In this document: in pieces, positions 1 to 55,888 of the stretch
How positions within the stretch are numbered: the first letter of the stretch is position 1
How the letters are laid out: each line of letters opens with the position of its first letter
NCBI GenBank assembly: GCA_022800525.1
Contig: JAAWQM010000013.1
Span: 1-55,888 of the forward strand
DNA from: Oscillospiraceae bacterium
GTDB taxonomy: Bacteria; Bacillota; Clostridia; Oscillospirales; Oscillospiraceae
DNA length: 55,888 bases
Direction of reading: 5' to 3'
The notes under the pieces: model-generated
The model's database searches: none
Seen by the model: only the letters and a program-made list of their open reading frames with translations
Told to the model about the DNA's origin: nothing
Position numbers and translations under genes: made by a program

Positions 1-1
1 T

Positions 2-517
2 CCCGTGTCCATCCTGACCCCGGAGCAGACCCAGTACTACTTCCTGTCCGGCTTCACCTCCAAGCTGGCCGGCACCGAGCGGGGCATCACCGAGCCCACT
101 CCCACCTTCTCCGCCTGCTTCGGTCAGGCCTTCCTGGAGCTGCATCCCACCAAGTACGGCGAGGAGCTGGTCAAGAAGATGCAGAAGAGCGGCGCCAAGG
201 CCTATCTGGTCAATACCGGCTGGAACGGCACTGGCAAGCGCATCTCCATCAAGGATACCCGCGGCATCATCGACGCCATCCTGGACGGCTCCATCCTCAA
301 GGCTGAGACCAAGACCATCCCCTATTTCAACCTGGCTGTGCCCACCTCCCTGCCCGGTGTGGATCCCGCGATCCTGGATCCCCGCGATACCTACGGCGAT
401 CCCTCCGAGTGGGACACCAAGGCCAAGGATCTGGCTGGCCGCTTCGTGAAGAACTTCGTCAAGTATACCGGCAACGACGCCGGCAAGGCCCTCGTGGACG
501 CTGGTCCCAAGATCTGA
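2..517 (+). CDS. pckA: Phosphoenolpyruvate carboxykinase (ATP), C-terminal part
   Basis: This is the last ~171 residues of an ATP-type PEP carboxykinase, which interconverts oxaloacetate plus ATP with PEP, CO2 and ADP in the cytosol. The visible part carries family landmarks: the FSACFGQAF and LHPTKYGE blocks, then [14 protein letters not shown], then the C-terminal substrate-loop region with [11 protein letters not shown]. The frame is open from base 2, so the gene enters from outside the window; the GTG at base 5 is just an internal valine. In anaerobic gut Firmicutes this enzyme often works in the PEP-to-oxaloacetate direction and makes ATP, but direction cannot be read from sequence. A compact terminator follows 20 bases after the TGA, so it ends its transcript. 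Family assignment is firm. Confidence 0.95.
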
Positions 518-536
518 GCGCGATTTACCGGAATAT

Positions 537-566
537 GAAAACAGGACGCTTCGGCGTCCTGTTTCT
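537..566 (+). terminator. Rho-independent terminator of pckA
   Basis: A perfect 9-bp stem ACAGGACGC/GCGTCCTGT (541-549 and 554-562) is closed by a stable TTCG tetraloop. It is preceded by AAAA and followed by TTTCTTT. It lies 20 bases past the pckA stop and upstream of the next promoter. Confidence 0.85.
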
Positions 567-612
567 TTGCGCCATGTCTTCTCCGTCCTGCCGCCGGGAG
601 AGTTTCCCTCTT

Positions 613-630
613 TGTAACAGTTATGTTACA
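613..630. promoter_or_regulatory. Perfect palindrome upstream of ABC exporter promoter (candidate operator)
   Basis: TGTAACA-GTTA-TGTTACA is a perfect 7-bp inverted repeat with a 4-base spacer. Its right end is 25 bases upstream of the -35 box of the exporter promoter, a usual place for an activator site. The regulator is not in the window. It resembles TnrA or CRP/FNR-type half sites but fits neither consensus exactly. Confidence 0.5.
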
Positions 631-655
631 TTTTTTCCAAATTCATAATGTGTTG

Positions 656-684
656 TTGACAGACGGACAGCGAAGTGATAGACT
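656..684 (+). promoter_or_regulatory. Sigma-A promoter of the ABC exporter operon
   Basis: TTGACA (656-661) and TAGACT (679-684) are separated by 17 bases. Transcription would begin near 691, giving a ~35-base leader before the GTG start at 727. Confidence 0.75.
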
Positions 685-726
685 GTCCGGGAAGAAATTC
701 AGACCAGTAAATTTGAGGAAAGGATA

Positions 727-2523
727 GTGGGTAAAAACGGTATGATTTTCGGGAAATACATCAACAAATACTACATAAAATACGCCGGATGGCTGCTGCT
801 GGGGCTGGCGGCGCTGATTATGGTGGACTACATGCAGCTCATCACGCCCAATCTGTACCAAATGGTAATCAATGGCATGAACCAAGGCTGGGTCATGGTG
901 GACGGCGTACAGATGGCCTTTGACATGGACTTTCTGCTGGACCGGATTTGTATGCCTATGGTCTGGATCGTGCTGTCCATGGTGGTGGGCCGTTTCCTGT
1001 GGCGCGTGTGCATCTTCGGCGCGGCCATCAAGGTGGAGACCGACCTGCGCAACGAGATGTTCTCCCACGCCAAGGATCTCTCCCGTCAGTTCTACCAGGA
1101 GAACAAGGTGGGCGGCCTCATGAGCCTGTTCACCAACGATCTGGAGACCGTGCAGGACTGCTACGGCTCCGGCATCCTCATGTTCTTCGACGCGCTGTTC
1201 CTGGGCGTGCTGGCAGTCATCAAAATGTGGAACATGAATCCGCTGATGACGGTCTTTTCCATGATCCCCATGGCGCTGTTGCTGGCCTCCAGCGCGGTGG
1301 TTGGGCAGTATATGAGCAAGAAGTGGGATATCCGCCAGGAGGCCTTTTCCAAGCTCAGCGACTTCTCCCAGGAGAGCTTCTCCGGCATCTCCGTCATCAA
1401 GGCCTTTGTCAAGGAGGCCAAGGAGCTGCTGGCCTTCAAGAAGCTCAACAAGGAGAACGAGGTTGCCAACGTGGATTTCACCCGTTCCTCGGTGCTTCTG
1501 CGCATCCTGGTGACGCTGTTTGTGGAGTCTGTCATCTGCATCATCCTGGGCTACGGCGGCTATCTGGTGTACCGGGGCGACTTCAACGCCGGACAGCTGA
1601 TGGAGTTCATCGGCTACTTCAACGCCATCGTCTGGCCTATCATGGCGGTATCTGAGCTGATTGACATGACAAGCCGGGGCCGCGCTTCCCTCAAGCGTAT
1701 CAGCGAGCTGCTGGACGCCAAGCAGGACGTCATCGACCGCCCCGGCGTCCACGAGCTGGAGAACGTCAAGGGCGACATCGAGTTCCGCCACCTGACCTTC
1801 CGCTATCCCGACGGGGAGTACGACGCCCTTCAGGATGTATCCTTCACCATCCGGGCCGGGGAGAACGTGGGGCTGGTGGGCCGCACCGGCTCCGGCAAGA
1901 CCACCCTGGTGGACCTGCTGCTACGCACCTGCAACGTGCCCGACGGCACCGTGTTTCTGGACGGCAACGACGTCAACGCCGTAGCCATCCGGGACGTGCG
2001 GCAGGCGGTGGCCTATGTGCCCCAGGATAACTTCCTGTTCAGCGACACCATCTCCCGGAACATCGGCTTCACCACCAGCGCCCCCGATGAGAACAAGGTG
2101 GCCGCCGCCGCTGTCCTGGCGGACGTGGACAACGACGTCCGGGGGTTCAGCGAGGGCTACCGCACCGTCCTGGGCGAGCGTGGCGTCACCGTCTCCGGCG
2201 GGCAGAAGCAGCGCATCTCCATCGCCCGGGCGCTGATGAAGGACGCGCCCATCCTGATTCTGGACGACTCCGTCTCCGCTGTGGATACCAGCACGGAGCG
2301 GGCCATCCTGGATAACCTCCGGTCCACCCGGAACGGGCGCACCACCATCCTGATCGCCCACCGGATCTCCACCATTGAGCAGATGGACCGCATCATCTTC
2401 ATCGACGACGGCAAGGTGGCCGCCACCGGCCGTCACGAGGAGCTGTATGACACATGCAGCGCTTACCGCCACATGGTAGACCTGCAAAAACTGGAAGAGG
2501 AGGGAGAACGCCATAATGCGTGA
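727..2523 (+). CDS. ABC exporter half-transporter, degenerate-site subunit (BmrC/TM287-like)
   Basis: A fused membrane-ATPase half-exporter of 598 residues: six-helix ABC transmembrane domain (about residues 15-330), then a nucleotide-binding domain. Walker A is GRTGSGKTT (385-393), the signature is VSGGQ (489-493) and the H-loop is IAHRIST. Walker B reads LILDDS, with Asp514 in place of the catalytic glutamate. This is the pattern of the degenerate-site partner in heterodimeric exporters such as BmrCD or TM287/288, usually multidrug or peptide exporters. The start is GTG at 727 because GAGG at 715-718 is 8 bases upstream; ATG at 742 is the alternative. It overlaps the next gene by 8 bases, so the two are co-translated. 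Substrate unknown. Confidence 0.92.
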   Translation: MGKNGMIFGKYINKYYIKYAGWLLLGLAALIMVDYMQLITPNLYQMVINGMNQGWVMVDGVQMAFDMDFLLDRICMPMVWIVLSMVVGRFLWRVCIFGAAIKVETDLRNEMFSHAKDLSRQFYQENKVGGLMSLFTNDLETVQDCYGSGILMFFDALFLGVLAVIKMWNMNPLMTVFSMIPMALLLASSAVVGQYMSKKWDIRQEAFSKLSDFSQESFSGISVIKAFVKEAKELLAFKKLNKENEVANVDFTRSSVLLRILVTLFVESVICIILGYGGYLVYRGDFNAGQLMEFIGYFNAIVWPIMAVSELIDMTSRGRASLKRISELLDAKQDVIDRPGVHELENVKGDIEFRHLTFRYPDGEYDALQDVSFTIRAGENVGLVGRTGSGKTTLVDLLLRTCNVPDGTVFLDGNDVNAVAIRDVRQAVAYVPQDNFLFSDTISRNIGFTTSAPDENKVAAAAVLADVDNDVRGFSEGYRTVLGERGVTVSGGQKQRISIARALMKDAPILILDDSVSAVDTSTERAILDNLRSTRNGRTTILIAHRISTIEQMDRIIFIDDGKVAATGRHEELYDTCSAYRHMVDLQKLEEEGERHNA

Positions 2524-4408
2524 GTATTTGCCTGTACTGATCGTAGGCGCGATCATCGGCGTGTTTGCCATCGTATTCGTCGTCGCCTACCTCGGTGTGA
2601 AAAACAAAAAGGAGGCCCTGGGCTTCAACCGCCACATCCCGGACGGGGAGATCATCCGCCGTCTTGCGAAGTACGCTCTGCCCTACAAGAAGGAGTTTGC
2701 GCTGGTTCTGGTCATCATGCTGGTCTCCATCTCCTATGAGCTGGCCGCGCCGCTGATTATGGGCCGGATTGAGGAGCTGATCAAGGACCGCTTCCCCCTC
2801 AGCAGCCTGTACCGATGGGTGGGCCTGTATGTGAGCTTCCTGATTGTCTCTATGCTGTGTACCTATTTTCAATCCATCATTCTGCAAAAGACGGGACAGA
2901 AGGTCCTCTCCGCCCTGCGGCAGGACCTGTTCACCCACATTGAGAGCCTGTCCCATGATCAGCTCAACAAGATCCCCGTGGGCAAGCTGGTGACCCGTGT
3001 AGCCAACGACACCAACGCCATCTCCATGATGTTCACCAACATCCTGGTGAACATGGCAAAGAATGTGTTCATTGTCGTGGGCGTGCTGGCCGCCATGCTG
3101 ATGCTGAACTACGCCCTGACCCTGATGATTCTGTGCTTCGTGCCATTCCTGGTGCTGTTCACCCTGATCTTCCGGAAGTTCACCCGGAAGGTCTACCGGG
3201 TGGTGAAGGACCGCACCACGGACATCAACACCTTCCTCTCCGAAAACCTGTCCGGCATCAAGATCACCCAGATCTTCAACCAGGAGCAGAGGAAGCTGGA
3301 CGAATTCCTGGAGAAGAGCCAGCAGCTGAAAAAGGCCAAGCAGAACCAGATTTTCGTATTCAGTATTTTCCGCCCCATGGTATACATGCTGTATATTTCC
3401 TCTGTGCTGTGCCTGCTGTACATGGGCGGCAGGGGATATATCCGGAATGTCACCTTTATGGGGCAGACCCTGTCCAGCGGCGTCATCGTCTCCTTCTACA
3501 TGTATATCTCCAAGTTCTTCAACCCCATCCAGAATCTGGCGGAGCAGTTCAACATGCTGCAGTCCGCCTTTGCCTCGGCGGAGAAGATCTTCACGGTCTT
3601 CGATATGGTCCCGGAGGTGGTGGACGAACCCGACGCCATTGAGCTGGATGAGATCCGGGGCGAAATCGAGTTCCAGGACGTCTGGTTCTCCTACATCCCC
3701 GGCGAATGGGTGCTCAAGGGCGTGTCCTTCCACGTCCACCCCCGGCAGACGGCGGCCTTCGTGGGCGCTACCGGCTCCGGCAAGACCACGATTCTCTCCC
3801 TGATCTGCCGCAACTACGATATCCAGAAGGGCCGCATCCTCATCGACGGCATTGACATCAAACGCATCAAGATCTCCTCCCTGCGCAAGCACTTCGGCCA
3901 GATGCTCCAGGATGTGTTCCTGTTCTCTGGCACCATCCGGGGGAACATCGTCCTGCGGGAGGAATCCTTCACTGACGACGAAATCTGGAACGCCTGCCGC
4001 TATGTCAACGCGGACTCCTTCATCAACAAGTTTGAGCAGGGGCTGGATGAGCCGGTCCGGGAGCGTGGCAGCAACTTTTCCGCCGGACAGCGGCAGCTAC
4101 TCAGCTTCGCCCGCACCATCATCCACCGCCCGGAGGTCATGATCCTGGACGAGGCCACCGCCAACATCGATACGGAGACGGAAATCCTGATTCAGGATTC
4201 CCTGGAGAAGATGAAGAGCATCGGCACCATGCTGATTGTGGCCCACCGGCTGTCCACCATTCAGCACGCGGACAACATCATCGTCCTCAACCGCGGCGAG
4301 ATTCTGGAGCAGGGCACCCACCAGGAGCTGCTTCACAAAAAGGGCCGGTATTACCAGCTCTACACCCTGCAATACAGCAAGCAGCAGCTGAAGATGAAGG
4401 GCGCGTGA
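2516..4408 (+). CDS. ABC exporter half-transporter, catalytic-site subunit (BmrD/TM288-like)
   Basis: The second half of the heterodimer, 630 residues. An extra N-terminal membrane segment (about 5-27) precedes the ABC transmembrane domain, then the ATPase domain with Walker A GATGSGKTT (417-425) and Walker B VMILDE with an intact Glu546. Its signature is FSAGQ (521-525) rather than LSGGQ. Pairing this weak signature with the Asp514 Walker B of the partner makes one inactive-type and one active ATP site, as is known for BmrCD-like exporters. Start ATG 2516 lies inside the end of the preceding gene, with AGGGAGAA just upstream. No strong terminator follows; the integrase islet begins about 45 bases later. 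Confidence 0.92.
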   Translation: MREYLPVLIVGAIIGVFAIVFVVAYLGVKNKKEALGFNRHIPDGEIIRRLAKYALPYKKEFALVLVIMLVSISYELAAPLIMGRIEELIKDRFPLSSLYRWVGLYVSFLIVSMLCTYFQSIILQKTGQKVLSALRQDLFTHIESLSHDQLNKIPVGKLVTRVANDTNAISMMFTNILVNMAKNVFIVVGVLAAMLMLNYALTLMILCFVPFLVLFTLIFRKFTRKVYRVVKDRTTDINTFLSENLSGIKITQIFNQEQRKLDEFLEKSQQLKKAKQNQIFVFSIFRPMVYMLYISSVLCLLYMGGRGYIRNVTFMGQTLSSGVIVSFYMYISKFFNPIQNLAEQFNMLQSAFASAEKIFTVFDMVPEVVDEPDAIELDEIRGEIEFQDVWFSYIPGEWVLKGVSFHVHPRQTAAFVGATGSGKTTILSLICRNYDIQKGRILIDGIDIKRIKISSLRKHFGQMLQDVFLFSGTIRGNIVLREESFTDDEIWNACRYVNADSFINKFEQGLDEPVRERGSNFSAGQRQLLSFARTIIHRPEVMILDEATANIDTETEILIQDSLEKMKSIGTMLIVAHRLSTIQHADNIIVLNRGEILEQGTHQELLHKKGRYYQLYTLQYSKQQLKMKGA

Positions 4409-4451
4409 CCACGCTCCCCGGCGGCAAAAAATCTGAATTCAGCTCTTTATT

Positions 4452-4501
4452 AAATCCTCCTTCTGTGCGAAATTATATTATATCGCACAAAAGGAGGATT
4501 T
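4452..4501 (+). promoter_or_regulatory. Large inverted repeat holding the integrase ribosome site
   Basis: Left arm AAATCCTCCTT-C-TGTGCGA (4452-4470) pairs with right arm TCGCACA-A-AAGGAGGATTT (4483-4501) around a 12-base AT-rich loop. That is 18 paired bases with one C/A mismatch. The Shine-Dalgarno sequence AAGGAGGA of the recombinase sits in the right arm directly before its ATG. In RNA it would be base-paired, so translation should be low unless the fold is opened or transcription starts inside the loop. The DNA palindrome could also be a binding site for the recombinase or a repressor. Confidence 0.7.
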
Positions 4502-4502
4502 T

Positions 4503-5339
4503 ATGACAATTTTGAAGGAAGACATTGCGCGGTTTGTGCGCCAGCTTCGCGCCGAATGCCGCAGCGCGGGCACGATTGAGAAATACCTGCGGGACGGGCG
4601 GGCCTTTGCCGGCTGGCTGGACGGACGGCCGCTGACCACGGAGACCGCCGCCCTGTGGCGGGAGCATCTGCTGGATCGGGGGTATGCCTCCGCTACCATC
4701 AATTCCATGCTGGCCGCCGTCAATGCGCTCCTCGGATTTCTGGGCTGTGAGGAGTGCAGGCTCAGGCTTCTGCGCGTTCAGCGCCGCACCTTCCGGGCCC
4801 AGGACAAGGAGCTGACGCGGGCCGAATACCAGAAGCTCCTGGACACAGCCAACGTCTTGGGGCAGGAGCGTCTGGCCCTCCTGATGGAAACCATCTGCGC
4901 CACAGGAATCCGCGTATCGGAGGTCAGGTACGTCACGGTTGAAGCCGCGCAGCGGGGTCGGGCGGAGATCAGTCTGAAGGGCAAGATCCGGACGATCCTG
5001 CTGCCCGCCAGACTCTGCCGGAAGCTGTTGAAATACGCGAAGCGGCAGGAAACCGTCTCCGGCGAGATTTTTGTTACCAGAAGCGGAAAGAGCCTGTCCC
5101 GCCGCCAGATCTGGCGGGAGATGAAGCAGCTGTGTGCCAGGGCGGGGGTGGCTCCATCCAAGGTGTTCCCCCACAATCTCCGGCACCTGTTCGCCGCCGT
5201 TTTTTACCGGGCCTGCCGGGACATTGTGAAGCTGGCGGACATCCTGGGGCACAGCTCCATCAATACGACGAGAATCTATCTCATGACCACCGGTGCGGAA
5301 CATGCCCGGCAATTGGAAAAGCTGGGGCTGGTCACATAG
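4503..5339 (+). CDS. Solitary tyrosine recombinase (phage-integrase family)
   Basis: A 278-residue site-specific recombinase. The N-terminal SAM-like core-binding domain covers about residues 5-85 and the catalytic domain about 100-275. All expected catalytic residues are visible: Arg137 (TGIRVSE), Lys159 or Lys161 (SLKGKIR), His224 and Arg227 (PHNLRHLF), His250 (LGHSS) and the nucleophile Tyr259 (TTRIYL). Length is that of small XerC-like or invertase-type enzymes rather than large phage integrases. It stands alone, without an excisionase or phage genes, after a ribosome site buried in a hairpin. It may move a small element or invert a local site, but no flanking inverted target pair was recognised. 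Confidence 0.9.
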   Translation: MTILKEDIARFVRQLRAECRSAGTIEKYLRDGRAFAGWLDGRPLTTETAALWREHLLDRGYASATINSMLAAVNALLGFLGCEECRLRLLRVQRRTFRAQDKELTRAEYQKLLDTANVLGQERLALLMETICATGIRVSEVRYVTVEAAQRGRAEISLKGKIRTILLPARLCRKLLKYAKRQETVSGEIFVTRSGKSLSRRQIWREMKQLCARAGVAPSKVFPHNLRHLFAAVFYRACRDIVKLADILGHSSINTTRIYLMTTGAEHARQLEKLGLVT

Positions 5340-5472
5340 AGGCTTTGGCGGAATAGACAAAATTTTTCTTTTGCCCTATCAGGGCGTGAAATACCTGTTA
5401 TCATTATATCATAATTGCGTTCTGCTTGAAGCGCATTTATGTATTTTCGTCATAATGACAAGAAAACAATAG

Positions 5473-5541
5473 AAAAGAGCGCAAAAAACAAGGGGCTGCA
5501 AGATCGCTTTTTTGCAGTCCTGGTTTTTTGCGCTCTTTTTT
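5473..5541. terminator. Very long nested hairpin, bidirectional terminator-like
   Basis: A perfect 17-bp outer stem (5473-5489 with 5523-5539) is made of AAAAGAGCGC plus AAAAAAC and its complement. Inside it lies a second stem, GGGCTGCAA (5493-5501) with TTGCAGTCC (5512-5520), containing one G-U pair. The outer arms start with an A run and end with a T run, so it can terminate transcription both ways. It isolates the recombinase from the AP2 gene. Its size also suits an attachment or resolution site. Confidence 0.7.
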
Positions 5542-5579
5542 GTTCACTTTTCCCCTGCTTTACAGGAAATGGCTGGCCG

Positions 5580-5609
5580 CTGTTGACAAAAGAAAAATTT
5601 TGTCAACAG
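5580..5609. promoter_or_regulatory. 12-bp perfect palindrome upstream of the AP2 gene
   Basis: CTGTTGACAAAA (5580-5591) and TTTTGTCAACAG (5598-5609) flank GAAAAA. The repeat lies 18 bases before the ATG and contains a -35-like TTGACA on each strand, without a matching -10. It could be an operator, or an RNA hairpin controlling ribosome access. The AP2 protein itself is a candidate binder; that is inference. Confidence 0.55.
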
Positions 5610-5627
5610 AAGGGAGCGCGGCAGGAC

Positions 5628-6101
5628 ATGAGTCATTCGAGAAAAAAACTGGACCTGACCGGCCAGCGGTTTGGACGGCTGACCGTGCTGGAGCAGGCGG
5701 AGAACGTGAACGGCAGGACAGCCTGGAGGTGCAGGTGCGACTGCGGCAGGGAGACTATTGCAAAAAGCTGCCACCTCCGCAACGGCCACGTGCGGAGCTG
5801 CGGCTGCGCCAGGGACGGCTGCCTGACTTACGTGGATGGTACCTGCGTGGAGCTGCTGCGGGCGAAGACTGTGCGCCGCAACAACACCAGCGGCGTCCCC
5901 GGCGTGGACTGGCGGGCCTCCAAGCACAGCTGGCGGGCGTCCATCTGCTTCAAAGGGAAGCGGTACTATCTGGGCAGCTACGCCCGGTTTGAGGACGCAG
6001 TGAAGGCCCGGAAGCTGGCGGAGGAAAACCTGCATGACAGCTTTCTGCGCGAATTTGAGAGGGAGGCGCAGGCGGAGCGGCAGGCTATACCGTCTGATTG
6101 A
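5628..6101 (+). CDS. AP2-domain DNA-binding protein with N-terminal Cys-rich module
   Basis: A 157-residue protein. Residues 10-60 hold the LTGQRFGRLTV block followed by cysteines 35, 37, 39, 48, 58 and 60, probably a small zinc-binding module. Residues 88-135 (SGVPGVDWRASKHSWRA and on, with YLGSYARFEDAVKA) match bacterial AP2 DNA-binding domains, which are common in phage and mobile genes of Firmicutes, often beside HNH nucleases. No nuclease motif is seen here. ATG 5628 was chosen because the open frame further upstream runs through two large hairpins; AGGGAG lies 11 bases before it. It sits between the recombinase and the atp operon as part of a two-gene islet. Role in the cell unknown. 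Confidence 0.75.
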   Translation: MSHSRKKLDLTGQRFGRLTVLEQAENVNGRTAWRCRCDCGRETIAKSCHLRNGHVRSCGCARDGCLTYVDGTCVELLRAKTVRRNNTSGVPGVDWRASKHSWRASICFKGKRYYLGSYARFEDAVKARKLAEENLHDSFLREFEREAQAERQAIPSD

Positions 6102-6230
6102 TATTCCGTACCCATTGCTGAAATCTTCCATCCCCGCATCCTGTTTTTTTCCCCGATTCCGTCCATCCTGCCGCACCGTTTGTGTCTCCCTCTATGATTT
6201 CCGTTTCTGATCGATGTTGCTTTTGTGACA

Positions 6231-6287
6231 TAAAAGCTCCCCCTATGATTGACAGTTTTGTTCTTTCCCTGTCACTCATAGAGGGAG
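6231..6287 (-). terminator. Terminator of the atp operon
   Basis: On the minus strand CTCCCTCTATGA pairs with TCATAGGGGGAG (one G-U pair), extended by TGACAG/CTGTCA, with a 13-base loop and then CTTTTATG. It lies about 20 bases beyond the atpC stop. A further copy of the right arm, at 6186-6199, could pair with the left arm instead. Confidence 0.7.
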
Positions 6288-6307
6288 TATATCATTATAG
6301 CTCCCGG

Positions 6308-9023
<2,716 letters not shown>

Positions 9024-9027
9024 GGGC

Positions 9028-10776
9028 TCACCTCTTCCTCCATGCCGCCGCCCGCTCCCTGGCGGCGGTTATGATCTCTTCCCGGTCCTGATCCGTCAGG
9101 ATGCCTGTGCGCTCGATCTGGCCGCACAGCCCCTGGTGATGGAGCTGGAAGAAGTCCAGCAGCTCCGCCATAAAGGGGGCGATGCCGTCCATTGGGATGT
9201 CCTCCATGGCGTGGTTCAGGGCGGCGACCAGCAGGATGACCTGCTGGTACTGCTGCAAGGGCTGGTACTGGCCCTGCCGCAGCATCCGCATCAGCCCCTG
9301 GCCGTAGACCAGCTGCCGCTTGGTGGCGTCGTCCAGGTCACTGGAGAACTGGGTGAACACCTCCATCTCGCGGTACTGGGCCAGATCCAGGCGGATGGCT
9401 CCGGCGGCCTTTTTCATGGCCTTGGTCTGGGCGTCGCCGCCCACGCGAGAGACCGACAGGCCCACGTTCACCGCCGGGCGCTGTCCGGAGAAGAACAGGC
9501 TGCTCTCCAGAAAGATCTGACCGTCGGTGATGGAGATGATGTTGGTGGGGATATAGGCGGACACGTCGCCCGCCTGGGTCTCCACAATGGGCAGGGCGGT
9601 CATGCTGCCGCCGCCCCGCTCCTCACTGAGCTGGGCGGACCGCTCCAGCAGCCGGGAGTGGAGGTAGAACACGTCCCCCGGGAACGCCTCCCGCCCCGGT
9701 GACCGGCCCAGCAGCAGGCTGAGGGTCCGGTAGGCGATGGCGTGCTTGCTCAGGTCATCGTAGACGATGAGCACGTCATTGCCCTGCTCCATGAAGTACT
9801 CGGCGATGGCGCAGCCCGCGTAGGGGGCGATATATTGCAGCGGCGCGGGGTCACTGGCGGAGGCGTGGACGACGATGGTGTAGTCCATGGCGCCTCTGGA
9901 GCGCAGGTTCTCTGTCAGCTGGGCCACGGAGCTGGTCTTCTGTCCGATGGACACGTAGATGCAGATGACGTCCTTGCCCTTCTGGTTGAGGATGGTGTCC
10001 AGGGCGATGGCGGTCTTGCCGGTCTGCCGGTCGCCGATAATCAGCTCCCGCTGGCCCTTCCCGATGGGGAACATGGAGTCGATGGCCAGGATGCCGGTTT
10101 CCAGAGGCCGGCTGACGCTCTGACGGTCGATGATGCCGGGAGCGGGGGACTCGATGGGGCGGTAGGCCCGCACGGGGATGTCGCCCTTGCCGTCAATGGC
10201 CCCGCCCAGGGCATCCACCACCCGGCCGATCATGTCCTCGCTCACGCCGATGCCCGCCGTCCTGCCGGTGCGCCAGACGGGGCTGCCCTGGCGGAGCTTG
10301 TCGCCGTTCTCAAAAAGGATGCACCCGGTCTCGTGCTCCCGCAGGTCCTGGATCATGCCCCGCACGCCGTGGTTGAAGAGCAGAATCTCGCCGTAGGTTG
10401 CGTAGTCCAGCTCAGCCACGGTGGCGATGCCGTCGCCGATGGAGACCACACGGCCCTCCTCCTCGGCGATGACCTCCGGCTGCCAGGACTCCACGGCCTT
10501 CCGCAGCAGGGGAATGACCTTATCTGACTCCTCTCCCTGGATGCGGGAGAGGGCGCTTCTCAGCTGGCGGAGCCGTCCGTCGATGCTCCAATCGTAGCTG
10601 TCCAGTCCCACCTCCAGCCGGAAGCCCTTGGGAAACTCCCAGCTCTCCTCCCAGACCAGGGGGATCTCCTCATCATACCGGGATTCCAGAAACTCCTGGA
10701 ACCGCTTGGTTTGTTCCGGCGTGGGCGGCTGGTTGGAGTAGAGGACGGCCCGCCGCTCGACAGGTTTCTCACGCAT
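9028..10776 (-). CDS. atpA: ATP synthase alpha subunit with N-terminal delta (OSCP) C-terminal-like domain
   Basis: 582 residues; alpha is normally ~500-510. Residues ~85-582 are a complete alpha chain, with the IGDGIATV beta-barrel block, P-loop GDRQTGKT (248-255) and VGLSVSRVGGDAQ. Residues ~18-78 (TPEQTKRFQEFLESRY, then FRLEVGLDSYDWSIDGRLR and a leucine-rich helix) match the C-terminal domain of the delta subunit, where a helix, a GG-type strand and D-G-S-I-x-x-R-L are typical. There is no separate atpH: the atpF stop overlaps this start by 8 bases. ATG 10776 is preceded by AAGGAGGAG. I infer that this domain binds the b stalk and that the delta N-terminal bundle, which normally clamps alpha N-termini, has been lost because the link is covalent. 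Confidence 0.93.
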   Translation of the reverse strand: MREKPVERRAVLYSNQPPTPEQTKRFQEFLESRYDEEIPLVWEESWEFPKGFRLEVGLDSYDWSIDGRLRQLRSALSRIQGEESDKVIPLLRKAVESWQPEVIAEEEGRVVSIGDGIATVAELDYATYGEILLFNHGVRGMIQDLREHETGCILFENGDKLRQGSPVWRTGRTAGIGVSEDMIGRVVDALGGAIDGKGDIPVRAYRPIESPAPGIIDRQSVSRPLETGILAIDSMFPIGKGQRELIIGDRQTGKTAIALDTILNQKGKDVICIYVSIGQKTSSVAQLTENLRSRGAMDYTIVVHASASDPAPLQYIAPYAGCAIAEYFMEQGNDVLIVYDDLSKHAIAYRTLSLLLGRSPGREAFPGDVFYLHSRLLERSAQLSEERGGGSMTALPIVETQAGDVSAYIPTNIISITDGQIFLESSLFFSGQRPAVNVGLSVSRVGGDAQTKAMKKAAGAIRLDLAQYREMEVFTQFSSDLDDATKRQLVYGQGLMRMLRQGQYQPLQQYQQVILLVAALNHAMEDIPMDGIAPFMAELLDFFQLHHQGLCGQIERTGILTDQDREEIITAARERAAAWRKR

Positions 10777-11254
10777 CCTGCTCCTCCTTCCCGGCGGCCT
10801 CCAGGAATTGGTCGTAGGCTGCCGAGGTGTTGGCCAGAATCAGCTTTTCCGCCACAACGGCGATCATCTCCTCCACCTCGCCCCGGGCCTCGTGGATGAT
10901 GCGCTCCTTTTCCGCCTTGGCCTCGGCGCTGGCCTTGGCTACGACATGGGCGGCTTCGGCCTGCGCCTTTTTCAGCTGCTGCTCGGCGGCCTCCATGGCC
11001 AGCTTCTGGGCCTGGGCGGACTTCTCCTGGATCTCGCCGGCGGCGGCCTCCAGCTTGTGCTGGTAGTCCAGGCGCACGCGCTCCGCCTCCTCCAGCTTCT
11101 CCTGGGCCTGCCGGTCCAGGTCCGTATAGTAGGCGGCCCGCTTGTCCATGAAGGACTTCACTGGTTTGTAGAGCAGGAAGTACATGGCCGCGAACAGGAT
11201 GGTGAAGTTGAGCAGATGTAAGAAAATCTGCTGGAAATTAATGTTCAAAGGCAT
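10769..11254 (-). CDS. atpF: F-type ATP synthase b subunit
   Basis: 161 residues. One N-terminal membrane helix (FLHLLNFTILFAAMYFLLYKPV) is followed by a long, highly charged, alanine-rich helix that forms the peripheral stalk. Start ATG 11254 is chosen over an ATG 8 codons upstream because AGGAGG lies 10 bases before it. The stop overlaps atpA. With no free delta subunit in the operon, this stalk must attach to F1 through the delta-like domain of AtpA. The C-terminal tail (AAYDQFLEAAGKEEQDA) could contribute to that contact, which is inference. Confidence 0.94.
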   Translation of the reverse strand: MPLNINFQQIFLHLLNFTILFAAMYFLLYKPVKSFMDKRAAYYTDLDRQAQEKLEEAERVRLDYQHKLEAAAGEIQEKSAQAQKLAMEAAEQQLKKAQAEAAHVVAKASAEAKAEKERIIHEARGEVEEMIAVVAEKLILANTSAAYDQFLEAAGKEEQDA

Positions 11255-11267
11255 GGCTTCCCGCCTC

Positions 11268-11627
11268 CTACAGCACAAAGATGACCAGGATTGCGACGAT
11301 CAGCGCGTAAATGACGACGGTCTCGATAAACACCAGACCCAGCATCAGCAGGGTCCTGATCTTGCCCTCCGCCTCCGGCTGGCGGGAGATGCCGTCGGCG
11401 GATTTGGCGATGGCCATGCCCATGCCGATGGCGCCGGCTCCGGCGGCCAGACCGACCACGATGGCGGCGGCGATGGCCTTGGCGCTGACGCTGTTGTCCG
11501 GCTGGACGGCGGCAGCCGCCGTTTCGGAATCAGCGGCATAGGCGGTGGCGGTGACGGCGGAGAGGACCACCGTCAGCAGAAGGACGGCGCAGAGGGTCCT
11601 GCCCAGGATTTTGACAAAATTTTTCAT
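11268..11627 (-). CDS. atpE: F-type ATP synthase c subunit with signal-peptide-like extension
   Basis: 119 residues against the usual 70-90. Residues ~50-119 are a normal c hairpin: helix 1 with GLAAGAGAIGMGMAIA, the polar loop SRQPEA, and helix 2 with the ion-binding Glu102 (FIETVVIY). Residues 1-31 look like a cleavable signal peptide (two lysines, a leucine/valine core, TAYAA), followed by an Ala/Asp-rich linker. Because the c N-terminus faces outside, a signal peptide is topologically possible. The Gln found in helix 1 of sodium-type c rings is a Met here, which favours protons, although Glu-Thr in helix 2 leaves some doubt. Start ATG 11627 follows AAAGGAGGT. Confidence 0.93.
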   Translation of the reverse strand: MKNFVKILGRTLCAVLLLTVVLSAVTATAYAADSETAAAAVQPDNSVSAKAIAAAIVVGLAAGAGAIGMGMAIAKSADGISRQPEAEGKIRTLLMLGLVFIETVVIYALIVAILVIFVL

Positions 11628-11647
11628 GATGGTTGACCTCCTTTTTA

Positions 11648-12484
11648 TCAATGGGCCGCGGCTTTTTTTGCGGCGCTGTGTTTGGATTTCTCCGAGGGCT
11701 CGGTCACCTCGCCGTAGAAGACGGAGGTGAGCATGGTCAGCACGTAGGCCTGGATCAGCGCGTGCAGCAGCGTGAACAGCACGCCCACCACCACAGGGAG
11801 TACGAAGCTGAGCTGGATATAGTAGTAGACCAGCTCTGTCACCAGCGCGCCGCTGAGCAGAGCGCCGAAGAGCCGGAAGCTCATGGAGATGGGCAGGGAG
11901 AAGTCCTTCAGGGTCTTCCCGGCGCCCCGCAGCCCGTTGGCGGCAATGCCGCCGGCGAGGATCACGCCATAGGAGAGAAAACCCATGGCGATAGCCCCGT
12001 TGATGTCCGACAGGGGTGCGGGAAGGGAGACGGAGTGTCCCGCCGTTGTGACGGCCTGGACGCCGAAGAGCTCAAAGAGGGTCCCCACAAAGATATAGGT
12101 TCCCGCGGCGAAGATATAGGCCCCCAGGAAGCCGTTTCTGTGGGGGCTGTTGGTTTTTGCCAGTCCGTCGAACAGGCCCACCGCCTGCTCCAGCAGGAGC
12201 TGTACGCGGCCCGGAATGAGCTGGAATCTGGGAATCACGAAGACGCGCAGGACCAGGGCGGCCAGGACCAGAACGCCCGTCACCGTAAAGGCGGAGATCA
12301 GGCCGGGGTTGACCTCCAGCCCGAAGAACCCGATCTGCGCGGAGGTGTGGAGCACGGCGTCCTGCATGACCTCCTGGATGGACTCATGCTCTCCGCCTCC
12401 GCCGGTGCACAGCGAGGCGATGAGGAACGCCAGCGCCGCGCAGGTGAACAGGGCGATGCGCCCCGCCCGTTTTTTCTTATCCAT
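11648..12484 (-). CDS. atpB: F-type ATP synthase a subunit
   Basis: 278 residues, first gene of the operon. It has five or more membrane helices and the conserved SMSFRLFGALLSG segment carrying the essential Arg204, plus LHALIQAYVLTMLTSVFY near the end. The a subunit forms the ion half-channels beside the c ring. The N-terminus (DKKKRAGRIALFTCAALAFLIASLC) looks like a signal sequence or an extra helix. ATG 12484 was chosen for AGGAGC 10 bases upstream; the frame is open further but without a ribosome site. No atpI or atpZ lies upstream. A strong promoter starts about 125 bases before the ATG. Confidence 0.96.
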   Translation of the reverse strand: MDKKKRAGRIALFTCAALAFLIASLCTGGGGEHESIQEVMQDAVLHTSAQIGFFGLEVNPGLISAFTVTGVLVLAALVLRVFVIPRFQLIPGRVQLLLEQAVGLFDGLAKTNSPHRNGFLGAYIFAAGTYIFVGTLFELFGVQAVTTAGHSVSLPAPLSDINGAIAMGFLSYGVILAGGIAANGLRGAGKTLKDFSLPISMSFRLFGALLSGALVTELVYYYIQLSFVLPVVVGVLFTLLHALIQAYVLTMLTSVFYGEVTEPSEKSKHSAAKKAAAH

Positions 12485-12515
12485 GCTGAAAAGCTCCTTT
12501 CTTGTCTGGCGGTCC

Positions 12516-12538
12516 GGGAACGGGCACGGTCCGTTCCC
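12516..12538 (-). promoter_or_regulatory. Hairpin in the atp operon leader
   Basis: GGGAACGG (12516-12523) and CCGTTCCC (12531-12538) form an 8-bp stem within the ~125-base untranslated leader of atpB, about 30 bases before the ATG. It may stabilise the mRNA or adjust translation. No known riboswitch class was recognised. Confidence 0.4.
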
Positions 12539-12614
12539 TGCCGGTATTGGCCCGCCTGCCCCTTGGAGGCAAATACCGGAGCGGCAGTTGTCTCCAAAGG
12601 GCAGGTGCGGATGC

Positions 12615-12643
12615 ATTATACTACTATTTTAAGGGGGAGTCAA
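12615..12643 (-). promoter_or_regulatory. Strong sigma-A promoter of the atp operon
   Basis: On the minus strand, TTGACT (12643-12638) and TATAAT (12620-12615) are 17 bases apart. Transcription would start near 12608. This is among the best promoter matches in the window, as expected for ATP synthase. The rest of the 471-base gap between atpB and the amino-acid transporter (12485-12955) holds this leader, some AT-rich DNA, and the opposing promoter at 12853. Confidence 0.88.
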
Positions 12644-12834
12644 TGGATGGACCGGGCGGTTTCACGAGGATTTTGCACAAAAAATCAGATTGCGCGGCTG
12701 CACAGGGTGGAAATTTTTTGCAAATTCAAACTGGTATGCACGGCCTCTCAGCAAAGCGTGCAATAAGATTGTAGAATCAGACGAAATTTTAGCTGCACTG
12801 GCGGTAAAATGTAGAGCTGGATAAATATTTATAC

Positions 12835-12849
12835 ATTTTCTTTGAAAAT
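12835..12849. promoter_or_regulatory. Palindrome abutting the amino-acid transporter promoter
   Basis: ATTTTC-TTT-GAAAAT is a perfect 6-bp inverted repeat ending 4 bases before the -35 box. It resembles a CodY box but with a spacer two bases longer. A second imperfect AT palindrome, TGGATAAATATTTATACA, lies at 12818-12835. Either may be an operator for amino-acid-responsive control. Confidence 0.4.
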
Positions 12850-12852
12850 CTA

Positions 12853-12881
12853 TTGACATTTGCAGGGAATTGTAGTATGCT
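12853..12881 (+). promoter_or_regulatory. Sigma-A promoter of the amino-acid ABC importer
   Basis: TTGACA (12853-12858) and TATGCT (12876-12881) with a 17-base spacer, about 75 bases before the binding-protein ATG. Confidence 0.82.
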
Positions 12882-12955
12882 CCCTATCACCCGGTAAAAA
12901 GGGCTGGGATGGAAGAGACTGGATGAAATTTACCGTTTGAAAGGAAGTTTTTCGT

Positions 12956-13732
12956 ATGAAAAAGTTTGTAACCCTGCTGCTGGCGCTGGTCATAGCGCTG
13001 AGCCTGGCCGCCTGTGGCGGCGGAAAGGATGGCCTGACCGTTGAGGAGGGCAAGCTGCATATGTCCACCAACGCCGAGTTCCCTCCCTATGAGATGGTCA
13101 CCAACGACGGCGGTTTTGAGGGCATCGACGTGGAGATCGCGGGCCTGATTGCCGGAAAGCTGGGCCTGGAGCTGGTGGTGGACGATATGGGCTTCACCGC
13201 CGCCCTGGAGGCTGTGCAGAACGGCAAGAGCGATATCGCCATGGCCGGTATCACCGTCGACGAGGACCGCCTGGTCAACATGGACTTCACCGACACCTAC
13301 GCCACCGGTATCCAGGTGATCGTCGTCCCCGAGGGCTCTGCGGCCATCGACAGTGTGGACGACCTGGAGAGCGCCGCTCTCATCGGCACCCAGGAGGGTA
13401 CCACCGGCTACAAGTACTGCTCCGACACGCCGGAAAATGGCGGCTACGGCGAGGACCATGTGGTGGCCTACGAGACCGGCGCAATGGCGATCCAGGCGCT
13501 GCTGGCGGGTAAGGTGGACTGTGTGGTTATCGACAACCAGCCCGCCCAGGAGTATGTGAAGGCGAACCCCGGCCTGAAGATTCTGGACACGGAGTTTGCA
13601 GTGGAGGATTATGCCATTGCCGTGAAGAAAGGCAACAGCCAGCTGCTGGACGAGGTGAACAAGGCCCTCGGCGAGCTGATTGCCGACGGCTCTGTCCAGA
13701 GGGTGGTTGACAAGTACATCAAGGCGGACTGA
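12956..13732 (+). CDS. Amino-acid ABC transporter substrate-binding lipoprotein
   Basis: 258 residues of the polar-amino-acid binding-protein family (SBP_bac_3, GlnH/ArtJ-like). A lipoprotein signal ends in LSLAAC, so Cys20 would be lipidated and the protein anchored outside the membrane. Diagnostic blocks are NAEFPPYEM, FEGIDVEIAG, NGKSDIAMAGITVDEDR (the signature site) and DDLESAALIGTQEGTTG. It captures an amino acid and hands it to the permease encoded next. ATG 12956 follows AAGGAAG. The ligand (cystine, arginine, glutamine and so on) cannot be fixed from sequence alone. Confidence 0.93.
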   Translation: MKKFVTLLLALVIALSLAACGGGKDGLTVEEGKLHMSTNAEFPPYEMVTNDGGFEGIDVEIAGLIAGKLGLELVVDDMGFTAALEAVQNGKSDIAMAGITVDEDRLVNMDFTDTYATGIQVIVVPEGSAAIDSVDDLESAALIGTQEGTTGYKYCSDTPENGGYGEDHVVAYETGAMAIQALLAGKVDCVVIDNQPAQEYVKANPGLKILDTEFAVEDYAIAVKKGNSQLLDEVNKALGELIADGSVQRVVDKYIKAD

Positions 13733-13850
13733 TCCTTTCTCTTTCAAGAAAAAGTATCAAAAAGAACGTATCCTCGCTCTTTCGCACGGTGCGGATCTTG
13801 GATTACCGCACGGTGACAGGTGAAGGCTGGAGATCGTGTATGTTCTGACA

Positions 13851-13873
13851 GGGCGGCCCTGTACGGGCCGCCC
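13851..13873. repeat. GC-rich intercistronic hairpin between binding protein and permease
   Basis: GGGCGGCCC (13851-13859) and GGGCCGCCC (13865-13873) form a perfect 9-bp stem. It lies in the 182-base gap between the binding-protein and permease genes, without a T run. Such hairpins protect the upstream mRNA and explain higher binding-protein output. The sequence type resembles other GC palindromes in this window, so it may also be a dispersed repeat. Confidence 0.6.
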
Positions 13874-13914
13874 TTGTCCGGTTATGGGGGAGAACAGGAA
13901 AGGAGTATGGCGCG

Positions 13915-14685
13915 GTGGATTGGATCGCATGGTGTGAGAAGCTGCTGGCCCAGGCCCGGGACGGAGAGGCGATGGGCCTGTGGGCGGAATTGAATAAGGA
14001 CTTTTACCAGGCTTTTGTCCAGGAGGGACGGTGGAAGCTGTACGCGGAGGGCGTGGGAAACACCTTGAAGGTGGCGGTGCTGGCCCTGGTCCTGGGCGTT
14101 GCGCTGGGACTGCTGGTGGCTGTGGTGCGCACGTTCCACGACCAGCAGCGGGAGGAACGGCCCCATATTTTTCTGGGCGTCCTGAACATTATCTGCAAGA
14201 CGTACACAACTGTCATCCGCGGTACCCCCATGATGGTGCAGCTTTTGATTATGGCTTTCGTTGTCTTCAAGTCCAGCCGGAATCTGGTGGGCGTGGCCGC
14301 CCTGGCCTTCGGCATCAACTCCGGAGCATATGTGGCGGAGATTATCCGGGGCGGTCTGATGAGCGTGGACGCGGGGCAGATGGAGGCTGGACGCTCCCTG
14401 GGATTGAATTACTTACAGACCATGTGGTACATCATCATCCCCCAGGCTGTGAAGAACATCCTGCCCGCGCTGGGCAACGAGCTGATTACCCTGCTGAAGG
14501 AGACCTCCATCGTCACGGTCATCGGACTGCGTGACCTGACCAAGGCGGCGCAGCTGGTCACCAGCAAGACCTATGGAGGCTTTATGGCGCTGTTCGGCGT
14601 AGCGCTGGTGTACCTGGCGATGGTGATGGTCCTCAGCTGGCTGATGGGCAGACTGGAGAGGAGGCTGAGAAGCAGTGAGCGGTAA
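13915..14685 (+). CDS. Amino-acid ABC transporter permease (HisM/GlnP type)
   Basis: 256 residues. An extended N-terminus of ~45 residues precedes the His/Glu/Gln/Arg permease core. That core includes the [14 protein letters not shown] start of the first helix, RGTPMMVQL, and the EAA loop [20 protein letters not shown] that docks on the ATPase. Five or so membrane helices. The start is GTG 13915, since AGGAAAGGAG lies ~10 bases upstream; the nearby ATG 13907 is out of frame. It overlaps the ATPase gene by 11 bases. It probably works as a homodimer. Confidence 0.92.
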
Positions 14686-15418
14686 CGTATTGATCCAGGT
14701 CCGGAACCTGGAAAAGCACTTTGACGGCGGCAGCATCCGCGCTCTGGCCGGTGTGTCCGCCGATATCCACAGGGGCGAGGTTGTGGTAGTCATCGGGCCC
14801 TCCGGGTCCGGAAAGTCCACGTTCCTGCGCTGCCTCAACCTGCTGGAGCGGCCCACAGGCGGGAGCATCACCTTTGACTGCGTGGACATCACGGACCCCA
14901 AGGTAGACATCAACCTCCACCGGCAGAAGATGGGTATGGTGTTCCAGCATTTCAACCTGTTCCCCCATATGACCATTCTGGATAACATGACCCTGGCCCC
15001 TGTCAAGCTGCTGAAAAAGGGCGGGGAGGAGGCTGCGTCCAAGGCGAACGCCCTGCTGGAGCGGGTGGGGCTGGCGGACCGGGCCGGCGCGTATCCCAGC
15101 CAGCTCTCCGGCGGACAGAAGCAGCGGATTGCCATTGTCCGAGCGCTGTGCATGGAGCCGGAGGTGATGCTGTTCGACGAGCCAACCTCCGCCCTGGACC
15201 CGGAAATGGTGGGCGAGGTGCTGGAGGTCATGAAGGACCTGGCCCATGAGGGTATGACCATGGTGGTGGTGACTCACGAGATGGGCTTCGCCCGGGAGGT
15301 GGGCAGCCGGGTTATCTTCATGGACGGCGGGGCCATCGTAGAGGAAAACGCTCCCGCAGAGCTGTTCGGCGCTCCCAGGAGCGAACGGCTGAAGACGTTT
15401 TTGGCAAAGGTGCTGTGA
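14675..15418 (+). CDS. Amino-acid ABC transporter ATP-binding protein (GlnQ/ArtM type)
   Basis: 247 residues with Walker [11 protein letters not shown]-loop [13 protein letters not shown], signature LSGGQKQR, Walker [14 protein letters not shown] and switch histidine VVTHEMGFA. The GLNQ-type [12 protein letters not shown] block is typical of polar amino-acid importers. It starts with GTG 14675 after GAGAGGAGG, inside the end of the permease gene. It powers uptake and is followed by a strong terminator. Confidence 0.95.
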
Positions 15419-15449
15419 CTGCGGCCGCAGAGGCGGCGGAGCCCGGTAT

Positions 15450-15488
15450 AAAAAAGGAGGGTCCCGGATACCGGGACCCTCCTTTTTT
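15450..15488. terminator. Bidirectional terminator between importer and EF-G-like gene
   Basis: A perfect 18-bp stem (15450-15467 with 15471-15488): A run, GGAGGGTCCCGG, loop ATA, complement, T run. It serves both converging transcripts. Confidence 0.92.
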
Positions 15489-15514
15489 GTTGGGAAGGGA
15501 AAGGAACAGGACCC

Positions 15515-17587
15515 TTACTCCGCCTCAGCCAGGGCCTTCGCCTCAGCGATGGCCTTCTCCTGGGCGGCAGCCGGGCAGTCCTCGTAACGGACGAAGTGGA
15601 AGGTGAAGGAACCGCGGCTCTGGGTCATGGACCGCAGGTCGATGGCGTAGGTCATCATCTCGGCCTCGGGGACCTCGGCCTCCACAATCTGGTCGCCGTC
15701 GCCGGTGGGGTTCATGCCCATGACGCGGCCGCGCCGCTTGTTCAGATCGCCCAGAATATCGCCCATGTAGCTGTCGGGAATCTTGACCTTCAGCTCGCCG
15801 ATGGGTTCCAGCAGGACAGGGGACGCCTCGGGCAGCGCCGCCTTGTAGGCCAGCTGTGCGGCGGTCTTGAAGGCAATTTCGGAGGAGTCCACCGGATGGT
15901 AGGAGCCGTCCACCAGCGTGGCCTTCAGGAAGACCATAGGATAGCCCGCCAGCACACCGTGGGCGCAGGCCTCCCGCAGGCCCTTCTCGACAGCAGGGAA
16001 GAAGTTCTTGGGTACGCTGCCGCCGAAGACCTCCTCGGCAAAGATCATATCCTCCTGCTCATCCTGGGGCTCAAAGACGATATGCACGTCGCCGAACTGG
16101 CCGCTGCCGCCGGTCTGCTTCTTGTGGCGGCCCTGCTTGCGGACCTGCTTGCGGATCTTCTCGCGGTAGGCCACCCGGGGGGTATCCAGCTCGGCGTCCA
16201 CACCGAAGCGGCTCTTGAGCTTGCTGACCAGCACGTCGATCTGGATATCACCCGCGCCGGAGACCACCACCTGATGGGTCTCGGCGTTGTTGAAGATGGT
16301 GAAGGTGGGATCCTCCTCGTTCAGGCGGATCAGGCCGGAGCCAACCTTCTCATCCTGGCCCCGGGTCTTGGGGGCGATGGCGCGGGAGTAGCAGGGCTCG
16401 GCGAAGGGGGTGGGAGCCAGTTTCACAACCTGCTTGGGGTCGCACAGGGTGTCACCGGTCTTCAGACGGTCCATCTTGGCGATGGCGCCGATGTCGCCGC
16501 AGGCGATCTCCTTGACCTCCTCGTTCTTTTTGCCCTTGATGGTATACAGGCGCCCCAGCTTCTCGGTCTTGCCGGTGGCGGGGTTGTAGAGGGACATATC
16601 GCTGGTGACCTTGCCGGAGACCACCTTGACCAGGGAGTACTTGCCGTACTGGTCGGAAATGGTCTTGAAGACGATGGCGGCGGCGGGGCCGTTGGGGTCG
16701 CGCCTGACCTCCACGGCGTTCTCGCCGGACTCGTCCGTCGCCGCCTCGGCGGGCATTTCTGTAGAGGCGGGAACCAGATCGATGATGGTGGACATGAGCA
16801 TTTCGGTGCCCAGACCGGTCAGGGCGGAGCCGCAGACCACGGGCGCCAGGGTACCCTCCCGCACGCCGATCTTCAGGCCCTCCATGATTTCCTCCTTGGT
16901 AAAGGGTTCGCCCTCAAAGAACTTCTCCATCTTCTCGTCGCTGGTCTCGGCCACGGCCTCCATCAGCTCGCCGTACAGCTCGTCCAGCACAGCCTGCTTG
17001 CTGTCGGGGATGGGGATCTCCACCCGCTTGCCCTTCTTGTTCTCGGGCATCTGGTAGGCTTTGCGGTTGATGACATCAATGATGCCGATGGTGCGCTTGT
17101 TGCCGTCCCAGATGGGAGCCACCACGGGGGCGATGGACTTTGACAGCTTCTCGCGCAGGGCGGCCAGGGTCTCGGAGAAGTTGGCGTTCTCCTCGTCCTC
17201 CTTGGAGATGTAGACGATGCAGGGCTTCTTGCGCTCCTTGAGGTACTTCCAGCAGCGCTCCGCGCCCACGCTGAGCCCGTCCTTGGAGGCGCACACCAGC
17301 ACGCCCACCTCGGCGGCCCGGACGCCGGACTGCATCTCGCCGGCGAAGTCGAAGTTGCCCGGGGTGTCCAGGACGTTGATCTTCACGCCGTTGTAGATGA
17401 CCGGGGTCATGGCCAGGGAGATGGAAATCTGGCGCTTGATCTCCTCGGGATCGTAATCGCAAACGGTGTTGCCGTCCGCGGGCTTGCCCAGGCGGTCGGT
17501 GGCACCGGTGAGATACAGCATACTCTCCACCAGAGAGGTTTTTCCGCTGCCGCCGTGGCCCAGCAGGCAGATGTTGCGAATGTCCAT
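15515..17587 (-). CDS. Elongation factor G paralogue (EF-G-like translational GTPase)
   Basis: 690 residues with the five-domain EF-G layout: a GTPase domain, then GSALTGLGTEMLM, the DTLCDPKQ block of domain II, domain IV (KQTGGSGQFGDVHI) and domain V (RRGRVMGM). The G1 loop is GHGGSGKT (10-17) instead of the canonical AHIDAGKTT, and the G4 motif is SKED (128-131) instead of NKMD. These are traits of the EF-G2 / FusA-like group, distinct from the ribosomal fusA of the str operon. It probably acts in ribosome recycling or another specialised step; the precise role is unknown. ATG 17587 follows AAGGAGA. It has its own promoter and forms a single-gene unit. Confidence 0.9.
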   Translation of the reverse strand: MDIRNICLLGHGGSGKTSLVESMLYLTGATDRLGKPADGNTVCDYDPEEIKRQISISLAMTPVIYNGVKINVLDTPGNFDFAGEMQSGVRAAEVGVLVCASKDGLSVGAERCWKYLKERKKPCIVYISKEDEENANFSETLAALREKLSKSIAPVVAPIWDGNKRTIGIIDVINRKAYQMPENKKGKRVEIPIPDSKQAVLDELYGELMEAVAETSDEKMEKFFEGEPFTKEEIMEGLKIGVREGTLAPVVCGSALTGLGTEMLMSTIIDLVPASTEMPAEAATDESGENAVEVRRDPNGPAAAIVFKTISDQYGKYSLVKVVSGKVTSDMSLYNPATGKTEKLGRLYTIKGKKNEEVKEIACGDIGAIAKMDRLKTGDTLCDPKQVVKLAPTPFAEPCYSRAIAPKTRGQDEKVGSGLIRLNEEDPTFTIFNNAETHQVVVSGAGDIQIDVLVSKLKSRFGVDAELDTPRVAYREKIRKQVRKQGRHKKQTGGSGQFGDVHIVFEPQDEQEDMIFAEEVFGGSVPKNFFPAVEKGLREACAHGVLAGYPMVFLKATLVDGSYHPVDSSEIAFKTAAQLAYKAALPEASPVLLEPIGELKVKIPDSYMGDILGDLNKRRGRVMGMNPTGDGDQIVEAEVPEAEMMTYAIDLRSMTQSRGSFTFHFVRYEDCPAAAQEKAIAEAKALAEAE

Positions 17588-17646
17588 AGAGTTTTGTCTC
17601 CTTCCGTTTATCGTGCCCGCTGACGCGGACCCTGCTTAACGAATTA

Positions 17647-17675
17647 ATTATAGTACTTTTTCCGGTATTGCACAA
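17647..17675 (-). promoter_or_regulatory. Promoter of the EF-G-like gene
   Basis: Minus strand TTGTGC (17675-17670), 17-base spacer, TATAAT (17652-17647). The leader before the ATG is about 50 bases. Confidence 0.75.
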
Positions 17676-17762
17676 CTGGAATTTTCTTTAGCTCTTGAAT
17701 TTAGACAGATTCAACAAAAATCGCCCCTGTTTTTTGATGGATCCGGCAATGGAAAGAGCCAT

Positions 17763-18281
17763 TCAGAGCTGGAACTCCAGCTGCATGTCACAGGGCTCCT
17801 TCTCTGCCAGAAATTGGTTGACCTCCCGCGCCTCCACGCAGCCGTATTTTCGGTATGCGGCAATACTCTCGCGGGCAGAGTGGGCGGAGATGTATAATTT
17901 GGACGCGCCCAGCTCCCTGGCTCCCTGGCAGGCGAGGGCAAAGAGCTTTTCTCCAATTCCCTGGCGGCGGCAGGGCTGGGAGACGTAAAACTCCGTCAGG
18001 CCGATATATTGCGCTTCGCTGCCGAACCGTTCCTTCGCCAGAAGCGCAAAGCCTGCCAGCTCTCCCCCGAGCCACGCGCCGAAAGCCGGATTCCCAGCCC
18101 GCAGCGCGGCCAGAATCGTTTGTGCGTCCGGCCCGGAGTCGTCCGTATAGGCGATGGGCAGCAGCTTCCATTGGCCGTCCGCCTTCCGCCAGCATTCCCG
18201 GACCTCCTGGTGGCTGATGAAGCCGTCCAGGGATGTCGGAAGGAAATTTTCTTCTGAAATTTTACAATAAGTAATGTCCAT
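17763..18281 (-). CDS. GNAT-family N-acetyltransferase
   Basis: 172 residues with a single GNAT fold. The acetyl-CoA pyrophosphate-binding loop is visible as VSQPCRRQGIGEKLFALA, with the preceding strand YIGLTEFY and the later YRKYGCVEAREVNQFL. The start is ATG 18281, not the TTG nine codons upstream, which lies within the end of the preceding gene. It is the third gene of a minus-strand run after rlmB and the P-type-ATPase-like gene, 13 bases behind the latter, so probably one operon. Substrate unknown. Confidence 0.85.
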   Translation of the reverse strand: MDITYCKISEENFLPTSLDGFISHQEVRECWRKADGQWKLLPIAYTDDSGPDAQTILAALRAGNPAFGAWLGGELAGFALLAKERFGSEAQYIGLTEFYVSQPCRRQGIGEKLFALACQGARELGASKLYISAHSARESIAAYRKYGCVEAREVNQFLAEKEPCDMQLEFQL

Positions 18282-18294
18282 AGCAGCTTCCCAT

Positions 18295-20703
18295 TTATGC
18301 TTTATCAATCGTCCAGACCAGGGGGAGCATGGGGACGATCCACAGCAGCTGATAGGTCAGCACCAGCAGGGGCGTCAGCGCGGCGTAGCTCCCGGCGAAG
18401 GTGAGATAGAACGCCAGCAGGGCCCCCGCGATGCTGCTGAAAATGGCAATCAGGTTGCCCGCCCTGGCGGTCTGGCACAGGCGGCGGCCGCTGGTGACCA
18501 GACTGACGAAGGGCAGCAGGTTGTCCCGGTACAGCAGGCCGTTGGGTCCGTCAGGCGTCCAGTCCGGAGCCGACAGAGCCAGCCAGTCGTCCCGCTCCAG
18601 AAGCTGTGCGCCGCAGTCCGTGCCGAACCGGGCCCGGAGCAGCCTGGGGGTAAGGTTGCCGTCCCGGGAGGCCAGGGTCAGGCGGAACCCGCCCCTGCGC
18701 AGGACCCGGAGGGCGTACTCCACCGGCTCGGCGGCGGTGTAGCGGATGCCGAACACCGCCGTCAGGGTCCCGTCCACCGCCAGACATACCGCCAGCTTGG
18801 AGGGCAGGGAGGGGGGCAGCCGCACTGCCTGGTGGCGCATGAAGGCGGGAGTGCCCAGCAGGACAGTCTCGCCGCGGATCATGCCGCTGAGTCCGCCGTC
18901 ATCGTGGATATGGAAATGTTCCGGCGTCTGAGGGATCACCAGCGCGGCCTGGCAGGCCTTCTCAAACACCCGGCCCAGCAGTCCGCCCCCCTGGGAGGCC
19001 AGGGAACCGGCGTAGGAGAGCGCCCGTTCCCGCTCCTCGCCGTAGAGCTTCAGTCCGCCCAGGGAGGCAGACCCGGCGGGGAAGAGATCGGTGTCCGTCA
19101 CCACCAGCCTGGGGTCGGCGGACAGGGCAGCCGCGCCGTACATGCCCGCCAGCGCGGCCCCGTCCCGGGCTAGATGGGAGGCGGCGCGTCCGAAGGGGAC
19201 GCAGTAGGACAGCAGGAACACCGGCGAGGAGGCGGCGCACAGCACCGCCGACCAGCACCACAGGAAGTCCTGGGGCCGGTCCTGGCCCCAGGAGGCCAGC
19301 CCCGCGAACACCAGGGACGCCGCCGCCAGCAGGGGCAGCAGCAGTCTCTGCCACTGGGAGGAGGTGTCCTCCATCATAGCCCGGGTGTAGAAGCCCTGGA
19401 TGGTCCCCCGGCCCTTTGCCGTGCCGTGGGGGCAGTGGTCGGCCACCCGGGTGGGCTCGCCCATGGCGGCGATGCGGAAGGTCTCCGCCATGCCCTTGTG
19501 CCAGGACTTCAGTCCCCACAGGGCACATACGCTCAGACAGGCGGCTACGCCGCCCAGGGGGGCAGCGTCCGTCCGCTCCGGCAGCAGGAGCATGGTCATC
19601 TCGTCCAGCAGGGTCACCACTGTGGCCAGGAGGGCTGTGGCATGGATGCTCCAGCTCCCCTCCGCCAGGGCGGAGACTGCCGCGCGGTACACCGGCCAGC
19701 ACAGAATGCAGAGGATTGCCTGAAGGACGAGCACACACAGGGCCGCGTTGTCCGCGCTGTCGCTGAAAAAAGGGACGGTTCTGCCGGATTGGGCCAGCGC
19801 CCAGGGCAGCCACAGCACGACCAGCGTCAGCACAGCGGGGAAAAGGTTCCTGCGGCACTGACGCAGCTGCCGCTTGTGGCGGCCGGCGGTTTCGGCGGCG
19901 GGAGGCTCCCGCTCCGCCGCCGGCAGTGGCTGCCGGGCGGCGGGCTCCTTCGGCTTGGCGGGGCGGCGGTCCTCATGGCGGCGGAACTTCTCCAGACGCC
20001 TGCGCAGCTGTTCCGCGTGCTTCTCCTGCTCCACCTTCACCGCGTCCACCGTGCTGGCAACCACCGCCTCCATGGAAGGCTCCTCCGGCGCGGGCCTCCT
20101 GGGCGGCGTCTTTTCAGCCGGCGCTTTTGGGGGCGGCGGGGCATGTCCGGGAGCGGGCGGAAGCGTCTGGGCGGCAGGAGGGGGCGGTTCTTCCGCCGCG
20201 CCGGACACGATGGCGGCGGACGCCGCGTCCGGCAGCTCCCCGTCGCTCCAGAAGGCCAGGTCCAGCAGATCCTCCTCTGTAAGCTCCCCATCGTCTCCGG
20301 CGGACGGCTCCGGCTCCCGGGGCGGCGGTTCCTCCGGCGGAATTTCCGCAGAAGGCTCGTCCGGCGGAACGGGCTTCGGCTTGCGGGCGGGCCATGGAAA
20401 GCGCTTCCGGGCCGGCTTCGGTTCAGGCTTTGCCTCCTGTGCCGGCGCGGAAGCTGGAGGGGCCGGCTCGAAGGGAACCTCCGCCGCCGGGGGCTCCGGC
20501 GCAGGAGCGGGCGGCTCCTCCGGCGGGGGGGCGGGCTCCTCCGGCATGGGCGGCGCCTCCATCCCCTTGCCGCTGAACTCCGCCAGAATCTCATCCAGGT
20601 CGTAGGCCCCGTCCTCCGGCAGCTGGACTCCCAGCAGAAGACGCTGGGTATCCATCAGCGAGGGATCATATTGATAATTGTTGTCGGGCTTGTGATCTAT
20701 CAT
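18295..20703 (-). CDS. P-type-ATPase-like membrane protein lacking catalytic motifs, proline-rich N-terminus
   Basis: 802 residues. Residues ~45-230 are Pro/Glu/Ala-rich and disordered-looking, with a basic coiled segment at ~230-285. About eight membrane segments follow, with a layout like heavy-metal P-type ATPases. In the usual place of the CPC helix is AASSPVFLLSYC. After it comes the G-x-A-L-A-G linker and then VVTDTDLFPAG: Asp537 sits where the phosphorylated Asp of DKTGT would be, but KTGT is gone. LASRDGN replaces the LTGDN motif, no TGE actuator loop and no GDGxND are seen. A reduced nucleotide-domain trace (ETVLLGTPAFM) and the last helix pair (RDNLLPF, then ARAGNLIAIF) remain. I infer a pseudo-pump with a structural or sensory role. 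ATG 20703 follows AAGGAAAGAG. Confidence 0.7.
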   Translation of the reverse strand: MIDHKPDNNYQYDPSLMDTQRLLLGVQLPEDGAYDLDEILAEFSGKGMEAPPMPEEPAPPPEEPPAPAPEPPAAEVPFEPAPPASAPAQEAKPEPKPARKRFPWPARKPKPVPPDEPSAEIPPEEPPPREPEPSAGDDGELTEEDLLDLAFWSDGELPDAASAAIVSGAAEEPPPPAAQTLPPAPGHAPPPPKAPAEKTPPRRPAPEEPSMEAVVASTVDAVKVEQEKHAEQLRRRLEKFRRHEDRRPAKPKEPAARQPLPAAEREPPAAETAGRHKRQLRQCRRNLFPAVLTLVVLWLPWALAQSGRTVPFFSDSADNAALCVLVLQAILCILCWPVYRAAVSALAEGSWSIHATALLATVVTLLDEMTMLLLPERTDAAPLGGVAACLSVCALWGLKSWHKGMAETFRIAAMGEPTRVADHCPHGTAKGRGTIQGFYTRAMMEDTSSQWQRLLLPLLAAASLVFAGLASWGQDRPQDFLWCWSAVLCAASSPVFLLSYCVPFGRAASHLARDGAALAGMYGAAALSADPRLVVTDTDLFPAGSASLGGLKLYGEERERALSYAGSLASQGGGLLGRVFEKACQAALVIPQTPEHFHIHDDGGLSGMIRGETVLLGTPAFMRHQAVRLPPSLPSKLAVCLAVDGTLTAVFGIRYTAAEPVEYALRVLRRGGFRLTLASRDGNLTPRLLRARFGTDCGAQLLERDDWLALSAPDWTPDGPNGLLYRDNLLPFVSLVTSGRRLCQTARAGNLIAIFSSIAGALLAFYLTFAGSYAALTPLLVLTYQLLWIVPMLPLVWTIDKA

Positions 20704-20745
20704 AAAAAAGTCTCTTTCCTTCGCCTGACCGGCGGGGACGGTTGG

Positions 20746-21510
20746 TCAGCTCCGCTGTCTCAAGGCTTCGTACAGAACGATTGCGGCGGCGGCGGAAGCA
20801 TTGAGGGAGGAAATGCTCCCCTTCATGGGGATGCTGACAAGGAAGTCGCAGCTCTCCTCCACCAGACGGCCCATGCCGTCCCCCTCGCTCCCGATGACGA
20901 TTGCGGCGGGGGAGCGCAGGTCCGCCTCATACAGGGAGACCGTCCCCCCGGCGGCGGCGCCGAACACCCAGATGCCCCGCTTCTTCAGGTCCTTCAGCAG
21001 GGCGGGCAGGTTGGGTACCCGCGCCACGGGCATATAGCTGACCGCGCCCGCGCTGGTTTTGGCCACCACGGCGGTGAGCCCCGCGCTGCGGCGCTTGGGG
21101 ATGACGACCCCGTGGGCCCCGGCGCACTCGGCGGAGCGGATGATGGCTCCCAGGTTGTGGGGATCGGAGATCTGGTCGCAGACCACCAGCAAAGGAGGTT
21201 CCCCCTTACTGGCAGCCCTTTGGAGGATGTCCTCCACCGAGGCGTAGGCCTGGGCGGCGGCCTGGGCGATGACGCCCTGGTGGCTGTGGGTCTCGCTCAT
21301 GGCGTCCAGCTTCCGCCGGTCACACTCCACCACCACGGTCCCGGCCTTCTTTGCCTGGGCGATGATGCGGCCCAGGGTGTGGTCGTTCTCCCCCCGGGAG
21401 ACGTACAGCTTGTCGATGGCGGTCCCGGCCCGGAGGGCCTCCGTCACCGCGTTGCGGCCCTCGATGAGGCCCTCGCTTCCTGGCTTTTCCTCATAGTAGT
21501 GTTCGCGCAT
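20746..21510 (-). CDS. rlmB: 23S rRNA 2'-O-ribose methyltransferase, TrmH/SpoU family
   Basis: 254 residues. An N-terminal substrate-binding domain (EGLIEGRNAVTEALRAG, HQGVIAQ) precedes a trefoil-knot SPOUT domain with the three family motifs: DQISDPHNLGAIIRSAE, VIGSEGDGMGRLV and IPMKGSISSLNASAAAAI. The match is to RlmB, which methylates G2251 of 23S rRNA; a tRNA target cannot be fully excluded. ATG 21510 was chosen because AAGGAGC lies 6 bases upstream; an ATG 20 codons earlier has no ribosome site. It leads the three-gene minus-strand run, with 42 bases to the next gene. Confidence 0.92.
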   Translation of the reverse strand: MREHYYEEKPGSEGLIEGRNAVTEALRAGTAIDKLYVSRGENDHTLGRIIAQAKKAGTVVVECDRRKLDAMSETHSHQGVIAQAAAQAYASVEDILQRAASKGEPPLLVVCDQISDPHNLGAIIRSAECAGAHGVVIPKRRSAGLTAVVAKTSAGAVSYMPVARVPNLPALLKDLKKRGIWVFGAAAGGTVSLYEADLRSPAAIVIGSEGDGMGRLVEESCDFLVSIPMKGSISSLNASAAAAIVLYEALRQRS

Positions 21511-21667
21511 AAAAAGCTCCTTCGGCGGCTCTCCCGCAGGCGGTTTTCCAAAGAAATCCAGCCGCTCCATCTGAGATAAAAGAATAATCCAGACTCAGTA
21601 TAACACAAAGGGACGTTTTCCGAAAGGGGTATTCACAGAAATTTCACAGAAAATCCACAGAGAGTCC

Positions 21668-21731
21668 TTGTGAAGGTGAGAAATTTGTGATACCATGCTA
21701 GGCAGTCGAAGACTGCCGGACCGGGGTCCGG
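21668..21731 (+). promoter_or_regulatory. ftsH promoter and structured leader
   Basis: TTGTGA (21668-21673), 17 bases, TACCAT (21691-21696) is a plausible promoter. Transcription would start at a pair of adjacent hairpins: GGCAGTC-GAA-GACTGCC (21701-21717) and the palindrome CCGGACCGGGGTCCGG (21716-21731). The remaining leader to ATG 21853 is GC-rich. On the other strand AGTATA (21597-21602) reads as a -10 for rlmB. The 342-base gap holds nothing else recognisable. Confidence 0.5.
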
Positions 21732-21852
21732 ACGGGCAGGCCGCAGGTCTGCACGCGCCACGCCGGTCCGCGTTCTGACGGCATATCCAGGCCGCCGGAC
21801 GGGTGCCCCCGCCCCGGCAATCGGTCTGTGTGGGTGATAGAAGGAGAGCAAG

Positions 21853-23937
<2,085 letters not shown>

Positions 23938-24154
23938 AAAAGTCCCAATTACCTTTATCTCTGTTCATTGTTTGCCAATTTTCCAATCATACGCTTTCGG
24001 GCACGGATCGGGAATTGATAATACAGTATGGTATGTTCACAACCTGTTTGCTGTATGAATTATGAAGGCTGCTGCCGATCATTGGCTCCAAAATATAAAT
24101 ATTCAGGAACTGCAGTCCAAAAAGCATTGGGAACACAAAGGCGAATTGGGACAT

Positions 24155-24189
24155 AAAAAATGCGGTAGAGTCTCAGAAGGCTCTGCCGT
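24155..24189 (-). terminator. Hairpin in the ftsH-hydrolase gap
   Basis: CTCTGCCGT pairs with GCGGTAGAG (two wobble pairs) and is followed on the minus strand by ATTTTTT. No minus-strand gene ends here, so it may act instead as an RNA element in the plus-strand leader of the hydrolase. The rest of 23938-24228 is AT-richer than its surroundings and holds no gene I can support. Confidence 0.35.
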
Positions 24190-24228
24190 ATTGCTGACGG
24201 CAGCCCGGATGCAGGGAGGAACGCTGTG

Positions 24229-25296
24229 ATGAAAAAGACAGGCCATAAAATTTTGTGGATCGTGAGGAATGCCGCGCTTGCGCTCGCGGCGGCTGTTCTC
24301 GTGTTTTTCCTGGTCAGAGGGGTTGGGAAGGCGGTCAACAGCAGAACGCCCAAGGGCGGGATCAATGAGTCCATGTATATTGAGGTCAATGGCGTGAAGC
24401 AGTGGATCAGCATCTATGGGGAGGATATCAGCAATCCAGTCCTGCTGTATCTCCACGGCGGCCCAGGGTCATCCACGAGCGCTTATGATTATGCTTTTAC
24501 AAGAAAATGGGCGGATGTTTATACCGTCGTGACATGGGACCAGAGAAACTGCGGGAAGAGCTATGATAAAGCGCAGAATGCCACGGAATTGACATTTGAC
24601 CTCATGATGAGCGACGGGCTGGCGGTGACGCAGTATCTGCTGGACTATCTGGAGCAGGACAAGATCACGATTCTGGGACATTCCTGGGGGACTTACCTGG
24701 GCTGTAATCTGGTGCTGGCCCACCCGGAATACTACGACTGTTACATCGGGACGGGACAGATGGTGGATATGGACCGGAATGAAGCCGCTTTCAAGGAAGC
24801 TGCGGCAGGATGGGTGGGGGATGATGAAGAAGGGCTGGAGCTTCTGGAAGCAATCACGCCCGAGCATCTTACAGCGGAGTATTTCCCCGTGAGAAACCTT
24901 CTTATGGAGAAATACGGTTACGGTATGATGGTAGATGGCACGGATTACAGTCTGCCATCTGCGGTCATCTTCAATCCGTACTATACGTTGTCGGATTGGT
25001 TCCGGTTTTTGACTTCCGACTACGGGGTATACATGGATTTTCTCCTGTCAGATGAATTTGATAAATTTTCCCTGACGGGCAGGACAGAGTATGAAGTCCC
25101 CTACTACAACATCAACGGGGACCGTGATTATCAGACGAATTATGTGTTGGCGCAGGAATATTTTGACAAGGTTGACGCGCCCTATAAAAAATTGTATAGT
25201 ATGAAGGACACCACCCACGGCCTGCTGGAGTCAAAGTCCGGCGCGTTTTCTGAGATTCTGCACGAAATAGCCGGGGAGCAGGCGCAAATGTGGTAA
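24229..25296 (+). CDS. Membrane-anchored alpha/beta hydrolase (proline iminopeptidase-like)
   Basis: 355 residues. One N-terminal membrane helix (ILWIVRNAALALAAAVLVFFLV) precedes an alpha/beta-hydrolase domain of the S33 peptidase type. HGGPGSS marks the oxyanion hole, GHSWGTYLG the nucleophile serine, NGDRDYQ the acid and DTTHGL the histidine. The catalytic domain should face outside the membrane. ATG 24229 is 8 bases after GGGAGGA; a GTG one codon earlier is less likely. Base composition is visibly lower in GC than ftsH or sbcC, suggesting later acquisition. Peptidase or esterase activity is possible; the substrate is unknown. Confidence 0.85.
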   Translation: MKKTGHKILWIVRNAALALAAAVLVFFLVRGVGKAVNSRTPKGGINESMYIEVNGVKQWISIYGEDISNPVLLYLHGGPGSSTSAYDYAFTRKWADVYTVVTWDQRNCGKSYDKAQNATELTFDLMMSDGLAVTQYLLDYLEQDKITILGHSWGTYLGCNLVLAHPEYYDCYIGTGQMVDMDRNEAAFKEAAAGWVGDDEEGLELLEAITPEHLTAEYFPVRNLLMEKYGYGMMVDGTDYSLPSAVIFNPYYTLSDWFRFLTSDYGVYMDFLLSDEFDKFSLTGRTEYEVPYYNINGDRDYQTNYVLAQEYFDKVDAPYKKLYSMKDTTHGLLESKSGAFSEILHEIAGEQAQMW

Positions 25297-25318
25297 AGGG
25301 GTAAACGAGGGAAAGAAA

Positions 25319-26761
25319 ATGGACTGGAAGATCATGGACTTCGCGGACGGAGACCGAGACATAATTGGCAGAGGTCTGGTTGCCTACAACCTGCAACAGG
25401 TCCCCATGACGCAGCGGGAACTGTTTATCAGCATCGACAAGAAGGTCGTGGATGAAAACGGGACCATTCTGGCGGGATGCTGCGGAGAGGTATACTGCTG
25501 GAATGTGGCCTGTATTGACATGCTGTGGGTGGATGAGCGGCACAGGGGCCGTGGGCTGGGGGCGAGGCTCCTTGCGGAGGTCGAGCAGGCCGCGATGGAA
25601 GAAAACTGCTCGCTGATCCATTTGGATACCTTTGATTTTCAGGCAAAGGACTTTTATCTCCGGCACGGTTACGAGGTGTTCGGCGCGCTGGAGGACTGCC
25701 CTGAAGGTCATTGCAGGTATTATCTGAAAAAGAAATTGAGGAGGAGCAGAGAAATGGAGTACATCACATTAGGAAAGACGGGCTTGAAGGTCTCCCGCCT
25801 GGGTTTTGGCGGCATTCCTATCCAGCGGCTGGACGCCGCGGCGGCGAAGACGCTGCTGAATGCGGTGGAGGCCGCCGGGGTCAACTTCATCGACTCCGCC
25901 CGTGGCTACACCGTCAGCGAGGAGCTGATCGGGCAGGCCATCGAGGGGCGGCGGGACAGGTTTATCCTGGCGACCAAGTCCATGGCAAGGGACAAGGAGG
26001 GGATGGCGAAGGACATTGAGACAAGCCTGCGCAATTTCCGTACGGACTACATCGACCTCTATCAGGTCCACAACCCCAACCTGAAGCATCTGGAGCAGAT
26101 AACCGCTCCCGGAGGAGCGCTGGAGGCGCTGCTGGAGGCGAAGACCGCCGGGAAGATCGGCCATCTGGGCCTTACCGCCCACTCGGCGGAGGTGTTCGGC
26201 AAGGCGCTGGAGCTGGACTGGGTGGAGACGGTCATGTTCCCCTACAACATTGTGGAGACCCACGGGACGGAGCTGATGGAGCGGGCCAGGGCGAAAAATA
26301 TTGGCTTTATCAATATGAAGTCTCTCTCCGGCGGAGCCATTGAGGACGCCCGGCTGGCGCTGCGGTTTGCCGCCGCCAACCCCAACGTGTCCGTGGTGCT
26401 GCCCGGCATGTATTCCCCGGAGGAGGTGGAGCAGAACGCGGCCGCTGTCGCGGATACGTCTCCGCTGACCGGCGGGGAGCTTGAGAAGGTGGAGGCCCTG
26501 CGGCAGGAGCTGGGGACCAGCTTCTGCCGCAGGTGCGGCTACTGCGCTCCCTGCACGGTGGGCATCGACATCCCCAACCACTTTGTGTTCCACGGCTACC
26601 TCAGCCGCTACGGCCTGGAGGACTGGGCCAGATCCCGGTATGCAGCCCTGTCCGCTCACGCGGACGACTGCGTGGAGTGCGGAGCCTGTGAGGAGCGGTG
26701 CCCTTACCAGCTGCCCATCCGGGAGATGCTGAAGAAGGTAGCGGAGGATTTTGCGAAGTGA
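25319..26761 (+). CDS. GNAT acetyltransferase fused to ferredoxin-type aldo/keto reductase
   Basis: 480 residues in one frame. Residues 1-143 are a GNAT domain (LWVDERHRGRGLGARLLAEVE, then DFYLRHGYEVFGAL). Residues 146-480 are an aldo/keto reductase starting MEYITLGKTGLKVSRLGFGG, with catalytic-type Asp192 and Tyr197 (FIDSARGY), ATKS and QVHN. It ends in an iron-sulfur tail of two clusters: CRRCGYCAPC and CVECGACEERCP. At the joint the DNA still has GAGGAGG (25737-25744) and an ATG at 25754, so the reductase may also be made alone. Two formerly separate genes probably merged by loss of a stop. The reductase group with [4Fe-4S] tails is common in anaerobes; its substrate is unknown. Confidence 0.85.
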   Translation: MDWKIMDFADGDRDIIGRGLVAYNLQQVPMTQRELFISIDKKVVDENGTILAGCCGEVYCWNVACIDMLWVDERHRGRGLGARLLAEVEQAAMEENCSLIHLDTFDFQAKDFYLRHGYEVFGALEDCPEGHCRYYLKKKLRRSREMEYITLGKTGLKVSRLGFGGIPIQRLDAAAAKTLLNAVEAAGVNFIDSARGYTVSEELIGQAIEGRRDRFILATKSMARDKEGMAKDIETSLRNFRTDYIDLYQVHNPNLKHLEQITAPGGALEALLEAKTAGKIGHLGLTAHSAEVFGKALELDWVETVMFPYNIVETHGTELMERARAKNIGFINMKSLSGGAIEDARLALRFAAANPNVSVVLPGMYSPEEVEQNAAAVADTSPLTGGELEKVEALRQELGTSFCRRCGYCAPCTVGIDIPNHFVFHGYLSRYGLEDWARSRYAALSAHADDCVECGACEERCPYQLPIREMLKKVAEDFAK

Positions 26762-26825
26762 GACGCGAGCGGAGTCCTGCATATTTCGGCCAGACAGAGC
26801 GACGGAGGCGAAAGGAGAATGCGTC

Positions 26826-26873
26826 ATGAGCGAGACGATGGAATTTGCCAGCCGGAAGGAGGGAGCGATTTGA
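26826..26873 (+). CDS. Short leader peptide coupled to the next gene
   Basis: A 15-codon reading frame (MSETMEFASRKEGAI) begins 8 bases after AAAGGAG. Its TGA overlaps the TTG start of the next gene in ATTTGA. That suggests translational coupling. A longer reading frame from ATG 26819 also exists, but the ribosome site would be only one base away. Confidence 0.4.
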   Translation: MSETMEFASRKEGAI

Positions 26874-27265
26874 ACAACTGGTTATATACACTGCTGTTTT
26901 GGGCGGTTTTAGGTGTTATCATATATTTGTCGTACCGCCGGGGGTATATGATATCCAAGAGCATCGTGGCGGCTGTGTTTGTGTTCAGCCCCGGAAGCGC
27001 CGCAGACAGGGCAACTCTGAATTCCTGCTCTGGCTGGGTCCAGCACATGGGAAGATTTTGTAAGAGCGGGATGTATGACTTTACGTTTGACGCCCAGTTA
27101 TCAAAAGGGGATGTGGAGGTGCTCCTGCTGGACCGGAACAAGCGCCAGTTGGCGAAGCTGAACCGTGGGCTTCCCGCGTACAGGATTGAGCTGGATGCAA
27201 AAAGCAGGTATTACATCCGCTGGGAATTCAGAAGCGCCTCCGGTACCTGTGAGCTGCGCTGGTAA
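26870..27265 (+). CDS. Small membrane-anchored protein of unknown function
   Basis: 131 residues. One N-terminal membrane helix (LYTLLFWAVLGVIIYLSY) is followed by a probable external beta-rich domain containing three cysteines and the segment DVEVLLLDRNKRQLAKL. I do not recognise a family. The TTG start at 26870 is chosen because AAGGAGGGAG ends 4-5 bases before it, and because ftsX in this window uses the same ATTTGA overlap. It lies 108 bases after the reductase fusion and may be read from the same transcript. Confidence 0.6.
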   Translation: MNNWLYTLLFWAVLGVIIYLSYRRGYMISKSIVAAVFVFSPGSAADRATLNSCSGWVQHMGRFCKSGMYDFTFDAQLSKGDVEVLLLDRNKRQLAKLNRGLPAYRIELDAKSRYYIRWEFRSASGTCELRW

Positions 27266-27336
27266 GATGCCGCAGCGGAAAATTCATGGTGTAAGAAACG
27301 CTCTCTCCTGAAGATGTACTCTCACAAAAGGTTAAA

Positions 27337-27382
27337 GAAATCCCGCAGAAGGTCTCGCTCATAAAACCTTCTGCGGGATTTC
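27337..27382 (-). terminator. Long perfect hairpin between converging genes
   Basis: A 17-bp perfect stem (27337-27353 with 27366-27382, GAAATCCCGCAGAAGGT and complement) has a 12-base loop. On the minus strand it is followed by TTTAACCTTTT, suiting termination of the gene at 27452. On the plus strand the T run is poor. Confidence 0.65.
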
Positions 27383-27451
27383 CTCGCTCCGATATTGGGG
27401 AATTTTGAGTTTTGCAGCTCCCTTGCCTTCCTTCTTTCCAAGTGCGCCGGC

Positions 27452-28195
27452 TTATAACGTGGAGTCTGTCTCTGCCAGCAGCGTTTCCAGGGGCAGCACC
27501 CCCAGGCCATACAGCGCGGCGGCCAGCTGCTCCCGGTCGCAGTTGCTCTCCGTCTGGTCCTCCAGAGCCTTGGGCAGGCACAGCGGCAGCCTGCCCCGCC
27601 CCGCCTCGCCGCCGGGGTAGAGGGTATAGAGGATCTTGTTGTCCTGCGCCAGGTCCCCTCTGGGGGCGAACAGCACCAGGGCGTCAGCCCGGTCAATCTG
27701 GTCCGCCGAGGGGTCCAGCAGCAGGGAGATGCCATACTCCCGCCGCAGGGTCCTGGCGAAATCCTCCCCGCCCCGCGCGCTGAGAAGCACATAGCGGTAG
27801 CTGAGCGCCAACGCTTTGGCGGTCTCAAGAATTTCCCGGGTGGCCCGCTCGCCGGAGACGGCCACCACCGCCTGGGTGGGCTGGCAGCCCAGGCGCTCCA
27901 GCCGCCTGCGGGTCAAAGGCGCGGCCATGGCCCGCCGCAGCGGCAGCGTATCCACCGGCAGGATGCCCTGCCGGATAAACAGGGCCGTATAGGGGAAATC
28001 CACCGGAAATACCGCCGTACGTACGCCCGATTCCCGCAGCAGCCTTGCGCCCTGCCGGGCGCGGTACAGGGCCAGCGGCCCGTTGGGCCGGGGGTGCAGG
28101 CCCAGCCGCAGCGTTACGAAATTTCCGCCGGAGAGCTGCCGTTCTCCCAGTTCGGGCCGCTTGGGGCCCTCGCCATACATGATATATCCCAACAT
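27452..28195 (-). CDS. Conserved-looking protein of unknown function
   Basis: 247 residues, soluble. I do not recognise a family. It shows alternating hydrophobic strands and Arg/Leu-rich helices (GVRTAVFPVDFPYTALF, ALVLFAPRGDLA), suggestive of a Rossmann-like fold with a regulatory or sensor use. The C-terminal part mentions QLAAALYGLGVLPLETLLAE, an amphipathic helix. ATG 28195 follows GGGAGGCGG. It is divergent from sbcDC and shares their upstream region; no promoter was clear on its own strand. Confidence 0.6.
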   Translation of the reverse strand: MLGYIMYGEGPKRPELGERQLSGGNFVTLRLGLHPRPNGPLALYRARQGARLLRESGVRTAVFPVDFPYTALFIRQGILPVDTLPLRRAMAAPLTRRRLERLGCQPTQAVVAVSGERATREILETAKALALSYRYVLLSARGGEDFARTLRREYGISLLLDPSADQIDRADALVLFAPRGDLAQDNKILYTLYPGGEAGRGRLPLCLPKALEDQTESNCDREQLAAALYGLGVLPLETLLAETDSTL

Positions 28196-28292
28196 TTTTA
28201 ACCGCCTCCCGGTGGATTATATGGGCGGCCGGGCTGAGTTATGAGCTTTTTTTGACCAGCCGGGCGCCGCCTCACCGGAGGCAAATTGGGAA

Positions 28293-28322
28293 TTGACAGG
28301 AAAGCTGTCGGAAAAGTATAAT
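28293..28322 (+). promoter_or_regulatory. Sigma-A promoter of sbcDC
   Basis: TTGACA (28293-28298) and TATAAT (28317-28322) with an 18-base spacer, about 50 bases before the sbcD ATG. Both boxes are perfect. Confidence 0.88.
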
Positions 28323-28372
28323 AAAGGGGAATAATCTCAGACAAATATCTCTGTAAAAAGAAGGAGCGAGCC

Positions 28373-29512
28373 ATGAAATTGATCCATCTCTCCGACCTGC
28401 ATTTAGGCAAGCGGGTCAACGAGTTTTCCATGCTGGAGGATCAGAAGCATATCCTGACCCAGATCCTGCAGATCATCGAGCAGGAGCGTCCGGACGGCGT
28501 TTTGATCGCCGGGGACGTCTACGACAAATCTGTGCCGTCCGCCGAGGCGGTGGCGCTGCTGGATGATTTCCTGGTGTGTCTTGCGAAGGGCGGTAATCAG
28601 GTGTTCCTCATCGGCGGCAACCACGACTCCCCGGAACGCCTCGCCTTCGGCGGGCGGCTGATGGAGCGCAGCGGCGTCCATTTGGCCCCGGTGTATGACG
28701 GCGGGGTGGCTCCTTTCCGGCTGACAGACCGGCACGGCCCGGTGGAGATCTATCTGCTGCCCTTCCTGAAGCCAGTCCATGTCCGGAGATTCTTCCCGGA
28801 GGCGGAGATTGCATCCTACTCTGACGCGCTCCGCACGGCAATCGGCGCCATGCAGGTGGACGAGAGCGTCCGCAATGTGCTGGTAACCCACCAGTTCGTC
28901 ACAGGGGCGGCCCGGTGTGATTCGGAGGACCTCTCCGTAGGCGGGACGGACAATGTGGACGTGTCCGTGTTCGATCCCTTTGACTATGTGGCTCTGGGAC
29001 ACATCCATGGCCCCCAGCAGGCGGGGCGGGAGACCGTGCGCTACTGCGGCACGCCGCTGAAATACTCCTTCTCCGAAGCGGGACACCGCAAGTCTGTGAC
29101 GGTGGTGGAGCTGGAGGAGAAGGGAAGCGTCCAGGTCCGCGCCGTACCCCTCAAGCCCCTGCGGGACATGGTGGAGCTGCGGGGGACCTATGAGGAGCTG
29201 ACCTGCAGGAGCTTTTACGCTGGGACCACCTATCAGGAGGACTATGTCCATATCACGCTGACCGATGAGGAGGACGTCCCCGACGCCATGAGCAGGCTGC
29301 GGACCATCTACCATAATCTGATGAAGCTGGACTACGACAACAAGCGCACCCGCGCCGGAGGTATCGTGGACGGCGGGATGGATGTGGAGCAGAAGACGCC
29401 CTTGACGCTGCTGGAGGAGTTTTATGAGCTGCAGAACGGCCAGCCCATGGGCGAGGCGCAGGGGAGCTTCGCCAGAGAGCTGATGACGAAGATCTGGAAG
29501 GGAGAGGCATGA
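28373..29512 (+). CDS. sbcD: DNA repair nuclease subunit SbcD (Mre11 family)
   Basis: 379 residues. A calcineurin-like phosphoesterase with the metal-binding motifs in order: LSDLHLGK, IAGDVYDKS, GGNHDSPERL, VTHQFVTG and LGHIHGPQ. This is the Mre11-like nuclease that with SbcC cleaves hairpins and processes double-strand breaks and stalled forks. ATG 28373 follows AAGGAG. The stop overlaps the sbcC start by 4 bases (ATGA). In a genome so rich in perfect inverted repeats, SbcCD limits would matter for their maintenance; that is inference. Confidence 0.96.
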   Translation: MKLIHLSDLHLGKRVNEFSMLEDQKHILTQILQIIEQERPDGVLIAGDVYDKSVPSAEAVALLDDFLVCLAKGGNQVFLIGGNHDSPERLAFGGRLMERSGVHLAPVYDGGVAPFRLTDRHGPVEIYLLPFLKPVHVRRFFPEAEIASYSDALRTAIGAMQVDESVRNVLVTHQFVTGAARCDSEDLSVGGTDNVDVSVFDPFDYVALGHIHGPQQAGRETVRYCGTPLKYSFSEAGHRKSVTVVELEEKGSVQVRAVPLKPLRDMVELRGTYEELTCRSFYAGTTYQEDYVHITLTDEEDVPDAMSRLRTIYHNLMKLDYDNKRTRAGGIVDGGMDVEQKTPLTLLEEFYELQNGQPMGEAQGSFARELMTKIWKGEA

Positions 29513-32500
29513 GACCGCTGAAATTGACGATGTCCGCCTTCGGCCCCTATGCGGGCAGGGTGGAGGTGGACCTGGACAGGCTGGGTACCCAGGGCCTCTA
29601 CCTGATTACCGGGGATACCGGCGCAGGGAAGACCACGATTTTTGACGCCATCACCTTCGCCCTCTATGGAGAGCCCAGCGGCGAGGCCCGGGACGCCTCC
29701 ATGTTCCGCTCCAAGTACGCGGAACCGGAGACTCCCACGGAGGTGGAGCTGATTTTCGCCTACGGCGGCAAGACATATGCCGTCCGCCGGAACCCGGAGT
29801 ACATGCGCCCCGCGAAACGCGGGGACAAGCTGGTGCCGCAGAAGGCGGAGGCTGAGCTGCGCCTGCCGGACGGACGGGTGGTCACAAAACGCCAGGAGGT
29901 CAATGCGGCGATTGTGGAGATCATTGGCCTGGACCGGAGCCAGTTCGCGCAGATCGCCATGATTGCCCAGGGGGACTTTCTCAGGCTGCTGCTGGCGGAC
30001 ACCAGGACCCGGCAGGAAATTTTCCGGGAAATATTCAAGACACGCTACTATCAGGTCTTTCAGGAGCGGATGAAGAGCGAGTCCGGACGGCTGCGGGATG
30101 CCCGCGAGGCCGCAAAGAACAGCGTACAGCAGTACATCGGCGGCGTCCTCTGCCGGGAGGACGACCTGCTGCGAACAGAGAAGCTGCAAAAGGCGAAGGA
30201 TGGGGAGCTGCCCTATCAGGAGATCCTGGAGCTGATCGGTGAGCTGCTGGAGCAGGACCGTGGGGATGAAACGGAATGCGCGGAGGAGCTGGCCAAACTG
30301 GGCCGGGCGCTGGAGGAGGCCAATACCCGTCTGGGCAAGGCCGGGGAGCTGGAGAAGACCCGCAGGAGTCTGGAAAAAGCGCGGGAACAGCGCGCCGGAC
30401 AGCAGTCCCAGGCGGAGGCCGGGCGGGCGGCGTGGGAGTCCGCCCAGTCCGCGCAGTCCCGTATTGAGGCGCTGCGCGGCGGCGAAGCCGCCATCGAGGC
30501 GGAGCTGCCCCGCTATCAGGAGCTGAAAGCGAAGCTGGAGGAGTTATCCGCGCTTGAGGAGCAGATCCGGCGGAGACAGGCGGAGCAGGTCCGGCAGGAG
30601 CAGAGGCATACCCGCCAGGAGAGCCAGACCGCCGGTCTCAGGCAGGAGCTGGAGGGCCTGTCCCGCGCCGGGGAGGACCGGGAACGGCTCAAGGGGAAGA
30701 AAGCGGAGCTGGAGCGCAGCCGCGATCTTCTGCGGGGTCTGGAGCAGGACCTGAAGAGCTGGCGGGACTGCGGGGCCAGGGCGCAAACCCAGCAGGCGCA
30801 GTACGAGGCGCTGTCTGAGCAATGCGAGGCGAAACAGAGAGAGGCGGAGGAGCTGGCCCGGAAGCTCCAGACAGGAAAGGAAATCGTGCAGTCCGCCTCG
30901 GGGCTGGAGGCGGAGAAGGAGCGGCTGCTGGGCGCCCGGAACCAGGTGGAAGAGAGGGTGCGCGGCCTGGATGGTCTGGAGCGGCTTCTGACAAAATACA
31001 AAACCACATGCCGCTCCCTGGAAGCGGCCCAGGCGGCCTACCGGACGGCGGCGGACAAGGCGGAAGCCGCCCGGCAGCATTACCAGACGAAGAACAGGCT
31101 CTTTCTGGACGAGCAGGCCGGCATTCTGGCGCAGACGCTGGCGGAGGGGCAGCCGTGCCCGGTCTGCGGCTCCCTGCATCACCCCGCTCCTGCGGCGGTG
31201 TCCCACGAAGCGCCTACGGAGGCGGAGCTGAACGCCGCCAAGGACGCCTACGAGACGGCCAGCCGTATTGAGGGAGAAAGGAGCAGCCGCGCCGGGGAGC
31301 TGAGGGCGACGAAGGAAGCGGAAGGGGAGCAGCTGCTGTCGCGCATGGGCGCTTATCTGGAGCGGCCCGACATCGCTGAGGCCAAGGAGCAGATTGCCGC
31401 CTGCCAGGAGAGCGCCGCGGGGGAGCGCAGAGAGGTCCATGCGGGGCTTGTGGCCCTGGAGGCGAAGCTCACCGCCAGGGACCAGCTCGCCCAGGAGGTC
31501 AGGGAACAGGAAGCCAGGTCTGTCCAGCTGGCGAAGGAGCACGATCTCCTGCGCCAGCGGATGAGTCAGGCGGAACGGCAGCAGAGCAGCCTGCAGGGGC
31601 AGCGGGAGCTGCTGGAGGGGAAACTGGCCGGCCAGCTCCAGGCGCACCTGGACGGCTGCCCGCCGGAGGAAGCGGCCAATGCCCTCCAGGCGCGGCTCCA
31701 GGAGACGAATAACGGCCTTGCCGCTCTGGACCAGCAGTTGAAAAAGGCGGAGGAACAGACGGCCCGCAGGGCCCAGCTGGCCCAGCAGATCCCCGCGCAG
31801 GAGCAGGTGCTGCGCAGCCTGGCGGACGGCATCGCCCAGGGCCGGGAGACGCTGGCGAAGCTGGAGAGCCAGAAGGCAGCGGCGGAAGGACAGGTCCGCA
31901 GCCTGCGGGAGCAGCTTCGCTGGCCGGACATGCAGGCGGCGGAGCAGCAGTGCGCCGCGCTGAAAAAGGAACGCGCCGTGCTGGAGTCCGCCATGACTGC
32001 GGCGAAGGAGGCGTATGACCGCCGCCGCACGGAGCTGGCGGAGACGGACGCCACCATCCGGCAGCTGACGGAGCTGCTCGATGCGGCGGACCCGGTGGAC
32101 CCGGAGGCGGAACAGGCCCGGAGGGCGGAGCTGACCGCCCGGCGGGAGGTCCTGGACCGTCGGAAGCAGGCGGTCCATACCCGGCTGAGCGCCAACGAAC
32201 AGGCCCTTGCCAATATCAGGGAGAAGGCGGCGGGATTGGCCCGGCTGGACGAGGAGTGGACGTGGATGCGCACTCTGTCCAACACAGTCAACGGGAACCT
32301 GCCGGGAAAGGAAAAGGTGGCCCTGGAGACCTATGTCCAGATGACCTTTTTCGACCGCATCCTCCGCCGCGCCAATATCCGGCTGATGGTGATGTCCGGT
32401 GGACAGTACGAGCTGCTGCGCCAGAAGGAGTCCACGGACAACCGGGGACAGAGCGGCCTGGAGCTGGACGTGCTGGACCACTACAACGGCACCACGCGCA

Positions 32501-32805
32501 GCGTCCACTCCCTGTCCGGCGGCGAGGCGTTCAAGGCGTCGCTGTCCCTTGCCCTGGGGCTCTCGGATGAGATTCAGTCCTCTGCCGGAGGCATCCGTCT
32601 GGATACCATGTTTGTGGATGAGGGCTTTGGCTCCCTGGACGAGGAGTCCCTGCGGCAGGCCATGCAGGCCCTGGCGAAGCTGTCGGAGGGAGAACGCCTG
32701 GTGGGGATCATCTCCCATGTGGCGGAATTGAAGGAGCGGATCGACAAGCAGGTGGTGGTCACCAAGAGCCGTTCCGGCGGCAGCAGAGTGGAGATCGTCA
32801 TATGA
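29509..32805 (+). CDS. sbcC: DNA repair ATPase SbcC (Rad50 family)
   Basis: 1098 residues. The N-terminal half of the ATPase has GDTGAGKTTIFDA, then two very long coiled coils rich in Glu, Ala, Gln and Arg. They meet at the zinc hook, Cys550-Pro-Val-Cys553. The C-terminal half carries LSGGEAFKASLSLALGL and the Walker B segment MFVDEGFGSLDEESL. The architecture is fully typical of SbcC/Rad50, which partners SbcD. Antisense open frames over 700 codons long run opposite this gene because of its skewed codon use; they are not genes. Confidence 0.97.
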   Translation: MRPLKLTMSAFGPYAGRVEVDLDRLGTQGLYLITGDTGAGKTTIFDAITFALYGEPSGEARDASMFRSKYAEPETPTEVELIFAYGGKTYAVRRNPEYMRPAKRGDKLVPQKAEAELRLPDGRVVTKRQEVNAAIVEIIGLDRSQFAQIAMIAQGDFLRLLLADTRTRQEIFREIFKTRYYQVFQERMKSESGRLRDAREAAKNSVQQYIGGVLCREDDLLRTEKLQKAKDGELPYQEILELIGELLEQDRGDETECAEELAKLGRALEEANTRLGKAGELEKTRRSLEKAREQRAGQQSQAEAGRAAWESAQSAQSRIEALRGGEAAIEAELPRYQELKAKLEELSALEEQIRRRQAEQVRQEQRHTRQESQTAGLRQELEGLSRAGEDRERLKGKKAELERSRDLLRGLEQDLKSWRDCGARAQTQQAQYEALSEQCEAKQREAEELARKLQTGKEIVQSASGLEAEKERLLGARNQVEERVRGLDGLERLLTKYKTTCRSLEAAQAAYRTAADKAEAARQHYQTKNRLFLDEQAGILAQTLAEGQPCPVCGSLHHPAPAAVSHEAPTEAELNAAKDAYETASRIEGERSSRAGELRATKEAEGEQLLSRMGAYLERPDIAEAKEQIAACQESAAGERREVHAGLVALEAKLTARDQLAQEVREQEARSVQLAKEHDLLRQRMSQAERQQSSLQGQRELLEGKLAGQLQAHLDGCPPEEAANALQARLQETNNGLAALDQQLKKAEEQTARRAQLAQQIPAQEQVLRSLADGIAQGRETLAKLESQKAAAEGQVRSLREQLRWPDMQAAEQQCAALKKERAVLESAMTAAKEAYDRRRTELAETDATIRQLTELLDAADPVDPEAEQARRAELTARREVLDRRKQAVHTRLSANEQALANIREKAAGLARLDEEWTWMRTLSNTVNGNLPGKEKVALETYVQMTFFDRILRRANIRLMVMSGGQYELLRQKESTDNRGQSGLELDVLDHYNGTTRSVHSLSGGEAFKASLSLALGLSDEIQSSAGGIRLDTMFVDEGFGSLDEESLRQAMQALAKLSEGERLVGIISHVAELKERIDKQVVVTKSRSGGSRVEIVI

Positions 32806-32829
32806 GTGTGTTGGCAGAAAAGATAGGGA

Positions 32830-32857
32830 TTGATTGCGGGGAAAAATCTGTTATAAT
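32830..32857 (+). promoter_or_regulatory. Promoter of the rubrerythrin gene
   Basis: TTGATT (32830-32835), 16 bases, TATAAT (32852-32857), with an extended -10 TGT just before it. About 55 bases of leader precede the ATG. Confidence 0.8.
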
Positions 32858-32917
32858 AGGGGATGTCCGCTCTCACGGCCCGGGGCCGGGAGAAGCTTTA
32901 TGCAGGAGGAACTAATT

Positions 32918-33454
32918 ATGTCCAAATACGCCGGTACACAGACCGAAAAGAACCTGGAGGCCGCCTTTGCGGGCGAGTCCCAGGCCCGGAACAAGTACAC
33001 CTATTTTGCATCCAAGGCCAAGAAGGAGGGCTTCGAGCAGATTGCGGCCTTGTTTCTGAAGACCGCCGACAACGAGAAGGAGCACGCCAAGATGTGGTTC
33101 AGGGAGCTGGAGGGCATCGGCAGCACCGCTGAGAACCTTGCCGCCGCCGCCAGCGGGGAGAACTACGAGTGGACCGACATGTACGCTGGATTCGCCGAGA
33201 CCGCCGAGAAGGAGGGCTTCCCCGAGCTGGCCGCCAAGTTCCGGCTGGTCGCCGCCATTGAGAAGCGCCACGAGGAGCGCTACCGCGCCCTGCTGAAAAA
33301 CGTGGAGGCTCAGGAGGTTTTCAAGAAGAGCACGGTCAAGGTGTGGGAGTGCCGCAACTGCGGCCACATTGTGGTGGGAACCGAGGCTCCCTTGATGTGC
33401 CCCGTCTGCGCACATCCCCAGTCCTATTTTGAGGTCACGGCGGAGAATTATTGA
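32918..33454 (+). CDS. rbr: Rubrerythrin
   Basis: 178 residues. An N-terminal ferritin-like diiron domain ([36 protein letters not shown]) is followed by a rubredoxin-like iron site with CxxC pairs (CRNCGHI and CPVCAHP). Rubrerythrin reduces hydrogen peroxide in the cytosol and protects anaerobes from oxygen. Start ATG 32918 follows GCAGGAGGA. It is a single-gene unit with its own promoter and a hairpin after it. Confidence 0.95.
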
Positions 33455-33466
33455 TTGAAGTGCATG

Positions 33467-33498
33467 GAGAGGCGGCGGGATTATTCCCGCCGCCTCTC
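33467..33498 (+). terminator. Terminator of rubrerythrin
   Basis: A perfect 14-bp GC-rich stem GAGAGGCGGCGGGA / TCCCGCCGCCTCTC with a TTAT loop, followed by AGTTTCC. The T run is weak, but the stem is very stable and separates two convergent genes. Confidence 0.75.
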
Positions 33499-33519
33499 AG
33501 TTTCCGCGAAAATACGCCG

Positions 33520-34938
33520 TCATCCCCCGGCGGACAGAGAAAGGCTGTCCAAAATCTCCTCCACCTCACCGCTGGTCAGATACGCGCCATACAGACTGAT
33601 GGAGGCATGGTGCGTATTGCAGTCTGCCCAGACTCTTCCGTTGTGCATGGTAATCAGAAATTCATAGCCGTCTGAGGACGTATAATAGTACGCAGTCTCG
33701 TAGCTGCCGTCAACGATATAGCTTTGCCCCCAGTAGTCCGCCTGCGCAATGTTATCGACGTCTAACCGGACATATCCGCTGCCGTCCGGCTTTGCGTAGA
33801 GTGCGCTGAAGCATTCGCTGACGTAGCCGCCCTCCGCGTCCGTTACAACAAACGCCTGATTTGCGTCCGGAACGTAGTCGTAATGCGACGCGAGCCATGA
33901 CAGATCGAACGTGACGCGGCCTGTCAGGGTGTCCAGCAAATTTGCAGGATTTTCAGCGGTGTATTCCATTTTTTCCGCGCCGTCGGCCCGGCTGACGCGG
34001 CGGATGCGCAGGGACGGTTCGCTGCTCAGCACCTCCGCAGAGTCCCACTCAGTATAATCCGGCAGAACACCGCCGCCGATCCGCTCCCCGGTCTCCCAGT
34101 CGTCCGATTTGAACCGGCCGGATTCGGCTATTTCCTCCAGCGGGCTGGGCGGCGAACCGTTGGGACCGGTAATGGCGACCGCACCGGGGGCGTCGCTGGA
34201 GCCGCTGCCGCTCGCGTCGGAAAAGGCATCCTCCCGGCTGGACACGATGATGTCGTTCCGGAACAGGTCCGCCACAGTGGCGGCCGCCGTCAGCGACAGC
34301 GCCATCACGATCACGATTGCGGCGGCAAGCAGCGGTATGCGTTTTTTAAGAGTAGTTTTTCTCATGGGAATATCCTCCTTTTGTGTCCGGCAGGAGGCAA
34401 GATGGGAACGAATACGCTCCCGGCTCTCCTGCGGAAGTTTCAACTCGTCAGAGATTCGTTTCAGGTTTCGCTCCAATTTCAGTCCCCCCCCGATTTGTTT
34501 TTTCAGGATGCTTCTGGCCCGATGCAGCCGCATGGAAACAGCTGAGGTGCCGGTGTGCAGGAGCTGTGCGATTTCCCGGAAGGAGTATCCTTCGAAATAG
34601 TGCAGGCATACAACCGTCCGATACTTTTCCGGCAGCTCCATGACCGCGTGAAACAGCTCCCGGTCCTCCGGCTGTGTAAACAGGACTGTCTCATCCAGCG
34701 GGACGGTCTCATGGCTCCTGGCGGCGCTGAGGATATTTTTGCAGTGATTGATGGTGATTTTTGTAAGAAAGGCGCGTTCCTTGCCGGAATAGACCGTCAT
34801 ACCGCCCTCCAGCAGCTTGAGAAATATGGACTGCACAACGTCCTCCGCTTCCTGCGGTGAGCGGAGCCAGCTGAGCGCGACCCGGTAAACCATATCCGCG
34901 TAGCAGTCAAAAAGCTCCAGTACAGCGTCCTGTTCCAT
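33520..34938 (-). CDS. ECF sigma factor fused in frame to a transmembrane anti-sigma factor
   Basis: 472 residues. Residues 1-70 are sigma region 2 (FDCYADMVYRVALSWLRSPQEAED) and ~100-147 region 4 (LPEKYRTVVCLHYFEGYSF, then the helix-turn-helix and LHRARSILKK). After Gly150-152 comes a short anti-sigma segment (LKLERNLKRISDELK), a membrane helix (~200-220) and a ~250-residue external domain. Normally these are two adjacent genes. The joint is a G8 run: with seven Gs the sigma would end at IGGD-stop and the anti-sigma could start at a TTG with a G-rich ribosome site. A strong internal AAAAGGAGGA with ATG (34365) also precedes the membrane part. Start ATG 34938 follows GGGGAGG. Fusion, slippage switch or sequencing error are all possible. 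Confidence 0.8.
   Translation of the reverse strand: MEQDAVLELFDCYADMVYRVALSWLRSPQEAEDVVQSIFLKLLEGGMTVYSGKERAFLTKITINHCKNILSAARSHETVPLDETVLFTQPEDRELFHAVMELPEKYRTVVCLHYFEGYSFREIAQLLHTGTSAVSMRLHRARSILKKQIGGGLKLERNLKRISDELKLPQESRERIRSHLASCRTQKEDIPMRKTTLKKRIPLLAAAIVIVMALSLTAAATVADLFRNDIIVSSREDAFSDASGSGSSDAPGAVAITGPNGSPPSPLEEIAESGRFKSDDWETGERIGGGVLPDYTEWDSAEVLSSEPSLRIRRVSRADGAEKMEYTAENPANLLDTLTGRVTFDLSWLASHYDYVPDANQAFVVTDAEGGYVSECFSALYAKPDGSGYVRLDVDNIAQADYWGQSYIVDGSYETAYYYTSSDGYEFLITMHNGRVWADCNTHHASISLYGAYLTSGEVEEILDSLSLSAGG
34484..34491. repeat. G8/C8 homopolymer at the sigma/anti-sigma joint
   Basis: Eight consecutive Gs on the coding (minus) strand, after ATC and before ACTGAAATTG. Loss of one G stops the sigma frame two codons later; gain of one stops it after about ten further codons. 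Tracts of this kind are classical slippage sites. Confidence 0.85.
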
Positions 34939-35063
34939 CGATACACCTCCCCTGTTTCTTTTGTGGCCACGTCTATATAACAAATCAGAAGGGCAAAACA
35001 GCACAAAAAGATCTGCTACCCCGCCACATTTTGCTGACAACCCGGAAAATTGAGCCCTGCCTC

Positions 35064-35092
35064 TTTACAATCAAGAATTTTTGTTCTATAAT
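35064..35092 (+). promoter_or_regulatory. Promoter of the SLOG-family gene
   Basis: TTTACA (35064-35069), 17 bases, TATAAT (35087-35092). It diverges from the sigma-factor gene; the ~180-base shared region could hold the sigma factor's own target promoter, but no ECF-type motif could be assigned with confidence. Confidence 0.82.
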
Positions 35093-35115
35093 AAGCAGAA
35101 AAAGGCGAGGGAGCG

Positions 35116-35634
35116 ATGATTCAGATGCGAGGAAGGCCATGTACCTGCTGCTTTACCGGCCACCGGCCGGAGAAGCTGCCCTGGGGGACGGACGAGACGG
35201 ACCCACGCTGCGCCGCGCTCAAGCGCAGGCTGTACGATGCGGTGGAGAGCGCCTATGATGAGGGGATGCGGCATTTCATCTGCGGCATGGCGCGGGGATG
35301 CGACTTCTACTTTGCCGAGGCAGTGCTGGAGCTGCGCAGCCGGAAGGGGGACGTGACCCTGGAGGCAGCTGTCCCATGCTCCACCCAGGCGGACGGCTGG
35401 CCGGAGCCGGACCGGTCCCGCTGGCGGGCTCTGCTGGCCGCGTGTGACCTGGAGACATTGGTGCAGAGCGGGTACACCCGGGGCTGTATGCTCCGGCGGA
35501 ACCGGTATATGGTGGACCACAGCGCACTGGTCATCGCCGTGTACGACGGCACCCCCGGCGGCACCTGCCGGACGCTGGAATATGCCCTTCGGCAGAAGGT
35601 GTCCTTCGTGGACCTGCCGCCGGTAGAGGGATAA
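35116..35634 (+). CDS. SLOG-fold protein, DUF1273/YpsA-like
   Basis: 172 residues. The start CCFTGHRPEKLPWG is the hallmark of the DUF1273 branch of the SLOG (LOG/DprA-like Rossmann) superfamily, followed by ICGMARGCDFYFAEAVLEL and AVYDGTPGGTCRTLEYAL. SLOG proteins bind nucleotides or nucleotide-derived signals; this subgroup has no settled function, although YpsA affects stress and division in Bacillus. ATG 35116 and ATG 35125 are both possible starts after GAGGGAG. It is divergent from the sigma/anti-sigma gene. Confidence 0.88.
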   Translation: MIQMRGRPCTCCFTGHRPEKLPWGTDETDPRCAALKRRLYDAVESAYDEGMRHFICGMARGCDFYFAEAVLELRSRKGDVTLEAAVPCSTQADGWPEPDRSRWRALLAACDLETLVQSGYTRGCMLRRNRYMVDHSALVIAVYDGTPGGTCRTLEYALRQKVSFVDLPPVEG

Positions 35635-35688
35635 AAACCGGGAGGCTCACCAGTGATGGTTTGCGCTATGGACAGGAGGTAATTTCTT

Positions 35689-35773
35689 ATGGCGGGCATT
35701 CAGCGGAGGGCTGGAGACTTATACGGATATCGAGCTGAAGCTGTCGGAAATCAGAGGTTTTACATTTGGATGA
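35689..35773 (+). pseudogene. Possible frameshifted small gene remnant
   Basis: AGGAGG sits 9 bases before ATG 35689 (MAGIQRR). After the run GGAGGG the better-looking frame changes and continues as LETYTDIELKLSEIRG up to TGA 35771. Removing one G would join them into a 27-residue peptide. The unshifted frame stays open to 35949 but runs through two hairpins and looks random. Probably a decayed gene end; very uncertain. Confidence 0.2.
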
Positions 35774-35813
35774 ATACGTCAATCGCGGGGACGTCTTACA
35801 GACTGGAGGAAAA

Positions 35814-35841
35814 GGATGCCGCAGCCGGAGCTGCGGCATCC
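35814..35841 (-). terminator. Terminator of the MATE-small-gene unit
   Basis: GGATGCCGCAG and CTGCGGCATCC form a perfect 11-bp stem with a 6-base loop. On the minus strand it is followed by TTTTCC. It lies about 85 bases after the stop of the 46-residue gene. Confidence 0.65.
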
Positions 35842-35870
35842 CAACAGATCGGTTTTCTTTGCAGGTCAGC

Positions 35871-35914
35871 GGAAGGCCGGCACATCCTTGCGGAGTGCCG
35901 GCCTTCCGGTTTTT
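35871..35914 (+). terminator. Plus-strand rho-independent terminator
   Basis: GGAAGGCCGGCAC (35871-35883) pairs perfectly with GTGCCGGCCTTCC (35895-35907), then GGTTTTT. It ends transcription from the SLOG gene before the opposing MATE unit. Confidence 0.8.
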
Positions 35915-35926
35915 GCTGTTCTGCTC

Positions 35927-36067
35927 TCAGATGCGGGGCGTTGATGTGACGGTATAATAAGCTGTCACCTGCGCCTGCGCCTTCAGATGCTGCTCGAACG
36001 CGCGGCTGCTGCTGGAAGTAAACAGCTTGGTAATTGTACGGATCGGCTGAAATTTACGGTTATTCAT
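35927..36067 (-). CDS. 46-residue protein downstream of MATE exporter
   Basis: A small gene: ATG 36067 is preceded by AAGGAGAA at 7-8 bases and lies 30 bases after the MATE stop. The product is basic and soluble-looking, rich in Thr, Ser and Gln (starts MNNRKFQPIRTITKLFTSS, ends YYTVTSTPRI), without a membrane helix or cysteines. No family is recognised. Spacing and ribosome site suggest one operon with the exporter and a shared terminator. It may be a small regulator or a peptide substrate; the latter is speculation. Confidence 0.6.
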   Translation of the reverse strand: MNNRKFQPIRTITKLFTSSSSRAFEQHLKAQAQVTAYYTVTSTPRI

Positions 36068-36097
36068 GATGAAATTCTCCTTATAAGCTATAAATAT

Positions 36098-37462
36098 TTA
36101 TCTGGCAGCGGCAATCAGCTTCCGCTTTCCAGCGCTTGGCAGTGTGAGCCTGCGGTAGCAGTAGAAGTACGCAGGCAGCAGGAACAGATCCGCCATGATC
36201 CAGGCGGCGGGGGAGGCGAAGCAGGCGGCAGTAAAGCCGAACACCGGAACCAGGGCCGCCAGCCCTGCCCGCGCGGTCATCTCCAGAATGCCGGCGCAGG
36301 TCGCCAAGGGAGAGAAGCCCATACCCTGAATCATAAACCGGACGATGTTCACCAGAGAAAGGGGGAAGAAAAATGCTGCGCTGGTAAGCAGATACTGCCG
36401 GGTCAGGGGCAGCAGGGACATGCTGTCCGCGTCAAGGAACAGCATCGCCAGGGGATCGGACAGGAACAGTACCAGAATCAGCGCTGCGCAGGAATAGATG
36501 GCGGCCAGCAGCGTGCAGGAGCGCACGCCCTGGTGCAGCCGCTCCCACTTGGCAGCGCCCACGTTCTGGCCGCCGTAGGTGGCCATGGTGCTGCCCATGG
36601 CGTCGAAGGGGCAGGTCAGGAACATGGAGACCTTGCTGCCGGCGGTGACGGCGGTGACGAAGGGGGTGCCCAGACCGTTGACGGCGGTTTGCAGCGTGAT
36701 GCTGCCGATGGCGGTGATGGAGTATTGCAGGCCCATAGGCAGACCCATCACGCACAGGTGGCTCATCCGCCTGGTGTCCCAAGCCCAGTCTGCCTTCTCC
36801 GTTTTCAGAATGGGATAGCCCCGCAGCAACCGCAGCAGGCAGCCCGCTCCGGCCATAGCCTGGGACAGGACGGTGGCGAAGGCCGCGCCGAATACGTCCA
36901 TGTGGAAGCAGAGGATAAACACCACGTCCAGGATGATGTTGACCAGGGAGGCAACGATCAGCCAGATGACCGGCGTGCGGCTGTCCCCCAGGGAGCGGAG
37001 GATGCCGGCGCAGTAGTTGAAAAGCACATAGGCGGTGATACCGGCGAAGATTGTGCAGATATAGGAGTAAGAGCGCTGGCAGATGTCCGCAGGTGTGTTC
37101 ATGGCGGTGAGGATGTCGCCGCAGAAGAATACGGTGAGGGCGGTGAAGACCACGCTGATGAGGCCGCACAGCCACGCGCCGTTGGTCACATAGCGGCGCA
37201 GCTCGAAGTAGTTGTTGGCGCCGAACTGCTGGGCCGCCGGGATGGCGAAGCCGCCGCACACACCGCAGCAGAAGCCCACCACCAGGAAGTTGATGGAACC
37301 CGTAGAGCCGACGGCGGCCAGGGCTTCGCCGCCCAGAATTTTGCCGACAATGGCGGTGTCCACCACGTTATAGAGCTGCTGGAACAGGTTGCCCAGCAGA
37401 ACAGGGATGCCGAAGCTCAGAAGCAGCAGCATAGGCTTGCCCTTTGTCAGATCTTTTGTCAT
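36098..37462 (-). CDS. MATE-family multidrug/organic-cation exporter
   Basis: 454 residues with twelve membrane helices in two similar halves. Typical parts are GIPVLLGNLFQQLYNVVDTAIVG at the start (helix 1), VGSTGSINFLVVGFCCGV and the second-half PFDAMGSTMATYGGQNVGA. It is of the NorM/DinF-like MATE class in Clostridia, using sodium or protons to export toxic compounds. ATG 37462 follows GAGGTGATT. It heads a unit with the 46-residue gene and may be controlled by the nearby XRE regulator, though that gene has its own operators. Confidence 0.93.
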   Translation of the reverse strand: MTKDLTKGKPMLLLLSFGIPVLLGNLFQQLYNVVDTAIVGKILGGEALAAVGSTGSINFLVVGFCCGVCGGFAIPAAQQFGANNYFELRRYVTNGAWLCGLISVVFTALTVFFCGDILTAMNTPADICQRSYSYICTIFAGITAYVLFNYCAGILRSLGDSRTPVIWLIVASLVNIILDVVFILCFHMDVFGAAFATVLSQAMAGAGCLLRLLRGYPILKTEKADWAWDTRRMSHLCVMGLPMGLQYSITAIGSITLQTAVNGLGTPFVTAVTAGSKVSMFLTCPFDAMGSTMATYGGQNVGAAKWERLHQGVRSCTLLAAIYSCAALILVLFLSDPLAMLFLDADSMSLLPLTRQYLLTSAAFFFPLSLVNIVRFMIQGMGFSPLATCAGILEMTARAGLAALVPVFGFTAACFASPAAWIMADLFLLPAYFYCYRRLTLPSAGKRKLIAAAR

Positions 37463-37540
37463 AAAATAATCACCTCGTGAGTCAGGATGTTGCTCGTTCT
37501 TCCTCCGCCTCCAGTCAGGGCCGCCTGGAAGCTTGAGATG

Positions 37541-37568
37541 ATTATAGTGGATTTTACCAAAAAAGCAA
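37541..37568 (-). promoter_or_regulatory. Promoter of the MATE gene
   Basis: Minus strand TTGCTT (37568-37563), 16 bases, TATAAT (37546-37541), about 75 bases before the ATG. Confidence 0.65.
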
Positions 37569-37673
37569 GCGTCATTTTGTGCAAGGTTACGGCTGTTAAA
37601 TGGGAAAGCCTTGTAAGAAATGTTCGTAAATTTTTTGATTTTCCGAAATTACAACAATAATCGCAGAATCGTC

Positions 37674-37874
37674 CTATTCGAAGACAAAAATCGACTCTAT
37701 AGGCGCTTCCACGGCCCGAGAGATGTCCACGGCCAGCTTGAGGGAGGGATTGTACTGGGCTTTTTCCAGGCGCATGATGGTCTCCCGCCGCACGCCCACC
37801 ATGCCGGCAAGCTGTTCCTGGGTGAGGCCCTTGAGGAGGCGGTAGGTTTTGAGGTTGCAGGTGAAGCCGTCCAT
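37674..37874 (-). CDS. XRE-family transcriptional regulator
   Basis: 66 residues, just one helix-turn-helix domain: LKTYRLLKGLTQEQLAGMVGVRRETIMRLEKAQYNPS and on, the compact YgzD/YvaO-like type used with small membrane proteins. Its ATG overlaps the stop of the DUF3796 gene by one base, so they are co-translated. Two matching palindromes at the promoter upstream of that gene are probable operators, so the unit likely represses itself. Confidence 0.92.
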   Translation of the reverse strand: MDGFTCNLKTYRLLKGLTQEQLAGMVGVRRETIMRLEKAQYNPSLKLAVDISRAVEAPIESIFVFE

Positions 37875-38524
37875 TATTCCTCCTCCAGCGCGGCGCTGTC
37901 GTCGTGGTCGTATTTATAGAGGAGATATTCGGAGAGGAATAAGGTGAGGGCGAAGGCCAGGGCGATGCCCGAGGTCAGGGCAGGAGCCAGCAGCTCCGCC
38001 TTGAACCGCGAAGCCTGCCCGGCGATGAGCAGCAGGAGGAAAATGACAGCGAAGCCTGCCCGGTAGGCTTTCAGCTCCGCCCGGAGGGCGTTCTCCTGAA
38101 ATCGTTCATCCATGAGGGTGTTGGACATTTTCCCCTCGAAGAAGAAGCCAAAGAAGCCGAAAAAGCCGAAGAACACGAAAGCGGTGAGATCGCCCAGGGC
38201 CTGATAGCTCCAGAATCCTCCGAACCCCAAAAAGCCCAGGAAGCCCAGCAGTCCCAATTTAGGGCTGAGCCGCCGGGTGCGGTTGGAGGTCCTGACTTGC
38301 TTCTTCTGGGTAATGATGACCCGGATGAACAGACAGACCAGATAAAAGACATAGAGAAGATCCAGCAGCAGGGCCAGGAGCATAGGAATATCGGAGGGTT
38401 GGAACGCATAGGAATTCATGGGGTAGACAAGCCGTCCGGCGTGATGGGTGAGAGAGTCCCAGACGGCATAGGCGGTGAAGAGGATGCAGCCCAGGGCGGC
38501 CAGCAGTTTTTGGTTTCTTTTCAT
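37874..38524 (-). CDS. DUF3796 membrane protein
   Basis: 216 residues with about five membrane segments and the unusual repeat-like LGLLGFLGFLGFGGFWSY and FFGFFGFFGFFFEGKM, hallmarks of DUF3796. The family usually sits beside a small XRE regulator, as here. ATG 38524 follows TGGAGGT; the longer open frame upstream crosses the promoter and operators. Function unknown; a sensor or immunity-like role paired with the XRE protein is possible. Confidence 0.85.
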   Translation of the reverse strand: MKRNQKLLAALGCILFTAYAVWDSLTHHAGRLVYPMNSYAFQPSDIPMLLALLLDLLYVFYLVCLFIRVIITQKKQVRTSNRTRRLSPKLGLLGFLGFLGFGGFWSYQALGDLTAFVFFGFFGFFGFFFEGKMSNTLMDERFQENALRAELKAYRAGFAVIFLLLLIAGQASRFKAELLAPALTSGIALAFALTLFLSEYLLYKYDHDDSAALEEE

Positions 38525-38564
38525 AGTGATACCTCCAGATGTTGTGGTGATGTATTTGCCTCTT

Positions 38565-38584
38565 AGTGAGATAAATATATCACT
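38565..38584. promoter_or_regulatory. Operator 1 of the XRE/DUF3796 unit
   Basis: AGTGAGATAAATATATCACT, a near-perfect palindrome overlapping the -10 box. Binding would block the promoter. Confidence 0.65.
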
Positions 38585-38602
38585 GTCCTTGCTTCTTGTC
38601 AA
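38574..38602 (-). promoter_or_regulatory. Promoter of the DUF3796-XRE unit
   Basis: Minus strand TTGACA (38602-38597), 17 bases, TATATT (38579-38574); a near-consensus sigma-A promoter flanked by two palindromes. Confidence 0.85.
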
Positions 38603-38609
38603 GAGGGGG

Positions 38610-38627
38610 AGTGATAAATAAATCACT
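38610..38627. promoter_or_regulatory. Operator 2 of the XRE/DUF3796 unit
   Basis: AGTGATAAATAAATCACT, inverted AGTGAT/ATCACT upstream of the -35 box. It shares its half-sites with operator 1; the centres are about 44 bases apart, four helical turns. Confidence 0.65.
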
Positions 38628-38701
38628 TTTTCTTTGCCGCCTCCGGCGGCAGGGGGAGTTGTTTCTGCTCGATAGCCCGGACTTACGCAGCCCGGACCCG
38701 C

Positions 38702-38731
38702 GCCTACTTTTCCCTTGCAGGAAAAGTAGGC
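38702..38731. repeat. Hairpin in a 600-base gene-free stretch
   Basis: GCCTACTTTTC and GAAAAGTAGGC form a perfect 11-bp stem. A related ACTTTT..AAAAGT hairpin occurs at 50582-50607. The whole interval 38628-39060 has no convincing gene: it is a mosaic of palindromic and decayed repeat-like DNA, including the copy at 38967. Confidence 0.5.
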
Positions 38732-38966
38732 AAACGTACACCAGAACCTGCGGCTCTGGACTCCCTTGCGCATCGCCTCGCGGCGATACTTTATGTTTTG
38801 TTTACGCTACGATCTGGGAGACTGTTTGTTCTGCGCAGGCGCTTTGGGCCGCCAGCAGTCCCCCGCTTCTGCGGATACGCTCTGCCGGTAGATTTCGCTG
38901 CTGCGCCGATAGAGCCTGCCTGTTTTCCGGTGTCGAAACCTGTTCTGGTCTGCTTCGCTCATGTAG

Positions 38967-38985
38967 GGGCGCACATTGTGCGCCC
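38967..38985. repeat. GGGCGCAC palindrome, dispersed repeat copy A
   Basis: GGGCGCAC-ATT-GTGCGCCC. The same 8-bp arms recur at 50824-50842, with similar flanks (TGTAGG or TGCAGG before, CGC after). A half copy is seen near 54792. Confidence 0.65.
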
Positions 38986-39072
38986 GCTTACCAAAGAGCT
39001 GCATTGCAGCATCGGCGGAGATGGTCCGCAGGGCTGCAGAAAAGAATTTTGTAGAAATATAAAGAACATCCC

Positions 39073-39102
39073 TTGACGGGGCGCGCCAATTTGATGTATC
39101 AT
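39073..39102 (+). promoter_or_regulatory. Probable promoter of ftsEX
   Basis: TTGACG (39073-39078), 18 bases, TATCAT (39097-39102). The leader to the ftsE ATG is about 120 bases and AT-rich. Confidence 0.6.
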
Positions 39103-39229
39103 ATATAAGTTATATTTTGTCTCTTTTCGGCAGAGAGAGACCGGCACAGAGGACAAAACAAACGACTTGCAGTTTATATAAAGAAATCAAAAGAAAAAGA
39201 ACCAAGGGCGAGGAAGGTAAAACAATAGA

Positions 39230-39912
<683 letters not shown>

Positions 39913-39916
<4 letters not shown>

Positions 39917-40803
39917 ACAGGCATAACTTTTTCTACTTTATCCGCGAGGGCGTCTACAATATGTTCAGCCACGGATTCATGTCCTTCGCCGCCGTGGGCA
40001 TCACGGTGGCCTGCCTGTTGATTATGGGCACTTTTACTTTGGTGGCCGTCAACGCAAACGCCATGCTGGCCGACCTGGAATCTCAGAATCAGGTGCTGGC
40101 CTTTGTGGATGAAAACCTCAGCGAACAGGAGGCGCGGGCCTTGGAATCCAAGCTGCGGGCGGTGCCCAATGTGGCGGATGTGACCTTTATCTCCAACGCG
40201 GAGGCGGCGGAGGCGTTCCGGGGCCGCTATGAGGATGAGGAGCTGTTCCAGCTTCCGGACAACAATTTCCGCCACCGCTACGCCATCGACCTGGAGGACA
40301 TCGGACGGATGGGAGAGACCAAGGCGGCGCTGGAGGATATGCCGGAGATCGGCAGAGGGAACGTCAACGCCTATGAGGACGAGGCGGAGGGCTTCATCAC
40401 CATCCGCAACGTGGCGGGCGTCGTTTGCATGGTGCTCATCGCGGTGCTGTTTCTGGTGTCGGTGTTCATCATCGCCAACACCATCAAGCTGACCACGTTC
40501 GACCGCCGGGACGAAATCGCCATCATGAAAATGGTGGGCGCGACCAACGGCTTCATCCGCTGGCCTTTTGTGTATGAGGGCTTTTTGCTGGGGCTTTTTT
40601 CCGCGGTAATCGGATTTTTCCTCCAGTGGGGGCTTTATGAGGCCGTAGCCCGTTCGGTGGCGTCCAACGACACCATCAACCTGATTACTGTAGTGCCCTT
40701 TGAGGGCATGTGGACCTATGTGGCGGTGATATTTGCCGGGGCCGGTATGCTGATCGGCGTGGGGGGAAGCCTCTCCGCCATCCGGAAATTCCTGCAAGTC
40801 TGA
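39913..40803 (+). CDS. ftsX: Cell-division protein FtsX
   Basis: 296 residues. The first membrane helix (SFAAVGITVACLLIMGTFTLV) is followed by an external domain (~45-170) and three further helices, including the FtsX-type TFDRRDEIAIMKMVGATNGFIRWPF loop. The start is TTG at 39913, overlapping the ftsE TGA in ATTTGA, with GGGAGGA just upstream. It passes FtsE ATP hydrolysis to an external hydrolase, most likely the next gene product. Confidence 0.95.
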
Positions 40804-40824
40804 GCGAATAGGAGGATACAGAAG

Positions 40825-42024
40825 ATGACGAAACGGAAACGCGTTCTGTCCCTGGTGATGGCGGCGCTGATGCTTCTGGCCCTGACCCCTGCGGGGAGCG
40901 AGCTGCGGCCGACGGCCTACGCCGTGACCCAGGATGATATCGACAGCCTGAAGGGCGACGCCAAGGATCTGGCCTCCCAGCGGGCGGAAGTCAAATCGGA
41001 GCTGGCGGCGCTGCAGAGCGAGCGGGCGGGCATCATGGAACAGAAGCGGCTGATCGACCAGCAGATTGATCTGACGGAGAAGGAGATCGAGAACACGGAG
41101 TCCCAGATTGCGGGTTACGAGGTGCTGCTGAGCCAGACGGCCTATGAGCTGGAGGAGAACCAGAAAGCGGAGGAGGCGCAGTACGAGCTGTTCTGCCGCC
41201 GGGCGCGGGCGATGGAGGAGGCGGGAACTTCCTCCTATTGGTCGGTGCTGTTCAAGGCGGAGAGCTTCTCAGACCTGCTCAGCCGCCTCTCCGACATCCA
41301 GGAGGTCATGGACTATGACCAGAGCGTACTGGACGATCTGCGGAAGCTGAAAGCGCAGATCAAGGCCAAGCAGGAGGAGCAGGAGGAGCTGAAAGCGGGC
41401 CAGGAGGCCGCCAAGGTCACTTTGGAGGAGAAAAAAGAGGATCTGGCCACCCAGCGCACAGCGGCGGAAGCGCTGATTCAGGAACTGAACAGCGAAGTGG
41501 CTGAGTACGAGGCGGACCTGAAGGAGATTCAGGCGGCGGAGGATGCCCTTCAGAGGGAGATTGCGAAGAAGGAGGAGGAGCTTGCCCGGCAGCTGAACTG
41601 GTCGGCCTCCGTGGGCGGCTACATCTGGCCGGAGGCGAAAAGCAAGAGGATCACCTCCCCCATGGGCACCCGGAACATTCATTACCCGGGCGCTTCCACG
41701 AACCATAAGGGCGTGGATATCGGCGGCGTGGGCTACGATACCAATGTACTGGCGACCAAGTCCGGCGTCGTGATGACCTCCGCGTACCACAAGTCCTACG
41801 GCAACTATGTCGTCATTTTCCACGGCACGGGCAACACCACGCTGTACGCCCATATGAGCAGCCGGAAGGTGAAGGAAGGTGACCGCGTGAACCAGGGCGA
41901 CGTGATCGGTGTCACCGGCTGCACCGGAGTCAGCAGCGGACCCCACCTGCACTACGAGATCACGGAGAACGGCGTCCGGGTGGACCCGCTGAACTATCTG
42001 CCCGGATATATCAAAGCATGGTGA
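40825..42024 (+). CDS. Murein hydrolase/activator with coiled coil and M23 domain (PcsB/EnvC-like)
   Basis: 399 residues: signal peptide (VLSLVMAALMLLALTPAGS), a long coiled coil (~35-255, Glu/Gln/Lys-rich) and a C-terminal LytM/M23 domain. Zinc ligands are visible in NHKGVDIGG and GPHLHYEI, plus LYAHMSS, so the peptidase may be active. Its position straight after ftsEX matches PcsB or CwlO-type partners whose coiled coil docks on FtsX. ATG 40825 follows AGGAGGATA. A long terminator follows. Confidence 0.93.
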   Translation: MTKRKRVLSLVMAALMLLALTPAGSELRPTAYAVTQDDIDSLKGDAKDLASQRAEVKSELAALQSERAGIMEQKRLIDQQIDLTEKEIENTESQIAGYEVLLSQTAYELEENQKAEEAQYELFCRRARAMEEAGTSSYWSVLFKAESFSDLLSRLSDIQEVMDYDQSVLDDLRKLKAQIKAKQEEQEELKAGQEAAKVTLEEKKEDLATQRTAAEALIQELNSEVAEYEADLKEIQAAEDALQREIAKKEEELARQLNWSASVGGYIWPEAKSKRITSPMGTRNIHYPGASTNHKGVDIGGVGYDTNVLATKSGVVMTSAYHKSYGNYVVIFHGTGNTTLYAHMSSRKVKEGDRVNQGDVIGVTGCTGVSSGPHLHYEITENGVRVDPLNYLPGYIKAW

Positions 42025-42031
42025 TATAACG

Positions 42032-42068
42032 AAAAGAGGCAGGGACCGCGCGGTCCCCGCTTCTTTTT
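42032..42068 (+). terminator. Terminator of ftsEX operon
   Basis: AAAAGAGGC and GGGACCG pair with CGGTCCC and GCTTCTTTT across a self-complementary centre, followed by a T7 run. Confidence 0.88.
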
Positions 42069-42071
42069 TTG

Positions 42072-42091
42072 CGTAAGGATTCGTAAGGATT
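42072..42091 (+). repeat. Perfect tandem 10-base repeat upstream of lipoprotein gene
   Basis: CGTAAGGATT occurs twice in direct tandem, ending 7 bases before the likely -35 box. Direct repeats one helical turn apart are typical binding sites for response regulators. Confidence 0.7.
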
Positions 42092-42098
42092 TTGCACC

Positions 42099-42126
42099 TT
42101 GCGTTGTAAGATTTCTCCGCTATACT
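42099..42126 (+). promoter_or_regulatory. Promoter of the lipoprotein gene
   Basis: TTGCGT (42099-42104), 16 bases, TATACT (42121-42126). The -35 is weak, in keeping with activator dependence through the adjoining tandem repeat. Confidence 0.55.
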
Positions 42127-42180
42127 CCAAGCCATACCCAGCCGGCGACAGCAGACAGCCGGCGGCAAGGAGGAAACTGT

Positions 42181-44580
42181 ATGAAACAAAAAAAGACCAT
42201 CGGGGCGGCGCTGCTGGCGTTATGCCTGCTGCTTACCGCCTGCGGAGAAAAGCAGAGCGACAGCGGCCCGGCCAATACGTCCGGGACCGGCGTCTACACA
42301 TCCGACATCGTCCCGCTGGACCTGCCCCTGACGGAGCTGACTGCGTCCGGCGCGGCGGGCGGCAGCCTGTATCTAGCTGGCCCGGAGGAAGAAGCGCCCG
42401 AGGAGGACGGGCTGGAGGATGAGGTGGTGTCTTCCGGCAGCTTCTCCTTCTCTGGCAGCTCAGACGGGGATGACGTCACCTTCTACTCCGGTATGGCGGG
42501 CAGGGCGGCGCTGTACCGGCTGGACGCGTCCACCGGCGAGGCGGTGAAGCTGGAGGGGTACGTTCCGGAGAGCGGCGTGTCCGTTGGGAGCATCGTACCC
42601 TGCGGGGACGGCACCCTGTGGGTGCTGGAGCAGACCGGCAGCAGGGAGGGGACCACTTTGGACGATATCGAGGGCGGCGGTGTCTCCTTTGGTCTGAGTG
42701 GCGCTTCCGTTTCCGATCAGGTCTGGCGGCGCCTCAGCGCCGACGGCTCGCAGGAGCTGGAGCGGGTGGATCTGGCCGGGCTGGCGCAGGCGCTGGACGC
42801 GGAGACCGTCACGGATACGCGGATGGATACTGCGGGACGGCTCTATGCCGCCTCCGGCTCAACAGTCACCGTGCTGGACTCCGGTTTCACGGCGCTCTTC
42901 GCCTGCAAGTGCCCGGAAGCTGTGGAGCGGCTGGTCACCCTGGCGGACGGCGGCGTGGGGGCTGTGGCCGGGGGCGGAGAGGGTTGGACCCTCTATCCCA
43001 TTGACCCGGAGACGCAGAACCTTGGCGCGGGCTGTCCCCTGAGCGGCAGCGCGCGTGACTTCTACGCCGGGGACGAGGCGCACCCCTTCCTCTACCGCAG
43101 CGGCGACAGCCTCTACAGGTGGTCCAGGGATGCGGCGGCATCGGAAAAGCTGCTGAGCTGGAGCGGCGCGGGGGTGGACTGCGGACAGGTAAACGCTCTG
43201 ACCTTCCAGGAAGATGGGCAGGGCGCGGCTCTGCTGCGGGATGGCAGCGAATGGCCTGTGACGTATTCCCTGGCCCGATTGATCCCGGCAGGCGAGGAAG
43301 TCCTGGCGGGCCGGACGGTGCTGACTCTGGCCACTATGGGCATGAGCAGCGGAACCCGGACCCGCGTCCTGGAATTCAACCGGACCAACAGCCAATATTA
43401 CATTGAGGTCATAGACTACTCGGAGTATAATGCGGCGGATAATGCCTCAGCTGGTATCACCAAGCTGAATACAGAGATTCTGGCGGGGAATATGCCGGAC
43501 CTGCTGGACGTGTCCGAGGGGATCTCCCTGCGGCGGTACGCCGCCCGGGGGATGCTGGAGGACCTGTGGCCCTTCATCGAGTCCGACCCCAGTCTGGGCC
43601 GGGCGGGCGTGATGGAGCGGGTGTTGGAAGCTGACGAGATCAACGGGAAGCTGTGCCGGGTGTTTCCCCGCTTCGCAATTGAGACGGCGGCGGGCTCGCC
43701 CTCCATCGTGGGTAACCGGATGGGCTGGACCCTGGAGGACCTGAAAACCGCCCTGGCGAAGCTGCCGGAGGGCAGCGGCGTCATCGGAGACAACGAGACC
43801 AGAAGCTCCATCCTGGAGACCATGTTCGCGGACAGCCTGGACAGCTTCGTGGACTGGGAGGCGGGGACCGCCAGCTTCGACTCCCAGGACTTCCAGGCCA
43901 TTCTGGAGTTCTGCAATACTTTCCCCGCGCAGGCGCAGGAGACGGGCGATCAGGGGGACGCCTACACCCGTGTGATGGAGGGCAGCCAGCTCCTGTTGCC
44001 GGTATACCTCAGCGATCTGGCGTCGCCCCAGATTTACCGCGCGATCTTCGGCGGCGAAGCGGCCTTCGTGGGTTACCCCAACGAGGCCGGGAGCGGGGTC
44101 AGCTTCAGCGTGGACGGCGGCATCGCCATGTCCTCCGCCTGCAAGGACAAGGACGGGGCATGGAGCTTCCTGCGGCAGGCGCTGCTGCCCAGTGAGAATC
44201 AGTTCATGGTCAATACCATTGACTTCGCCGTGAATCGCGCCGATTTTGAGCGGGAGGCGCAGGAGAGCATGGAGATCAAATACCTCAAGGACGAGAACGA
44301 CAATCTCATCACAGGTCCCGACGGGGAGCCGATGACGGAGGGCATGGCCTTTCTCTACATCGGCAGCCAGCTGATCCAGCTCAAGCCCGCCTCCCAGGAG
44401 GACTACCAGCAGGTCATGGACCTCTATGGTGCGGCGGACTCCGTCACCGGACGGGACGAGGACATCTGGGCCATCGTCCAGGAGTGCGCGGGGGCGTATT
44501 TTGCCGGGGACCAGACGGCTGAGGGAGCTGCGAAGGCCATCCAGAACCGGGTGAGCCTGTATATCAACGAGCAGAAGTAG
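42181..44580 (+). CDS. Lipoprotein: propeller-like domain plus solute-binding domain
   Basis: 799 residues. The signal ends LLLTACG with Cys21 as lipidated residue. Residues ~40-370 look like a beta-propeller or similar repeat domain (recurring DG-GTLWVLEQ and RLYAASGSTVTVLD patterns). Residues ~380-799 resemble a family-1 extracellular solute-binding protein (ILAGNMPDLLDVSEG, LWPFIESDP, CKDKDGAWSFLRQAL). No permease or ATPase is nearby, so it may sense rather than import. ATG 42181 follows GGAGGAAA. The two-domain build is seen in some gut Clostridia; function unknown. Confidence 0.75.
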   Translation: MKQKKTIGAALLALCLLLTACGEKQSDSGPANTSGTGVYTSDIVPLDLPLTELTASGAAGGSLYLAGPEEEAPEEDGLEDEVVSSGSFSFSGSSDGDDVTFYSGMAGRAALYRLDASTGEAVKLEGYVPESGVSVGSIVPCGDGTLWVLEQTGSREGTTLDDIEGGGVSFGLSGASVSDQVWRRLSADGSQELERVDLAGLAQALDAETVTDTRMDTAGRLYAASGSTVTVLDSGFTALFACKCPEAVERLVTLADGGVGAVAGGGEGWTLYPIDPETQNLGAGCPLSGSARDFYAGDEAHPFLYRSGDSLYRWSRDAAASEKLLSWSGAGVDCGQVNALTFQEDGQGAALLRDGSEWPVTYSLARLIPAGEEVLAGRTVLTLATMGMSSGTRTRVLEFNRTNSQYYIEVIDYSEYNAADNASAGITKLNTEILAGNMPDLLDVSEGISLRRYAARGMLEDLWPFIESDPSLGRAGVMERVLEADEINGKLCRVFPRFAIETAAGSPSIVGNRMGWTLEDLKTALAKLPEGSGVIGDNETRSSILETMFADSLDSFVDWEAGTASFDSQDFQAILEFCNTFPAQAQETGDQGDAYTRVMEGSQLLLPVYLSDLASPQIYRAIFGGEAAFVGYPNEAGSGVSFSVDGGIAMSSACKDKDGAWSFLRQALLPSENQFMVNTIDFAVNRADFEREAQESMEIKYLKDENDNLITGPDGEPMTEGMAFLYIGSQLIQLKPASQEDYQQVMDLYGAADSVTGRDEDIWAIVQECAGAYFAGDQTAEGAAKAIQNRVSLYINEQK

Positions 44581-44701
44581 GGACCGGCATTGCCAATTCG
44601 CGTCAACGGCTGGTCTGCCAATGTCGGCAAAGCCGCTGCTGCTCAGGAAAATTTCCCTGCGTCCCTGTTTTCGACAAAAACCGAATAGCAGATGAACGTA
44701 T

Positions 44702-44738
44702 AATGACTGCAAGCTTAAACCGCTTGCAGTCATTTTTT
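44702..44738 (+). terminator. Terminator between lipoprotein gene and spoIIA operon
   Basis: AATGACTGCAAGC and GCTTGCAGTCATT form a perfect 13-bp stem with a 7-base loop, then TTTT. A TATAAT lies at 44699-44704, overlapping the left arm, although no good -35 accompanies it. Only 20 bases separate it from spoIIAA, so the spoIIA promoter must lie upstream of or within this hairpin. Confidence 0.85.
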
Positions 44739-44758
44739 GCGTACAAAGGAGACAAGCT

Positions 44759-45064
44759 ATGGAGATGAAATATAAGGCGGAGAACCGTCAGCTGACCATC
44801 ACCCTCTCCGGCGAGCTGGACCACCACGCCGCCAAAGGGCTGATGGAATCCATCGACCGCTGCATGGAGCAGAATCTGCCCAGCAAGGCCGTGCTGGACC
44901 TGGGCGGGCTGACGTTCATGGACAGCTCCGGCATCGCGGTGGTGCTGCGGGCCAAGCGGCGGATGGAGGCCCTGGCGGGGACGCTGGTGGTGGTGAACAT
45001 CCCGCGGCAGGCGTCCCGGGTTCTGGAGACGGCGGGGCTGGGCAAATATGTGGACCTGATCTAG
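44759..45064 (+). CDS. spoIIAA: Anti-sigma F factor antagonist SpoIIAA
   Basis: 101 residues, a STAS domain. FMDSSGIAVVLRAKRRM contains the conserved phosphorylated serine (Ser56/Ser57). In the forespore the dephosphorylated form binds SpoIIAB and frees sigma F. ATG 44759 follows AAAGGAGA. First gene of a classical three-gene sporulation operon; it is 11 bases from spoIIAB. Confidence 0.95.
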   Translation: MEMKYKAENRQLTITLSGELDHHAAKGLMESIDRCMEQNLPSKAVLDLGGLTFMDSSGIAVVLRAKRRMEALAGTLVVVNIPRQASRVLETAGLGKYVDLI

Positions 45065-45075
45065 GAGGGAGAACG

Positions 45076-45522
45076 ATGAAGCCGAAAAGTGAAAATTACA
45101 TAACCCTGGAATTTCTGAGCCGCAGCGCCAACGAGGCGTTTGCCCGGGGAGCGGTGGCCTGCTTCGCCGCCCAGCTGGATCCCACTCTGGAGGAGCTGGG
45201 GGACATCAAGACCGCCGTCAGCGAGGCGGTGACCAACGCTATCGTCCACGCCTACCCTGACCGCCTGGGGAAGATCGCGGTAAAAGCCCGCATCCTGGAG
45301 GGGAACGTGCTGGAGCTGAGCATACGGGACTGGGGCAGGGGCATCGCGGACGTGGAAAAGGCCCGACAGCCCCTCTATACCACCGGCGGCGAGGATCGCA
45401 GCGGTATGGGCTTCACGATCATGGAGAGCTTCATGGACCAGCTGACCGTCCGTTCGGAGGAAGGGAAGGGGACCCGCGTCACCATGCGCCGGCGCATTCA
45501 GACCCGCCGGCCCCGGCTGTGA
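45076..45522 (+). CDS. spoIIAB: Anti-sigma F factor and protein kinase SpoIIAB
   Basis: 148 residues with a GHKL ATP-binding fold: EAVTNAIVHAYP (N box), IRDWGRGI (G1) and RSGMGFTIMESFMD (G2). It binds sigma F and phosphorylates SpoIIAA. ATG 45076 follows AGGAGGGAG. The Arg-rich C-terminal tail overlaps the start of sigF by 4 bases (GTGA), so the sigma factor and its inhibitor are coupled at translation. Confidence 0.96.
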   Translation: MKPKSENYITLEFLSRSANEAFARGAVACFAAQLDPTLEELGDIKTAVSEAVTNAIVHAYPDRLGKIAVKARILEGNVLELSIRDWGRGIADVEKARQPLYTTGGEDRSGMGFTIMESFMDQLTVRSEEGKGTRVTMRRRIQTRRPRL

Positions 45523-46223
45523 CGGCGGAGACGCTGGATCTTCTGGAGCTTGCCAAGCGCGGGAACGAGGCCGCCGCGGCCAAGGTGCTGGAGGAGAACA
45601 GCGGACTGATCTGGGCGGTGGTCCGCCGGTATTTCGGCAAGGGGGTGGAGCCGGACGATCTGTACCAGCTTGGATGCCTGGGGTTCATCAAGGCGGTGCG
45701 GGGCTTCGACGCGGAGTACGGGACCCAGTTCTCCACCTACGCCGTGCCCAAGATAGCGGGGGAGATCCGGCGGTACCTCCGGGACAACGGCCTCATCAAG
45801 GTGGGGCGCAGCCTGCGGGAGCAGAGCGCCGGCATCTACACCGCCCGGGAGCGCCTGCGGACCACCCTGGGGCGGGAGCCGACGCTGTCGGAGCTCAGCG
45901 AGGCCACCGGGCTGACGCCGGAGGAGATCGCGGTGGCGGAGCTGGCGGCCGCCCCGCCGGACAGCCTCCAGCAGGAGAACGCCGACGGCCTGACCCTGGA
46001 GTCCACCCTGGCTTCGCCGGCGACGGAGGAGCAGCTGCTGGAGAAGATCGCCCTGCGCGCGGCCATCGACGCCCTGCCGGAGCGGGAGAAGGAGACGATC
46101 CTCCTGCGGTTCTACAAGGGGCTGACCCAGCAGCAGTGCGCCAGAATCCTGGGGGTCAGCCAGGTGCAGGTGTCCCGGCTGGAGAAGCGGGCCATTGAGA
46201 AATTGCGGCAGGAGATGGGATAG
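45519..46223 (+). CDS. sigF: Sporulation sigma factor SigF
   Basis: 234 residues. Region 2 (DDLYQLGCLGFIKAVRGFD, FSTYAVPKIAGEIRRYLRD), a short region 3 and region 4 (LPEREKETILLRFYKGLTQQQ, then QVSRLEKRAI) match sigma F. It directs early forespore genes. The start is GTG 45519, overlapping the spoIIAB stop, with no separate ribosome site, so translation depends on spoIIAB. Presence of the operon shows that the organism belongs to a spore-forming line. Confidence 0.96.
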   Translation: MTAETLDLLELAKRGNEAAAAKVLEENSGLIWAVVRRYFGKGVEPDDLYQLGCLGFIKAVRGFDAEYGTQFSTYAVPKIAGEIRRYLRDNGLIKVGRSLREQSAGIYTARERLRTTLGREPTLSELSEATGLTPEEIAVAELAAAPPDSLQQENADGLTLESTLASPATEEQLLEKIALRAAIDALPEREKETILLRFYKGLTQQQCARILGVSQVQVSRLEKRAIEKLRQEMG

Positions 46224-46225
46224 TA

Positions 46226-46256
46226 AGGCGGCTGGAGCGGTCCGGCCGCCTCTTTT
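46226..46256 (+). terminator. Terminator of spoIIA operon
   Basis: AGGCGGCTGGA and TCCGGCCGCCT form an 11-bp stem with one G-T pair and a GCGG loop, followed by CTTTTTG. Confidence 0.88.
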
Positions 46257-46331
46257 TGCGCGGAACAGCGCATATGCCGGGAGTGTAGCGGGCCGCAAGG
46301 GAGAACAGGGGAAAGCATTCCTTCCGATTGG

Positions 46332-46360
46332 TTGATTTTCCTGTTTGGCTGTGCTATAAT
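46332..46360 (+). promoter_or_regulatory. Promoter of the acetyltransferase gene
   Basis: TTGATT (46332-46337), 17 bases, TATAAT (46355-46360), about 80 bases before the ATG. Confidence 0.78.
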
Positions 46361-46440
46361 TTGAAATGGTTTATAGAAGTAAACAGTTATTCAGCGATTT
46401 GAGAAGGGCAGCCTTGAATGCGTTTCATAAGGAGAGGGAC

Positions 46441-47022
46441 ATGAAAATTTCGTTTGATGGGGGCATCCTGCGGGATTATCAGCTTTCGGATGTGGAAGAT
46501 GAGGTCCGCTGGACAAATACGGATACCGCTTGGTTTTATGCGGACACTCCATGGATGACGCTGGAACTTGTAGACCCGGATGAACTGCGCACGGATATGA
46601 CTCAAATCATATCCGGCCTGACCGAGGATACCATCCGATGGCGGTTTGAGATTGAAGTGGGCGGGCGGCATATCGGCATGGTGTCCTCCTACTATCTGGA
46701 CGAGAATTTTGAACCCACCCCATGGGAAGCTGTCGACCAAAGCAAAAATGCGGAAGGGAACCGCTCCGTGCGGGGGCTTGGCATTGAAATCTGCGAAACG
46801 GCTTTCTGGGGCAGAGGAATCGGCGCAAATGCCCTGACCGCTTTTATGGAGTATTACCGTAGCTTTGGGGAACGCCGCTTTTTTCTGGAAACATGGAGCG
46901 GTAATGAGAGGATGCTAGGATGCGCCAGGAAACTGGGCTTTGCGGAAGTAAAACGGCAGAAGGGCGCTTATACTGTGGCTGGTAAAGCATACGATGGATT
47001 GGTGCTGGAAAAGCGTATTTAG
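46441..47022 (+). CDS. GNAT-family acetyltransferase (RimJ/RimL-like)
   Basis: 193 residues. GNAT core: GGRHIGMVSSYYLDE, then GLGIEICETAFWGRGIGANAL (acetyl-CoA loop) and WSGNERMLGCARKLGFAEV. The RimJ/RimL-like RLGFxEV ending suggests N-terminal or small-molecule acetylation. ATG 46441 follows AAGGAGAGGG; the open frame starts earlier but has no ribosome site there. GC content is lower than its neighbours, hinting at transfer. Single-gene unit with promoter and terminator. Confidence 0.88.
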   Translation: MKISFDGGILRDYQLSDVEDEVRWTNTDTAWFYADTPWMTLELVDPDELRTDMTQIISGLTEDTIRWRFEIEVGGRHIGMVSSYYLDENFEPTPWEAVDQSKNAEGNRSVRGLGIEICETAFWGRGIGANALTAFMEYYRSFGERRFFLETWSGNERMLGCARKLGFAEVKRQKGAYTVAGKAYDGLVLEKRI

Positions 47023-47138
47023 TGCGATCGTTAAATTGCGGGCGGCGGCCAATCCCTGTTTGCCATCAATGATTCTTATAATGGGCAGCATTCTGTCAAA
47101 ATCACCGGACTGAGTTCGAATGCGCCTTTCAGTTGATC

Positions 47139-47175
47139 GGGGGATTTCACTTTTTGATGAAATCCCCCTTTACAA
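47139..47175 (+). terminator. Terminator after the acetyltransferase gene
   Basis: GGGGGATTTC and GAAATCCCCC with a 10-base loop, then TTTACAAATTTTTTT. The rest of the 312-base gap (47023-47334) holds this and the following promoter; otherwise nothing recognised. Confidence 0.85.
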
Positions 47176-47216
47176 ATTTTTTTGAGAGCGATTTATAAAA
47201 AACCTATCGTTCCCTG

Positions 47217-47245
47217 TTGACTTTAGTAGTTAAAAGTGATAAAGT
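47217..47245 (+). promoter_or_regulatory. Promoter of the acyl-CoA ligase operon
   Basis: TTGACT (47217-47222), 17 bases, TAAAGT (47240-47245). The direct repeat AAGTGAT covers the -10 region and may be a regulator site. Confidence 0.55.
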
Positions 47246-47334
47246 GATCCTTGCTGATGGGATGCGCATGGGCCTTCACGGACGCGCGGGGGCTTTTCGG
47301 CGATATTTTGCGCACGATAAATGGGAGGAACGAT

Positions 47335-48972
47335 ATGGTCATCACTGATTTTCTGGAACGCAACGCCCGCCTCTACGGGGATGAGACGGCCCTGGTGGAG
47401 CTGAGTCCTTCGGAGGAACGGGACAGAGCCGTCACCTGGCGGGAGGCCAGCCTGATTGAGAGCGCCCAGCCGGACGCGCCCTACCGCCGGGCCCTGAGCT
47501 GGCGGGACTTCGACCGCCGGGCAAACCGCTTCGCCAACCTGCTCCTCAGCCGGGGCGTGGAGCGGGGGACCAAGGTGGGTATTCTGATGATGAACTGCCT
47601 GGAGTGGCTGCCGGTGTATTTCGGCGCGCTGAAGGCGGGGTGCGTGGCGGTGCCGCTGAATTTCCGGTACTCCGCCGACGAAATCAAGTACTGCCTGGAG
47701 CTGGCGGATGTGGAGGCGCTGGTGTTCGGCCCGGAGTTCGTCGGGCGCATGGACGCCATCCAGAACCGTCTGCCCCAGGTGCGTATGATGTTCTTCGTGG
47801 GCCGGGACACGCCCGCTTATGCCGAGAACTGCTTCAAGCTCATGGGATTCTGTTCCTCCAGCGCGCCTCCGGTGGCGCTGACGGAGACGGACTGCGCCGC
47901 CATCTATTTCTCATCCGGGACCACCGGCTTTCCCAAGGCCATCCTGCATAACCACCGTGCCCTGGTATCCTCCTGCGAGACGGAGCAGAGGCACCACGGC
48001 CAGACCCGAGACGACGTGTTCCTGTGCATCCCGCCGCTGTACCATACCGGCGCGAAAATGCACTGGTTCGGCAGCCTGATTTCCGGGAGCCGCGCGGTGC
48101 TGCTGCGGGGTGTGAAGCCGGAGTGGATCCTGCGGGCGGTCACGGAGGAGAAGTGTACCATTGTGTGGCTGCTGGTGCCCTGGGCCCAGGACCTGCTGGA
48201 TGCCATCGACTCCGGCAAGGTGGACCTGGACAGCTACCTGCTGGACCAGTGGCGGCTGATGCATATTGGCGCACAGCCGGTACCGCCCAGCCTGATCAAG
48301 CGCTGGAAGCAGATTTTCCCCCACCACCAGTACGACACCAACTACGGCCTCAGCGAGTCCATCGGCCCTGGCTGCGTCCACCTGGGCGTGGAGAACATCC
48401 ACAAGGTGGGCGCCATCGGCGTACCGGGCTACCACTGGGAAACCAGGATTGTGGACGAGCAGTGGAACGAGGTGCCCCAGGGTGAGATCGGCGAGCTGGC
48501 GGTGAAGGGTCCCGGTGTGATGCTGTGCTACTACAAGAACAAGGAGGCCACCGACGAGATTCTGAAGGACGGCTGGCTCTACACCGGCGACATGGCCCGC
48601 ATGGACGAGGACGGCTTTATCTTCCTGGTAGACCGGAAGAAGGACGTGGTCATCTCCGGCGGCGAGAATATCTACCCGGTCCAGATTGAGGATTTTCTCA
48701 GAAAGTATGACAAAATCAAGGACGTGGCCGTCATTGGCCTGCCGGAGCCCCGGCTGGGCGAGATTGCGGCGGCGGTCATTGAGCTCAAGGAGGGGGTGTC
48801 CTGCACGGAGGAGGAGATCAACGGCTTCTGCAAGGAGCTGCCCCGCTACAAGCGTCCCCGGAAGGTCATCTTTGCCGAGGTGCCCCGGAATCCTACCGGG
48901 AAGATCGAAAAGCCTGCCCTTCGTGAGAAGTACTGCCACGGCAGGCTGGTAGAAGCGCAGATCAATAACTGA
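47335..48972 (+). CDS. AMP-forming acyl-CoA synthetase
   Basis: 545 residues of the ANL adenylating superfamily. Core motifs in order: YFSSGTTGFPKAILHNH (P-loop), TNYGLSESIG, GWLYTGDMARMDEDGF, the hinge DRKKDVVISGGENIYP, and NPTGKIEK with the catalytic lysine. It would join a carboxylic acid to CoA through an acyl-AMP. ATG 47335 follows GGGAGGAAC. A sodium:solute symporter gene begins 31 bases later, so uptake and activation of one acid are probably linked. Close relatives act on fatty or aromatic acids; substrate not fixed. Confidence 0.92.
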   Translation: MVITDFLERNARLYGDETALVELSPSEERDRAVTWREASLIESAQPDAPYRRALSWRDFDRRANRFANLLLSRGVERGTKVGILMMNCLEWLPVYFGALKAGCVAVPLNFRYSADEIKYCLELADVEALVFGPEFVGRMDAIQNRLPQVRMMFFVGRDTPAYAENCFKLMGFCSSSAPPVALTETDCAAIYFSSGTTGFPKAILHNHRALVSSCETEQRHHGQTRDDVFLCIPPLYHTGAKMHWFGSLISGSRAVLLRGVKPEWILRAVTEEKCTIVWLLVPWAQDLLDAIDSGKVDLDSYLLDQWRLMHIGAQPVPPSLIKRWKQIFPHHQYDTNYGLSESIGPGCVHLGVENIHKVGAIGVPGYHWETRIVDEQWNEVPQGEIGELAVKGPGVMLCYYKNKEATDEILKDGWLYTGDMARMDEDGFIFLVDRKKDVVISGGENIYPVQIEDFLRKYDKIKDVAVIGLPEPRLGEIAAAVIELKEGVSCTEEEINGFCKELPRYKRPRKVIFAEVPRNPTGKIEKPALREKYCHGRLVEAQINN

Positions 48973-49003
48973 CAGAAGAGAAAAGAGAGTTAGGAGAACC
49001 CCT

Positions 49004-50551
49004 ATGGATTTCGCCATCAAAATTATTTTGCTCTTATTGTTTTTTGGCAGCATGACCGCCATTGGCCTCTACTGCCGCCGCCACGCCACCGACGTCAGCG
49101 GCTTTGTCCTGGGCGGGCGGAGCGTTGGACCCTGGCTCACCGCCTTTGCCTATGGCACCAGCTATTTCTCCGCTGTGGTTTTCGTGGGCTACGCCGGGCA
49201 GTTCGGGTGGAGATACGGCGTAGCCGCCACATGGGCTGGCCTGGGCAACGCGTTCATTGGCTCGCTGCTGGCCTGGGTGGTTCTGGGGCGCAGGACCCGG
49301 GTTATGAGCCAGCACCTGGACAGCGCCACCATGCCGGAGTTTTTCGGCAAACGGTTCGACAGCAAGGCCCTGAAGCTGGCCGCTTCCGTCATCATCTTTA
49401 TTTTTCTCATCCCATACACCGCGTCGCTGTATAACGGCCTTTCCCGTCTGTTCGGCATGGCGTTTGATATCGACTATTCCATCTGCGTCATTGTCATGGC
49501 GATTCTGACCGGTATTTACGTCATCGCCGGAGGCTATATGGCCACCGCCATCAACGACTTTATCCAGGGTATTATCATGCTGGTGGGCATCGTGGCCGTC
49601 ATCCTGGCGGTGCTGAACAGCCAGGGCGGTTTCCTGGCCGCGCTGGAGAAGCTGGCTCAGGTCCAGGGGGACAGCGCCATCCCCGGCGTGTACGCCTCCT
49701 TCTTCGGCCCGGACCCTGTGAATCTGATGGGCGTGGTTATCCTGACCAGCCTGGGCACCTGGGGCCTGCCCCAGATGGTACAGAAATTCTATGCCATCAA
49801 GAGCGAGGCTGCCATCAGCAAGGGGACTGTCATTTCCACCTGCTTCGCCGTGGTGGTGTCCGGCGGCTGCTACTTCCTGGGCGGCTTCGGGCGGCTGTTT
49901 TCGGACAAAATTGACATAGCCGCCAACGGCTACGACTCTGTGATTCCCACCATGCTGTCCGGCCTGCCCGCGATTCTGATTGCTATTGTAGTCATTCTGG
50001 TGCTGTCCGCCTCCATGTCTACCCTGTCTTCTCTGGTGCTGGCCTCCAGCTCCACCTTGACATTGGACTTCATAAAGGGTAATATAATCAAGGATATGGA
50101 CGACCGGCGTCAAGTCAAGTGGATGCGCGGCCTTGTGGTGGTGTTCATTGCCATCTCCGTGGCGCTGGCGCTTATCCAGTACAAGTCCAGCGTGACTTTT
50201 ATCGCGCAGCTGATGGGTGTGTCCTGGGGCGCGCTGGCGGGAGCGTTCCTGGCGCCGTTCCTGTACGGACTGTACTGGAAGCGGACAACCAAGCTGGCAT
50301 GTTGGGGCAGTTTTGTATTTTCTACTGTAGTGATGCTGGCGAACATTTCGCCCTTGAAGGGCAGTTTTCCGGTTTTGCTTCAGTCGCCCATCAACGCTGG
50401 CGCGTTCTGCATGATTGCGGGATTGGTCATTGTTCCGGCGGTGAGCCTTTTCGCCAAGGCCCCCAGTCAGAAGCGGCTGGACGATATTTTCTCCTGCTAC
50501 GAGCAGAAGGTCACAGTCACGGTGAGGGATTCCATCGGGGAGCAGCGCTGA
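49004..50551 (+). CDS. Sodium:solute symporter (SSS family)
   Basis: 515 residues with about 13 membrane helices: LGGRSVGPWLTAFAYGTSYFSAVVFVGYAG (signature start), IAGGYMATAINDFIQG, and LGTWGLPQMVQKFYAIKSEA. It belongs to the PutP/PanF-like SSS family and would import a carboxylate, amino acid or vitamin with sodium. Because it directly follows the acyl-CoA ligase, an organic acid substrate is the best guess. ATG 49004 follows TTAGGAGAACC. Confidence 0.92.
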   Translation: MDFAIKIILLLLFFGSMTAIGLYCRRHATDVSGFVLGGRSVGPWLTAFAYGTSYFSAVVFVGYAGQFGWRYGVAATWAGLGNAFIGSLLAWVVLGRRTRVMSQHLDSATMPEFFGKRFDSKALKLAASVIIFIFLIPYTASLYNGLSRLFGMAFDIDYSICVIVMAILTGIYVIAGGYMATAINDFIQGIIMLVGIVAVILAVLNSQGGFLAALEKLAQVQGDSAIPGVYASFFGPDPVNLMGVVILTSLGTWGLPQMVQKFYAIKSEAAISKGTVISTCFAVVVSGGCYFLGGFGRLFSDKIDIAANGYDSVIPTMLSGLPAILIAIVVILVLSASMSTLSSLVLASSSTLTLDFIKGNIIKDMDDRRQVKWMRGLVVVFIAISVALALIQYKSSVTFIAQLMGVSWGALAGAFLAPFLYGLYWKRTTKLACWGSFVFSTVVMLANISPLKGSFPVLLQSPINAGAFCMIAGLVIVPAVSLFAKAPSQKRLDDIFSCYEQKVTVTVRDSIGEQR

Positions 50552-50581
50552 GGCTCTGTCCCCCTGCCGGGGGACGGGGGC

Positions 50582-50635
50582 GTACTTTCCCCCCAAGGGA
50601 AAAGTACCGAAAGCTTTCTCAGGGATCCCCTGAGA
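50582..50635. repeat. Palindromic repeat cluster downstream of the symporter
   Basis: Hairpin GTACTTT..AAAGTAC (50582-50607), related to the one at 38702, then TCTCAGGG-ATC-CCCTGAGA (50617-50635). No T run follows, so they are repeats or processing signals more than terminators. The gap 50552-50873 has no gene I can support. Confidence 0.55.
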
Positions 50636-50823
50636 AACTCTGAATACGGGAGCGTTTTGAAACGCTGCGACGTACCGGGGTTGTTCTCCTGGCAGTGCTT
50701 ACCCATGTGCGCCAGCGCCTTGCGGCTGCGGGACATCGTCTGGCATCGCACAATCCCTGCAGAGACGGGTAATATCTGGCCGCATCCCAAGGGCAGAACC
50801 GAGGTAACGATAATGCGTTGCAG

Positions 50824-50842
50824 GGGCGCACAGCGTGCGCCC
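50824..50842. repeat. GGGCGCAC palindrome, dispersed repeat copy B
   Basis: GGGCGCAC-AGC-GTGCGCCC, with the same arms as 38967-38985. It lies 32 bases upstream of the iorA start and would form a hairpin in its leader. Confidence 0.65.
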
Positions 50843-50873
50843 GCGCTTCCCATAAACAATAGGAGGAAAAGTG

Positions 50874-52616
50874 ATGAAACAACTACTTTTGGGCAACGAA
50901 GCGGTGGCCCGCGGCCTGTGGGAGGCCGGGTGTGCCTTCGTCTCCAGCTATCCTGGCACACCCAGCACAGAGATCACGGAGGCTGCCGCCAAATATCCGG
51001 AAATCTACGCCGAGTGGGCCCCCAATGAAAAAGTCGCCATGGAAGCCGCCTTCGGCGCGTCCCTGGCGGGACGCCGGAGCTTCTGCGGCATGAAGCATGT
51101 GGGTCTCAACGTAGCCGCCGACCCGCTGTTCACCATCTCCTACACAGGCGTCAACGGCGGCATGATTATTGGCGTGGCCGACGACGCTGGGATGCACTCC
51201 TCTCAGAACGAGCAGGATTCCCGCCATTACGCCAAGGCGGCAAAGCTGCCTATGCTGGAACCCAGCGACTCCGGGGAGGCGCTGGAGTTCACCAAACTGG
51301 CCTATGAGATGTCCGAGCAGTTTGATACGCCTGTCATCATGAAGATGTGCACCCGTATATCCCATTCTCAGAGCGTGGTGGAGCTGGGAGAGCGGGAGGA
51401 AGCCGCGCAGAAGCCCTACAAAAAGGACCCTGCCAAGTATATCATGATGCCCGGCAACGCCAAACGCCGCCATCCAATCGTGGAGGAGCGTCTGGCGAAA
51501 ATCGCCGATTGGGCGGAACACGCTTCCGTTAACCGTATTGAGGCGGGCAGGGACTATAAATTGGGCATCATTACATCCTCAACCAGTTATCAATATGTTA
51601 AGGAAGCCTGCGGCGATACATACCCGGTGCTGAAGCTGGGCATGGTCTGGCCTCTGCCGGAAAAGAAAATCCTTGCGTTTGCCAAAACAGTCAGCCTGCT
51701 GGTAGTCGTTGAGGAGTTGGACGGCTTCATCGAGGACCGCTGCCGGGATCTGGGACTGGCAATGGCGGGCAAGGCCAATTTCCCGCTGCTGGACGAGCTG
51801 AGTCAGAACATCATCGCGGAGCAGCTCACTCACGAAAAGCGGTCCGGCATCAGACTGGACGAAAACATTCCGCCACGGCCTCCTGTCATGTGCGCGGGGT
51901 GCCCCCATAGAGGATTGTTCTACACCCTGAAAAAGAACAAGCTGACAGTCCTGGGAGATATCGGCTGCTATACGCTGGGCGCAGTTGCGCCCCTGGGTGC
52001 CATGGATACTACCATCTGTATGGGCGCGTCCATCTCCGGCCTCCATGGGTTCAATAAAGCCAACGGCGGCGAGAGCGAGGGCAGAAGCGTGGCCGTCATT
52101 GGTGACTCCACCTTCATGCACTCTGGCGTGACAGGTTTGATTAACACCGCCTGCAACGAGTCCAACTCCACCGTCATCATCCTGGACAACTCCATTACCG
52201 GCATGACTGGTCATCAGCAGAATCCCACCACAGGCTTTAACCTGAAGGGAGACCCCTGCACCAAGATTGACCTGGAAAGCCTGTGCCGCTCTATTGGCAT
52301 CAACCGGGTGCGGGTAGTAGACCCTTACGACCTGGCCGCCTGCGACCAGGCGGTGAAAGAGGAGCTGGCGGCACAGGAGCCGTCTGTCATCATTTCACGC
52401 CGGCCCTGCGCACTGCTCAAATATGTCAAGCACCCAGGACCGATTGCCTCAGCCCCGGACAAGTGCGTGGGCTGCAAGTCCTGTATGCGCATCGGCTGTC
52501 CGGCCATCAGCATTGCGGGCGGCAAGGCGGTTATCGACAGCACCCTCTGCACGGGCTGCGGCGTATGCACGCAGTTGTGCAAGTTTGACGCTCTTGGCGG
52601 GAAGAAGGAGGCGTGA
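50874..52616 (+). CDS. iorA: Indolepyruvate ferredoxin oxidoreductase alpha subunit
   Basis: 580 residues. The N-terminal pyruvate-ferredoxin-oxidoreductase-like domain starts LLGNEAVARGLWEAGCAFVSSYPGTPS; the C-terminal thiamine-diphosphate domain has GDIGCYTLG, the GDSTFMHSG site and LDNSITGMTGHQQNP. It ends in a two-cluster ferredoxin domain (CVGCKSCMRIGCP and CTGCGVCTQLC). With IorB it decarboxylates aryl 2-oxo acids to aryl-acetyl-CoA while reducing ferredoxin. ATG 50874 is 7 bases after AGGAGG; a GTG one codon before is less likely. Confidence 0.96.
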   Translation: MKQLLLGNEAVARGLWEAGCAFVSSYPGTPSTEITEAAAKYPEIYAEWAPNEKVAMEAAFGASLAGRRSFCGMKHVGLNVAADPLFTISYTGVNGGMIIGVADDAGMHSSQNEQDSRHYAKAAKLPMLEPSDSGEALEFTKLAYEMSEQFDTPVIMKMCTRISHSQSVVELGEREEAAQKPYKKDPAKYIMMPGNAKRRHPIVEERLAKIADWAEHASVNRIEAGRDYKLGIITSSTSYQYVKEACGDTYPVLKLGMVWPLPEKKILAFAKTVSLLVVVEELDGFIEDRCRDLGLAMAGKANFPLLDELSQNIIAEQLTHEKRSGIRLDENIPPRPPVMCAGCPHRGLFYTLKKNKLTVLGDIGCYTLGAVAPLGAMDTTICMGASISGLHGFNKANGGESEGRSVAVIGDSTFMHSGVTGLINTACNESNSTVIILDNSITGMTGHQQNPTTGFNLKGDPCTKIDLESLCRSIGINRVRVVDPYDLAACDQAVKEELAAQEPSVIISRRPCALLKYVKHPGPIASAPDKCVGCKSCMRIGCPAISIAGGKAVIDSTLCTGCGVCTQLCKFDALGGKKEA

Positions 52617-52618
52617 GC

Positions 52619-53191
52619 ATGGCGACGAAAAATATCATGATCGTCGGTGTAGGCGGTCAGGGGACGCTGCTGGCCAGCAAGCTGCTGGGTGGCCTGCTGC
52701 TGGGGAAGGGCTTTGATGTAAAGGTCAGCGAGGTCCACGGCATGAGCCAGCGGGGCGGCAGTGTGGTGACGTATGTCCGCTGGGGAGAGAAGGTTTATTC
52801 ACCCATTATTGACAAGGGTCAGGCGGATGTGATCCTGTCCTTTGAGCTGCTGGAAGCGGCCCGCTGGACGGAATATCTCAGGCTTGACGGACGGATCATC
52901 ACCAACACCCAGCAGACGAACCCCATGCCGGTCATCACTGGCGCGGCAGTATACCCGGAAGGGCTGGTGGAGAAGATGCAGGCCGCAGGGCTGGAGGTGG
53001 ACGCCATTGACGCGCTGTCTCTGGCGGAGGAGGCCGGGAGCAGCAAGGCGGTGAATATCGTCCTGTTGGGCAGGCTGTCGAAGTGGTTTGATTTCACCGA
53101 AGAGGAGTGGCTGGCGGCGATTGAGAAGAGCGTACCGCCAAAATTCCTGGAGATGAATCAAAAAGCGTTCCACCTGGGGCGGAACGCGTAA
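52619..53191 (+). CDS. iorB: Indolepyruvate ferredoxin oxidoreductase beta subunit
   Basis: 190 residues, the gamma-domain protein of the 2-oxoacid oxidoreductase family: IMIVGVGGQGTLLASKLLG, then VSEVHGMSQRGGSVVTYVRWG. ATG 52619 is 7 bases after AAGGAGG; an in-frame GTG 6 bases earlier is too close to the ribosome site. Pairs with iorA to form the working enzyme of aromatic amino-acid fermentation. Confidence 0.95.
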   Translation: MATKNIMIVGVGGQGTLLASKLLGGLLLGKGFDVKVSEVHGMSQRGGSVVTYVRWGEKVYSPIIDKGQADVILSFELLEAARWTEYLRLDGRIITNTQQTNPMPVITGAAVYPEGLVEKMQAAGLEVDAIDALSLAEEAGSSKAVNIVLLGRLSKWFDFTEEEWLAAIEKSVPPKFLEMNQKAFHLGRNA

Positions 53192-53196
53192 TACAG

Positions 53197-53224
53197 AACG
53201 GGGGACAGTCATCTGTCCCCCGTT
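53197..53224. terminator. Hairpin between iorB and the vitamin transporter gene
   Basis: AACGGGGGACAG and CTGTCCCCCGTT form a perfect 12-bp stem with a TCAT loop. It lies between two converging genes; T runs on either side are poor. Confidence 0.65.
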
Positions 53225-53249
53225 GTTAAAACATGGATAGGCCGGAAAA

Positions 53250-53855
53250 TCACTCAGCGATCTGATAACGGGGCGCATGGAGCACAAAACGGTCCAGCAC
53301 CGCGCTTAAAGCCGCGCTGACAATGACGCCCACGATCAGCTCCACAGCCACATTGACGGAGAAAAAGCTGACAAAAATGGCCCAGAAGGAACCGCCGCCG
53401 AGGACGGAGTCCTTAAAGAAGGCAACCACCAGACCAATAAACAGGATAGAATTGGTCAGCGTCCCGGCTACGGCGGTTCCGATGAAGGCGGCGGCACCAT
53501 TCCTGGCAGTCTTCATCAGGAAGGGGAACAGGACGCCCGCCACCACGCCGATCAGGATGCGGGGGACAAAACAGGCGATGACCGTGCCGGCTGCGTTGGC
53601 CGCGAACATAGCCGCGCCGGAGATGTCGCCCATAAAGCACTGGGCCAGGCTGGTTGCGCCGAATACCGCGCCTAAAAGTCCGCCCCGCACGGGACCCAGG
53701 GTTATGCCGCCGATGACCACGGGAATTACCAGGAGCGTAATGGACATCGGTCCGATGCGCAGATAGCCCAGAGGGGTAAAGGCCATCAGGAGGATAATTG
53801 CCGCCAGTACCGCCGTCAGTGCGGTCTCGCGGACTTTGCTGCTAATGTTGCTCAT
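53250..53855 (-). CDS. panT: ECF transporter S component, probable pantothenate (PanT)
   Basis: 201 residues with about six membrane helices (TAVLAAIILLMAFTPLGYL, then GPVRGGLLGAVFGATSLAQ). The fold and length match substrate-binding S components of energy-coupling factor importers, which use shared EcfAAT motors encoded elsewhere. Pantothenate is inferred from coaX lying next to it, which encodes the first kinase acting on that vitamin. ATG 53855 follows AAAGGAGAC. Convergent with iorB. Confidence 0.78.
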   Translation of the reverse strand: MSNISSKVRETALTAVLAAIILLMAFTPLGYLRIGPMSITLLVIPVVIGGITLGPVRGGLLGAVFGATSLAQCFMGDISGAAMFAANAAGTVIACFVPRILIGVVAGVLFPFLMKTARNGAAAFIGTAVAGTLTNSILFIGLVVAFFKDSVLGGGSFWAIFVSFFSVNVAVELIVGVIVSAALSAVLDRFVLHAPRYQIAE

Positions 53856-53959
53856 GTTTTTGTCTCCTTTTGAGGGTATTTCACCTCGCGCTGCCGTCTC
53901 TATTGTTAGAGTACGGCGCGCAAAATATGTATAACAACGGCGGATGCCGTCATTATCAT

Positions 53960-54745
53960 CTAATGCTTTGCTTTTGACCGGTTGGTCTCATAAAGATACC
54001 GCAGCCCTTTGAGCGTCAGCTCCGGGTCTTGCACGATCTGCCGTCCGCACCGCGCGGTCACCAGCGCGGCGGAGCCCCCAGTCGCAACGCACTTCGCCCC
54101 TGCCATCCCTGGCAGGGCGGTGTAGCGGTCGATGAATCCGTCCACCATCATGGCGCTGCCCATCAGGAGGCCGCAGCGCATGGCGCCGGCGCTGTTGCGT
54201 CCCAGGCAGGCATCCTCGCCGCCGCCCAGCTCGATGGAGGGCAGCAGGGCGGTGGTTTCCTTGAGCACCTGGGCGCTGGCCCTGATACCGGGAAAGATGC
54301 AGCCGCCCAGGTAGGTACGGCTCTGGTCCACAGCGATAATTGTTGTCACAGTGCCCGCGTCGATGACCACCAAAGGAGCGCCGTATTCGGTCAGTCCGGC
54401 CAAAGTGTCGGCCACCAGGTCGGCGCCCAGCTGGGAGGGGTCGTCGATACGGATGCGGAAGCCTGTGCGGATGCCGGGTCCCACCCGTAGGACATCCTGA
54501 CCGGATACCGTCCGGGCGGCTTCCTCCACCAGCCCGGAGAGCTCAGGCACAACGGAAGCAAGGATGCAGCCGGTGATCTCATCGCGGCTGATCTGATTCA
54601 TCCGCAGGAGGTCATAGAAGAGGGCAGCGTACTCGTCGGAGCTTCTTTTGGTCTGAACGGAAATCTTAGCCCGGAAAGTCAGAATTTCGTCTTTAAAGAT
54701 TCCAAGGGAGATGTTGGAATTTCCAATATCAATAGCCAGAAGCAT
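53960..54745 (-). CDS. coaX: Type III pantothenate kinase
   Basis: 261 residues of the ASKHA fold: LLAIDIGNSNISLGIF (phosphate 1 loop), GADLVADTLAGLTEYG, and VIDAGTVTTI. Type III kinases phosphorylate pantothenate as the first step of coenzyme A synthesis and are not inhibited by CoA. ATG 54745 follows GTAAGGAGAA; the open frame extends upstream but lacks a ribosome site. It precedes panT by 104 bases on the same strand, so uptake and phosphorylation may be one unit. Confidence 0.95.
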   Translation of the reverse strand: MLLAIDIGNSNISLGIFKDEILTFRAKISVQTKRSSDEYAALFYDLLRMNQISRDEITGCILASVVPELSGLVEEAARTVSGQDVLRVGPGIRTGFRIRIDDPSQLGADLVADTLAGLTEYGAPLVVIDAGTVTTIIAVDQSRTYLGGCIFPGIRASAQVLKETTALLPSIELGGGEDACLGRNSAGAMRCGLLMGSAMMVDGFIDRYTALPGMAGAKCVATGGSAALVTARCGRQIVQDPELTLKGLRYLYETNRSKAKH

Positions 54746-55117
54746 GATTTTCTCCTTACACAAGGGGGATGGTATTGTACAATCCTTGTGGGGGCGCACA
54801 TCTGGCCTATGGCACATCGTTGTAGCCGCGAAGCAGTCCTTCGGTGCGTCCCTGCAAAAGCGGTGTCAGTTCAGAAGAATGTTTCAGCAGAGCGCCCCCG
54901 CTGCAGGCTTTGTCCCTTTGACAGGCCGACAGGCGGAGCTGGAATATTACCAGTCTCCTAGACCAGTTGCCCGCAGGACCTCTTGTTCACGGGGCAGCGC
55001 AGCTCTTCACCTCCGCCCAGGGTTCGACAAATCCCCTGTCGAGGCCATGCCGGAGGCATCACTGAGAACGCCGTCCGGGCGCGGGAATCCAGCGCCTTGT
55101 TCCGGCAGGAGCAAAAA
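54746..55117. other. Gene-free region with repeat fragments
   Basis: This 372-base stretch holds GGTATTGTACAATCC, which would supply a TACAAT -10 for coaX on the minus strand, and a half copy of the GGGGCGCACA repeat near 54792. It also holds TTCGACAAATCCCCTGTCGAG, an inverted CGACA/TGTCG. No gene is supported. Confidence 0.4.
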
Positions 55118-55645
55118 TCAGAAGCAGAACATGCTGAAGAAAGCAACTACCCCCGGTCCGCAGTCATACTCCATCCCGCACTTCTCCGCCATATCCTTCA
55201 CAAAAACGCAGTATGCAGACATACAGGAATACATTTTATCCGGAAACCGGCACGGCTCGCCAGCTGTGATCGCACACGGAGAGCACAGTCCGCACCCGCC
55301 GCAGCCGACCATCAGCCCCGGCATTCCGGACTGGTCGATCAGCCGCCTCGTCAGCTGATTGTGACACTTCTTTGCGGGCTTTGTCTCATCCTCATCCATA
55401 GAATCGACGATATCCCACATGCTCTGCATCACCAGGGCGCGGGGCCAGCGCAGAACACGCGCCTTCATCTCCTCCACTGTCCCGCAGTCCGGCGGGCAGG
55501 CGTAATTCACGCCATATTTCCCGCAAACATTCTCCGCGCACAATGGACGGAAGGAGGGCATGAAAACCAGATCCTTCGTATTCATCAGCGCCGCGTTGGC
55601 AAACCCCAATGCCAGCGCCTCCTGTAAAAGCTGTTCCTCAGACAC
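55118..55645 (-). CDS. DUF2284 cysteine-rich metal-binding protein
   Basis: 175 residues with fourteen or so cysteines, including CGKYGVNYACPPDCG at the N-terminal part and VGCGGCGLCSPC near the middle, as in DUF2284. The family is common in anaerobes and probably binds an iron-sulfur or other metal centre; no reaction is known. The start is GTG 55645 after GGGGAGGG at 7 bases. It is followed by the gene-free region on the way to coaX. Confidence 0.85.
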   Translation of the reverse strand: MSEEQLLQEALALGFANAALMNTKDLVFMPSFRPLCAENVCGKYGVNYACPPDCGTVEEMKARVLRWPRALVMQSMWDIVDSMDEDETKPAKKCHNQLTRRLIDQSGMPGLMVGCGGCGLCSPCAITAGEPCRFPDKMYSCMSAYCVFVKDMAEKCGMEYDCGPGVVAFFSMFCF

Positions 55646-55715
55646 GATCAGCCCTCCCCACGGTTCTTGTCCTCTATTTTACCCCATTCATCAGCAGATT
55701 TCCACTAGAATATCA

Positions 55716-55744
55716 TTGCAATTCTAACGAAATTATGGTATCCT
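55716..55744 (+). promoter_or_regulatory. Possible promoter at the right edge
   Basis: TTGCAA (55716-55721), 17 bases, TATCCT (55739-55744). A good AAGGAG with ATG follows at 55774-55787. Confidence 0.5.
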
Positions 55745-55784
55745 CCAAAGAGAAAACTGTTAAAACCTTCACAAGGAGACCGCT

Positions 55785-55888
55785 ATGGAGAAGTTTGAAA
55801 CGAAGTAGCCAGGGAGGCAGTCCGAAAAAGGGCACAACAATAAGAGCCCCGAATAGCGGCTCAAAAAAACGGATTGCGAGAAGCATTA
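55785..55888 (+). pseudogene. Broken or very short gene at the window edge
   Basis: ATG 55785 after AAGGAG opens a frame of only seven codons (MEKFETK). From 55802 another frame reads AREAVRKRAQQ, TAA, then EPRIAAQKNG to the window end and has a coding look. This could be a frameshifted gene with an internal stop; too short to be sure. Confidence 0.25.

Follow-up and report, generated by a model that had tools for sequence, protein, structure and literature searches.

A run of eight Gs places an ECF sigma factor and a membrane anti-sigma-like protein in one open frame in an Oscillospiraceae genome assembly

The window analysed here, i.e., the whole stretch of 55,888 nucleotides from an Oscillospiraceae bacterium, carries on its minus strand a single frame of 472 codons that is open in the assembled sequence from an ATG at 34938 to a TGA at 33520. 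It encodes, in this order, an ECF sigma factor, a tract of eight Gs (G8), an anti-sigma-like segment, a membrane helix, and an outer domain (Table 1). A preliminary description of the locus had placed sigma regions 2 and 4, the tract, and the three anti-sigma parts in one frame, and the present analysis bears this out and adds the strand. Both sigma domains score above the Pfam cut-off, Sigma70_r2 (PF04542) at residues 9–73 and Sigma70_r4_2 (PF08281) at residues 94–143; with regions 2 and 4 only, and 152 aa by homology (class size about 150–200 aa), the sigma part belongs among the ECF sigma factors. Provided that the eighth G is real, sigma factor, helix, and outer domain lie on one polypeptide, as expected of a fused ECF sigma and membrane anti-sigma factor. 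The fusion is known from the sequence of one assembly, that of one genome of the species.

Table 1. Features of the sigma/anti-sigma locus, in positions of the window.
Feature	Position	Strand	Basis
Conserved upstream region: TGTG, TGTTATA, palindrome GTGGCCAC, then AAAA	34963..35006	-	Alignment of the window with nine orthologous loci
ECF sigma factor part, regions 2 and 4	34483..34938	-	Pfam; homologous to the complete 152-aa sigma factor of relatives, 66–81% identity to 18 orthologous loci
G8 tract keeping sigma and anti-sigma in one frame	34484..34491	-	Occupies the position of the GGGAGG ribosome site of relatives
TTG codon	34474..34476	-	Aligned with the anti-sigma ATG start of relatives
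Cytoplasmic anti-sigma-like segment	34370..34473	-	Alignment, consensus ERxxKRISDELKLPxxSRERIRS; two predicted helices (structure predictions)
Internal ribosome site with its ATG at codon 192	34363..34382	-	Conserved motif; use inferred
Single membrane helix, predicted, limits approximate	34264..34335	-	Hydrophobic stretch; helix 47–70 of the anti-sigma model, low confidence
Outer domain, conserved, mostly beta, plus stop codon	33520..34263	-	Alignment; structure model

The anti-sigma segment, the helix, and the outer domain are all conserved among relatives in the alignment. The structure model of the anti-sigma part (pLDDT 79, pTM 0.71) is most confident in the outer domain, where pLDDT lies mostly between 80 and 97 over residues 111–317, with dips near 131–140 and 241–250. 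Ahead of the membrane, two helices are predicted with moderate to low confidence, the Class I anti-sigma domain being a four-helix one. The zinc-finger anti-sigma (ZAS) motif is H-x3-C-x2-C. Inspection of the alignment found no such motif in the cytoplasmic segment of the window protein and its close orthologues, and in the Pfam searches zf-HC2 reached only E values of 0.03–0.04, under the cut-off, so that a ZAS domain of the ECF52/48/53 type was not recognised.

No second G8 run occurs in the window, where shuffles that keep dinucleotide composition predict far more (mean 10.9). When one G is removed, the frame reads ATC GGG GGG GAC TGA and the sigma factor terminates at 152 aa, while a TTG seven bases past the G run opens the anti-sigma frame; the TGA of the sigma gene has stayed intact in a neighbouring frame, as though it still functioned. 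The junction in the window is CGGGGGGGGACTGAAATTGGAGCG, and that of the relatives resembles GGGAGGGATTGATATGGAGCG, with a ribosome site, then the sigma stop, and then an ATG. Because in this assembly the ribosome site has turned into eight Gs and the sigma stop lies out of frame, both genes are read as one 472-aa protein. The calculated pairing with the anti-Shine–Dalgarno sequence is -10.1 kcal/mol for seven Gs (G7) and -10.6 kcal/mol for eight, about equal to the sites of seven relatives (-10.2 to -12.3 kcal/mol).

We inspected 21 loci, 18 of them orthologous and three more distant. The orthologous loci comprise 12 that are distinct by exact sequence, among which L033 and L034 are 98% alike. 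Genome contigs were the source of seven close-orthologue loci. In the family, 28 of 400 genomes gave a match, the window's own among them, and four of the other matches are strong; in the order, where 26 of 394 genomes matched, one further full-length orthologue, L070, came up. Two other genera, with matches in 4 of 64 and in 5 of 34 genomes, supplied the new loci L111, L112, and L114–L117, and a third is represented by a single genome that was already known. The sigma and anti-sigma genes are separate in all 18 orthologous loci (12 distinct), with the anti-sigma gene in a different frame, and none is fused. Their sigma factor has 152 aa in 17 loci and 153 aa in one (L043), and the anti-sigma ATG, for which the window has TTG, sits at the sigma stop in every one of them, behind a GGGAGG ribosome site that overlaps the last codons of the sigma gene. 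The expectation that seven Gs would restore two genes, with a ribosome site at the tract and a start at the TTG, is thus matched by the layout of the relatives. The distant loci L060 and L044 are likewise split, and L052, in which the sigma start is cut off, is uninformative. A broader set of 72 sigma loci, which leaves out the window and still includes any duplicates, has a single member longer than 200 aa, L085. This locus (1144–3069), from a genome of the same order, encodes a 642-aa ECF sigma factor with TPR repeats in one frame and is not a membrane anti-sigma fusion. ECF sigma/membrane anti-sigma operons like this one occur in several genera, the majority of them within one Oscillospiraceae-like family.

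Among the 25 genomes of the genus examined, own included, no close orthologue of the pair was found outside its own genome; among other sigma factors there, the best three matches reach 52–55% identity. The neighbouring gene at about 32905–33457, which we take to encode rubrerythrin, reaches up to 88% identity in genus members. The contig therefore fits the genus, and the pair appears to have been gained or patchily lost. The close orthologues occur in several other genera of the family and once in another family, a distribution that points to transfer or loss.

Both halves of the frame are, by their substitution pattern, under purifying selection. In pairwise comparison of the window with eight relatives, dN is 0.11–0.24 for the sigma part and 0.21–0.39 for the anti-sigma part, with pS of 0.46–0.72, i.e., near saturation. 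Upstream of the sigma gene, TGTG and TGTTATA are kept in all ten aligned sequences (the window and nine orthologous loci) and the palindrome in nine; it reads GAGGCCTC in seven and GTGGCCAC in the window and L043, where both arms are changed, and is broken in L035. This block is possibly an operator or promoter. The dN pattern, together with the kept upstream elements, is evidence against a long-dead gene. It bears on the reading that takes the extra G for a recent mutation with loss of regulation, in which the fused protein would be inactive or locked in the off state and decay of the operon would be beginning. An indel in a single genome fits such a history, the authors of GeneTack regarding singleton frame transitions as likely indels or errors (excerpt of PMC3711429), and so does the TTG in place of the ATG that all 18 orthologous loci use. 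Against it stand 472 codons with no internal stop and the conservation of the sigma part, of the anti-sigma part, of the region upstream, and of the internal ribosome site described below, and we consider incipient decay very unlikely.

The internal ribosome site that had been proposed before 34365 is real. It reads AAAGGAGG, followed by eight bases and an ATG. When the window is aligned with 12 distinct orthologues, 11 of these 13 sequences have a GGAGG-type site with ATG or GTG at this position, the exceptions being L035 (ACG) and L115 (ATA). Nowhere else in the aligned anti-sigma genes is such a motif common to at least three sequences, whatever the frame. The codon preceding GAG ends in G in 12 of the 13 despite six different residues there, and of 111 variable anti-sigma codon columns, 11 hold their third base in at least 90% of sequences, three of these at the internal site; conserved Glu-Asp codons account for part of the pattern. 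A start at 34365 would yield a product of 281 aa with the helix and the outer domain, without the sigma-binding segment. The conserved motif suggests that such a short outer-domain product exists in the whole family, independently of the fusion, and it could act as a decoy or as a partner of the full form. As this product contains no sigma factor, initiation at 34365 cannot stand in for proteolysis in freeing sigma, an alternative that the preliminary description had offered.

Whether the eighth G is genuine decides between fusion and ordinary genes. In the genome (2.87 Mb), 10 overlapping pattern matches resolve into eight distinct tracts of eight or more Gs; five lie inside genes, and, as judged by eye, four besides the studied tract leave the gene frame open. 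A coding-score test took in 37 other tracts of seven to nine Gs, namely the other seven G8/G9 tracts and 30 of 125 G7 pattern matches, all of the 30 located on the first contigs. Thirteen of the 37 are coding on both sides; 12 of them keep the frame, the thirteenth (L149) is a gene boundary, and the other 24 gave no verdict. The studied tract has the same best-scoring frame on either side, with a downstream score of 10.5, below the limit of 15 applied to the others. In L149 (about 1499–1515), seven Gs directly follow a TAG stop and precede an ATG, an arrangement that makes this G run a naturally occurring ribosome site within the genome under study; the downstream product is a putative FliR-like protein.

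The simplest competitor of the fusion holds that the tract was miscalled, with seven true Gs and an ordinary pair of overlapping, translationally coupled genes, the anti-sigma gene starting at TTG. Such a pair would be laid out like the 18 orthologous loci. Seven Gs make a good ribosome site, a G7 run lies directly before an ATG-started frame elsewhere in the genome, and a study of Bifidobacterium cautions that annotated lengths of G tracts may differ from the true ones (excerpt of PMC9187656). The 12 of 13 checked tracts that keep their frame, with the thirteenth at a gene boundary, speak against a miscall, which we regard as a serious, if minority, possibility. The reading we favour, to which we give about an even chance, is that the fusion is real, arose recently through one base, and yields a sigma factor tethered to the membrane and dependent on proteolysis.

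Such a fusion could have arisen in two steps. An A-to-G change would first have created a run of seven Gs that continued to work well as a ribosome site; slippage would then have added a single G, producing the G8 fusion. The helix of the anti-sigma part would hold the fused protein at the membrane, where its cytoplasmic helices may block the sigma factor in cis until an outer signal leads to intramembrane proteolysis and the release of free sigma, as in IutY. Some free anti-sigma factor may still be initiated at the TTG, and the short outer-domain form at 34365. A gene for a site-2 protease is present in the genome; PrsW had no match in it, and the control for that search recovered PrsW from 4 of 14 genomes. 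The model of the fused protein is weak (pLDDT 71, pTM 0.48, 12 alignment rows). Foldseek places it closest to the sigma chains in SigW-RsiW complexes (0.67–0.72, TM by target), and those of CnrH-CnrY and RpoE-NepR reach 0.66–0.69, while polymerase-bound sigma factors give 0.32–0.43. As some inhibited sigma factors also score low (AlgU-MucA, SigE-RseA, and SigK, 0.33–0.44), the fold match is no proof of a blocked state.

The statement that known sigma/anti-sigma pairs are separate genes proved too strong, as IutY and the groups ECF48, ECF52, and ECF53 are fused (excerpts of PMC5411451 and PMC8999054). IutY of Pseudomonas putida (ECF243) is a sigma/anti-sigma hybrid activated by Prc, which takes off its outer part, and by site-2 cleavage through RseP, and it resembles the window protein in combining an ECF sigma factor, one membrane segment, and an outer anti-sigma domain in a single polypeptide (excerpt of PMC5411451). 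We liken the two by layout and sigma family; IutY differs in serving iron cell-surface signalling with an outer-membrane receptor, and the excerpt of that paper mentions no G tract. In ECF48, ECF52 (SCO4117 of Streptomyces), and ECF53, the sigma factor is likewise fused at its C-terminus to a membrane anti-sigma portion, with proteolytic release expected (excerpt of PMC8999054). These proteins are from Actinobacteria and carry a zinc-finger anti-sigma domain, a motif that the window protein does not show. Since sigma/anti-sigma fusions such as IutY and ECF52 are known, the present one is not a new kind. Separate pairs like SigW-RsiW have the layout of the 18 orthologous loci, and SigW-RsiW is the best solved match by both sequence and fold; it differs in consisting of two proteins, with a zinc-binding RsiW according to the title of the structure entry, whereas the window has one frame.

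A further reading makes the tract a reversible switch, in which replication slippage (G7/G8) or slippage of RNA polymerase alternates between a separate sigma factor plus inhibitor and one tethered protein. The tract does lie exactly where one base decides the layout, and it pairs with the anti-Shine–Dalgarno sequence at both lengths. There is a likeness to the pilus genes of Bifidobacterium, also a gut bacterium, in which G tracts between two frames decide their joining and length variation was measured; those tracts differ in having 10–12 Gs in the rows noted and in occurring in several species, against the shorter G8 of one genome here (excerpt of PMC9187656). Switching by tract length, as first proposed for this locus, found no direct support. 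A comparison of the locus for seven, eight, or nine Gs among related genomes had been suggested with it, and the longest G run at the junction of the 18 orthologous loci is four, so that the tract is not conserved among relatives. None of the genome's other seven G8/G9 tracts resembles a switch by eye, and of three RNA folds near the tract, where a stimulatory stem-loop would favour programmed transcriptional slippage, none is significant (z 0.68, 0.36, and -1.37). We judge a reversible switch unlikely. The fullest version, a G-homopolymer ribosome site acting as an architecture toggle, with G7 giving a soluble sigma factor and a separate inhibitor, G8 a tethered sigma factor freed only by proteolysis, and the conserved internal start adding a short outer-domain form in both, we hold to be quite unlikely. 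If the tract were variable, it would provide a gut bacterium with a phase-variable sigma pathway, of which we found no report in the open-access literature searched.

Some ECF sigma factors with regulatory extensions have been suggested in reviews to descend from fusion with an anti-sigma factor (excerpts of PMC8999054 and PMC8103513). Because the last part of the sigma gene contains the ribosome site of the anti-sigma gene in this operon type, a slip at that site can fuse both, which offers a simple fusion route. If the toggle were true, a one-base slip would turn a sigma pathway of two proteins into one with a single protein, the first step in the origin of a fused ECF sigma factor. A case that is one base away from the split form would give a close view of the sigma/anti-sigma fusion step.
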